Part shown: in pieces, positions 1-35,306 of the stretch | Numbering within the stretch: position 1 is the stretch's first letter | Layout of the letters: every line of letters starts with the position of its first letter | From: a virus | DNA length: 35,306 nucleotides | Virus record (IMG/VR): IMGVR_UViG_3300044846_002352 | Location: 1 to 35,306 of that record | Direction: 5' to 3' (one strand) | The notes under the pieces: model-generated | Databases searched by the model: none | Told to the model about the DNA's origin: nothing | What the model saw: the letters and a program-made list of their open reading frames with translations, nothing else | Program-made: the position numbers and the translations under genes

Positions 1-21
1 TTTTTCCATTTTTTGTTCCAT
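1..21 (-). CDS. Start of an unidentified gene, cut by the window edge
   Basis: An ATG at 21-19 on the minus strand opens a frame (MEQKMEK) that runs out of the window. It lies 13 nt after the helicase stop codon and is preceded by an A-rich stretch like those before the other genes here, so it is probably the next gene of the same leftward operon. A second in-frame ATG at 9-7 could be the true start. Too little is visible to say what it encodes. Confidence 0.35.
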
Positions 22-34
22 ATTGTTTTAATAA

Positions 35-1405
35 TTATACTGTTGTTTGTTTTCTTTTCTCCATAATTTCTTTAATTCTACTTCTATTTCTTTCTTCCTT
101 CTGTTCTTCAAGTCCTAAGAATGTTGTAGTACTTTCTGTATCAATTTCTAACATTTCGTTATTGAACTTACAGTTTTCAAATACTACCCCGTCTTTACCA
201 ATTCTTGACTTTGTGATAGCAATAGTTGCAAGATTTAATTCTTTTTGTTGTAATGACTTAGCCACCGTGATGATAACGTGTCCTACCTGAGCTTTCTTAA
301 TAGAACCACCCATTTGGTCAGTTGTTACCACATCAGATGAAATAGAACTTCTATTACCCTGTGTTGCCGTCCAACCTGCAATATCCAATTCATGACACAT
401 TGATTCAAATGCTCTCATAACTGAACCCTCAGATTTCCATTCATCGTCCATCATCTTTTCAGGTGTTACACAATCAATATAATCCAAAATAACCACATCA
501 ATCCTTGTCCCATCGGCAATCAACTTTCTAATCTGATTCTTAATCTGATTCATAGTTAATGTGTCCGAAGGTAACTTCTTCATAATCAACTTGTTTGGCA
601 TGGTTTCTTTAATCTCTGAGATTTTAGCCATAACCTTTTCTTTATGATTACCAAGTTCGTCAGGTGCTATACCCGTCCAACACGTAAAGTGTTTTCTCTG
701 AATAATCTTATAGTTATCCTCAAAGAAAATTTGTAAAACATTAAACCCTAAATTAAAAGCGTGATTAGCAATCTTTGTTGTCAGTGTTGATTTACCAACA
801 CCAGTGGGTGCTAATATAACACCAATTTCTCCTTTTGCCAAACCACCTTTCAAAAGATTGTCAATACCCGGTATTCCCATAGGGATTGGATGTCTATAAT
901 CATCCGCCAATACCTCATCTAAGTCTTGAAACACATCTCCCGTTCCTCTATCCACGTTTCCAACCTGTAAAGCTCCTCTAACCATTTCTTCCAAGGTGTC
1001 GTAGTTTTCAAACTCACCATGGTCAATGATTTTCTTAGCTTTATCCATAACTTTTTGAAGTTCTTGTTGTTTACAAAACTTCAATGCCTTTTCCTGAACA
1101 AACTGAGTACCCTCTTCGGTAACATTCTGTATATCAGAAATAGTGTCAAGAGTTATCTTTAATAATAACTCCTGACTAATTTCACTCTTAGCTTTTTGTT
1201 GAATTGTCTCAAAACTAGGACTGTGTTCAAACTTTGAATAGTATTCTTTTACCATCTGAACAAATAATCTAAAGTATTTGTTTTCAAAATAAGTAGATTC
1301 CATCACCTCAATAATTGAGTGTGAAAAATCCTTATCAAGTATCATTTGATTAAGAAGTTGTAATTGGAAGGTCTCTCCCAAATAGTCAAAATTTTTGTCA
1401 GCCAT
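35..1405 (-). CDS. 41: Replicative DNA helicase, T4 gp41 / DnaB family
   Basis: A 456-aa protein with the RecA-like core of DnaB-type hexameric helicases, which unwind the fork 5'-3' on the lagging strand and work with primase. Visible motifs are Walker A APTGVGKST (about residues 199-207, Lys205), Walker B VVILDY (304-309, Asp308), a TATQGNR segment with Gln349 typical of the family's sensor strand, and a basic KSRIGK segment near 399-404 that may hold the arginine finger. Residues 1-150 are helical and would be the N-terminal domain. Length is close to T4 gp41. It is the last complete gene of a leftward run with SSB, UvsX and RNase H, 25 nt after the preceding gene. A TATTTATT motif lies 17 nt upstream of the ATG. 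The identification as a DnaB-family helicase is firm; equivalence to gp41 rests on context. Confidence 0.93.
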   Translation of the reverse strand: MADKNFDYLGETFQLQLLNQMILDKDFSHSIIEVMESTYFENKYFRLFVQMVKEYYSKFEHSPSFETIQQKAKSEISQELLLKITLDTISDIQNVTEEGTQFVQEKALKFCKQQELQKVMDKAKKIIDHGEFENYDTLEEMVRGALQVGNVDRGTGDVFQDLDEVLADDYRHPIPMGIPGIDNLLKGGLAKGEIGVILAPTGVGKSTLTTKIANHAFNLGFNVLQIFFEDNYKIIQRKHFTCWTGIAPDELGNHKEKVMAKISEIKETMPNKLIMKKLPSDTLTMNQIKNQIRKLIADGTRIDVVILDYIDCVTPEKMMDDEWKSEGSVMRAFESMCHELDIAGWTATQGNRSSISSDVVTTDQMGGSIKKAQVGHVIITVAKSLQQKELNLATIAITKSRIGKDGVVFENCKFNNEMLEIDTESTTTFLGLEEQKEERNRSRIKEIMEKRKQTTV

Positions 1406-1430
1406 ATTATGTTTGTTTTTAGAATAAATA

Positions 1431-1883
1431 TCAACGAGCCAGCTGATAACCCATGTATTCGTGTGTTAAATTTCTAGATGACAACACGTCAGTAAGACCA
1501 AAAAGGATACCTTTTAGGAACGGGCGTATGTCTACGGTGTATCTCACCTTAGGTGGATAAAGTTTAGCATCAAACGTATAATGACACATTGTCGTATCAC
1601 CATTTTTGATATAGATGTTAAACGACTCAGGTCCATCAGTAAATGATGTGTTCAATACCTCAGGGTCTTCACTAATCTGATATTGATTGTCCAACATATA
1701 GTTTACAGTTTTCATCTTGAAATTTTCTTTCAATTCTGAAATGAAACCATCCATCAAATCAATCAACTCAGCCGAGTTGTGAGCCTTTGGGCTATACCCC
1801 TTAACGTTAAAAAAACGTTGTACGATAAAATTGTTGTTTACCGTCATCAAGAATTCCAGTTTGGTAATGTCTTGTTCTTTCAT
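1431..1883 (-). CDS. Unknown 150-aa protein in the replication operon
   Basis: I do not recognise this protein. It is 150 aa, soluble, with no signal peptide, membrane helix or metal-binding cluster. It mixes helix (residues 35-65) with beta-rich sequence (85-125), including the segment FNIYIKNGDTTMCHYTFDAK. The ATG at 1883 follows the RNase H stop by 8 nt and its stop lies 25 nt before the helicase start, so it is co-transcribed with them. In T4 the helicase gene is near small recombination and loading proteins (UvsY, gp59); a role as such an accessory factor is possible from position only, with no motif to support it. Confidence 0.8.
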   Translation of the reverse strand: MKEQDITKLEFLMTVNNNFIVQRFFNVKGYSPKAHNSAELIDLMDGFISELKENFKMKTVNYMLDNQYQISEDPEVLNTSFTDGPESFNIYIKNGDTTMCHYTFDAKLYPPKVRYTVDIRPFLKGILFGLTDVLSSRNLTHEYMGYQLAR

Positions 1884-1891
1884 AATTTATG

Positions 1892-2896
1892 TTATTTTTT
1901 GTTTGTTTTTGTTTTTTCTTTTCTTGTTAACTTCATGAACGGTTGGATGAAGTATGTCCATGAGTCGTCACCCTTTGGTAGGTATTTAAATAACCCGTCT
2001 TGAACCATATACTTAATTAAGTTCTTGTAACTTCTACCTTCAATATCTAATTTTTCGGTAACAATTGATAGTATTTCTTCTTTGTCTTCATCACTCAATA
2101 AAGGATTAGATAAGTCAACAATCTGTTCATTAACTTGGAAAAATTCTTTTTCAAAAATACCTGATTTTGTTTTACCTGTTAAAAGATTCTTTAGAGCTTG
2201 ATTGTCTTTATTCTCTTTTAATAAATTTTCAGCTCTTGTTAAAATATCGTTATAAGAAACTTCTGTTTCAAGTATTTGAGGAAAAAATTTAACTAAAGTT
2301 TTTTCACCCAAAAGATAGATGCCTTCAATATTATCTGATTTATCACCAATTAATATCTTCAATGTCTTTACGTTATAGTGTGGGTACTCAAAGTCGTCAA
2401 ATTTAATCTTATCCCCCTGTTTAAACGTAGCTTTAACTGATGGTGAGTATATGGACACGTTTTCGGAAATAAGTTGTGTTAAGTCTCTGTCTGATGAAAA
2501 AATTAATTTATCTTCATTTTCAGATACTTGACAATAATAAGCAATTAAATCATCAGCTTCTCTTCCACTAATCTCTAATTGTCTTATATAGACTTCTTCC
2601 AAATATTGTTTGATACGATTTTTTTGTTTTAGATAGGACATAAAGATAGCATCCTCCATAACCAATCGTCGGTTTTGTTTGTATTTGGGATAAAGAATTC
2701 CACGTAAACTCGTGGAATCTTCACCATCCCATAATACTACTACTTTATCAAAGTTTTGTTCGTTAATGAATTTACGAAGTGTATTCATAAAATGATACAA
2801 CGCTCCAATGTGTTCTCCATTGTGGAAGTAATCCTTCACACCATGAAACCCAATTTTCATTAGATTGTTTCCGTCAACAAGTAGTGTTTTTTTCAC
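1892..2896 (-). CDS. rnh: RNase H / 5'-3' exonuclease (FEN family), T4 Rnh-like
   Basis: A 334-aa flap endonuclease/5' nuclease, which would remove RNA primers and flaps from Okazaki fragments. The acidic metal-binding residues of the family are all visible: Asp8 in LLVDGNN, Asp57 in LWDGED, Glu113/Asp115/Asp116 in GREADDL, Asp136/Asp138 in SSDRDL, and Asp185/Asp188 in GDKSDNIEGI, the last beginning the helix-hairpin-helix region. Start is GTG at 2896, 9 nt after the uvsX stop; the N-terminal strand MKKTLLVDGNN fits the usual family start, so GTG is credible. The C-terminus ends in a Lys-rich tail. It is slightly longer than T4 RNase H (305 aa). Neighbours are UvsX upstream and the unknown 150-aa gene downstream. 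Confidence 0.92.
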   Translation of the reverse strand: MKKTLLVDGNNLMKIGFHGVKDYFHNGEHIGALYHFMNTLRKFINEQNFDKVVVLWDGEDSTSLRGILYPKYKQNRRLVMEDAIFMSYLKQKNRIKQYLEEVYIRQLEISGREADDLIAYYCQVSENEDKLIFSSDRDLTQLISENVSIYSPSVKATFKQGDKIKFDDFEYPHYNVKTLKILIGDKSDNIEGIYLLGEKTLVKFFPQILETEVSYNDILTRAENLLKENKDNQALKNLLTGKTKSGIFEKEFFQVNEQIVDLSNPLLSDEDKEEILSIVTEKLDIEGRSYKNLIKYMVQDGLFKYLPKGDDSWTYFIQPFMKLTRKEKTKTNKK

Positions 2897-2905
2897 GAAC
2901 TAAAA

Positions 2906-3898
2906 TTAAAATTGTTCGTTTGTAAAAGTTTCTTCAGTCTCGTCAAGAGTTATTTCACCTGTTCCTGTAAGGATTGCGTTCCAATATTGTGAATACTCTT
3001 TCTTATATGTTTCAAGAGCATCTTTATCGTCAGCAATATATCCTTGAGCAGTTGCGATAATCTTACCATCTTTATACCCTAATCCATTGATATGGTTCTT
3101 TAGGACAGATATTTTTGTTCTGATAGCGTAAGATACCGTTCTACCATTTTTAGTGGCAGTAATGTGGTTAATACCAGCATTTTTCTGATTACCAAACAAG
3201 AATACAAGAGCCGATGCCAACCAAAGAGCTTCACCACCTTTTGCTTTAATTGTTGGTTGTCCAAATGGATTGTCAGGTAATTCAACCCAAGGTTGATTAA
3301 CTACCACCATTGTGTTTGTGTATGGATAATCTTCCTTACGAGATTTGGTAATACGAGCCTGAATACCCATACCAATCTTATCAGCTAATACAGATGCGTT
3401 ATGTTGTTTTCCACCCTTACCGTCAAATGTCATCTTACAAGGAACTGAACCAACTGAATCCCAAAGGAAACAAAGAGAATAAGGAATATTACCTTTTTCT
3501 TGTTCGTCTAATAGTTCGTTAATGTAATCTGTAACTTGTTCAATATAGTCAAAGTTATCATTAAAGATAAATTGACCATCCCATTCTCCGTCTACCATTT
3601 TAGCTTCAAGACCAAGTTCTACTGCATGGTCCCAGCTCCATTTTTTCTCGGTGATAATAAAAACAGGCAAATGCCCCTTCTTCTGTACAGACACAGCGGC
3701 TTTGACAAGCGCGGTCGTTTTTGAAGAGTTCGAGTGACCCAAGAACATGTTGATGTTACCCAAAGCAGGACCAGGTAAACCGCAACTATTATGGAAAGCT
3801 TCACCGACCTCATAAAAGTCTGTTTCTTTATATTTTGTCTTGGTTGAATATTTGTCTTTGATTGCATCTAATGAAAATTCTTTTTTCTTTATTGCCAT
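2906..3898 (-). CDS. uvsX: UvsX-like recombinase (RecA/Rad51 superfamily)
   Basis: A 330-aa strand-exchange ATPase that would form filaments on single-stranded DNA for recombination-dependent replication and repair. The Walker A segment GHSNSSKTT (residues 54-62, Lys60) is the degenerate form seen in T4-type UvsX. A hydrophobic Walker B strand SLCFLWDSVGS follows, then the conserved MVVVNQPW strand and a KAKGGEALWLAS segment typical of RecA L2-like regions. The C-terminus is acidic (ITLDETEETFTNEQF), as in UvsX. The gene lies downstream of the gp32-like SSB, separated by a terminator-like hairpin, and is followed by RNase H after 9 nt. In T4, UvsX and gp32 act together with UvsY. No recognisable promoter lies between the hairpin and the ATG, so readthrough from gp32 may feed it. 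Confidence 0.92.
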   Translation of the reverse strand: MAIKKKEFSLDAIKDKYSTKTKYKETDFYEVGEAFHNSCGLPGPALGNINMFLGHSNSSKTTALVKAAVSVQKKGHLPVFIITEKKWSWDHAVELGLEAKMVDGEWDGQFIFNDNFDYIEQVTDYINELLDEQEKGNIPYSLCFLWDSVGSVPCKMTFDGKGGKQHNASVLADKIGMGIQARITKSRKEDYPYTNTMVVVNQPWVELPDNPFGQPTIKAKGGEALWLASALVFLFGNQKNAGINHITATKNGRTVSYAIRTKISVLKNHINGLGYKDGKIIATAQGYIADDKDALETYKKEYSQYWNAILTGTGEITLDETEETFTNEQF

Positions 3899-3938
3899 AA
3901 ATGTCTATGATTTAATTTGTTTGTTGTTTAAAAATAGC

Positions 3939-3977
3939 AAAGGTTGGACACTTTGTGTATGTTAGTGTCCAACCTTT
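3939..3977 (-). terminator. Hairpin after gp32-like gene
   Basis: A perfect 14-bp inverted repeat (3939-3952 with 3964-3977) around an 11-nt loop. It begins 7 nt after the gp32-like stop codon on the transcribed minus strand and is followed by a T-rich stretch. The GC-containing stem (AAAGGTTGGACACT) stands out in this AT-rich DNA. It probably ends most gp32 transcripts, leaving UvsX to readthrough; T4 gene 32 also has a terminator directly after it. Confidence 0.8.
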
Positions 3978-3983
3978 TATAAA

Positions 3984-4823
3984 TTAGAATGGTAAATCAC
4001 CATCTGGTTCTGCTTCTGCCTGTGGGTCAACATATGAACCACCGATAGTACCTTCGTCAGATGAACTATCACCATAAACGTATTTACCTAAATCAGATGA
4101 CCATCTTGGAGTTTCTCCACGAGCAATTGCTTCCAAATACTCAACAGGTTTCTTAGAGTAAACATCCATCCAAGTAAGTGGGTCTTCAGTCCAAGCCTTA
4201 GCAGTCTCAGCGTCTGTGTGAACAGGTGTTGGGTCATCATGCATAACAGTCTGAATAACTGTGTAAGTAGCACCTTTTGGTGTCTTTGCCTTTGTCAATT
4301 CTATGATAAGGTCACGACCATTAACAGGGTCAGTGATATCACCTTTAGCTTTCCAAATCGGAATGATTTTATCAAGAATACCTTCGTTCTTGTAGTTGTG
4401 TTTAAAACGCCAGAACTTAACTCCGTCCGCTTCGTTATCACGGTCAACCACTTTAACGATATAGAATTTACGTGGCTTATACGCCTTTGCAAGTTCTTTA
4501 TCAGACTCTTTACCTGTTGACATTAATTCATCATGAATTTCAGTCAAAGGTGAACGCTCGTTATCGTTCTTTCCTGGGTCATAGATTTTATTCCATTTAC
4601 CCTCAACTTGTACTTCGTGGTACCATACTTCTTTGAAGGGTGATGACCCATCAGGTGTAGGTAGAATACGAAGACGTTTCTGTCCTGAGTTCTCATTTTG
4701 CATCAAGATTGCTGCAAAATATTTTTTCATTCTGTCTTCTTGAGACATTTTGTTTGCAGAGTTACCTCCACTTTTCGCTTTTTCATACTGTGCGAGTACA
4801 GCATCTAGGGAATTTGTCGCCAT
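3984..4823 (-). CDS. 32: Single-stranded DNA-binding protein, T4 gp32-like
   Basis: A 279-aa protein resembling gp32, which coats single-stranded DNA during replication and recombination. Seen: a basic N-terminal region (about 20-55) leading into KRLRILPTPDG and KEVWYHEVQVEGKWNKIYDP, which recalls the OB-fold start of gp32, then YKPRKFYIVKVVDRDNEADG and KFWRFKHNYKNEGILDKI, matching the gp32 pattern of a VKD strand followed by a KVFKYRFGKKIWDKI-like segment. The C-terminal about 30 residues are Ser/Asp/Glu-rich. Oddities: there is no cysteine at all, so the gp32 zinc site is absent, and the last six residues are DGDLPF, very like the tip of bacterial SSB. It has its own promoter and a terminator, and is encoded just upstream of uvsX. 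Family membership is good but remote from T4. Confidence 0.85.
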   Translation of the reverse strand: MATNSLDAVLAQYEKAKSGGNSANKMSQEDRMKKYFAAILMQNENSGQKRLRILPTPDGSSPFKEVWYHEVQVEGKWNKIYDPGKNDNERSPLTEIHDELMSTGKESDKELAKAYKPRKFYIVKVVDRDNEADGVKFWRFKHNYKNEGILDKIIPIWKAKGDITDPVNGRDLIIELTKAKTPKGATYTVIQTVMHDDPTPVHTDAETAKAWTEDPLTWMDVYSKKPVEYLEAIARGETPRWSSDLGKYVYGDSSSDEGTIGGSYVDPQAEAEPDGDLPF

Positions 4824-4854
4824 TTTGTGTGTATAATTTATTAGTTAATATTCA

Positions 4855-4883
4855 AGTATAAGTGTGTCAGCCGTAATAGTCAA
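4855..4883 (-). promoter_or_regulatory. Promoter of the gp32-like gene
   Basis: On the minus strand, TTGACT (4883-4878) is followed after exactly 17 nt by TATACT (4860-4855), a near-consensus sigma70-type pair. The same bases fit the Bacteroidota pattern: TTTG (4884-4881), 20 nt, TATACTTG (4860-4853). The start of transcription would fall near 4848, about 25 nt before the ATG at 4823. It is the clearest promoter in the window. Confidence 0.75.
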
Positions 4884-4884
4884 A

Positions 4885-4905
4885 TTTGAAATTTAGAATT
4901 TCAAA
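4885..4905. promoter_or_regulatory. 9-bp dyad touching the gp32 promoter
   Basis: A perfect inverted repeat TTTGAAATT / AATTTCAAA with a 3-nt spacer abuts the -35 element of the gp32 promoter and overlaps the last codons and stop of the upstream 220-aa gene. Such a dyad could be an operator for a regulator of gp32. It could also be a weak terminator hairpin for the upstream gene, although no T-run follows on the minus strand. Confidence 0.45.
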
Positions 4906-5555
4906 GGTTTGTATTGTGTTTCTTCTCCGTAATTGTTAAAAGTTGTTTTAATTTCTGAAGGAGTAAAATCTTCAACTTCATCAGTTGTTAAAACATATTC
5001 ATTTTTTCCTGACTTTTCAATATCTTCTTGTTTGTCAACAAAAAAGTCAGTCAATTTTTGATTGAATGGCCCTGAGTCTAAACTTCTTAGTTCAAGTTTT
5101 TCTTGTGGAGTTTTTTCTCTGTATTTTTCAATCTTAGCTTCGATATCATTTAATTTAGTAAAAATATTTTCCATATTACTTAACTTACTTTCTAAATCAG
5201 TTAATTGGTTAAATAAATTATTAAAATATTCTTCTTGTTTTGTTTCAATATTTTGTTGTGATTTTACTAAATCAGTAATTTCTAATTCTTCAGTTTCTGA
5301 TGATTCATTTTCGTCATCAAGTTTTTCAACATCAGGGTCTGATGCCACATCAATAGGTTCTGCAGTTGGTGGTGTTGCCGCTCCCATACCAGCGTCAGGT
5401 GCCGGTGGTAAAGCTTCAGCATCAGGTGCCGGTGGTAAAGCCGCGTTAGGGTCACCTTCAGGTGCCGGTGGTAATCCCGTTTCTTGTTCGGTAATATAAT
5501 TATTAATTTTATTATATCTTCTTAACTCTTCAATAATTGTTTCTGAAATTGCCAT
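4893..5555 (-). CDS. Unknown acidic Pro-rich coiled-coil protein (220 aa)
   Basis: Not recognised. Residues 1-25 form an amphipathic start (MAISETIIEELRRYNKINNY then ITEQE). Residues 28-56 contain three imperfect LPPAP repeats rich in Pro, Ala and Asp. Residues 60-95 are strongly acidic, and 95-148 look like a coiled coil (regular Leu/Ile/Phe heptads in DLESKLSNMENIFTKLNDIE). The tail ends in YGEETQYKPLKF. The ATG lies 1 nt after the stop of the 74-aa gene, so the two are coupled. It follows the baseplate genes in the same direction. A structural, internal-head or scaffold-like role is possible: the Glu-rich N-terminus with I-T-E resembles T4 prohead-protease sites. This is inference only. 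Confidence 0.75.
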   Translation of the reverse strand: MAISETIIEELRRYNKINNYITEQETGLPPAPEGDPNAALPPAPDAEALPPAPDAGMGAATPPTAEPIDVASDPDVEKLDDENESSETEELEITDLVKSQQNIETKQEEYFNNLFNQLTDLESKLSNMENIFTKLNDIEAKIEKYREKTPQEKLELRSLDSGPFNQKLTDFFVDKQEDIEKSGKNEYVLTTDEVEDFTPSEIKTTFNNYGEETQYKPLKF

Positions 5556-5556
5556 C

Positions 5557-5781
5557 TTAACCGTTCAGTAATTGTTTGAAACCTTGTGTTGTTTCTACGT
5601 TTATTTTTTTATTAGTATTAAGAGTATTGTTAACTCTTTCAATTAATCCATCCTTCATTCTGATTGTATAACAATCACCAGTATCTAAATCACACACTTC
5701 TTTAAAACCATTTCCTTTATCAGTTTCAGTAATTCGTGTACTCTTACCCAAGTATCTATCTAAAATTTGTTTAGTGTTCAT
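5557..5781 (-). CDS. Unknown 74-aa protein
   Basis: A short protein that I do not recognise. The centre, VCDLDTGDCYTIRMKDGLIER, has two cysteines seven residues apart and looks like a small beta-hairpin fold; the ends are polar and lysine-rich. It sits between the giant hub-like gene and the coiled-coil gene, all leftward, and its stop is 1 nt from the next ATG. A TATTTATA motif (5802-5795) stands 13 nt before its ATG, the same spacing as for the 1592-aa baseplate gene. Regular codon structure and tight coupling support a real gene. Confidence 0.7.
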   Translation of the reverse strand: MNTKQILDRYLGKSTRITETDKGNGFKEVCDLDTGDCYTIRMKDGLIERVNNTLNTNKKINVETTQGFKQLLNG

Positions 5782-5794
5782 AATATTATTTTAT

Positions 5795-5802
5795 TATAAA
5801 TA
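5795..5802 (-). promoter_or_regulatory. TATTTATA motif before the 74-aa gene
   Basis: Coding-strand TATTTATA, extended as TATTTATAATAAAATAA, 13 nt before the ATG at 5781. The same 17 bases occur upstream of the tail tube gene (from 20615). It may be a phage promoter element or another expression signal. Confidence 0.4.
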
Positions 5803-5818
5803 TTCATCAATAATGAAA

Positions 5819-8800
5819 TTACTCATTAATAGGAATAATACTTTGGTAAATATCAAATCCTTTTTTAATTTTACTTAACAGTTTTTGATAATTTTCTTTA
5901 TTTGTTTGTGAATAGTCATTAAAAATTGTTGGAGTGTTAACTACTTTATTATATGGAAAATATTCAATCCAAAATTTAGAAAATTCAGTTGCAAAAATAT
6001 CCTTGTCAGTTATATTATTTACTGTATTATTAATATTGTCAGGATACGCAGCAATCATAAATTCATATAAACTGTTTTCTCTTTCAAAAACTGCATATGT
6101 TTGTGTGTATTGACTAGAGTTATTAGTTAAACACATGAAATTTGAAGTGAGGTAATTTTTAAGTTCACCAGGATAATCGTAATCTAATGTTACCCCCGCA
6201 ATATTATTACCAAAAAACTGTAAACGATGTGTAGTTTCATTTATAGATAATCCAGATTCAATCCAACAACTAATAAAAATACAAAGTCTAACCTTATCAG
6301 TTGTAGGTAATACTTTAATTGCCGAAACAATAACATCCGCACCTTCATTTTTATTAGTTTCTGAATATTTTGTATAATTAGAATAAGCTTCATCTTTATT
6401 ACAATTTGGTGTATTAGACATTATTTTACCACCAATTATAGAATTAGTTATACTATTTTTTATTTGTACAGAATTATTAGGTATACCTGTAGTAGACCCT
6501 CCTTGATTTTTAAATGTACTACCTAAATTAGTTAATAATTGTTTTTTAATTGTTTGGAAAAGTGTGTCCACTTTTGGTAATGTTGCAATAGCTTGTCTCG
6601 TACCTGTAAATGATGTTGAAAATTCTTCTAATCCTATATTATGATTAACTTCAGTTATAAAATAAGAACCAGCGAATAATGGTATGTTTCTTAAAACAAA
6701 ATACATTGATGGTTGAATCATAACATTACCCATTGCCTCTACGGATGCCGCATAACTTCTAGTTTTATAAATGTTGTATAAACTAACACTTTGTGTCGAT
6801 GTTTGAATTCCCGCACTTGAGTTAGCTAAATTATACTCAGCCATTAGGGATTCACTTGTAGCCTTACCTAAATCCTGACTTACATTTATTTTTTTAAAAA
6901 CTCCTTGATTTTGTAATTCAAAGTCAACCGCAAAACCAACTATTCTATTTTCTAAAGAAAAATTTCTTTTTTGAGATGCGTCAACTCCAACAGAATTTTC
7001 CGCACATATTGTAATATCTAAACCATCATCTTTATATCCATTAAGTTTGGATTTATTATCCGTTTGTTGTGAAGGTTTATCTACAAATATATTTAACATT
7101 TTTGGTTTTGAACTTTGATAATCAACAGTATCAAATGTTCCAAACAAATTATTTGCAAATTCATTTGGTTCAGTATTTTTTGAAGTTTCATCCTGTCCAG
7201 TTGGGGTTTGTCTTCCATAAAAATTAATGTATGACGGCATTAAAAAACTAACAAAATTATGGTCTTTGATTATTGAACCAACAACAGTAAAAACGTTAGC
7301 TTTAACATTCGCCCCTTTTAAATATGAATTTACTTTTGCAATATCAACAAATATATCACCAACATTTCTGTTTGCTCTGTCAACAAATAAGTAATCTTTA
7401 AATAGTGGAGCGTCAGAGTTTTCATCAATTTTTGTATAATCATTTCCAGCTATCCATTTATCATTAATTGCTTTAAACATGTCATATAATTCAACTTTAC
7501 TCTGGAACCCTTCTAAAACCGAATCAATTTTTTCAGTATTCGTATTACCTCCACCTAATCTTTTTTGTAAAGATGTGATAAAATTTGTGAAAGTTTCTCC
7601 CGATAAGTTATCAGTAACACTTAAATAAGTGTCTATTTTATTTCTAAAAACATCAATATTCCCAGAATTACCCAAAATTGATGTTGTCCCATACATTTTA
7701 ATTAAATTTCTAAATAATTTAATGTTATCAACTGTGAAACCTATATTAAAAACTCTAAAGAAATTAGTTAAATAATTTTCATTTGTCACTGAAGTATTTG
7801 TATCATATTCTAACCCATTAATTGTTGAAAACCCAACGTAAAGTTCCATAGTCTTCCATTCGTTTGGATAAAGAGACTTTGATTCATTATAAGTTAGACC
7901 AAAGTTAGTCGGTACTGAATTTGGAGTTGTTTCATAGTTTGGGATATTATATCTATTTACAATTGCCGGTGATGGATTTGATGAAAGTATGTTAAATAAA
8001 TTTTTATCAAATCCCGTAGGATTTCCTCGTTTAATTAGTACATCATATTGTAATGAATTTGTTATTGTTGTATTAACATCATAACTTTGTGAAGTGGCAA
8101 TACTTTTAACAATTTCGTTATAGTCAACACCAATAATATTTTCAGATTTTTCATTATAGAATGTTATTTTTTTAAGTATTGACTCAAAAGAATAAACACT
8201 TGAACTTCCCTGATTTGCAAATTTTAAAAATTCAATTTCAAAATTATTTAATTCTTCAGTATCAAAAACAGAAAATAATTCCTCAATATTTGAATAGACA
8301 AATTCACTAAATAACTCAAAACTTACCTGTTCTTGTTTATCAGGATAAACTTTTTTAAGATATTCATTATAACCAGATTTTCTAATTGGTGTTGTATTAA
8401 AATACCCATAGTTAGGTGCCCCCCAAAATAACCTTACCGAACCATTATGAACACTTGGGTTATTTGATAGTGATATTATATTATTTTTATTATTATCAAA
8501 ACATTCTTTTTCAATTTGATTAGTTGTAGTACCAAAAGAAGGGCATATTGTATAAGACTCTTCACCTTCTGAATTACTAACTTTAATTAAAACAGTCCAA
8601 GTTTTTAAATTAATATTTGTTGATTGTATGTTTGATTGATTAGCATTAAATAAAATAATTTCTCTTTTATCAAGTGCAGTTTGTAATGCGTTTTGTATCT
8701 CTAATGAAGTAGTAACTGAGTTTGGGTTGTATAAATAAGAACCATTGTGTAAAAAATAAAAATCATTTATCAGTTTTGGATAAAATCCAATATGATAATT

Positions 8801-11800
8801 TATTGTTGATGTTTGAGTATTTTCTAATGTAATTGACGTTGTATTAAATGTTTCTGAAGATAAAACATACGTAGTTGATGCTAAATTATTAATCGGGTCA
8901 AAATTATTCAAATAATTAAAATTAGTCCAAATAGATGTAATATAATCAGTTCCATTATTTACATAATTTTTATATCGGTTCCAAATTGAACCTAATTTTA
9001 GAATCCAAAAATATGGTAACCTATGAACACCACCAAATTTTTTTAAACCTGCAAAAATAAAATCAGAATATGTATTTAAATTATTTTCAAATGACAAATA
9101 TCTTTCTTTTAATGTTGATAAAGGTAAGCTGTTTAAGAAAAGATAAGACGCTTCTAAATAAGCACTACTTTGACCATTTAAAGTCGTGTTAATACCTTTT
9201 TGTATAGCATTAACAAAATAAGGTGTATTAAGAATCGAAGTTGTTTGTTTATTAGTTAAATTAGAGTCAATATAATTAATAAATCCTTCTGTCGGTAAAA
9301 ATTCTGTAGGTTTTCTATTATTGTAAAAAGTTTGTAAATCAACAGGTGTTGTTATCTCATTAGACCTCCAATTATAATCAGTATATGGTCGTAGTTTGGT
9401 TTTATCACCATTAGTACCTACAACTGAAGATTTTTCAAAATTTGTAATTTTTTTAAAATATGTATTATAATAAATTGAAAGTTCCGTCGAATTAATGTTT
9501 TTAAACTTTGAATTATTTTGTCCAGCAGCTAAATTAACGTAATCCCAATTTGAATCAATATATGGATATGTATCAGTAAAACTAATATCATTATGGACAT
9601 TAGAATTTAAATAATTTACCATGTATTTTTCTTTATCATTGGTTATTTGAATTGTTGGTAAATCTTCAAATAAAATTTTATTCGGATTTTCATTAACTTC
9701 TCTTTTCAAATAATCAGTTACAAAATACCCTTGTGAATAAATTGAATAATCCTGTTGTAAATTAACAAGTTCAGAAAAATAAGAATCTTTAGTAAAGTTC
9801 GATGTTTTAAAAAGAAAATTTAATCTTGGCGAATTTTCTCGATTACCCGAATTTAAGGCGTTAAACACATTCAGACTTTCTGTTTCTGCTAAGTAATTTA
9901 ATATGTTTTGATTAGTAGAACTGTCATTATTTTTTTGAAATCCATTATATTGTGTTATAGTTTGAATTCTTTCCCAAACCTCATATAAAAATTTACTTTC
10001 AGCTAAATTACTATATGGTTCATTACTTGGTAAAGTATCAAACCCTGATATTAAAATTCGATTAATACCTTCGTTAGTTGGTATTGGTGGAACTGGTGGT
10101 GTTTCTCTTTGTAAATAACCTTTTAAAAACTCTTCAACAAACTCGACTTCAGGCCAAATAGTATAGTTATTACCTTTAGTTACTGATATAACTGAATTAT
10201 CACCAGGATATTGTATTTCAAATTTTACTTGACCATCAATATTTTTTTCAACCACAAATTGTGGCCAAGGATATACAGGTGATAACTGTGAAGCGGAATC
10301 GTTTTTAGTTACTAATTTTTTTATTTCACTATTTCTAACATCAAACGCCTTTTTATGAACATCTTGCATTAATCTTAAAAAGGCTTCTGCCGATGCCATA
10401 ATAACCGCAACGACATTTCTTATCGTTGGTGAAAATCCTAAACCACTTGTTGTTTGTATAAAACTAGATAATTCTTTAGTAAGTTTATCTTCAATTAATG
10501 TTTTTCTATCATTTAATATCTTATCTAACTCATATGTTAAATCTAAAAATCTACTTGTCCCATCAAATTGAAATAAAAATCCAATTTCACTTTCTTTAAA
10601 AAGATTTTTTAAATTATCAATTTGATTTACAATTGATGTAACTTGTTCTTGATTTACTGTTTCCACATTATTTCTTTGTTTATATGTTTCAACATAATCA
10701 ATATTAGTATCATCAGTTCTTATATTTTCAATATCTATTGGGTTTTCAATTTTGTATTCACCTGAACCAAAAGTTGTATTGTTTTTTAAATTTTCATTAT
10801 TTTTTGTAATAATTGATTGTAATTTAGAATATTGAGTATCAATATCATTGATTACAACTGTATCTAATTTTTGAAAATTTGATAACTTATAAGTGTAGAT
10901 TTTATATCTTACATTATTAATTGGGTTTGAAATAAAGAAATTCGTTGTGTCTAAATTTAAATTAAACCACGAAGTAGTAAAATTATAAATTTCTCCACGA
11001 TATTGTGTTAAATCTTGTGAGTATGTATCAATATCATTAAGTGGTGTTAGATTTGATTGACCAAACTTTGCTAAACTATAATTGATAAAATTATCTAACT
11101 TTGTTGATAACTGTTGTACCGTTAATTCGGGAAAATCTTTTGGAATTAATCCTAAGTTTTTGTAATCTGTGTAAACATCTCTAATCTTTTCATACCCAAG
11201 TTGTGTTATTTGTTGAGTATTAGTTTGTGTTTGATTTCCCGTATTTTCACCTTGAGGAACATTAGTTCTCTTGAGATACATCTGAGGAACTGCAAAAAGT
11301 TCCGCCATAGTAATATCAGTTAAAACATTAAATTTATATCCAATCATTACTAAACTAATATCAAAGTTACCTGTTGATGAGTTAAATGAAGATGTAAATT
11401 TTTGTAAAATTAATGGATATTGAACCGCTTTACCGTAGTAACCTTTAAGTGTTAGATAAAATGTCGGGTATGGTAAATTAAAAAACGCAGAATATGGTGA
11501 ATTTTCACCACTTTCAAATAATGCTCTACCTTTAACATCCTCTAAATTTATTGTGATTGTTGGGATATAACTTAAACCTACTCGGTATGAAATTGTTTTT
11601 ATTCCAAGAAGTTGATTAGCAATTTGGTTTTGATTAGCCGTTCTGTCTTGGATTGATGTCCATTCAGTAGTTAATGCTCCTGTCCCTGTAGGATTTAAGA
11701 AATTCATACTTGCTAATGAAACTGTTTTTACAGTGGTTTTGTCCGCACCTGAAATTAGTCTACTTCTTGGTTCAAGGTCACATTCTAAATTAGCGTAATA

Positions 11801-11926
11801 AATTAAGTTTTCTTGTTTTATATTCCTATCTTCAGCGTTACCATATTGGTTAGTAACCTTATTTGGGTTAATAACAAAAATGTTATCACATGTACTTGGA
11901 AAAACGTATATATTCTCACTCTCCAT
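5819..11926 (-). CDS. Giant baseplate hub-like protein with C-terminal glucosaminidase-like domain
   Basis: A 2035-aa protein, very rich in Asn, Thr, Ser, Tyr and Ile. The last 175 residues (about 1862-2035) look like a peptidoglycan hydrolase of the glucosaminidase/lysozyme type: CWIESG with a candidate catalytic Glu near 1890, then NNIAGV (about 1907-1912), then a YAVFERENSLYEFM segment, the order seen in GH73-like enzymes. About residues 1640-1780 contain GNVMIQPSMYFVLRN, FAGSYFITEVNH and FSTSFTGTRQ, which resembles the end of phage tail hub proteins (T4 gp27 / gpD type). The N-terminal 1600 residues are unassigned structural sequence. It overlaps the LysM-like gene by 11 nt. Inferred role: baseplate centre that carries a cell-wall cutting domain, as T4 gp27 plus gp5 do together. 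The hub call is moderate and the enzyme call is tentative. Confidence 0.75.
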   Translation of the reverse strand: MESENIYVFPSTCDNIFVINPNKVTNQYGNAEDRNIKQENLIYYANLECDLEPRSRLISGADKTTVKTVSLASMNFLNPTGTGALTTEWTSIQDRTANQNQIANQLLGIKTISYRVGLSYIPTITINLEDVKGRALFESGENSPYSAFFNLPYPTFYLTLKGYYGKAVQYPLILQKFTSSFNSSTGNFDISLVMIGYKFNVLTDITMAELFAVPQMYLKRTNVPQGENTGNQTQTNTQQITQLGYEKIRDVYTDYKNLGLIPKDFPELTVQQLSTKLDNFINYSLAKFGQSNLTPLNDIDTYSQDLTQYRGEIYNFTTSWFNLNLDTTNFFISNPINNVRYKIYTYKLSNFQKLDTVVINDIDTQYSKLQSIITKNNENLKNNTTFGSGEYKIENPIDIENIRTDDTNIDYVETYKQRNNVETVNQEQVTSIVNQIDNLKNLFKESEIGFLFQFDGTSRFLDLTYELDKILNDRKTLIEDKLTKELSSFIQTTSGLGFSPTIRNVVAVIMASAEAFLRLMQDVHKKAFDVRNSEIKKLVTKNDSASQLSPVYPWPQFVVEKNIDGQVKFEIQYPGDNSVISVTKGNNYTIWPEVEFVEEFLKGYLQRETPPVPPIPTNEGINRILISGFDTLPSNEPYSNLAESKFLYEVWERIQTITQYNGFQKNNDSSTNQNILNYLAETESLNVFNALNSGNRENSPRLNFLFKTSNFTKDSYFSELVNLQQDYSIYSQGYFVTDYLKREVNENPNKILFEDLPTIQITNDKEKYMVNYLNSNVHNDISFTDTYPYIDSNWDYVNLAAGQNNSKFKNINSTELSIYYNTYFKKITNFEKSSVVGTNGDKTKLRPYTDYNWRSNEITTPVDLQTFYNNRKPTEFLPTEGFINYIDSNLTNKQTTSILNTPYFVNAIQKGINTTLNGQSSAYLEASYLFLNSLPLSTLKERYLSFENNLNTYSDFIFAGLKKFGGVHRLPYFWILKLGSIWNRYKNYVNNGTDYITSIWTNFNYLNNFDPINNLASTTYVLSSETFNTTSITLENTQTSTINYHIGFYPKLINDFYFLHNGSYLYNPNSVTTSLEIQNALQTALDKREIILFNANQSNIQSTNINLKTWTVLIKVSNSEGEESYTICPSFGTTTNQIEKECFDNNKNNIISLSNNPSVHNGSVRLFWGAPNYGYFNTTPIRKSGYNEYLKKVYPDKQEQVSFELFSEFVYSNIEELFSVFDTEELNNFEIEFLKFANQGSSSVYSFESILKKITFYNEKSENIIGVDYNEIVKSIATSQSYDVNTTITNSLQYDVLIKRGNPTGFDKNLFNILSSNPSPAIVNRYNIPNYETTPNSVPTNFGLTYNESKSLYPNEWKTMELYVGFSTINGLEYDTNTSVTNENYLTNFFRVFNIGFTVDNIKLFRNLIKMYGTTSILGNSGNIDVFRNKIDTYLSVTDNLSGETFTNFITSLQKRLGGGNTNTEKIDSVLEGFQSKVELYDMFKAINDKWIAGNDYTKIDENSDAPLFKDYLFVDRANRNVGDIFVDIAKVNSYLKGANVKANVFTVVGSIIKDHNFVSFLMPSYINFYGRQTPTGQDETSKNTEPNEFANNLFGTFDTVDYQSSKPKMLNIFVDKPSQQTDNKSKLNGYKDDGLDITICAENSVGVDASQKRNFSLENRIVGFAVDFELQNQGVFKKINVSQDLGKATSESLMAEYNLANSSAGIQTSTQSVSLYNIYKTRSYAASVEAMGNVMIQPSMYFVLRNIPLFAGSYFITEVNHNIGLEEFSTSFTGTRQAIATLPKVDTLFQTIKKQLLTNLGSTFKNQGGSTTGIPNNSVQIKNSITNSIIGGKIMSNTPNCNKDEAYSNYTKYSETNKNEGADVIVSAIKVLPTTDKVRLCIFISCWIESGLSINETTHRLQFFGNNIAGVTLDYDYPGELKNYLTSNFMCLTNNSSQYTQTYAVFERENSLYEFMIAAYPDNINNTVNNITDKDIFATEFSKFWIEYFPYNKVVNTPTIFNDYSQTNKENYQKLLSKIKKGFDIYQSIIPINE

Positions 11927-12239
11927 AATAATAGAAATATTCTTTCACCGATGTTTTATAATCTAACAAAGAACTCAATAAAGGGAATGGTATATTCAAC
12001 ACGGCGTTATCAGGAATATTTAATTCAGAACCACTGTATTGTGGATTTGACTGTAATATTAACCAACCATAAAACGGTGAGTTATAATATAACTGAGAAA
12101 CTTTATCCAATCTTGATACACCTAATTTATAGATGTATTTCTTATCAGTAGTTTTTAATGGAATGTTAACAAAAGGAATATATGTAGTTGTTCCATCAAC
12201 AGTAAAATTTTGGTATCTATTGTAATATTCGTTAGCCAT
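11916..12239 (-). CDS. LysM/gpX-like small baseplate protein (gp53-like)
   Basis: A 107-aa protein. Residues 35-85 fit the LysM-like pattern of P2 tail protein X and T4 gp53: SRLDKVSQLYYNSPFYGWLI, then LQSNP, then LNIPDNAVLNIP, i.e. a helix with a YY pair, a Trp, an LxxNP turn and a closing P-x-N-x-x-L-x-I-P strand. Proteins of this type connect the tail hub with wedges or bind peptidoglycan. It is translationally coupled on both sides: its ATG shares one base with the upstream stop (TGATG at 12241-12237), and its end overlaps the start of the hub-like gene by 11 nt. This supports joint assembly of the three products. The choice between gpX-like and gp53-like cannot be made by eye. Confidence 0.75.
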   Translation of the reverse strand: MANEYYNRYQNFTVDGTTTYIPFVNIPLKTTDKKYIYKLGVSRLDKVSQLYYNSPFYGWLILQSNPQYSGSELNIPDNAVLNIPFPLLSSLLDYKTSVKEYFYYYGE

Positions 12240-15200
12240 CAGTCAAAAATTATTTTTCCGTTAAAGGTCGTTTTATCTAAATTAACATTCACATTCGAAT
12301 ACAAATTTTTCAAATTTTCGTTTTGTGTAGGAGTTGCACCTGCACTTGTATAAGAGAAATTTCTTGTTTTTCCAACAATACTTTGGTTTGAGACTTGTGG
12401 ATTATAATTTTTATAACTTAAATAGTCAGGTGAATTAAAGAAAGTATCAACTTTATTTGTTTGAGCATTTTTTTCAATTGTAAAACTTGGGACTAATCCA
12501 TTAATAGTTGTTTCAACAATACTTTTTGTTAACTGTATAGTGTCTGAAACTAAATTTAGAGTTAAATTATTAATTAAACTTTGTCTTGAGTTGTTGTCAA
12601 TTATTTCATTACAAAAAAGAGTAAAAAATCTATTTAAATTACCTGTAATATTTTGACTTGATATAGGTATAAATGTTGTACTTGGAGTTGTCACGTCAAT
12701 AATAATATCATTAGAATTCAATAATGTATAGTATGATTGAATATCAGATGCTAATTTAATATAGTCTGTTCTTATTGAAGTTAGTGTGTCACTTACTCCG
12801 TCAGGTAATCCTGTAAGAGTATAAACATAAGGACTACCAAGAGATGTAATTTTACCATCCGTTGATGAACATATTAAATCAAGTTTTCGATAATTTTGAT
12901 ATATACTAACTTGTGTATTAGAAACACTTTGTATTTGACTAGATATTTTAGAAATTATACTATTAACCTGATTTGATACTTGTGATATATAATTAGCTCT
13001 TACAGCTCTAATGTCTGATGTTGATACATTATTAATGATTAATGCTGAAATTAAAAAATCAGTTCCATTAGTAATTTCAGTACTCAGTTCATTTGCAACA
13101 TTTAAAAGATAATTGTTGTAATTAAACATTTTACCAAGTATCTTAACGTTTGTAACTGGAGTATCTAAACTATTTAATGAACCAATTAAAAATTGTTTTT
13201 CAGAACTCACCTGTTTATAAACACCGTAATTTGTGGTTTGAATAATTTTTGTCACAAAACTTTCAATATTATTAAAATAGTTTTGAGTATAAACAACCGT
13301 ATTATCAAATAAACCACCATATAATAATGTACCCGTTTCAACACCACCTGAAGTTTGTGAATTAGTAATATTTCCAGCTTGTGTACCCCCATTATTTGTT
13401 ATTTGGGTATTAAGTTGGTTACTCATAGAAGGTGTTGAATTTGCAAATGCAGCATTTGCTTGACTAACATTACTTGATTGTTGATTACTTAAAATAAAAG
13501 ACTCAACTTCCGTTTCGTCGGTAGCGTCAGCTCTTTCATCATATACTTCAGTATTTGCATAGAAATTAAAACTCAAAGCGTTTTGAAGTTTTTCAATTGG
13601 TTCTTTTAATCCATGACCACCAATCATTTTAAAACCAAGTTTAACACTAACGATTGTCGGTTGTACACCAATTCCTTCAGGATTAAAATCTAATTGTTCA
13701 TAAGTAAAAGATAATGTATCGGGTACAATTTTACAATTATAAAAATCACCAACTCTTAAAATTAAAATTGGAGGTCTACCAAAATTAGTATTAAACGCAT
13801 CTTTGTTTTTAACACCCCCTTGGTTATTAGTTGTTGTCGGTATAGTTCTACCTGGTCTTACACATTGATTTAAAAATGTGATTCTTGAGTTAAAACCTTC
13901 AGGTGTTATAGAATGGAATAACGGATTAAAAAATTTAATTCTTTGTTTAATACCATCATATAAAAATGGGTCAGAGTTTTTTATTGTTTCAAAATAATCT
14001 TGTTCATTTAAAAGTTCTCTAATAAGTCTTTTTGTAACATTTTTTAATTTACTCTGAAAATCAGCGACAGGTACTTGTTTTAATCCGATAGTATTATTAT
14101 AACCCTCACTTACCGATTTAGCTACTCTCGTACCAAATGGTGTATACGGTTGTACTGTAATTTTACTAATAACCAAAGCACTACAGGCGACACGGATTAC
14201 ATTATATTCATCGGCAATATTATTACCATTACAATTATAAGTTTGACTACTATCTTTAGGTTTGTAATTATCAATAGTTCCAGAGTTAACATCAATTTTT
14301 AATCTTTTAGCTTCAACATAGTCTGAAATGTTTGTACCTTGGTACGTAAGTTGATTAAAATAATCAATAATACTTTGTTTTCTATCTTCACCTAAATTTT
14401 GTGATTCAGGCCCTGAAAAATTTCCAACACCAAAATTAGTTGCCTTTAAATCTATTTTAACTTCATTATCATTCACTAACGCATCTGCAATTTCTTGTGC
14501 CAATTCAATAAAGTTTTCATAATTTGGGGTTATTGTGTTTTCTAAAAAACTTTTAGAAGCGTCAACACCATCAAAAAATGCCGAATTTATATTTAGAACA
14601 ACTTCATATTCATAAATGTCAGGATATGGTTGATTATAATTAGAGTCTCTTGGGTCTGAATCAAAATACAAAGCGTTACCAACATATGAACTTAAATTAG
14701 GTAATTCTTTTGGCCCTGAATTATCCTCTTGTGGTATTTGTGTTAAAGCGTCTACTTTATCACTTTCTGATGTATCCAAACTTTCCAAGACCTGTTGGTA
14801 AACTTCGTCAATAGTACCTAAACTTAATGAACTAAATTTCTGAGCCAATTCATATATATCATACCTCTTACATCCCGCAAAAAATGACTCAACTATTGAT
14901 GTTACGGTTGAGTTAGATTGATTTTGTAATTCTTTATTAACAATTAAATTTAACACGGACGGATGGTCAACAATAATTTTAAAATTTAAACTACCCGACC
15001 TTTTAGTATTTTTATAAGTGTATATTGGTTCAGGTCTACCAATAAAATCTGTTTCATTAAATGATGGTGTAGAACTATCATCAAAAGTTAAATCATATGG
15101 TGGAAACCACATAACTCTACCACCATTAGGCCCTTTTTCAGCGGATGGAAGTTGATTATATTCAGGAGTATCTTTCCAAGCTAAGTTTTCTAAAGACAAC

Positions 15201-17017
15201 ATGTATTTCTTTACCTGTCCATTAATAACATTTGTTCCACCATTTTTAAAAGGTGTTATATTAAGATTGTAGGTACTATCTAAAACAGAATAAGTAAACC
15301 TTCTAATGTTACCATTAGTTTCTAAACCTGAGTCATTAGCAACTGTTTTTTGTAAATTAGCATATGTGTAATAAGGTTTATCTTTTGTAAAAATTCTACA
15401 ATATTCTTGTCCTACCTCAGTACCTGAGTTATTAACATATTTTTTAACTTTTGAACCTTTGGTTAATATTTTATAACCATCTGAAAATACTTTAGACGCT
15501 TGGTTAATCGCATTTCCAACATGTCCTAATCTATCCGCTCCTTGTGCCGGTGTTGAGTTAATTAATCGTTGTGTAACGTCTAAAATAGAACCAGGTCTAA
15601 ATGTATAGTTTGTAGATAAAACTTGATTATAAGAAGATGCCAGTGGTGCGAAATTTGGATTGTTACTTAATAATTGTCCACCTTGTCCAACATTTCTTCC
15701 AATCTCAGGTTTTGTAAATTCAGTAATCCAAACAAATCCACCATCAAAAGAAGGTTTTTGTTCGTAATTTAATCCAGCTAAACCGAATTGAAAATTTTGG
15801 TCACCTTCATATAATATACCAACTTTATCAGGCCCATATACAGGAGCTTGTGTTGGTATTCCAAAAGCGTCAATAGGTGAAGCGTTTGGTGGTGATACAA
15901 TATTTGTAATATCTGTTTCTTGTCTACCAACATAAAGGTTTCCTATTGAAGTAAAATTATCAAATAAATTATTAATAAAATTACCTACCTGTGTAGATGT
16001 TATAGCGTAGTTAGGTTTAAACCTATTATAGTTAAGAGCATTAAATAAAACAGACTTAGTACCAGCTCCCGTGTTTTGTAAGAACTTAATTGACGGATTT
16101 GGTCTATTAATAATATTACCACCACCTAAATTACCTAAAGCTTGTAGTGGTCGTAATCTTAAAAGTTCAACATCTGAAAAATAACTTCCCTCAATAGGAG
16201 ATGCGGGTAAATAAGTACCACTTAACTTTTGTATAAAAAACGCCGCGTAATCTAATAAACCATCAGGTTTTGTAATTGTATAATCTCTATAAATAAAAGG
16301 TTGTTGTCCTGTTGCTAATAATGTTGCATTAAATGGATTAGTAAGAGTGTCAAGATTAATCGCCCCAAGAGTATTTCTTTCAATTTCTCTAGCAATACGA
16401 GACTGAGTCGCCTCTCTTAAACTTTGAGCTGCTAATTGTTGTAAAAACGAGTCGTTTGCTAACGCTGCTTCACCAAATAATATTTCGTAAATAGTATAAT
16501 CTCCCTGAACAAATATGATTGGGGCGGCTCTACCATCACCATAAACTTGTGAACCGGCAGATAACTTTCCAAGTATTAAATCCGATGTAACAAATAAATC
16601 TTCATAACCTTCGGGTGGTAAGTATCTATTAATAACTTCAACATTATTAATAAACTGTTCATTGTTCGACACTATTCTATCTGACTGTAAACTATATGGT
16701 TGTGAAGTACCTAAAGGGTTATTTTCAATACCCGTTCCACCAGGAAGGACTGTATTATCAACAATCAAAGCCCCATCAAAAAACTGACCTGCGGGACTAT
16801 ACAAATTCATTCTTGTACTATATGCTGGTTCAATATATAAATTTGAACTTACACTTTCAGAATCTGCTGGTGAATTGTCTTGTAATTTAATTGGATAGTT
16901 TTGTAATCCTTGTGGAGCAGTAAAATTACCCTGAACACTATACGGTGCTAAATTCCTTGCAACTAACGCTTTTCTAAATTGTTCCGAATTGTTGAATGAT
17001 AAGAATTCTACAGCCAT
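12239..17017 (-). CDS. Giant baseplate/tube-adaptor protein with OmpA-like segment
   Basis: A 1592-aa structural protein. Around residues 1010-1165 lies a recognisable tail-adaptor-like domain: GRPPILILRVGDFYNCKI, then LSFTYEQLDFNPEGIGVQP, then VSVKLGFKMIGGHG and LQNALSFNFYANT. This resembles the beta domain that precedes LysM in contractile-tail adaptor proteins. Around 790-915 a stretch with NINSAFFDG, EVKIDLKATN and NLGEDRKQSIIDYFNQL follows the order of an OmpA-type peptidoglycan-binding domain; this is tentative. The C-terminal 400 residues are Ser/Thr/Asn-rich and helical. T4 has no single protein of this size in its baseplate, so it may combine functions of several wedge proteins. It is followed by the LysM-like gene (TGATG) and preceded by the tape measure gene after a short gap with a TATTTATA motif. 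Confidence 0.75.
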   Translation of the reverse strand: MAVEFLSFNNSEQFRKALVARNLAPYSVQGNFTAPQGLQNYPIKLQDNSPADSESVSSNLYIEPAYSTRMNLYSPAGQFFDGALIVDNTVLPGGTGIENNPLGTSQPYSLQSDRIVSNNEQFINNVEVINRYLPPEGYEDLFVTSDLILGKLSAGSQVYGDGRAAPIIFVQGDYTIYEILFGEAALANDSFLQQLAAQSLREATQSRIAREIERNTLGAINLDTLTNPFNATLLATGQQPFIYRDYTITKPDGLLDYAAFFIQKLSGTYLPASPIEGSYFSDVELLRLRPLQALGNLGGGNIINRPNPSIKFLQNTGAGTKSVLFNALNYNRFKPNYAITSTQVGNFINNLFDNFTSIGNLYVGRQETDITNIVSPPNASPIDAFGIPTQAPVYGPDKVGILYEGDQNFQFGLAGLNYEQKPSFDGGFVWITEFTKPEIGRNVGQGGQLLSNNPNFAPLASSYNQVLSTNYTFRPGSILDVTQRLINSTPAQGADRLGHVGNAINQASKVFSDGYKILTKGSKVKKYVNNSGTEVGQEYCRIFTKDKPYYTYANLQKTVANDSGLETNGNIRRFTYSVLDSTYNLNITPFKNGGTNVINGQVKKYMLSLENLAWKDTPEYNQLPSAEKGPNGGRVMWFPPYDLTFDDSSTPSFNETDFIGRPEPIYTYKNTKRSGSLNFKIIVDHPSVLNLIVNKELQNQSNSTVTSIVESFFAGCKRYDIYELAQKFSSLSLGTIDEVYQQVLESLDTSESDKVDALTQIPQEDNSGPKELPNLSSYVGNALYFDSDPRDSNYNQPYPDIYEYEVVLNINSAFFDGVDASKSFLENTITPNYENFIELAQEIADALVNDNEVKIDLKATNFGVGNFSGPESQNLGEDRKQSIIDYFNQLTYQGTNISDYVEAKRLKIDVNSGTIDNYKPKDSSQTYNCNGNNIADEYNVIRVACSALVISKITVQPYTPFGTRVAKSVSEGYNNTIGLKQVPVADFQSKLKNVTKRLIRELLNEQDYFETIKNSDPFLYDGIKQRIKFFNPLFHSITPEGFNSRITFLNQCVRPGRTIPTTTNNQGGVKNKDAFNTNFGRPPILILRVGDFYNCKIVPDTLSFTYEQLDFNPEGIGVQPTIVSVKLGFKMIGGHGLKEPIEKLQNALSFNFYANTEVYDERADATDETEVESFILSNQQSSNVSQANAAFANSTPSMSNQLNTQITNNGGTQAGNITNSQTSGGVETGTLLYGGLFDNTVVYTQNYFNNIESFVTKIIQTTNYGVYKQVSSEKQFLIGSLNSLDTPVTNVKILGKMFNYNNYLLNVANELSTEITNGTDFLISALIINNVSTSDIRAVRANYISQVSNQVNSIISKISSQIQSVSNTQVSIYQNYRKLDLICSSTDGKITSLGSPYVYTLTGLPDGVSDTLTSIRTDYIKLASDIQSYYTLLNSNDIIIDVTTPSTTFIPISSQNITGNLNRFFTLFCNEIIDNNSRQSLINNLTLNLVSDTIQLTKSIVETTINGLVPSFTIEKNAQTNKVDTFFNSPDYLSYKNYNPQVSNQSIVGKTRNFSYTSAGATPTQNENLKNLYSNVNVNLDKTTFNGKIIFD

Positions 17018-17030
17018 CTATACTTTTTTC

Positions 17031-17038
17031 TATAAATA
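17031..17038 (-). promoter_or_regulatory. TATTTATA motif before the 1592-aa gene
   Basis: Coding-strand TATTTATA, 13 nt before the ATG at 17017, in the 41-nt gap between the tape measure stop and this gene. It has the same spacing as the copy before the 74-aa gene. Confidence 0.4.
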
Positions 17039-17058
17039 GAATAGAAATAATTTTATGT

Positions 17059-19071
17059 TTATACAGTTAGACCATAATCAGAACCAACTACTCCAATTTT
17101 ATCTCTTAATGTTCTTAAAGTATCGTCATTATTAAATGCCGATAGTATTGCGTTTTTAACTTGTAAATCATTTGAATTGGCATTTACATCTAATGTAATT
17201 TTAATTTCTTTAGGTGATGATTTAGTTTCAGGTGTTGTATTATTAGCAAAAACTTGTCCTGAGGCACCTATTGATTGAGCTAACATTTCTTGATTCACAG
17301 CCATTAATAAATCACCTTTGTCTAAAGAAAATTTACTACCATTTGCATTTACAACAACATCTTTTTCTTCAGGTAGGTTAGTTCCAGTTATGAAGTTTAA
17401 GACACTTTTTATTATCGGAAATTCCACTGCCGCAGTTGTTAATACATCACCAATTGCTTTAAGGTCTACGCCCACAGTAGTTAAAGTTTTATCTACTATT
17501 TCCATTTTACTTGCCACTGAACCTAAAGCAGCATTAAATGGGTTCTGTTCAATTTTTTCACCTAATTGTGTTGCAACATCAATATAATTTTCACCTATTC
17601 CCAAACCAATATCCGTAATAAGTTTTTTTATTGCCTCATCTGTCATTTGCAACTCACCTTTATTTAATTTAGTTAAAGTTTCATAAGTTGTTGTACCAAA
17701 TTCTCTTTTATTTGATTTATCTAATGAAAATTTTGAAAAACCAACCTCATACGCCTTTATTTGTGCTTCAACCGCGGATTTCAAATAATCTTGACCTTCT
17801 TTGGTTATTGCATACTGAGTTTGTATTGTCGCATTTAAGGAAGCGTTTTGATTAACTAATGTTTCAGTATAGCTTAACTGTTGTTTAGCAACATCAACTA
17901 ATTGTTTTTGTGGGTCGTCAAGATTTTGTTGTTTTTTAAGTTCATTTAAATAATCATATTGTCCATCTTTAAGCTCACTCAATCCTTTTTCCACTGTTTT
18001 ACCAGATTCTGGGTCGGTAAATTTAACAGTATATTCACCTTTAGCTTTATTAAATTCCGCAAGATTTGCAACCAACATTTTATCTTCTTCAGTTGCGTTA
18101 GGCATTAAACCTGAAAAGTCAATTTCACTCATTTTCTTTTCAATTTTTGCAGACTCTAATGCCATTTTTTCAAATTCAGCTCTGTCAATACCTAAAGCAG
18201 TTGCGACTTCACCAAGTTGTCTTCTTGCTTCAGGCATAATTTGAAACTTACCTGTTTTTTCATCAAATTTTGTAAAGGTTTTGGATAATTCGGATAATTG
18301 GTTTTGTAACTCAGGTACATTATTTTGAGCTAAATCCATTAATTTTAATGGGTCAAGCAACGCACTTGAAGTTGCACCTAACCTTTGTAAAGTAGATGCA
18401 ACGTCTATTGCAGACTCAGGTGAAAATAATTTGTCAGCAACCGCCATGGTTTGTGAAATATCAACTCTCATTGCTGCCGCTTTTGCCGCCATTTTAGCCA
18501 TACCTTCAACACCAGTACCAAACCCGTACCTATTCATTTTGTCTAAATTATTAACAACCATTGCCGAAACTACTTGAGCATTGACACCCATACTATTTGC
18601 AGTATTGTAAACTGTTCTCATTTCTTCTTCAATATGGGTTGTCTCCATACCAGCGTTTCTAAAAGAAGTTTCTAATGTTTTTGCTGCAACTCCTGTAACT
18701 TGCGATACCGCAAATAACTTTTCAACATTTTCAGTACTTAAAACAATCGTTCTATTTGTTGCTTCAATGTATTCTTTTTGTAATCTATTGATGTCTTCTT
18801 GTTTACCACCCATTGCAGTTACTTCTGTAACTGCTCTACCTAGTTCTTGTTTTAAAAGCTGTGAATATTCCCTAGTAACACCCATACTTTTAACCAATGA
18901 ACCCATATTTTGGTCCATTTTAGTTAGATATTCCGCAGAATTTTTAAAAGCAAATGCTTGAGATTTAGTTACTTCTAAAAAATCATTAGCAAGCTGGGTC
19001 AATCTAACATAACCAATTTGTTGACCTTGTAAATTATTAGGGTCTGTATTTCCGTCATTTGGATTGAACAT
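17059..19071 (-). CDS. Tail tape measure protein
   Basis: A 670-aa, mostly alpha-helical protein located between the chaperone-like genes and the baseplate genes, the usual position of a tape measure. Residues 110-260 contain TGVAAKTLETSFRNAGM, ARVD-like helices (AAKAAAMRVDISQTMAVADK) and STLQRLGATSSALLDPLKL, which resemble the N-terminal domain of TP901-type tape measure proteins. A helical middle follows, then a short hydrophobic stretch near 550-580 and a compact C-terminus ending KIGVVGSDYGLTV. At about 0.15 nm per residue, 670 aa would set a tail near 100 nm, similar to T4 (gp29, 590 aa). The start ATG at 19071 follows a TATTTATT motif by 13 nt. Confidence 0.85.
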   Translation of the reverse strand: MFNPNDGNTDPNNLQGQQIGYVRLTQLANDFLEVTKSQAFAFKNSAEYLTKMDQNMGSLVKSMGVTREYSQLLKQELGRAVTEVTAMGGKQEDINRLQKEYIEATNRTIVLSTENVEKLFAVSQVTGVAAKTLETSFRNAGMETTHIEEEMRTVYNTANSMGVNAQVVSAMVVNNLDKMNRYGFGTGVEGMAKMAAKAAAMRVDISQTMAVADKLFSPESAIDVASTLQRLGATSSALLDPLKLMDLAQNNVPELQNQLSELSKTFTKFDEKTGKFQIMPEARRQLGEVATALGIDRAEFEKMALESAKIEKKMSEIDFSGLMPNATEEDKMLVANLAEFNKAKGEYTVKFTDPESGKTVEKGLSELKDGQYDYLNELKKQQNLDDPQKQLVDVAKQQLSYTETLVNQNASLNATIQTQYAITKEGQDYLKSAVEAQIKAYEVGFSKFSLDKSNKREFGTTTYETLTKLNKGELQMTDEAIKKLITDIGLGIGENYIDVATQLGEKIEQNPFNAALGSVASKMEIVDKTLTTVGVDLKAIGDVLTTAAVEFPIIKSVLNFITGTNLPEEKDVVVNANGSKFSLDKGDLLMAVNQEMLAQSIGASGQVFANNTTPETKSSPKEIKITLDVNANSNDLQVKNAILSAFNNDDTLRTLRDKIGVVGSDYGLTV

Positions 19072-19094
19072 AAAATGTTTTATTAATAAATAAC

Positions 19095-19289
19095 TTAACT
19101 TTGATTTTTATTACTATTTAAATCAATCAACTTGTTAATTAAAAACTTTCTTTGGAAAGTAGGCATTTTTAAAAAGTCCGAATACGACATTGTTAATTGT
19201 CGTGACAGATAAATGTATTCGTCTAAAAGATATTCTAAATAATCAGAAGAAAGGTCGAAAAAACTCTGCCCCAAAGGTAATACGTGCAA
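19095..19289 (-). CDS. Second-frame chaperone-like ORF overlapping the gp26/gp51-like gene
   Basis: A short frame that overlaps the end of the 250-aa gene by 47 nt, in the +1 register relative to it. If independent it would start at TTG 19289 (64 aa), preceded by AAGG. The likelier real content is residues 12-64 (DLSSDYLEYLLDEYIYLSRQ and SYSDFLKMPTFQRKFLINKL), a helical acidic segment. The frame joins the upstream gene at TTT TTT CGA (19263-19255), so a +1 shift would give a 299-aa fusion and a -2 shift a 300-aa fusion. Many tailed phages make two tail-assembly chaperones from such overlapping frames just upstream of the tape measure, which is exactly where this lies. An internal ATG (MSYSDF) is a third possibility. 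Confidence 0.6.
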   Translation of the reverse strand: MHVLPLGQSFFDLSSDYLEYLLDEYIYLSRQLTMSYSDFLKMPTFQRKFLINKLIDLNSNKNQS

Positions 19290-19995
19290 GTACCTTTTTT
19301 CCAGATGGGGCTATAATTTCTTGTGTTAAATCTAATCCTGGTGAATTTTCTTGTAAAAATCTTGTAATGTACTTTGAATCCATAATTGGCATCCTTTCTA
19401 TAAACTTAACAATTTCCCCCTTATCGGTATTCCCGTCTATTGATACTATTTGTTTTTGTAATCTCCAAGTTACAACTGGAACAGTCATGTTTTTTGGATA
19501 AGATAATTCTCTTTCGTTTAATTCTTTAATTTCACCAAAATTAAGAATTTTTAATTTTACATTTACGTTAGATTTTGGAAGAATTGTTTCAAAATAACCA
19601 TTTTCATCAGGGTTAACTAATGGTTTAATAAAGTTAATTTCATCTAACACAATAGAAACTTCAAAAGGTTTTTGTGTTTCAGGGTCAATTAAATTTAATT
19701 TATACTCAGGTGTAAATGATGTATTTCTTAAAAACAATAAAATTGCTTGGATGTCGCCATCTAACATTTCTTCAATCTTCAAATCAGGTTCATAAACTTT
19801 ATTTCTGATTAAATTATAAATTATTTGGTCTCCACCAACGTTACTAGCACTTGCTAAAATATTTTCATCAGCAGCAGTTAAAAAACCAACTTTAACCGAC
19901 TTTTTTTTATTTTTATAAAATTTTCCCTGACTCGGTAATTGAATTACGTCGTGAGGTAAGTTGAAATTCATTTGATTTACACTATTATCTTCCAT
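19243..19995 (-). CDS. gp26/gp51-like baseplate or tail-assembly protein
   Basis: A 250-aa protein beginning HDVIQLPSQGKFY (about residues 15-27), then a VKVGFLTAADENILAS segment, QIIYNLIRNKV, and GDIQAILLFLRNTSFTPEY. This succession (LPS-G-Y, a KV-LT-xxE-xxL region, ii-xlixn, D-fLLl-lR) matches the T4 baseplate hub assembly proteins gp26/gp51. The Cys-rich CPxCG segment found in many relatives is replaced here by LNLIDPETQKPFEVSI without cysteines. It lies between tail tube and tape measure, so a tail-assembly chaperone role, as lambda gpG plays, is also plausible; the two ideas may be the same thing in different phages. Its 3' end overlaps a second frame (see the entry at 19095). ATG 19995 is the only sensible start. 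Confidence 0.75.
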   Translation of the reverse strand: MEDNSVNQMNFNLPHDVIQLPSQGKFYKNKKKSVKVGFLTAADENILASASNVGGDQIIYNLIRNKVYEPDLKIEEMLDGDIQAILLFLRNTSFTPEYKLNLIDPETQKPFEVSIVLDEINFIKPLVNPDENGYFETILPKSNVNVKLKILNFGEIKELNERELSYPKNMTVPVVTWRLQKQIVSIDGNTDKGEIVKFIERMPIMDSKYITRFLQENSPGLDLTQEIIAPSGKKVLARITFGAEFFRPFF

Positions 19996-20040
19996 AGTTT
20001 TTGTTTAAAACATAGTTTAAAATTATCTTTATGTAAATAA

Positions 20041-20064
20041 AAAACCCACATTTCTGTGGGTTTT
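20041..20064 (-). terminator. Terminator after the tail tube gene
   Basis: A perfect 10-bp stem (AAAACCCACA / TGTGGGTTTT) with a 4-nt loop. Read on the minus strand the loop is GAAA, a stable tetraloop, and the stem is followed by a T-rich run. It begins 22 nt after the tail tube stop codon. A classic intrinsic terminator that would let the highly expressed tube gene be transcribed alone. Confidence 0.88.
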
Positions 20065-20085
20065 AATATAAAGTTTGTAGTAATA

Positions 20086-20574
20086 TTAGTAAAGTAATAC
20101 ACAATAGTCGGGACGAAGAGTTAAAGTGATATCAGCCAATCCATCTTCAGAATATGATACACTACCAAAATCAACGTCAGTTAAAAAACATTGTATTAAT
20201 GACCACTTTTCAATAACAACACCTGTTGGGTCTAACATTTCAAGTTCTACGTCTTTTTTGTAACCCGCGGCATATCCCATACGACCTGTAACTTCTTCAG
20301 CATGTAATCTTACCCACTCCATCATAGCCTGAGCTGCTGATGGCCCGATTGGGTCAAGAAGTTTAACCTGAATAGTGTTCCACTCATACATACCCGCAAC
20401 ATATCTTTTGGTATTCAAGAATGGAATATCATTTGATTTAATAGTAATTTTAGGTCGAGCCGCAGATTGAACAAACCACTCGTTTATTCCCAACGAATCA
20501 GGAAATCTCAAAATGAACCTGTTTTTCTTTTTGGGTTCATATGGAAAGGGCATTTTGGTTAACAAATCAGCCAT
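20086..20574 (-). CDS. 19: Tail tube protein, T4 gp19-like
   Basis: A 162-aa protein of the size and pattern of T4 gp19 (163 aa), which stacks as hexamer rings to form the inner tube. Seen: KNRFILRFPDSLGINEWFVQ, followed by ARPKITIKSNDIPFLN, YEWNTIQVKLLDPIGPSAAQ, AMMEWVRLHAEEVTGRMGYA, LDPTGVVIEKWSL, and a closing beta region with VDFGSVSYSEDGLADITLTL. This order of an F-P start, a W-N-I-V-L-x-D-P-I strand, and the final Y-S-x-D-L-I-L-L strand is diagnostic for myovirus tube proteins. It has its own terminator and two TATTTATA motifs upstream, consistent with high, separate expression. Confidence 0.95.
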   Translation of the reverse strand: MADLLTKMPFPYEPKKKNRFILRFPDSLGINEWFVQSAARPKITIKSNDIPFLNTKRYVAGMYEWNTIQVKLLDPIGPSAAQAMMEWVRLHAEEVTGRMGYAAGYKKDVELEMLDPTGVVIEKWSLIQCFLTDVDFGSVSYSEDGLADITLTLRPDYCVLLY

Positions 20575-20607
20575 ATTATTTTGTTTTTAAATTTTCTTTT
20601 ATTTTAT

Positions 20608-20615
20608 TATAAATA
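20608..20615 (-). promoter_or_regulatory. TATTTATA motif before the tail tube gene
   Basis: Coding-strand TATTTATA, extended to TATTTATAATAAAATAA, 33 nt before the ATG. A second exact copy lies at 20690-20683, directly after the HAD gene stop codon. Confidence 0.4.
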
Positions 20616-20690
20616 GTCTCAATTAAATATTTTTCTATTTACTTTGAACTTTTTTTCAGTCAAACTTGCTATAAGTCCAGTTTATAAATA

Positions 20691-21506
20691 TTAATATAAT
20701 TTCTTTTCTCCTCCATGTGTTGATATTGTTTGAATAATATTTTCTGGGTCTTTTGATAATTCATCTTTAACTTTTTCCAAATTTCTTAAATCATCATCTG
20801 AAAAACCTATTTTAGGTATAAATCTATTACTAATATCATCTTTAAACATTATTGGTTTTTTTAATAAGTTTGCCAAATATTTTACATACTGTTGAAACTC
20901 TCTTAAAGCTTCAACCTTTCCTTTTTCAGGACTTTGGGCAGAACCGGCTCCAAATGTTACAGGATAATACTTATTCATATCCATATAAGCATTTATAAGT
21001 TCTTTGTCCGTCATATCTTCTTCACCTGCAAACTTTCTAAACTTTCTTAAATTTTTAACTAATTCTTTTTTAGATATCCCCTTAAAATTAGTTTCAATCA
21101 TATTTTCAATCGCCCTACGTAAAGCCAATGGTGAATGTCCTCTTGCGGTAACTATTGAAAAGATTGAACCCCCATTAATCGCTTCAACAAAGTCGTCCCA
21201 TGCTGGACCTTCTTTTGCCATCATTGCGTCAATAATGAACCTCTTATCCCCTTTGGTTCCAAAATTTCTGAACGGGTCGTCAGCAAATCCAACAACTGTT
21301 TTATTTTTATATTCAAAAGGTTCAACTCCAACTTTTACACGATATTCCGCAAAGTCTTCCGTTGACATACCAACTTCTTTATTATCTTCGGTACGAAGTA
21401 TTATTTGTGTCGGCATTGTAAGAATATTATCATCCCAATCAAAAGCATAATATTTTAAATCGGGTGTGATTTCTTCATCAAATTCTTCTACTAAAAATAT
21501 TTTCAT
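20691..21506 (-). CDS. HAD-superfamily hydrolase-like protein between tube and sheath
   Basis: A 271-aa protein with all HAD signatures: motif I AFDWDDNIL (Asp23 nucleophile, Asp25 acid/base), motif II in SIVTARGHSP (Thr120), candidate motif III lysine around 195-197 (PEKGK) or 222, and motif IV IGFSDDDLRN (Asp237-239). HAD enzymes usually remove phosphate from small molecules, nucleotides or nucleic-acid ends; the substrate here is unknown. The insertion between residues 40 and 110 would form the cap. The N-terminus MKIFLVEEFDEEITPD is an acidic add-on before the enzyme fold and resembles the start of the T4 internal protein Alt, so packaging in the head is conceivable (inference). It sits alone between two structural genes, downstream of the sheath terminator, with TATTTATA 3 nt before its ATG. 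Confidence 0.85.
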   Translation of the reverse strand: MKIFLVEEFDEEITPDLKYYAFDWDDNILTMPTQIILRTEDNKEVGMSTEDFAEYRVKVGVEPFEYKNKTVVGFADDPFRNFGTKGDKRFIIDAMMAKEGPAWDDFVEAINGGSIFSIVTARGHSPLALRRAIENMIETNFKGISKKELVKNLRKFRKFAGEEDMTDKELINAYMDMNKYYPVTFGAGSAQSPEKGKVEALREFQQYVKYLANLLKKPIMFKDDISNRFIPKIGFSDDDLRNLEKVKDELSKDPENIIQTISTHGGEKKLY

Positions 21507-21509
21507 ATC

Positions 21510-21517
21510 TATAAATA
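21510..21517 (-). promoter_or_regulatory. TATTTATA motif before the HAD gene
   Basis: Coding-strand TATTTATA ending 3 nt before the ATG at 21506. It is too close to the ATG for an ordinary -10 element with a leader, so transcripts would be nearly leaderless or the motif serves another purpose. Confidence 0.3.
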
Positions 21518-21529
21518 TTATGTAAAATA

Positions 21530-21555
21530 AAAACCCCCACTTTCGTGAGGGTTTT
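21530..21555 (-). terminator. Terminator after the sheath gene
   Basis: An 11-bp stem with a GAAA tetraloop on the minus strand (AAAACCCTCAC GAAA GTGGGGGTTTT). The one mismatch seen on the plus strand becomes a U-G wobble in the minus-strand RNA, so the hairpin is built for leftward transcripts. A T-rich run follows. It starts 18 nt after the sheath stop codon. Confidence 0.88.
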
Positions 21556-21573
21556 CAATTATTTTATCGTTGA

Positions 21574-24500
21574 TTAAATATTTTCAAACGACGCTCCTGT
21601 TGGAGTGATTAAGAATTCAATATCTATGAATTCAAGAGCTTTAGTTGGTTTGATATAAATCTTACCTACTAATTGGTTAGCATCTAAGTCTTCAGGTGTG
21701 TTTTGAACAGTAACTCTGAAGTCATACAAACCTCTGTCTCTACGAATTGCATCTAAGATTGGGTTAACAGAATCTAAGAACTGTTGTCTTACCAAGTTAT
21801 CGTTTTGTTCAAACAATAATCTTACAGCTACTGCTGAAATCAACTTACGAGCTTGTAACAACAATCTTCTTACGTTTATTCTGTCAAGAGCTGACTCTCT
21901 AATTTGAAGAGTTTTGTTACCCCAAATTACAGTTCCAACGTCGTTAAAAGTTGCGATTGGGTTAACTCTTCCCTTGTAAAGAGTGTCTCTATCTTCTTGA
22001 GTTAATCTCTTTCTTGCTCTAATAGCATTTACAATACCTCTTGTGTAACCCGCAGTTGCGAACCATGGGAAAGCTATATTGTCAGTTAACGCTAAGTTTC
22101 TTGTAACTTCAGCAGTTGCTGGTATATAGATTTGTGTATTGTTTACAGTATCACGAGTAAGAACCCATGGATAGTAAGTAGCAGTGTAGTTAGAGTCAAT
22201 TCCTGTATTTTCTAAGTTGTCAACCGCTTCTTGTGGGTAAATTAAGTTATCCATTGAAGTTGATGGTTGGAACAAGTTAAAGTCAGGAGTTGTACAAATG
22301 TAGATTGAGTCCGCTCTATCGTTTTCAACAATGTCAATTGTTGCTGAAACTAAATCACTATTGTTAACATAATCAACACCAGGAGTTACAAGAACATTGA
22401 TGTTTGTTATTTCAGGATTTGCAAACGACTGTACACCTAACAAGTATGCGTAATAGTCAGTATTTGCGTAATCAACCGTGTTATCACCAACTGTGATTTG
22501 TTTAAACGCTCCCCATCCTGTAGCATCTGTGTACGGTGCACAAGATAGTGCTCCTTGTTTGTATCCTGTGTTTCCTAAACGGAATCTGTCAGCATTTGTT
22601 CTATATTCTCTGTATATATCCCATCCGTCAAATCCTGCTTGAACAAGGAATGTAAACTTACGAGAGTATAAGAAGTAATATGGACTTGTTTGTGACGTAG
22701 GTTCTGAATTAAACGACCCAGCTCCAACTTCAAATGCCGTTTGACCACTGTTTTGGTAAGCATTTGCTATAACAATAGAAGTTGCTCCTGAATCCATGTG
22801 GAAACCTTTTGTAACATTTGGCCAATATACATGAGAAGGTGGTGTACAAGTTGACGAATTCGGATTTGGCATCCCTTTGTATTGGAAGAAATCAGGGTCA
22901 TAACCTGGTGCATCCGATGAAAATGCTACCGCTGAAGAAATACCTAAATAAGTTCTTCTTATGTTATCACCAGCACTTGGTGTACTGTTAGAACCATTAG
23001 ATGAATTTCCAAACGGTGGGTTATAAATAACTTCACCAGGATAATCATATTTTGTCTTGAAGATTTGGAATGGTGATTTAGCACCTGAGTATGTTCTTGT
23101 AACAAAACCTTCAAATCCACAAGGAAGAGCATCCACTGGAGCTTCCTGATTTACCTCAACAAAAATGTATTTTGACTGTACTGCGTATTCACCATCAGAT
23201 GAACCAACTTTTTTAGCTACGTAACTATTTTCAGCAGGGTCCATACTACAGTTTGTAAACTTTTCTAAAACAACAGGATTTGAATCTGTGTCAAAGAAAT
23301 CACGTACAATAAGGTCAAATGTACCATTGTTAAAGGATATATTCGCAATAGATACTTTAATTTCAGTATTAGCGTCATTACCATCAGCAATTGTATAAAC
23401 TTTAAACAATCTATAAACTAAATTACCACGTAATTCTGAAACAACCCATGGAGATTCAGGTGTTTGGTATTGTTCAAGGTAATAAGCTATAGATGATGTA
23501 TCATTATTTCTAGCTTCAGGTAAAGAAATTAAACTACAATTTAAACCACGAATATAACCTTTGTTATAACCGTAATTTAATAATGTTGGATAACGCTCTT
23601 CAACAAACAATGGAACTTCAGTTCTATCTTTAGCAAAGTTTTCAACACCAAATACTTTAGCAATATAGTTAGCGTTACCTGCATTAAACGAAGTTTCAAA
23701 TTGGAATGCTGAATTTTCATAAGTTAAACCTGAAATTAAAAATGTACTAAATGGATTTTTAGTAACTCCTGAATAAGAACCTGTACAAATCATTTGAACA
23801 TCCGAAGTACCTGTTACTTGATAATCAGGCCCGTCTTGTGTAGTTGAATAGTTTGTAATACCTCTTGAACGTAAAGTTGCAACAACCAAATCATTATAAC
23901 CTGAATAAGTTAAACCTGAGAAGTTATAAATATTACCTGTTATAGAACCACTATAAGAACCTGATGCACCAGTTATTGTACTAATTCTACTAAAGAATGA
24001 ATAACCATCGTAATTTTCACCCGTTGTCGGAGGTGTGAATGTCGCATAATACCATACATCATTAACTTCAGAACAATAATCAATACTTGACGCACTTATT
24101 GCATTAACTCCAAATACGTTTGTAGATGCCGAATATCCTGCCGCAATGTTTGCTGTAACTTGAGCTCCAGAAACCGCTCCAAAATAATAGATAGAAGATG
24201 CTGAAGTAGCATTAGAACTAATTACACCTGAAATTTGACTTTGGAGTTGTGCGTAAATTGTTGATGAACCTCCACTATATGTTGTATAAGGAGTTGTTGC
24301 ATTTGCTATACCGGCAGGTAAACCTGTAATTGTTACTGTTGCAGTTGAGGCAGTTGTACCAACAAATGTTGCTGTAAATGTTGTTGGTGTACCTGTAAGA
24401 GCAACCGTATTACAATCAACATTTGCGACAGTTGTAATAGACCAAGATGGACCTGCGTCATAACCTGATAATCCTAAAATTCTTGTTACAAACAATTGGT

Positions 24501-24765
24501 TAGATTGTTGAAGGTATGATTTAGCGATATAAGCCGCTTCATACTTTGGGATTTGTGTGTTCACAAATTTTTCAGGAGTAGTACCGCCGAAATAGGTTTC
24601 AAACTCTCCATAACTTGTGATGAAGATTGGTTCAAAAGCCGGACCTTTTAAGGTTTCTCCAGCTATACCCAACGTGGTAATCCCAACACTTTGTGAAACA
24701 AAAGATAAATCTCTTTCTGATGTATATACACCAGGTGAGACGAAAACTTTGTTTGATGTTGCCAT
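21574..24765 (-). CDS. 18: Tail sheath protein, T4 gp18-like, enlarged
   Basis: A 1063-aa contractile sheath protein. The N-terminus (KVFVSPGVYTSERDLS, then GPAFEPIFITSYGEFETYFG) and the C-terminus (NVRRLLLQARKLISAVAVRL, FEQNDNLVRQQF, RGLYDFRVTVQNTP, IYIKPTKALEFIDIEF) are typical of gp18-family subunits, which wrap the tube and contract on infection. T4 gp18 has 659 residues; the extra 400 lie between the conserved ends. About residues 110-345 are rich in Thr, Ser, Gly and Tyr and look like inserted beta domains that would be exposed on the tail surface. The gene has its own terminator, and an AATATTTATT motif lies about 35 nt upstream of the ATG. Its bases look more GC-rich than those of the baseplate genes. 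Confidence 0.93.
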   Translation of the reverse strand: MATSNKVFVSPGVYTSERDLSFVSQSVGITTLGIAGETLKGPAFEPIFITSYGEFETYFGGTTPEKFVNTQIPKYEAAYIAKSYLQQSNQLFVTRILGLSGYDAGPSWSITTVANVDCNTVALTGTPTTFTATFVGTTASTATVTITGLPAGIANATTPYTTYSGGSSTIYAQLQSQISGVISSNATSASSIYYFGAVSGAQVTANIAAGYSASTNVFGVNAISASSIDYCSEVNDVWYYATFTPPTTGENYDGYSFFSRISTITGASGSYSGSITGNIYNFSGLTYSGYNDLVVATLRSRGITNYSTTQDGPDYQVTGTSDVQMICTGSYSGVTKNPFSTFLISGLTYENSAFQFETSFNAGNANYIAKVFGVENFAKDRTEVPLFVEERYPTLLNYGYNKGYIRGLNCSLISLPEARNNDTSSIAYYLEQYQTPESPWVVSELRGNLVYRLFKVYTIADGNDANTEIKVSIANISFNNGTFDLIVRDFFDTDSNPVVLEKFTNCSMDPAENSYVAKKVGSSDGEYAVQSKYIFVEVNQEAPVDALPCGFEGFVTRTYSGAKSPFQIFKTKYDYPGEVIYNPPFGNSSNGSNSTPSAGDNIRRTYLGISSAVAFSSDAPGYDPDFFQYKGMPNPNSSTCTPPSHVYWPNVTKGFHMDSGATSIVIANAYQNSGQTAFEVGAGSFNSEPTSQTSPYYFLYSRKFTFLVQAGFDGWDIYREYRTNADRFRLGNTGYKQGALSCAPYTDATGWGAFKQITVGDNTVDYANTDYYAYLLGVQSFANPEITNINVLVTPGVDYVNNSDLVSATIDIVENDRADSIYICTTPDFNLFQPSTSMDNLIYPQEAVDNLENTGIDSNYTATYYPWVLTRDTVNNTQIYIPATAEVTRNLALTDNIAFPWFATAGYTRGIVNAIRARKRLTQEDRDTLYKGRVNPIATFNDVGTVIWGNKTLQIRESALDRINVRRLLLQARKLISAVAVRLLFEQNDNLVRQQFLDSVNPILDAIRRDRGLYDFRVTVQNTPEDLDANQLVGKIYIKPTKALEFIDIEFLITPTGASFENI

Positions 24766-24835
24766 TTTTATTTTAAATGTTTTTAAAAATTTATTTTATT
24801 AATAAATATTGTGTTTTTAACCAAAAACTAATAGG

Positions 24836-24881
24836 TATAATAACTATTTATCTATTGGTAGGAATAAATTCTACCTTTTTT
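24836..24881 (+). promoter_or_regulatory. Plus-strand -10 and attenuator-like hairpin before the small ORF
   Basis: A perfect TATAAT (24836-24841) with no clear -35 is followed by an imperfect hairpin (GGTAG at 24857-24861 with CTACC at 24871-24875) and six T residues (24876-24881). This is the layout of a promoter followed by a terminator or attenuator, just before the 49-aa plus-strand ORF. All parts are short, so chance cannot be excluded in AT-rich DNA. Confidence 0.35.
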
Positions 24882-24886
24882 CTACC

Positions 24887-25036
24887 TTGAAAATTAAGAA
24901 CATTAAAATATCCCCTGAGAGTCATGAAACCTTAAAAACCTATTGTAATAAACATGGCTATAAAATTCATAAGTTTTTAGAAAAACTAATTAAAGAAAAT
25001 TGTGAAGAAAAAAAGGATATCTATGGTGAACATTAA
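24887..25036 (+). CDS. Small 49-aa helical protein on the opposite strand
   Basis: A plus-strand frame from TTG 24887 to TAA 25036: it begins (M)KIKNIKISPESHETLK, continues TYCNKHGYKIHKFLEKLIKE and ends NCEEKKDIYGEH. The protein-like composition, a strand followed by two helices with well-spaced hydrophobic residues, argues that it is coding; the pattern resembles small ribbon-helix-helix-type DNA-binding or regulatory proteins, but I cannot assign it. No ATG is available in the open frame, which begins after a stop at 24818. It lies alone between minus-strand sheath and gp15-like genes, and its stop overlaps the gp15-like stop in a shared TTAA. It might be a small regulator or antitoxin-like element, or a decayed gene. 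Confidence 0.55.
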   Translation: MKIKNIKISPESHETLKTYCNKHGYKIHKFLEKLIKENCEEKKDIYGEH

Positions 25037-26085
25037 AGAATTATTGATACAAGATTAATAATACTAATAACACTATTATTTGTTTTAACAACATTCAATG
25101 TTAACACATCCCCACTATTAATTTGAATATATCCTGTTGATAACGGTATTGTACTATTCCCGTAATATAAACCATTAATGTATATTTCATAAGAGGTAAC
25201 ATTTTTACTACCCTCAATTTTTATGTTTGCGGTATAATCAAACGTTTGAGTATATGCGGTAGTCCCAATAGGATAATTAGCATTAAATTCGTATTGGTCA
25301 GGATTAGGTGGGTTAACGTTTTTTCTTACTTTTTTCTTTCTGTTATCCATCTCAATTAAAATTAAACTTCTACTAACTGCAGGTTTAACTTGATATTCTT
25401 CTTCATCACTTAAGAAACCCTGTAAAGTAAAAGCGTAAGATTGTATGTAGTATCTTCTTTTTTCCACATCCATAATTGATTCATCTGAAATTTCATCTAA
25501 AGTTATTGGAATATAATGTCCTTTTATTTTAGTATAAGCTTGACGAGATGAAAATTTTTCAATAACAGTTTGATTGAATTTATTTAATTCTCTCATCCTA
25601 TTACAAATAATTTTAACTGAATATTTTATATCAACAGGAACTGGCTGAGGTATTGTGTATATATCCATACCTTTTCTTTGACCATCCCACGTTGGTACCG
25701 CAGCGTAATAAAATTGTTTTCTATTAGGTATTGTATATTTTAAAGACGGTAATGTACCAAATTTCACTTCAGGTGTTCTTACTGTGGTAATAATCGGTGG
25801 TTCAACATTTTTATCAATGTTGTTAAAATCCCAAGTTTGTGTAAACTGAGACCAATTTTGAGTGGTCATTAAAATATCAACAACTTTTATTATTTTACCA
25901 CTAACAACAGTTTTTAAATCATCTTTAACAAAATCCAAAAACCCCCTATCCAAATCTTCATGTAAAATAGACTTAGGCAAGTAAGTTCCATCCTTGTTAA
26001 TATCTTCAAGAAGTTCTAATCTTCTCTCATAACCAATAGGTGGGTATGTAAGGGGTAAAGTTTTTTTAATTTTTGGTAATCCCAT
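25033..26085 (-). CDS. 15: Tail terminator / sheath stabiliser, T4 gp15-like
   Basis: A 350-aa protein. Residues 45-245 resemble gp15, the hexameric ring that caps tube and sheath and joins the tail to the neck: FVKDDLKTVVSGKIIKVVDI, TIPNRKQFYYAAVPTWDG-like region, PVPVDIKYSVKIICNRMREL, NQTVIEKFSSRQAYTKIKGH, and YIPITLDEISDESIMDVEKR followed by RYYIQSYAFTLQGFL. The last part parallels the T4 gp15 order of an IxYELSIFTRY strand, a helix with the IVEQIL pattern, a DIP strand, and RRIEWSLTFEVNGW. A C-terminal extension (about 265-350) looks like a separate small beta domain. Start and upstream stop overlap as TAATG (26087-26083), coupling it to the gp14-like gene, as in T4 where 14 and 15 are adjacent. 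Confidence 0.8.
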   Translation of the reverse strand: MGLPKIKKTLPLTYPPIGYERRLELLEDINKDGTYLPKSILHEDLDRGFLDFVKDDLKTVVSGKIIKVVDILMTTQNWSQFTQTWDFNNIDKNVEPPIITTVRTPEVKFGTLPSLKYTIPNRKQFYYAAVPTWDGQRKGMDIYTIPQPVPVDIKYSVKIICNRMRELNKFNQTVIEKFSSRQAYTKIKGHYIPITLDEISDESIMDVEKRRYYIQSYAFTLQGFLSDEEEYQVKPAVSRSLILIEMDNRKKKVRKNVNPPNPDQYEFNANYPIGTTAYTQTFDYTANIKIEGSKNVTSYEIYINGLYYGNSTIPLSTGYIQINSGDVLTLNVVKTNNSVISIINLVSIIL

Positions 26086-26600
26086 TATAATCCTCTAAAT
26101 TCGTTTTCCATTACAGGTGATGCATTTATTGTTCTATAAAAAGGTTTGTATCCTGCGTATGTGTGTTTATTATCTGAAACAACACGTCCGTCATTATTAA
26201 CCACGTAATATCTAACTCTACTTTCAGTTTCGTAATAACCAATATAATCACCATATTCAATATCAATTTCTAATTCATCTAAATGTTTTTGATAAACTGA
26301 AATCCTAGCGTTACCTGGTTCCATCTGATTAATCTTACTTGTCCCAAGAAATTTATTTTCAGGTGCTACAATTTGTAAAAACGCCTTAAACTCAACAGGT
26401 GGTAAAAATTTAACACCGTCAACGGAAGCCTCACCATACACATCATCAACATTTGTTTTCTGTTTGTCAACACGGTATAGTACAAGAGTGAAGTTCATAT
26501 CACCTTCTAACCACTCTCTCCCCATACTAATATCTAAGTTATAATCTTCCGCTCCGAAAAATTTACCTAATCTTGTTATTGGAACTATTCTATTTGACAT
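26085..26600 (-). CDS. 14: Neck protein, T4 gp14-like
   Basis: A 171-aa protein if translation starts at ATG 26600 (MSNRIVPITRLGKFFG). The frame stays open upstream to an ATG at 26678, but the extra residues (MSCGSCQIILINYTTIIIIK) come from the AT-rich gap and overlap the divergent ATPase gene, so I reject that start. Likeness to gp14: a VLYRVDKQKTNVDDVYGEAS segment (compare the D-x-I-F-GED of T4), PPVEFKAFLQI, ARISVYQKHLDELEIDIEYG, DYIGYYETESRVRYYVVN and KPFYRTI near the end. gp14 with gp13 forms the neck that links head and tail. It is coupled to the gp15-like gene. TATTTATC lies 3 nt before the ATG. Confidence 0.75.
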   Translation of the reverse strand: MSNRIVPITRLGKFFGAEDYNLDISMGREWLEGDMNFTLVLYRVDKQKTNVDDVYGEASVDGVKFLPPVEFKAFLQIVAPENKFLGTSKINQMEPGNARISVYQKHLDELEIDIEYGDYIGYYETESRVRYYVVNNDGRVVSDNKHTYAGYKPFYRTINASPVMENEFRGL

Positions 26601-26657
26601 ATTGATAAATATTTCTTTTTTGATTATTATTATAGTTGTATAGTTAATTAAAATAAT

Positions 26658-28418
26658 TTGACAACTTCCACAGGACATTTAAGTATTGAACAACAAGCAA
26701 TATCTATTCTTGAAAATTATCAGGGGTCAAATAATTATATTCTTAAATTAAAGAAACAGATTGAGTCAAATAAGAAGTATCTCCCAACGAGGGCACAATG
26801 TGATTACGTTATTGACTTCAATTTAATAGTTCCAAAAGTTGCTAAGAAATGGGTCGAGATTGACTCATACTTTTCACAAAAACTTGTTGCTGATAATCCA
26901 TTTATTAAGGAACCTGATAAAATCTATGTTGAAAAGATTTTAATTGAGAAAGATAAATCATATCACATTTGGGGTAAAATTTTTAGTGGAGAAACTATTC
27001 ACGATTTTTGGATACCAAAGGCTGCTGTCATTAAACAATACACCGAAAACTTGGTTGATGTTGATTATACAAAATATGAAAACCGACCACCACTTGCTCA
27101 CCAAAAAGAAGCAATTGAAAAGTTATTAAAAAACGACAAGTTTATCTTGGCAGATGATATGGGACTTGGTAAAACAACAAGTACTGTTATTGCGTCGTTA
27201 GAAAGTGGGGCGAATAAAGTGTTAATTATTTGCCCGGCATCACTTAAAATAAATTGGGAAAGAGAAATCAGAAACTATACTGATAAAACAATTTACATAT
27301 GTGAAGGTAAGAAGTATGAACAAGCTGATTATGTAATTCTTAATTACGACATACTTAAAAACTTCCACGACCCAAAAGATAAATTAAACTCAATAATCCT
27401 TAATTCAAAATTTGACTTGGTTGTCATTGATGAAGCACATTACGTTTCAAACGCTCAAGCTCAAAGAACAAAAATTATAATGGATGTAACCAAGGATATT
27501 AAAAAACTTTGGTTATTGACGGGAACACCAATGACTTCTCGTCCCATGAATTATTATAATATTTTGAAACTTATTGATAGTCCTGTGAGTCAAAACTGGC
27601 AAGCATACGCAATTAGATATTGTGGTGGATATCAGTTTAGAGTGGGTGGTAAAAAGATTTGGAATGTAACTGGTGCGTCCAATTTAGAAGAATTAAGAGA
27701 AAGAACCTCTCGTCAAATTTTAAGAAGATTGAAAACTGAAGTTTTAGATTTACCTGAAAAAATTATGACACCTGTTTACCTTCGTTTGAAATCAAGATTG
27801 TATGAAGGGTTGATGGGTGAATATTATGATTGGTATAATAATAGACAAGATGAGTCAAGGTCTCTTTCAGTTCAGTTTTCAAAACTTATGAAAGTAAGAC
27901 AAGTTATTGCAGAAGAAAAAATACCGATTACAATTGAACTTGCTGAGAACATTATTGAACAGGGTAAGAAAGTTATTATCTTCAGTAACTTTACCGAACC
28001 TTTAAAAAAGATACACGAACATTTTGGTAAGAAGTCTGTTTATTTAGATGGTTCAACATCAAAACCTGCAAGACAAGATGCGGTTGATAAGTTCCAAGAG
28101 AGTGATAAAATACAAGTTTTCTGTGGTAACATGAAAGCTGCGGGTGTTGGATTAACACTCACGGCAGGTGAGGCGGTTATTATGAATGACTTATCATTTG
28201 TTCCCGCAGAACATAGTCAGGCGGAAGATAGAGCCTACAGATACGGACAAAAAAATTCAGTTTCAATATACTACCCACTATTTGAAAACACGATTGAAGG
28301 TGTTATCTACGATATTCTTATAAAGAAGAAACAGATTATTGGTACGGTTATGGGTGATATAGACGAAAGTTCTGTGGATATTGTTGAACAAATACTTAAC
28401 GAAATCAATAGTAAGTAA
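26658..28418 (+). CDS. SNF2-family DNA-dependent ATPase/helicase
   Basis: A 586-aa SF2 ATPase of the SNF2 type. Motif I DDMGLGKTT (166-174, Lys172), motif Ia ICPASLKINW, motif II DEAH (258-261), motif III LTGTP (287-291), an RRLKTEVLDLPEK segment after the first RecA lobe, then in the second lobe VIIFSNFTEP, GNMKAAGVGLTLTAGE and motif VI QAEDRAYRYGQ. Residues 40-125 form an N-terminal domain before motif I. Such enzymes move along double-stranded DNA and remodel forks or anneal strands; in a T4-like phage it may do the work of UvsW. No ATG precedes motif I, so the start must be a rare codon; TTG 26658 is the best, 6 nt after the frame opens. It is divergent from the gp14-like gene and 13 nt before the SOD fusion. 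Confidence 0.9.
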   Translation: MTTSTGHLSIEQQAISILENYQGSNNYILKLKKQIESNKKYLPTRAQCDYVIDFNLIVPKVAKKWVEIDSYFSQKLVADNPFIKEPDKIYVEKILIEKDKSYHIWGKIFSGETIHDFWIPKAAVIKQYTENLVDVDYTKYENRPPLAHQKEAIEKLLKNDKFILADDMGLGKTTSTVIASLESGANKVLIICPASLKINWEREIRNYTDKTIYICEGKKYEQADYVILNYDILKNFHDPKDKLNSIILNSKFDLVVIDEAHYVSNAQAQRTKIIMDVTKDIKKLWLLTGTPMTSRPMNYYNILKLIDSPVSQNWQAYAIRYCGGYQFRVGGKKIWNVTGASNLEELRERTSRQILRRLKTEVLDLPEKIMTPVYLRLKSRLYEGLMGEYYDWYNNRQDESRSLSVQFSKLMKVRQVIAEEKIPITIELAENIIEQGKKVIIFSNFTEPLKKIHEHFGKKSVYLDGSTSKPARQDAVDKFQESDKIQVFCGNMKAAGVGLTLTAGEAVIMNDLSFVPAEHSQAEDRAYRYGQKNSVSIYYPLFENTIEGVIYDILIKKKQIIGTVMGDIDESSVDIVEQILNEINSK

Positions 28419-28419
28419 G

Positions 28420-28427
28420 TATTTATA
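28420..28427 (+). promoter_or_regulatory. TATTTATA motif before the SOD-fusion gene
   Basis: Coding-strand TATTTATA, 4 nt before the ATG at 28432, in the 13-nt gap after the ATPase stop codon. Confidence 0.35.
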
Positions 28428-28431
28428 ATTA

Positions 28432-29937
28432 ATGAAATCGTTAAATTTAGTATCAGAGTCATTAGTTAGTCGTATATTAGGTGAGGAAACTCAACCTGAA
28501 ACCAAATTTTTTATTAACGAAATGAAAACCATAGGTATTGATAAATTACCTTATGGTTATGCATCATTAAGAAGATTTATTGACCCTGAAACAATGAAGT
28601 TTCATTACCAAAAACATTACAAGGGGTATGTGAAAAAATTAAATTCAGCTCTTCGTAAAAAAGATTATGGAGATGTTGAATTGGAGAACATTGTTAGACA
28701 AATTTCAAAGTATAATACAACAATAAGAAATAATGCAGGTGGAGCATTTAACCACGCATTATTTTGGAAGATGTTATCACCCACACCACAAAAACCAAGT
28801 GGTGAGGTATTCGAAAAGATTGTTAAACAATTTGGAACATATCGCAACTTCAAAACTAAATTTGAAGAAATTTCAAGAAAAAGATTTGGTTCAGGATGGT
28901 GTTGGTTAGTTTTAACCGATACAGGTAGATTAAAAGTTATGTCTACATCAAATCAGGACAACCCACTTATGAATATAATAAATAAGGGTGGTTTTCCGTT
29001 GTTAGGTTTGGATTTATGGGAACACGCTTATTATTTAAAATACCAAAACAAAAGAGACGAATATATTGAGAATTTTTGGGAGGTAATTAACTGGGAATTT
29101 GTTAACGAGTTATACAAATCAAAAACTGAAAAAAAATTGAACGAATCAATTTCACCAAAAAAACTGTTATACGAAAACGTATCTGATTACTCAGATATTT
29201 TTAGTAACAATAAAAATGTTCTTTGGACTTATAGAAGATGTATTGATAATACATTGAAGAGAGTTTTATCTGATAAATGGCATGAAAACAATCAATACTC
29301 TGAAGGTTCATCTTCAGGTATCTACGACTTAGAACAACCAGGTCGTTCAGTAATTAATAAATTAAATACGAACTATATTGGGTTTAAAATTTTAGTTGAT
29401 GATTTAAATGTTGTTCTTACAAAAATAAATAAACCTACATTAAATTTTATTGGAGCAACACCTTCACAACAAATAGAAGAAATAAATAAATTTTGTTCTT
29501 ATATGGAGTTTTTTGGTGACAGAATTTTTAAAGGGTCTAAAACTCTTGATAAAATTATGAAGCTTTTAAATAGAACACATGAAAAAGGTGGTAAACTTGA
29601 GGAGTATGTCGCTAACAAAATCAATCAAGAATTTGGTGAAGGAACTGCGGTTGTAGTTGGTAGTTTAGGTTCAAAAGAAGATTTTGCAGGAACTGATTTA
29701 ACAGTTAATTTTGATAATAAAATACAAAATGCTCAAGTTAAACCAATTTTAAATATGGAAGTAATTGAAGGATTCTATCATATTAAAATTAGAGGATTTG
29801 TTAAAAAATTTAATACCGACTTATTAATTTTCTCAAATATTAACAAAGAAGTTTATATTTTTAAAAACAAAACTGTCGCATTTAGTTCAAGTATGTTTAA
29901 AATCCCAACACAAGATTTAATTTATACTGTGAATTGA
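28432..29937 (+). CDS. Mn/Fe superoxide dismutase fused to a PD-(D/E)XK-like domain
   Basis: A 501-aa fusion. Residues 38-228 are a complete iron/manganese superoxide dismutase, which converts superoxide to peroxide and oxygen. Metal ligands are His58 (in KFHYQKHYKGYV), His108 (in AGGAFNHALFW), and Asp194 and His198 (in GLDLWEHAYY); Tyr66 is in the gateway position. Gly104 together with Gln175 (in STSNQDNPL) is the manganese-type pattern. Residues 230-500 are foreign to SOD. Within them GKLEEYVANKI (Glu390/391), GTDLTV (Asp422) and AQVKP (Gln435, Lys437) have the order of a PD-(D/E)XK nuclease core. Residues 1-36 add an acidic N-terminal extension (SESLVSRILGEE) that could be a capsid-targeting peptide. 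The SOD call is firm, the nuclease call is inference, and the combined role is unknown. It lies between the ATPase and the gp13-like gene. Confidence 0.9.
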   Translation: MKSLNLVSESLVSRILGEETQPETKFFINEMKTIGIDKLPYGYASLRRFIDPETMKFHYQKHYKGYVKKLNSALRKKDYGDVELENIVRQISKYNTTIRNNAGGAFNHALFWKMLSPTPQKPSGEVFEKIVKQFGTYRNFKTKFEEISRKRFGSGWCWLVLTDTGRLKVMSTSNQDNPLMNIINKGGFPLLGLDLWEHAYYLKYQNKRDEYIENFWEVINWEFVNELYKSKTEKKLNESISPKKLLYENVSDYSDIFSNNKNVLWTYRRCIDNTLKRVLSDKWHENNQYSEGSSSGIYDLEQPGRSVINKLNTNYIGFKILVDDLNVVLTKINKPTLNFIGATPSQQIEEINKFCSYMEFFGDRIFKGSKTLDKIMKLLNRTHEKGGKLEEYVANKINQEFGEGTAVVVGSLGSKEDFAGTDLTVNFDNKIQNAQVKPILNMEVIEGFYHIKIRGFVKKFNTDLLIFSNINKEVYIFKNKTVAFSSSMFKIPTQDLIYTVN

Positions 29938-29955
29938 TATTTATATAAAAATATC
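29936..29955 (+). promoter_or_regulatory. TATTTATA motif inside a small palindrome before the gp13-like gene
   Basis: TATTTATA (29938-29945), 15 nt before the ATG at 29961, forms one arm of an inverted repeat GATATTT-N6-AAATATC in the 23-nt gap between the two genes. The repeat begins at the SOD-fusion stop codon. It could act as a promoter element or a weak hairpin. Confidence 0.35.
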
Positions 29956-29960
29956 ACTTC

Positions 29961-31091
29961 ATGAATACAATAATAGCAGAACCTTACAGAAGTCAACTAT
30001 ACACAAAAGTTAGACACGTATTAGGAGCACCAATTCGTTCAATTGAATTAGAAGATGAACAAATGGACTCAATCTTAGAATTTTCTATTGGGGACTATTC
30101 TCAATATGTTCAAGATTGGTTAATTGAATCACAATGGACTTCATTATATAATTTAAATTTAGATACACAGTCTTTATCAAGAGCATTTCTTACAAAAAGT
30201 TTAGATTACGAAAATAGATACGCGCAAGCATACTCTAAAATAGTTGGTTTACAATCATCACCACTTGGTGATTGGGAACTTAAAAAAGACTTTATTACAT
30301 TAGTTCCGAATCAACAGATTTATGAAATTCCTGCAGGTCGTGAAATTAATGAATTACTATGGTTCACACCGGCAACTCTAAACAACGTATTATTCGACCC
30401 ATGGAGTTTTGGGGCGTTAGGTGGTACAGGTATAGGTGGACCTGGTGGTTTTGCACAAATGGGAGGTTCGGGTTCATACTTTATGATGCCAGCATTTGAT
30501 ATGTTATTAAGGATGCAAGAGATTAATATTCAGAGAAGAATTATTGGTGGTGATTTAACTTATAGAATTACAGGGTTACCTAATGGTAAAAAAGCAATTC
30601 ATTTAATGCAAACACCAGGTGGTAAATTTGATTTTGGTAACTCATCATTAAACCATCACCAAGTTTGGTATTGGTATTACGATGTTGGTCCTCAAGATAG
30701 AGACGCTTGTTTAGCTGCTAACCCTGATATTATTAAACTTCCTTCTGATGTTCCGATGAACTCAATTGGTTGGGTTGACTTAAATGACCCCGCACAACAG
30801 TGGGTTAGAAGATATTTTGTCGCAAGTTGTAAAGAAACATTATCAAAAGTTAGAGGAAAATATTCAGGAAACTTAAAGACACCTGACTCTGAATTAACTA
30901 TGGATTACGCTACTTTAGCAACTGAGGGTAAAGATGAAAAAACAAAACTTATTGAGGAATTAATTGGTGCCGATGGTAGATTAACAAGATTAAGACCTGA
31001 AAAAATAATGGAACGTGAGGCGTTAATTGCTGAAAATCTTAACAAACAAATGAAGTTTAGAGCGTTCCCAAGAAATATGTATGTTATTTAA
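29961..31091 (+). CDS. 13: Neck / head-tail connector protein, T4 gp13-like
   Basis: A 376-aa protein whose N-terminus (TKVRHVLGAPIRSIELEDEQ, then MDSILEFSIGDYSQYVQD) has the adaptor pattern of gp13-type neck proteins: a helix with R-x-L-G-x-P, an I-x-I-E-L strand, a DEQ turn, and a long helix ending in a tyrosine-rich segment. The centre (about 145-175) is a Gly-rich loop (GALGGTGIGGPGGFAQMGG), followed by a VWYWYYDVG strand, and the C-terminal 90 residues are helical. Proteins of this type bind the portal and receive the tail via gp14. It is on the plus strand, away from the minus-strand gp14- and gp15-like genes from which the SNF2 and SOD genes separate it. T4 gp13 has 309 residues. The SOD-fusion gene lies just upstream. 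Confidence 0.75.
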   Translation: MNTIIAEPYRSQLYTKVRHVLGAPIRSIELEDEQMDSILEFSIGDYSQYVQDWLIESQWTSLYNLNLDTQSLSRAFLTKSLDYENRYAQAYSKIVGLQSSPLGDWELKKDFITLVPNQQIYEIPAGREINELLWFTPATLNNVLFDPWSFGALGGTGIGGPGGFAQMGGSGSYFMMPAFDMLLRMQEINIQRRIIGGDLTYRITGLPNGKKAIHLMQTPGGKFDFGNSSLNHHQVWYWYYDVGPQDRDACLAANPDIIKLPSDVPMNSIGWVDLNDPAQQWVRRYFVASCKETLSKVRGKYSGNLKTPDSELTMDYATLATEGKDEKTKLIEELIGADGRLTRLRPEKIMEREALIAENLNKQMKFRAFPRNMYVI

Positions 31092-31094
31092 TTT

Positions 31095-31430
31095 ATGAGT
31101 ATTCAAAAATCAATTCCGATGAGAAGAGTTATCGGAAACCAAGTATTAACAACTTCTGAAGTATGTATGATTTCAGATGAAAAATATACAACAGAAGGAG
31201 AAAGTGTTGTAATTACTAAAGAATTAGATAAAATTGAAATTATTTTAAATCATAGTAATACCGACCACGTAATAGTAAAAGCCCTTACAAACACAAAAAT
31301 CAAACCCATTGAGGGTTTGATTGATGAAGAATTTAATGAAATTAATATTGAAAAAGGTGCTTGTGTTGAACTATATTACGCATTTGGTTCATGGTTTATA
31401 GTTTCATCAGACGGGTTGAAACAGTCTTAA
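31095..31430 (+). CDS. Unknown 111-aa protein after the connector
   Basis: Not recognised. It follows the gp13-like gene by 3 nt and so belongs to the same unit. The sequence is beta-rich and soluble; residues 75-111 (KGACVELYYAFGSWFIVSSD preceded by an IDEEFNEINIE segment) resemble the end of a small jelly-roll or fibre-associated fold, which would suit a minor structural protein, but this is only an impression. Codons for residues around 70 form a perfect hairpin (31298-31322). The stop codon overlaps the stop of DNA polymerase on the other strand in a shared TTAA (31427-31430). Confidence 0.7.
   Translation: MSIQKSIPMRRVIGNQVLTTSEVCMISDEKYTTEGESVVITKELDKIEIILNHSNTDHVIVKALTNTKIKPIEGLIDEEFNEINIEKGACVELYYAFGSWFIVSSDGLKQS
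31298..31322 (+). repeat. Perfect 10-bp inverted repeat inside a coding region
   Basis: AATCAAACCC and GGGTTTGATT surround the 5-nt loop ATTGA within the 111-aa gene. No T-run follows on either strand, so it is not a standard terminator; it would form a stable RNA hairpin on either strand. Confidence 0.5.
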
Positions 31431-34354
31431 ACCATTTCTTCCCATCCTTCTTCAGCTAATTCGTAAATGTATTCAGGGTCAATTCCTCGTTTACCCCAGT
31501 ATACCATTTCTTGGTCTGTAATAGTTAACAAGTCTTCAATACTATCTTGGTCACCTGGTTCAAAAGGAATACCATTAGTTAATCTACATTGTTCTTTGGT
31601 AAACAAACCTCTGTCTTTAGGGTCGGTAACAATTAGATTATTTCTAACTTCTTCATTAAACACAATTAACAAAGGTTCAATTCTTTTGTTAAAAGTAACA
31701 ATAGCTCTTGCCACATTATATTCACCTGTCATATTAGGATTGGACTCCAATTCTGACGGGTTAAGACGATAACAATTAAGTTGAACTACTGAACCGACTA
31801 TATCTGAAAATGCTATTTGATATGCTCGGTCTGTTGGAATTCCTGTATTCGCTTCCTTATTTGTTGCATCACTACGAACCCAGTTATCCTCACCCCAAGA
31901 TTGTTCCCATCCATTTTTTTGTAAAAATTTTACTTTTTCTTTTCTATCTTCATTGGTTTTGAAAAATATATCTAATTGTTCTTGAGACCATCCTTTTTTA
32001 GGTTTATTAACCTTTTGAACATCTCCGTGTGATGCTTTAGCCCCATTATTTACATAGAATATTACATCACCCAAACTAACTGCAATACCATCGCTAATTG
32101 CTAATTCCATATGAGCCATCATTGACATCATATTACCCGCCTTTGTTTTTTGGTTTGAACGTTTCTTATAATCATCAATAGATAATTTTACTTTCGCTCT
32201 TTGAGCAATTTTCATTAATGGAATTTGTTGGTTAAAAATTACCTCCAAGTATTCATAATACCACTCAACAAATGCTTGTCCATTACCTTCTAACAACATT
32301 TTAATTCCTTTATCCAAAAAGTCCTCAATGTAAAGTGGTAGTTTCTTACTTTTGATTGAGTTACCTGTAAGTTTAATCTTACCATTGTGTTCCATTGTTG
32401 CGTAGTTCTTACGAGCAATATTCATACAAGATTTCCAAGTTCCATCACAATCAAGACCCATAGCGCCTTTCATAAACATGTCGTTAAACTCGGCGACATC
32501 GGCATCATAACCTTTGTATTCCTTACCTTCTTTAACCAACCAATTCTTACCCTTACCAATGTATCTTCTATCATCCACACCACCTTCAGGTAATGAGAAG
32601 TTCATACCATCCGTATCACATACAAGTGGGGTATAACCTCTCTTCATAAAGAAACGTAACATCTGACGAAGGTATTGTCTGCCTGTACAGGTAATTTGTT
32701 CACCCATATACATATCACCCCAATGGTATACCTGTGGAGCGGATAACGCCCCGAACATTGAGTTGATGAAAATCTTAATCGGTAATTGTTTTCTGTCGTA
32801 AGATGTCGCTTGTTTTTTATCAATATCCTGATATTCCTTTGCCAAGTTTTTATACTTGATACGAGTATTACGGAAGTAATTTAACATACCTTTCATAGCA
32901 CCTGTAATATCACAAGTTGGAAATACATCGTGAACAAGTTGTATTGATGGATAAAGTGAGGAGAAGTCAAGTTTCAATACATCAGTAGAAAATCCTACTT
33001 TAAGTAGTCGGGATAATCCTCCCACAAACTCTGTCTTTTCATTCTTTTTAGGAATTGCTAACATATGTTTGTATGACCAAGCTCTCATTTGGATTTCCCA
33101 TAATGTTGCGGTTCCCATCGTTGAAACTCTTTCATATGTTGTTGGAACCAACGAAGCAAGTAGGAACGAACCCTGATTAAATTCTTCATCAACTGTTAGA
33201 GTTTCTTCCAAGTCATCGTCAAGGTATCGTTCAACCAAATCATCACCTGTTGTTTTAATGTAAACATTTGAGTGTTTTGAACAAGCATCATCAATCTTTG
33301 GGTCAACACCAACTTTCTTATATTTTCCGTTTTGAATATTTAACCAAAACTCTTCTTTCTTTGCATAAAATGGTCCAATATCTGTGTGGTCAATATAAAC
33401 ACGGTCAGGTGCTTCCGCCTTAATGTATTGAGTAATATACTTCAAACCCGCAGATTTAATGGATGAGTTGATTGCCTGAGCTCTTCTAACCGCATGTAAT
33501 GTATCAACAACGTTATAACCCCACATAGATGTTTGGTTAAATCTCTCAACTTCATTTGCCAACTTCAACATACTTTCAGATTGTTTAATTGGATTGATTG
33601 GATTTAATGTCTTAGCAATTTTCTTAATATCTAACTTTAACGCTTTGGCTCTTTCAAATATCCAAAACCAGTCAAAGTTAAACCCGTTGTAAGATGCGAT
33701 GATACTTGGTTTAAGTTCATCTATAGTATTAAAAAATTTAACAATACCTTCTCTTTCTTGGTCTTCGTCTGAACATTCAATTACTTGACTAAAACCTTTA
33801 TTGGTTTTCATTCCTATCATAAAGATACGACCATCCTTTGGTTCAAGTGAGGTCGTCTCTAAGTCAAATACAAATCTTGTGATACTATTGTAATCGTCAA
33901 ATCCTTTGAATAGACGTTTCTCTTTTGTAACTAAGAATTGTTCAACAGGTGGTAATATTAAAACTAACCCCTTTGTTGTTTCACCCCATGGGTCAACACC
34001 ACCATCTCTGAAAAACTGAATGAGTGAACGATATCCGTTCAATGATTTAACCATGAATGTTAAACCTTTTTCTAATCTTTCGTTACCATCAGTTCTTAAT
34101 TTTTCAATGACAATTTTATGTTTTGTCATTGCCTCTTTTTGTAATGCTTTTGAGGATTTATAGAAGTTTAATCCACGTAAGTCGCCTACCCAAGCAAATG
34201 GGATGAAGGTATCTTTTTTAATCTGTTTTCCGTGAATTGGGTGTTCAATAATTTTCCAAACACAATCTTTGACGTAATCGTATTCGACACTGACGATATA
34301 TTTTTCGTCATCATTTCCCTGAAGGAAATTTTCAATTTCTTCGTTTGATATCAT
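31427..34354 (-). CDS. 43: DNA polymerase, family B, T4 gp43-like
   Basis: A 975-aa replicative polymerase with 3'-5' proofreading. Exonuclease motifs: Exo I FVFDLETTS (Asp164, Glu166), Exo II SYNGFNFDWF (Asp228), Exo III YLDDDLEET (Tyr377 to Asp381). Polymerase motifs: A KLDFSSLYPS (Asp463), B KIFINSMFGALS (Lys527, Asn531), C VCDTDGMNF (Asp580, Asp582). The order and spacing match T4 gp43 (898 aa); the 80 extra residues are spread over the thumb and C-terminal region. The C-terminus (PEYIYELAEEGWEEMV) lacks an obvious PIP-like tip but could bind the sliding clamp. It converges with the 111-aa gene. A promoter candidate and leader hairpins lie upstream, suggesting autoregulation as in T4. Confidence 0.96.
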   Translation of the reverse strand: MISNEEIENFLQGNDDEKYIVSVEYDYVKDCVWKIIEHPIHGKQIKKDTFIPFAWVGDLRGLNFYKSSKALQKEAMTKHKIVIEKLRTDGNERLEKGLTFMVKSLNGYRSLIQFFRDGGVDPWGETTKGLVLILPPVEQFLVTKEKRLFKGFDDYNSITRFVFDLETTSLEPKDGRIFMIGMKTNKGFSQVIECSDEDQEREGIVKFFNTIDELKPSIIASYNGFNFDWFWIFERAKALKLDIKKIAKTLNPINPIKQSESMLKLANEVERFNQTSMWGYNVVDTLHAVRRAQAINSSIKSAGLKYITQYIKAEAPDRVYIDHTDIGPFYAKKEEFWLNIQNGKYKKVGVDPKIDDACSKHSNVYIKTTGDDLVERYLDDDLEETLTVDEEFNQGSFLLASLVPTTYERVSTMGTATLWEIQMRAWSYKHMLAIPKKNEKTEFVGGLSRLLKVGFSTDVLKLDFSSLYPSIQLVHDVFPTCDITGAMKGMLNYFRNTRIKYKNLAKEYQDIDKKQATSYDRKQLPIKIFINSMFGALSAPQVYHWGDMYMGEQITCTGRQYLRQMLRFFMKRGYTPLVCDTDGMNFSLPEGGVDDRRYIGKGKNWLVKEGKEYKGYDADVAEFNDMFMKGAMGLDCDGTWKSCMNIARKNYATMEHNGKIKLTGNSIKSKKLPLYIEDFLDKGIKMLLEGNGQAFVEWYYEYLEVIFNQQIPLMKIAQRAKVKLSIDDYKKRSNQKTKAGNMMSMMAHMELAISDGIAVSLGDVIFYVNNGAKASHGDVQKVNKPKKGWSQEQLDIFFKTNEDRKEKVKFLQKNGWEQSWGEDNWVRSDATNKEANTGIPTDRAYQIAFSDIVGSVVQLNCYRLNPSELESNPNMTGEYNVARAIVTFNKRIEPLLIVFNEEVRNNLIVTDPKDRGLFTKEQCRLTNGIPFEPGDQDSIEDLLTITDQEMVYWGKRGIDPEYIYELAEEGWEEMV

Positions 34355-34377
34355 AAAATTTAAAATGGTGTATTTGC

Positions 34378-34397
34378 TTCCGAAATTAAGGTCGGAA
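34378..34397 (-). promoter_or_regulatory. Leader hairpin of the DNA polymerase gene (possible translational operator)
   Basis: In the minus-strand leader, TTCCGA and TCGGAA form a perfect 6-bp stem around the 8-nt loop CCTTAATT, ending 23 nt before the polymerase ATG. A competing hairpin TAAGGT-N8-ACCTTA (34387-34406) shares part of the sequence, so only one can form at a time. T4 gp43 represses its own translation by binding a leader hairpin with an 8-nt loop. The similarity is architectural only; loop and distance differ. Confidence 0.5.
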
Positions 34398-34413
34398 TTT
34401 ACCTTATGTGGTA

Positions 34414-34442
34414 AGATTAACCAATCAAATATTATAAGTCAA
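34414..34442 (-). promoter_or_regulatory. Candidate promoter of the DNA polymerase gene
   Basis: Minus-strand TTGACT (34442-34437), 17 nt, TAATCT (34419-34414). The -35 sequence AATTTGACT and the 17-nt spacing are the same as in the gp32 promoter; the -10 is weaker. Transcription would begin near 34407 and yield a leader of about 50 nt that holds the hairpins. Confidence 0.45.
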
Positions 34443-34449
34443 ATTAAAT

Positions 34450-35306
34450 TTAAGGTTGTTTCTGAATTTGTATTTTGTTTTCAGCAGTGAATGTTCTAGC
34501 TGATAATGTGTAAACACTTTCACCAGCGTAGTCTATCGTTTGACTAACACCATTACAATCTACATAATTTAAAGTTAAGTCAGGTGGTAATGTTTGACAA
34601 TAAGTTGTCACTTGGAAATTATAACAATTTGTAGATGAGTAAGTCCCTAAATCAATTAAATCAAATCCATCAGGTGACGATGGTCCTGATATCCATCTTG
34701 GTGGGTAACTCGCGTAAGAAACAACTGTCATATAACCAATATCACTAAGAGAACCTAAAGTTTGACTAATATAATTACCATTTATATTTCTATACTGAAT
34801 AACCATACTTGATACTGAACAGTCACCATTCTTTTGATTACCAATCACATACATATTTAAAGGTTCTGCAGGTGATGGTGATGGAGTTAAACTAGTTGTA
34901 GGAGTTACCGTTGGTGTTTTAGTTACTGTTGGTGTGTTAGTTGGGGTTGATGTTATTGTTGGGGTTTGTGTAACGGTTGGTGTATTTGTTGCGGTTTGAC
35001 TTGGTGTTACAGTATTAGTTGGTGTCTGAGTCACAGTTGCTGTATTAGTAGGGGTTTGGGTTACGGTAGGAGTATTTGTTGGTGTAGGTGTTGGTGTTTC
35101 AGTATTAGTTGGTGTAGGTGTTGTTGTTGGTGTTGGTGACGCATAAATTGTTGGAGTAACCGATGGTGTTGGTGTAATGGTTGGAGTAACCGATGGTGTT
35201 GGTGTGATGGTAGGTGTCGGTGTTGGTGTTGGTCGACTTGGGTCAAAACAAGTTAAAATTAAAGTTTGGTCATCCTCAATTAAGTGTAAATAAAAGTTAT
35301 TATAAC
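34450..35306 (-). CDS. Pro/Thr-repeat protein, C-terminal part (gene runs off the window)
   Basis: The minus-strand frame is open from the window edge to the stop at 34450, giving at least 285 aa; a GTG inside (35034) is not a credible start, since the same frame continues upstream. Visible order: a short non-repetitive segment ([17 protein letters not shown]), then about 125 residues of Thr-Pro repeats ([13 protein letters not shown] and relatives), then a globular tail of about 130 residues ([20 protein letters not shown] onward) with six cysteines. The repeats would form an extended stalk, as in surface or fibre proteins, with the tail as a head domain. Function is unknown. It lies upstream of DNA polymerase in the same direction with a 95-nt gap. 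Confidence 0.8.
35151..35210 (-). repeat. 30-bp tandem duplication in the Thr-Pro repeat region
   Basis: Two adjacent 30-bp units (35151-35180 and 35181-35210) differ at one base. Each codes for ten residues of the Thr-Pro stalk. This is a recent in-frame duplication within a longer, more diverged repeat tract (about 34870-35235). Confidence 0.85.

Follow-up and report, generated by a model that had tools for sequence, protein, structure and literature searches.

Gene organization and conservation of the SOD-nuclease fusion

The stretch of DNA that was analysed (the window; 35,306 nucleotides) represents a virus record of 35.3 kb with T4-like gene content. PHROGs matches in it included a tail sheath, a DNA polymerase, a DNA helicase and a head-tail adaptor-like protein, Pfam identified a T4 baseplate protein, and gp41-, RNase H-, UvsX- and gp32-like genes were recognized by eye only. 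Translation of positions 28432–29937 on the plus strand gave one uninterrupted protein of 501 residues, with a Mn/Fe superoxide dismutase (SOD) half followed by a C-terminal half of a predicted nuclease type. The gene is located between a DNA helicase (26658..28418, plus strand; phrog_62, E 1.6e-108) and a gene for a neck (head-tail adaptor)-like protein (29961..31091, plus strand; partial match to phrog_211, E 3.4e-8).

Relatives were collected by a first scan of viral contigs, from which the best 80 of at least 597 stretches encoding relatives of any query part were taken, and by extra scans with C-terminal queries, which added 5 loci and then the best 80 of 482 relatives, one of them already fetched. 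The resulting 165 viral loci, among them the copy of the window itself (L001) and a contig that occurs twice (L079 and L082), encoded 114 distinct proteins that were reduced to 48 representatives with less than 90% identity. Both halves were present in a single ORF at 165 of the 165 loci, and no stand-alone copies of either half were found among them. The fusion is, therefore, not an assembly error, a possibility which the initial annotation had kept in mind, and the search that it proposed for the same fusion in other phages gave a positive answer. It is an old and fixed arrangement. The neighbourhood was also conserved: the helicase was the next gene upstream in 46 of the 48 representatives (another gene in 2), and the neck-like gene was next downstream in 42, with the contig edge reached in 2 and another gene present in 4.

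Since only the best 80 of at least 597 and the best 80 of 482 relatives were kept, other architectures may exist. A marine phage protein of 1113 residues (A0A8D9CCA0) aligned over the C-terminal model with a TM score of 0.82 by query and 20% identity, and is probably an example of the C-terminal domain in another architecture. Among the best 80 of 236 relatives in genome_contigs no fusion with the C-terminal half was found in cellular genomes, the patterns being those of the SOD half only; five of these genome matches (L114, L124, L131, L151 and L161) were long, each with more than one SOD-like ORF. The initial annotation knew of no described fusion of this kind. This holds for the open-licence literature searched, where neither a packaged phage SOD nor a SOD-nuclease fusion was found, but a homologue had already been deposited as 'superoxide dismutase' (A0A6J5L953, 501 residues, from an uncultured Caudovirales phage), with 93% identity over the C-terminal 253 residues compared.

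The superoxide dismutase half

The predicted mature SOD corresponds to residues 31–238 (28522..29145, plus strand; 208 aa, 24.7 kDa) and was recognized by Pfam, VIA-align and its metal ligands. Pfam placed Sod_Fe_N at residues 36–116 (E 8.5e-23, 81.1 bits against a cut-off of 27) and Sod_Fe_C at residues 122–226 (E 3.3e-42, 143.1 bits against a cut-off of 20.9), while beyond residue 226 of the window protein it gave no match. Both models matched 27 of the 27 aligned family members at E up to 1. The metal ligands His58, His108, Asp194 and His198 were invariant in all 48 representatives, as were Gly104 and Gln175, which we take to be a sign of the manganese type, and the seven second-shell SOD residues checked. 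The four ligands, Gly104 and Gln175 stand where the initial annotation had put them. Structural comparison of the SOD half by VIA-align gave Z 21.5 with 2a03 (rmsd 2.5 over 191 residues), and the full-length model, built with 27 sequences, reached Z about 20 with many solved SODs, the SOD half being matched over its entire length. Family, ligands and predicted fold support its assignment as a Mn/Fe SOD with predicted dismutase activity.

A tree was calculated for 24 of the 48 representatives, together with 80 SODs from genomes and 4 from other phage records. The 24 phage SODs were separated from the genome SODs on a branch with an SH-aLRT of 100, which fits one old acquisition, the root being unsure because of the long branches of the other phage sequences. 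The best 80 of the 236 genome SOD loci were mostly from Bacteroidota, judged by title.

The C-terminal half

The C-terminal half includes a conserved, mostly helical region, residues 249–383 (29176..29580, plus strand), predicted with high confidence and containing a GxYDxE..GRSxxNxLNTN stretch, and a putative PD-(D/E)XK-type nuclease core, residues 384–501 (29581..29934, plus strand), with E390, D422 and Q435-x-K437, as indicated by Foldseek, VIA-align and conservation. Residues 249–501 modelled alone (AlphaFold, 47 sequences) gave a pLDDT of 91.7 and a pTM of 0.81. In the Foldseek search of this model against the PDB nothing reached E 0.001 or better, and the top match was the homing endonuclease I-Ssp6803I (2ost; E 2.7e-3, probability 1.00), of which four chains led the list, followed by an unrelated dehydrogenase in the fifth place (E 0.092) and then by archaeal Hjc resolvases. 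VIA-align with Hjc 2wcw gave Z 8.2 over 105 residues (rmsd 3.7), and the first 20 rows were all what we take to be nucleases or nuclease complexes, with moderate scores and only 2 chains reaching Z 8. The region thus folds confidently and its best matches are nucleases, so the alternative of an unrelated fold, raised by the initial annotation, was not borne out.

E390 was found in 48 of the 48 representatives and D422, Q435 and K437 in 47 each, with a gap at these three in L032, which the end of its contig truncates; the four residues are those picked out by the initial annotation. They follow the order E...D...xK, with Gln435 instead of D/E as the residue before xK. I-Ssp6803I has the same replacement of E/D by Q at this place. 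Pfam and PHROG models other than those of SOD matched at most 3 of 27 members; the best Pfam match of a single member for this half was MC4 (E 3.8e-4), and among isolate phages nothing matched it at E up to 1. Conservation and the predicted fold support a putative PD-(D/E)XK-type nuclease, for which cutting activity is predicted.

The substrate of such a nuclease can be read in more than one way. It might be a DNA-packaging or branch-resolving, Hjc-like enzyme required while the head is being filled, and the SOD delivered with it would protect the DNA. The archaeal Hjc resolvases are among the closest folds and a structure-specific nuclease would spare the packaged genome, while the structural match is moderate and extends to a homing endonuclease and to restriction enzymes; we consider this role unlikely, though the strongest of the alternatives. 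It is compatible with packaging of the protein into the phage head, the reading developed below, and so competes with it on function only.

Protease-type motifs at the domain boundaries

All 499 triplets of the protein were scanned for [IL]xE in the alignment of the 48 representatives. With a threshold of 60%, the motif was present at four positions only: 30 (48 representatives), 197 (47), 238 (43) and 248 (43). Site 197 belongs to the L-W-E-H motif of the SOD and its middle W is invariant. At sites 30, 238 and 248 the outer two residues were kept, while the middle one was of 7, 9 and 7 kinds, respectively, and these three sites lie just ahead of the SOD and then on both sides of a short spacer before the nuclease. 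The first one (residues 28–30, in 48 of 48) ends a predicted N-terminal propeptide, a putative capsid-targeting sequence of residues 1–30 (28432..28521, plus strand) finishing with F-F-I-N-E. The spacer, residues 239–248 (29146..29175, plus strand), stands between the predicted prohead-protease sites LNE|S (238) and LYE|N (248), identified by [IL]xE conservation. At least one strict [IL]xE was present in the linker of 46 of the 48 representatives, L030 and L032 having VxE, and the second linker site was absent from L061 and L085.

Residues 1–30 are outside the SOD match, which starts at residue 36 in Pfam, and the full-length model had a pLDDT below 50 at residues 1–44 and 234–251. A cut at 30 would leave an N-terminus of ordinary SOD length (M/A-K-K-I-G-I-E-K-LPY). 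The view of the initial annotation that the SOD continues into the second domain without a break is correct for the gene and, judging from the conserved spacer with two [IL]xE sites, probably incorrect for the mature protein.

An internal start at Met31 was considered as a general explanation of the first site and rejected: residue 31 was Ala rather than Met in 4 of the 48 representatives, while E30 was kept in all. In a loose control, [IL]xE occurred within 4 residues of the place of E30 in 5 of 84 other SODs, namely in 3 of 80 genome SODs and in 2 of 4 SODs of other phage records. In one of the latter (L285) the motif precedes the annotated start, and in the other, from phage Callisto (L286), it is I-A-E at residue 13. 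[IL]xE is a short motif that often arises by chance, and the argument is one of conservation and position.

The same motifs bear on a second alternative, in which the protein works uncut in the infected cell as a bifunctional enzyme, with SOD and nuclease staying joined, for example to detoxify superoxide near replicating or degraded DNA. The presence of one ORF at all 165 loci and two intact active sites would be expected from such an enzyme, and SOD can matter during infection, since a host sodB mutant lowered the plating of a T4-like Campylobacter phage to 0.30 (PMC6024767). However, it leaves unexplained the conservation of [IL]xE, with its middle residue free to vary, at three boundaries and the position of the N-terminal 30 residues outside the SOD match, and we regard it as improbable, somewhat more so than the Hjc-like role.

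Prohead protease and capsid genes

In T4, the protease gp21 cuts after L/I-X-E, removing the N-terminal propeptides of internal head proteins, many of which enter the host along with the DNA (PMC9026906). The corresponding genes were surveyed in 16 chosen phage records with the SOD-nuclease gene, mostly the longest ones. Peptidase_S77, the gp21 family, was found above the Pfam cut-off in 6 of the 16, and the same 6 records contained the main match to the gp23 capsid protein; of the other 10, nine had no capsid match and one had a capsid fragment at the contig end only. The Peptidase_S77 protein of the phage contig G002 was identified by PHROGs as a head maturation protease. All four distinct capsid N-termini run L-I-N-E|A, close to the F-F-I-N-E of the SOD-nuclease. 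By analogy with T4, the capsid INE|A is likely a cleavage site and hence would indicate the specificity of the protease.

The upstream TATTTAT motif

The sequence TATTTATA (28420..28427, plus strand), located 4 nt before the ATG of the SOD-nuclease gene, is a candidate late-promoter or start-proximal motif and reads as TATAAATA on the minus strand. In 46 of the 48 representatives (all but L274 and L283) TATTTAT was present in the 45 nt preceding the ATG; the rate for these loci is about 0.018 per 45 nt, and letter shuffling gave a mean of 1.8 of 48. It recurred within 60 nt past the stop, ahead of the next gene, in 42 of 46. We take TATTTAT to be part of the reverse complement of the T4 late promoter sequence. 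The T4 late promoter TATAAATA itself occurred 11 times on both strands of the window against 7.3 expected, which is not significant; the conserved upstream motif is its reverse complement, i.e., the reading on the sense strand. Motifs of the TATTTAT type were also seen in the window at 29938–29945, 17031–17038 and 21510–21517.

ORFs with TATTTAT within 60 nt upstream made up 8 of 22 in the window, 60 of 222 in G002 and 41 of 137 in a second phage contig, G005, and were often structural: across these three the motif precedes sheath, tube-like, portal, protease, scaffold-like and terminase-like genes. It also precedes a replicative-helicase-like gene at 35–1405 and so is not confined to structural genes, while no copy was found ahead of the capsid gene of G002 or G005.

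The frequency of [IL]xE near protein N-termini was compared with 200 shuffles in G002 (242 kb) and G005 (174 kb). The 98 ORFs with TATTTAT contained 68 [IL]xE at residues 2–21 against 33.1 after shuffling (sd 5.2) and 85 at residues 11–45 against 51.3 (sd 6.0; 0 of 200 shuffles), with little excess at 46–80 and none over shuffles at 81–115. At residues 11–45 the 261 ORFs without TATTTAT contained 148 against 102.9 (sd 9.7; 0 of 200 shuffles), with a smaller and weaker excess at 46–80. Since the excess at 11–45 is also present in ORFs without the motif, it does not by itself mark cargo; its presence in both sets supports N-terminal sites in these phages generally, not only in late genes.

PPK2-lysozyme and other tagged proteins

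A second protein with the same layout was found in G002. It consists of 595 residues with PPK2 (115–338) and phage lysozyme (476–549) and is encoded on the minus strand (L194:7410-9196, corresponding to G002 227409-229196). Its relatives (L288–L313) share with it the N-terminal tag MRNLLTEVSKMKNIMGL and an I/V-N-E junction. A different part follows the junction in L299–L302, L306 and L309, the lysozyme-only versions L311–L313 have almost the same tag followed by I-N-E, and the PPK2-only versions L303 and L308 end just before the junction; the domains evidently join and part at the motif. In terms of sequence, the PPK2-lysozyme protein shares the tag-and-junction layout of the SOD-nuclease.

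Other G002 ORFs begin with tags such as MKKVIRLTESDL, which are candidate targeting tags. Small ORFs with shared tags (MKKVIRLTESDLVKIVKKVIKEN, MKYIITESQ, NITEEE...) were located at about 220–240 kb of G002 (L194) and in G005 (L196). A loose tag pattern, which also catches some non-tags, fitted 26 of the 262 G002 ORFs and 7 of the 155 G005 ORFs, and a tag search in isolate phages with a 24-residue query, which is weak, gave no match. The window itself encodes a proline-rich protein at 4893–5555 (minus strand) that starts with MAISETIIEELRRYNKINNYITEQ, helix-like and ending in ITE.

Several further genes of these contigs were recorded. One preceded by TATTTAT in G005 (18179–19543; L196) encodes a nucleotidyltransferase (49–113, E 1.8e-4) and a peptidase M23 (281–371) with LKE at 247 between them. 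Another one, in G002 (16483–16854; L183), also with TATTTAT, matches DUF5856 and a 'starvation-inducible transcriptional regulator' PHROG; by eye its product is Dps-like, perhaps another oxidative-stress protein. Finally, a protein with YAFDWDDNIL, HAD-phosphatase-like by eye, is encoded in the window (20691–21506, minus strand) and in G005 (96894–97850). The gene is flanked by tube-like and sheath genes and has a TATTTAT motif, the N-terminus of the protein varies, and the window copy gave no Pfam or PHROG match.

Putative hosts and other viral SODs

The best capsid matches among phage records were an uncultured 484 kb phage, the Microcystis phage Mel-JY01 and the Flavobacterium phage immuto, all with less than 60% identity. 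A gene for ribosomal protein S21 was present in both G002 and G005, two of the phages with the SOD-nuclease gene (L192:14570-14752, plus strand; L197:8254-8445, minus strand), located among the protease and portal genes of the head cluster and on the opposite strand to them. From the capsid matches, the likeness to S21-encoding phages and the kinship of the SOD, the hosts are probably Bacteroidota.

SODs together with other oxidative-stress genes were reported in freshwater phages, where they were read as protection against reactive oxygen (PMC6802176), and SOD and oxidative-stress genes were also reported in putative Microcystis viruses (PMC12542629). Stand-alone SODs were found here in the isolates Vibrio phage 2.275.O and Pseudomonas phage Callisto. 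Such cases would agree with a third alternative, in which the gene is an auxiliary metabolic gene that helps host or phage against reactive oxygen during infection, with a passive or unrelated C-terminal appendage and no packaging. However, the isolate SODs are without such a C-terminal partner, the nuclease residues of the fusion are conserved as well as the SOD ligands, and the gene adjoins a neck-like gene and has a late-type motif, which makes this alternative very improbable.

The Callisto SOD (L286, OR142618.1, CDS 1935-2483 of the locus) has MNDSIKKYISIAE|AASS before the SOD core, a start that looks like a short targeting propeptide in a phage outside the studied clade. Relatives of Callisto such as PA5oct are in culture; the word 'superoxide' does not occur in the accessible text of the PA5oct paper (PMC6950013).

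Discussion

By analogy with T4 and from the sequence features described, the SOD-nuclease is probably a head polyprotein that is targeted to the capsid and divided by the head protease into two enzymes to be delivered. The gene product would be an internal head polyprotein of a T4-related phage group, in which residues 1–30 would target the capsid and bring the precursor into the core of the prohead. There, a gp21-type prohead protease would cut after [IL]-x-E at 30 and at 238 and/or 248, and these cuts inside the head would free a Mn/Fe SOD of normal length (208 residues) and a separate PD-(D/E)XK nuclease of 253 residues. Both enzymes may remain beside the packaged DNA and accompany it into the next cell, like the T4 internal proteins and Alt. 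The SOD might then scavenge superoxide as infection begins or shield the DNA inside the particle, and the targets of the nuclease might be host DNA, competing DNA or branched DNA. The initial annotation had left the choice between protecting DNA, damaging DNA and being a virion protein; the boundary motifs, the protease and the capsid INE favour a packaged internal head precursor. Against packaging counts the fact that a free nuclease in a DNA-filled head would need a restraint. Explaining the fusion as an assembly or frameshift artefact of two genes has practically no probability left, with a single ORF at all 165 loci, on many contigs and in 114 distinct proteins.

A broader proposal can be put forward tentatively, namely that the phages of this group possess an enlarged system for delivering enzymes. 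Short tags ending in the prohead-protease motif would stand at the start of many late genes, polyproteins with the motif at each joint, such as SOD-nuclease and PPK2-lysozyme, would be cut apart in the head, and the products would enter the cell as a kit, injected together with the DNA. Of the members seen here the SOD-nuclease, which has a fixed slot, would be the most conserved.

If the packaged-precursor reading is correct, a single precursor of an antioxidant enzyme and a nuclease is turned by the phage head protease into two injected enzymes, in a group of uncultured phages that has been sampled widely. The range of T4-type internal proteins, so far one of factors for host takeover and against restriction, would thereby come to include metabolic enzymes that arrive as the phage enters the cell. 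Protease motifs conserved at domain boundaries would then allow packaged phage proteins to be predicted from sequence alone, and the release of several cargoes from a single capsid-targeted chain would represent a natural design.

Comparison with known systems

The closest parallel is with the T4 internal proteins IPI, IPII, IPIII and Alt, whose capsid-targeting sequences are cut by gp21: the SOD-nuclease has a predicted N-terminal propeptide ending in [IL]-x-E and a candidate late-type motif upstream of its gene, and records with it contain a gp21-family protease and a gp23-type capsid. It differs as a predicted double precursor, from which cuts at the internal sites would free two enzymes for putative packaging, and its predicted propeptide has about 30 residues, in contrast to the 10–20 residues quoted for T4 (PMC5694885).

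The SOD half agrees with the Mn/Fe SOD family (PF00081/PF02777) in its four ligands, seven second-shell residues and predicted fold (VIA-align Z about 20), while the phage fusion differs from it by the predicted propeptide and the C-terminal nuclease-type domain. The latter shares the predicted core fold and the E...D...xK order with the PD-(D/E)XK nucleases, nearest to I-Ssp6803I and archaeal Hjc, and differs from them by Q before xK and by an extra helical region of about 135 residues.

The placement of S21 among the protease and portal genes on the opposite strand in G002 and G005 is shared with the bS21-encoding freshwater Bacteroidetes phages (PMC9723584), a likeness that may suggest a freshwater habitat; 'superoxide' is absent from the main text of that paper. 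Among other viruses, SOD is listed as a virion protein of giant viruses (PMC9405923), and the chlorovirus PBCV-1 has a Cu/Zn SOD that is made late and packaged in the virion (PMC7019647). PBCV-1 thus resembles the phages studied here in encoding a late SOD that is packaged, as predicted for the phage enzyme, while both the SOD family and the virus are unrelated, and the accessible text of that source mentions neither a nuclease nor a polyprotein.
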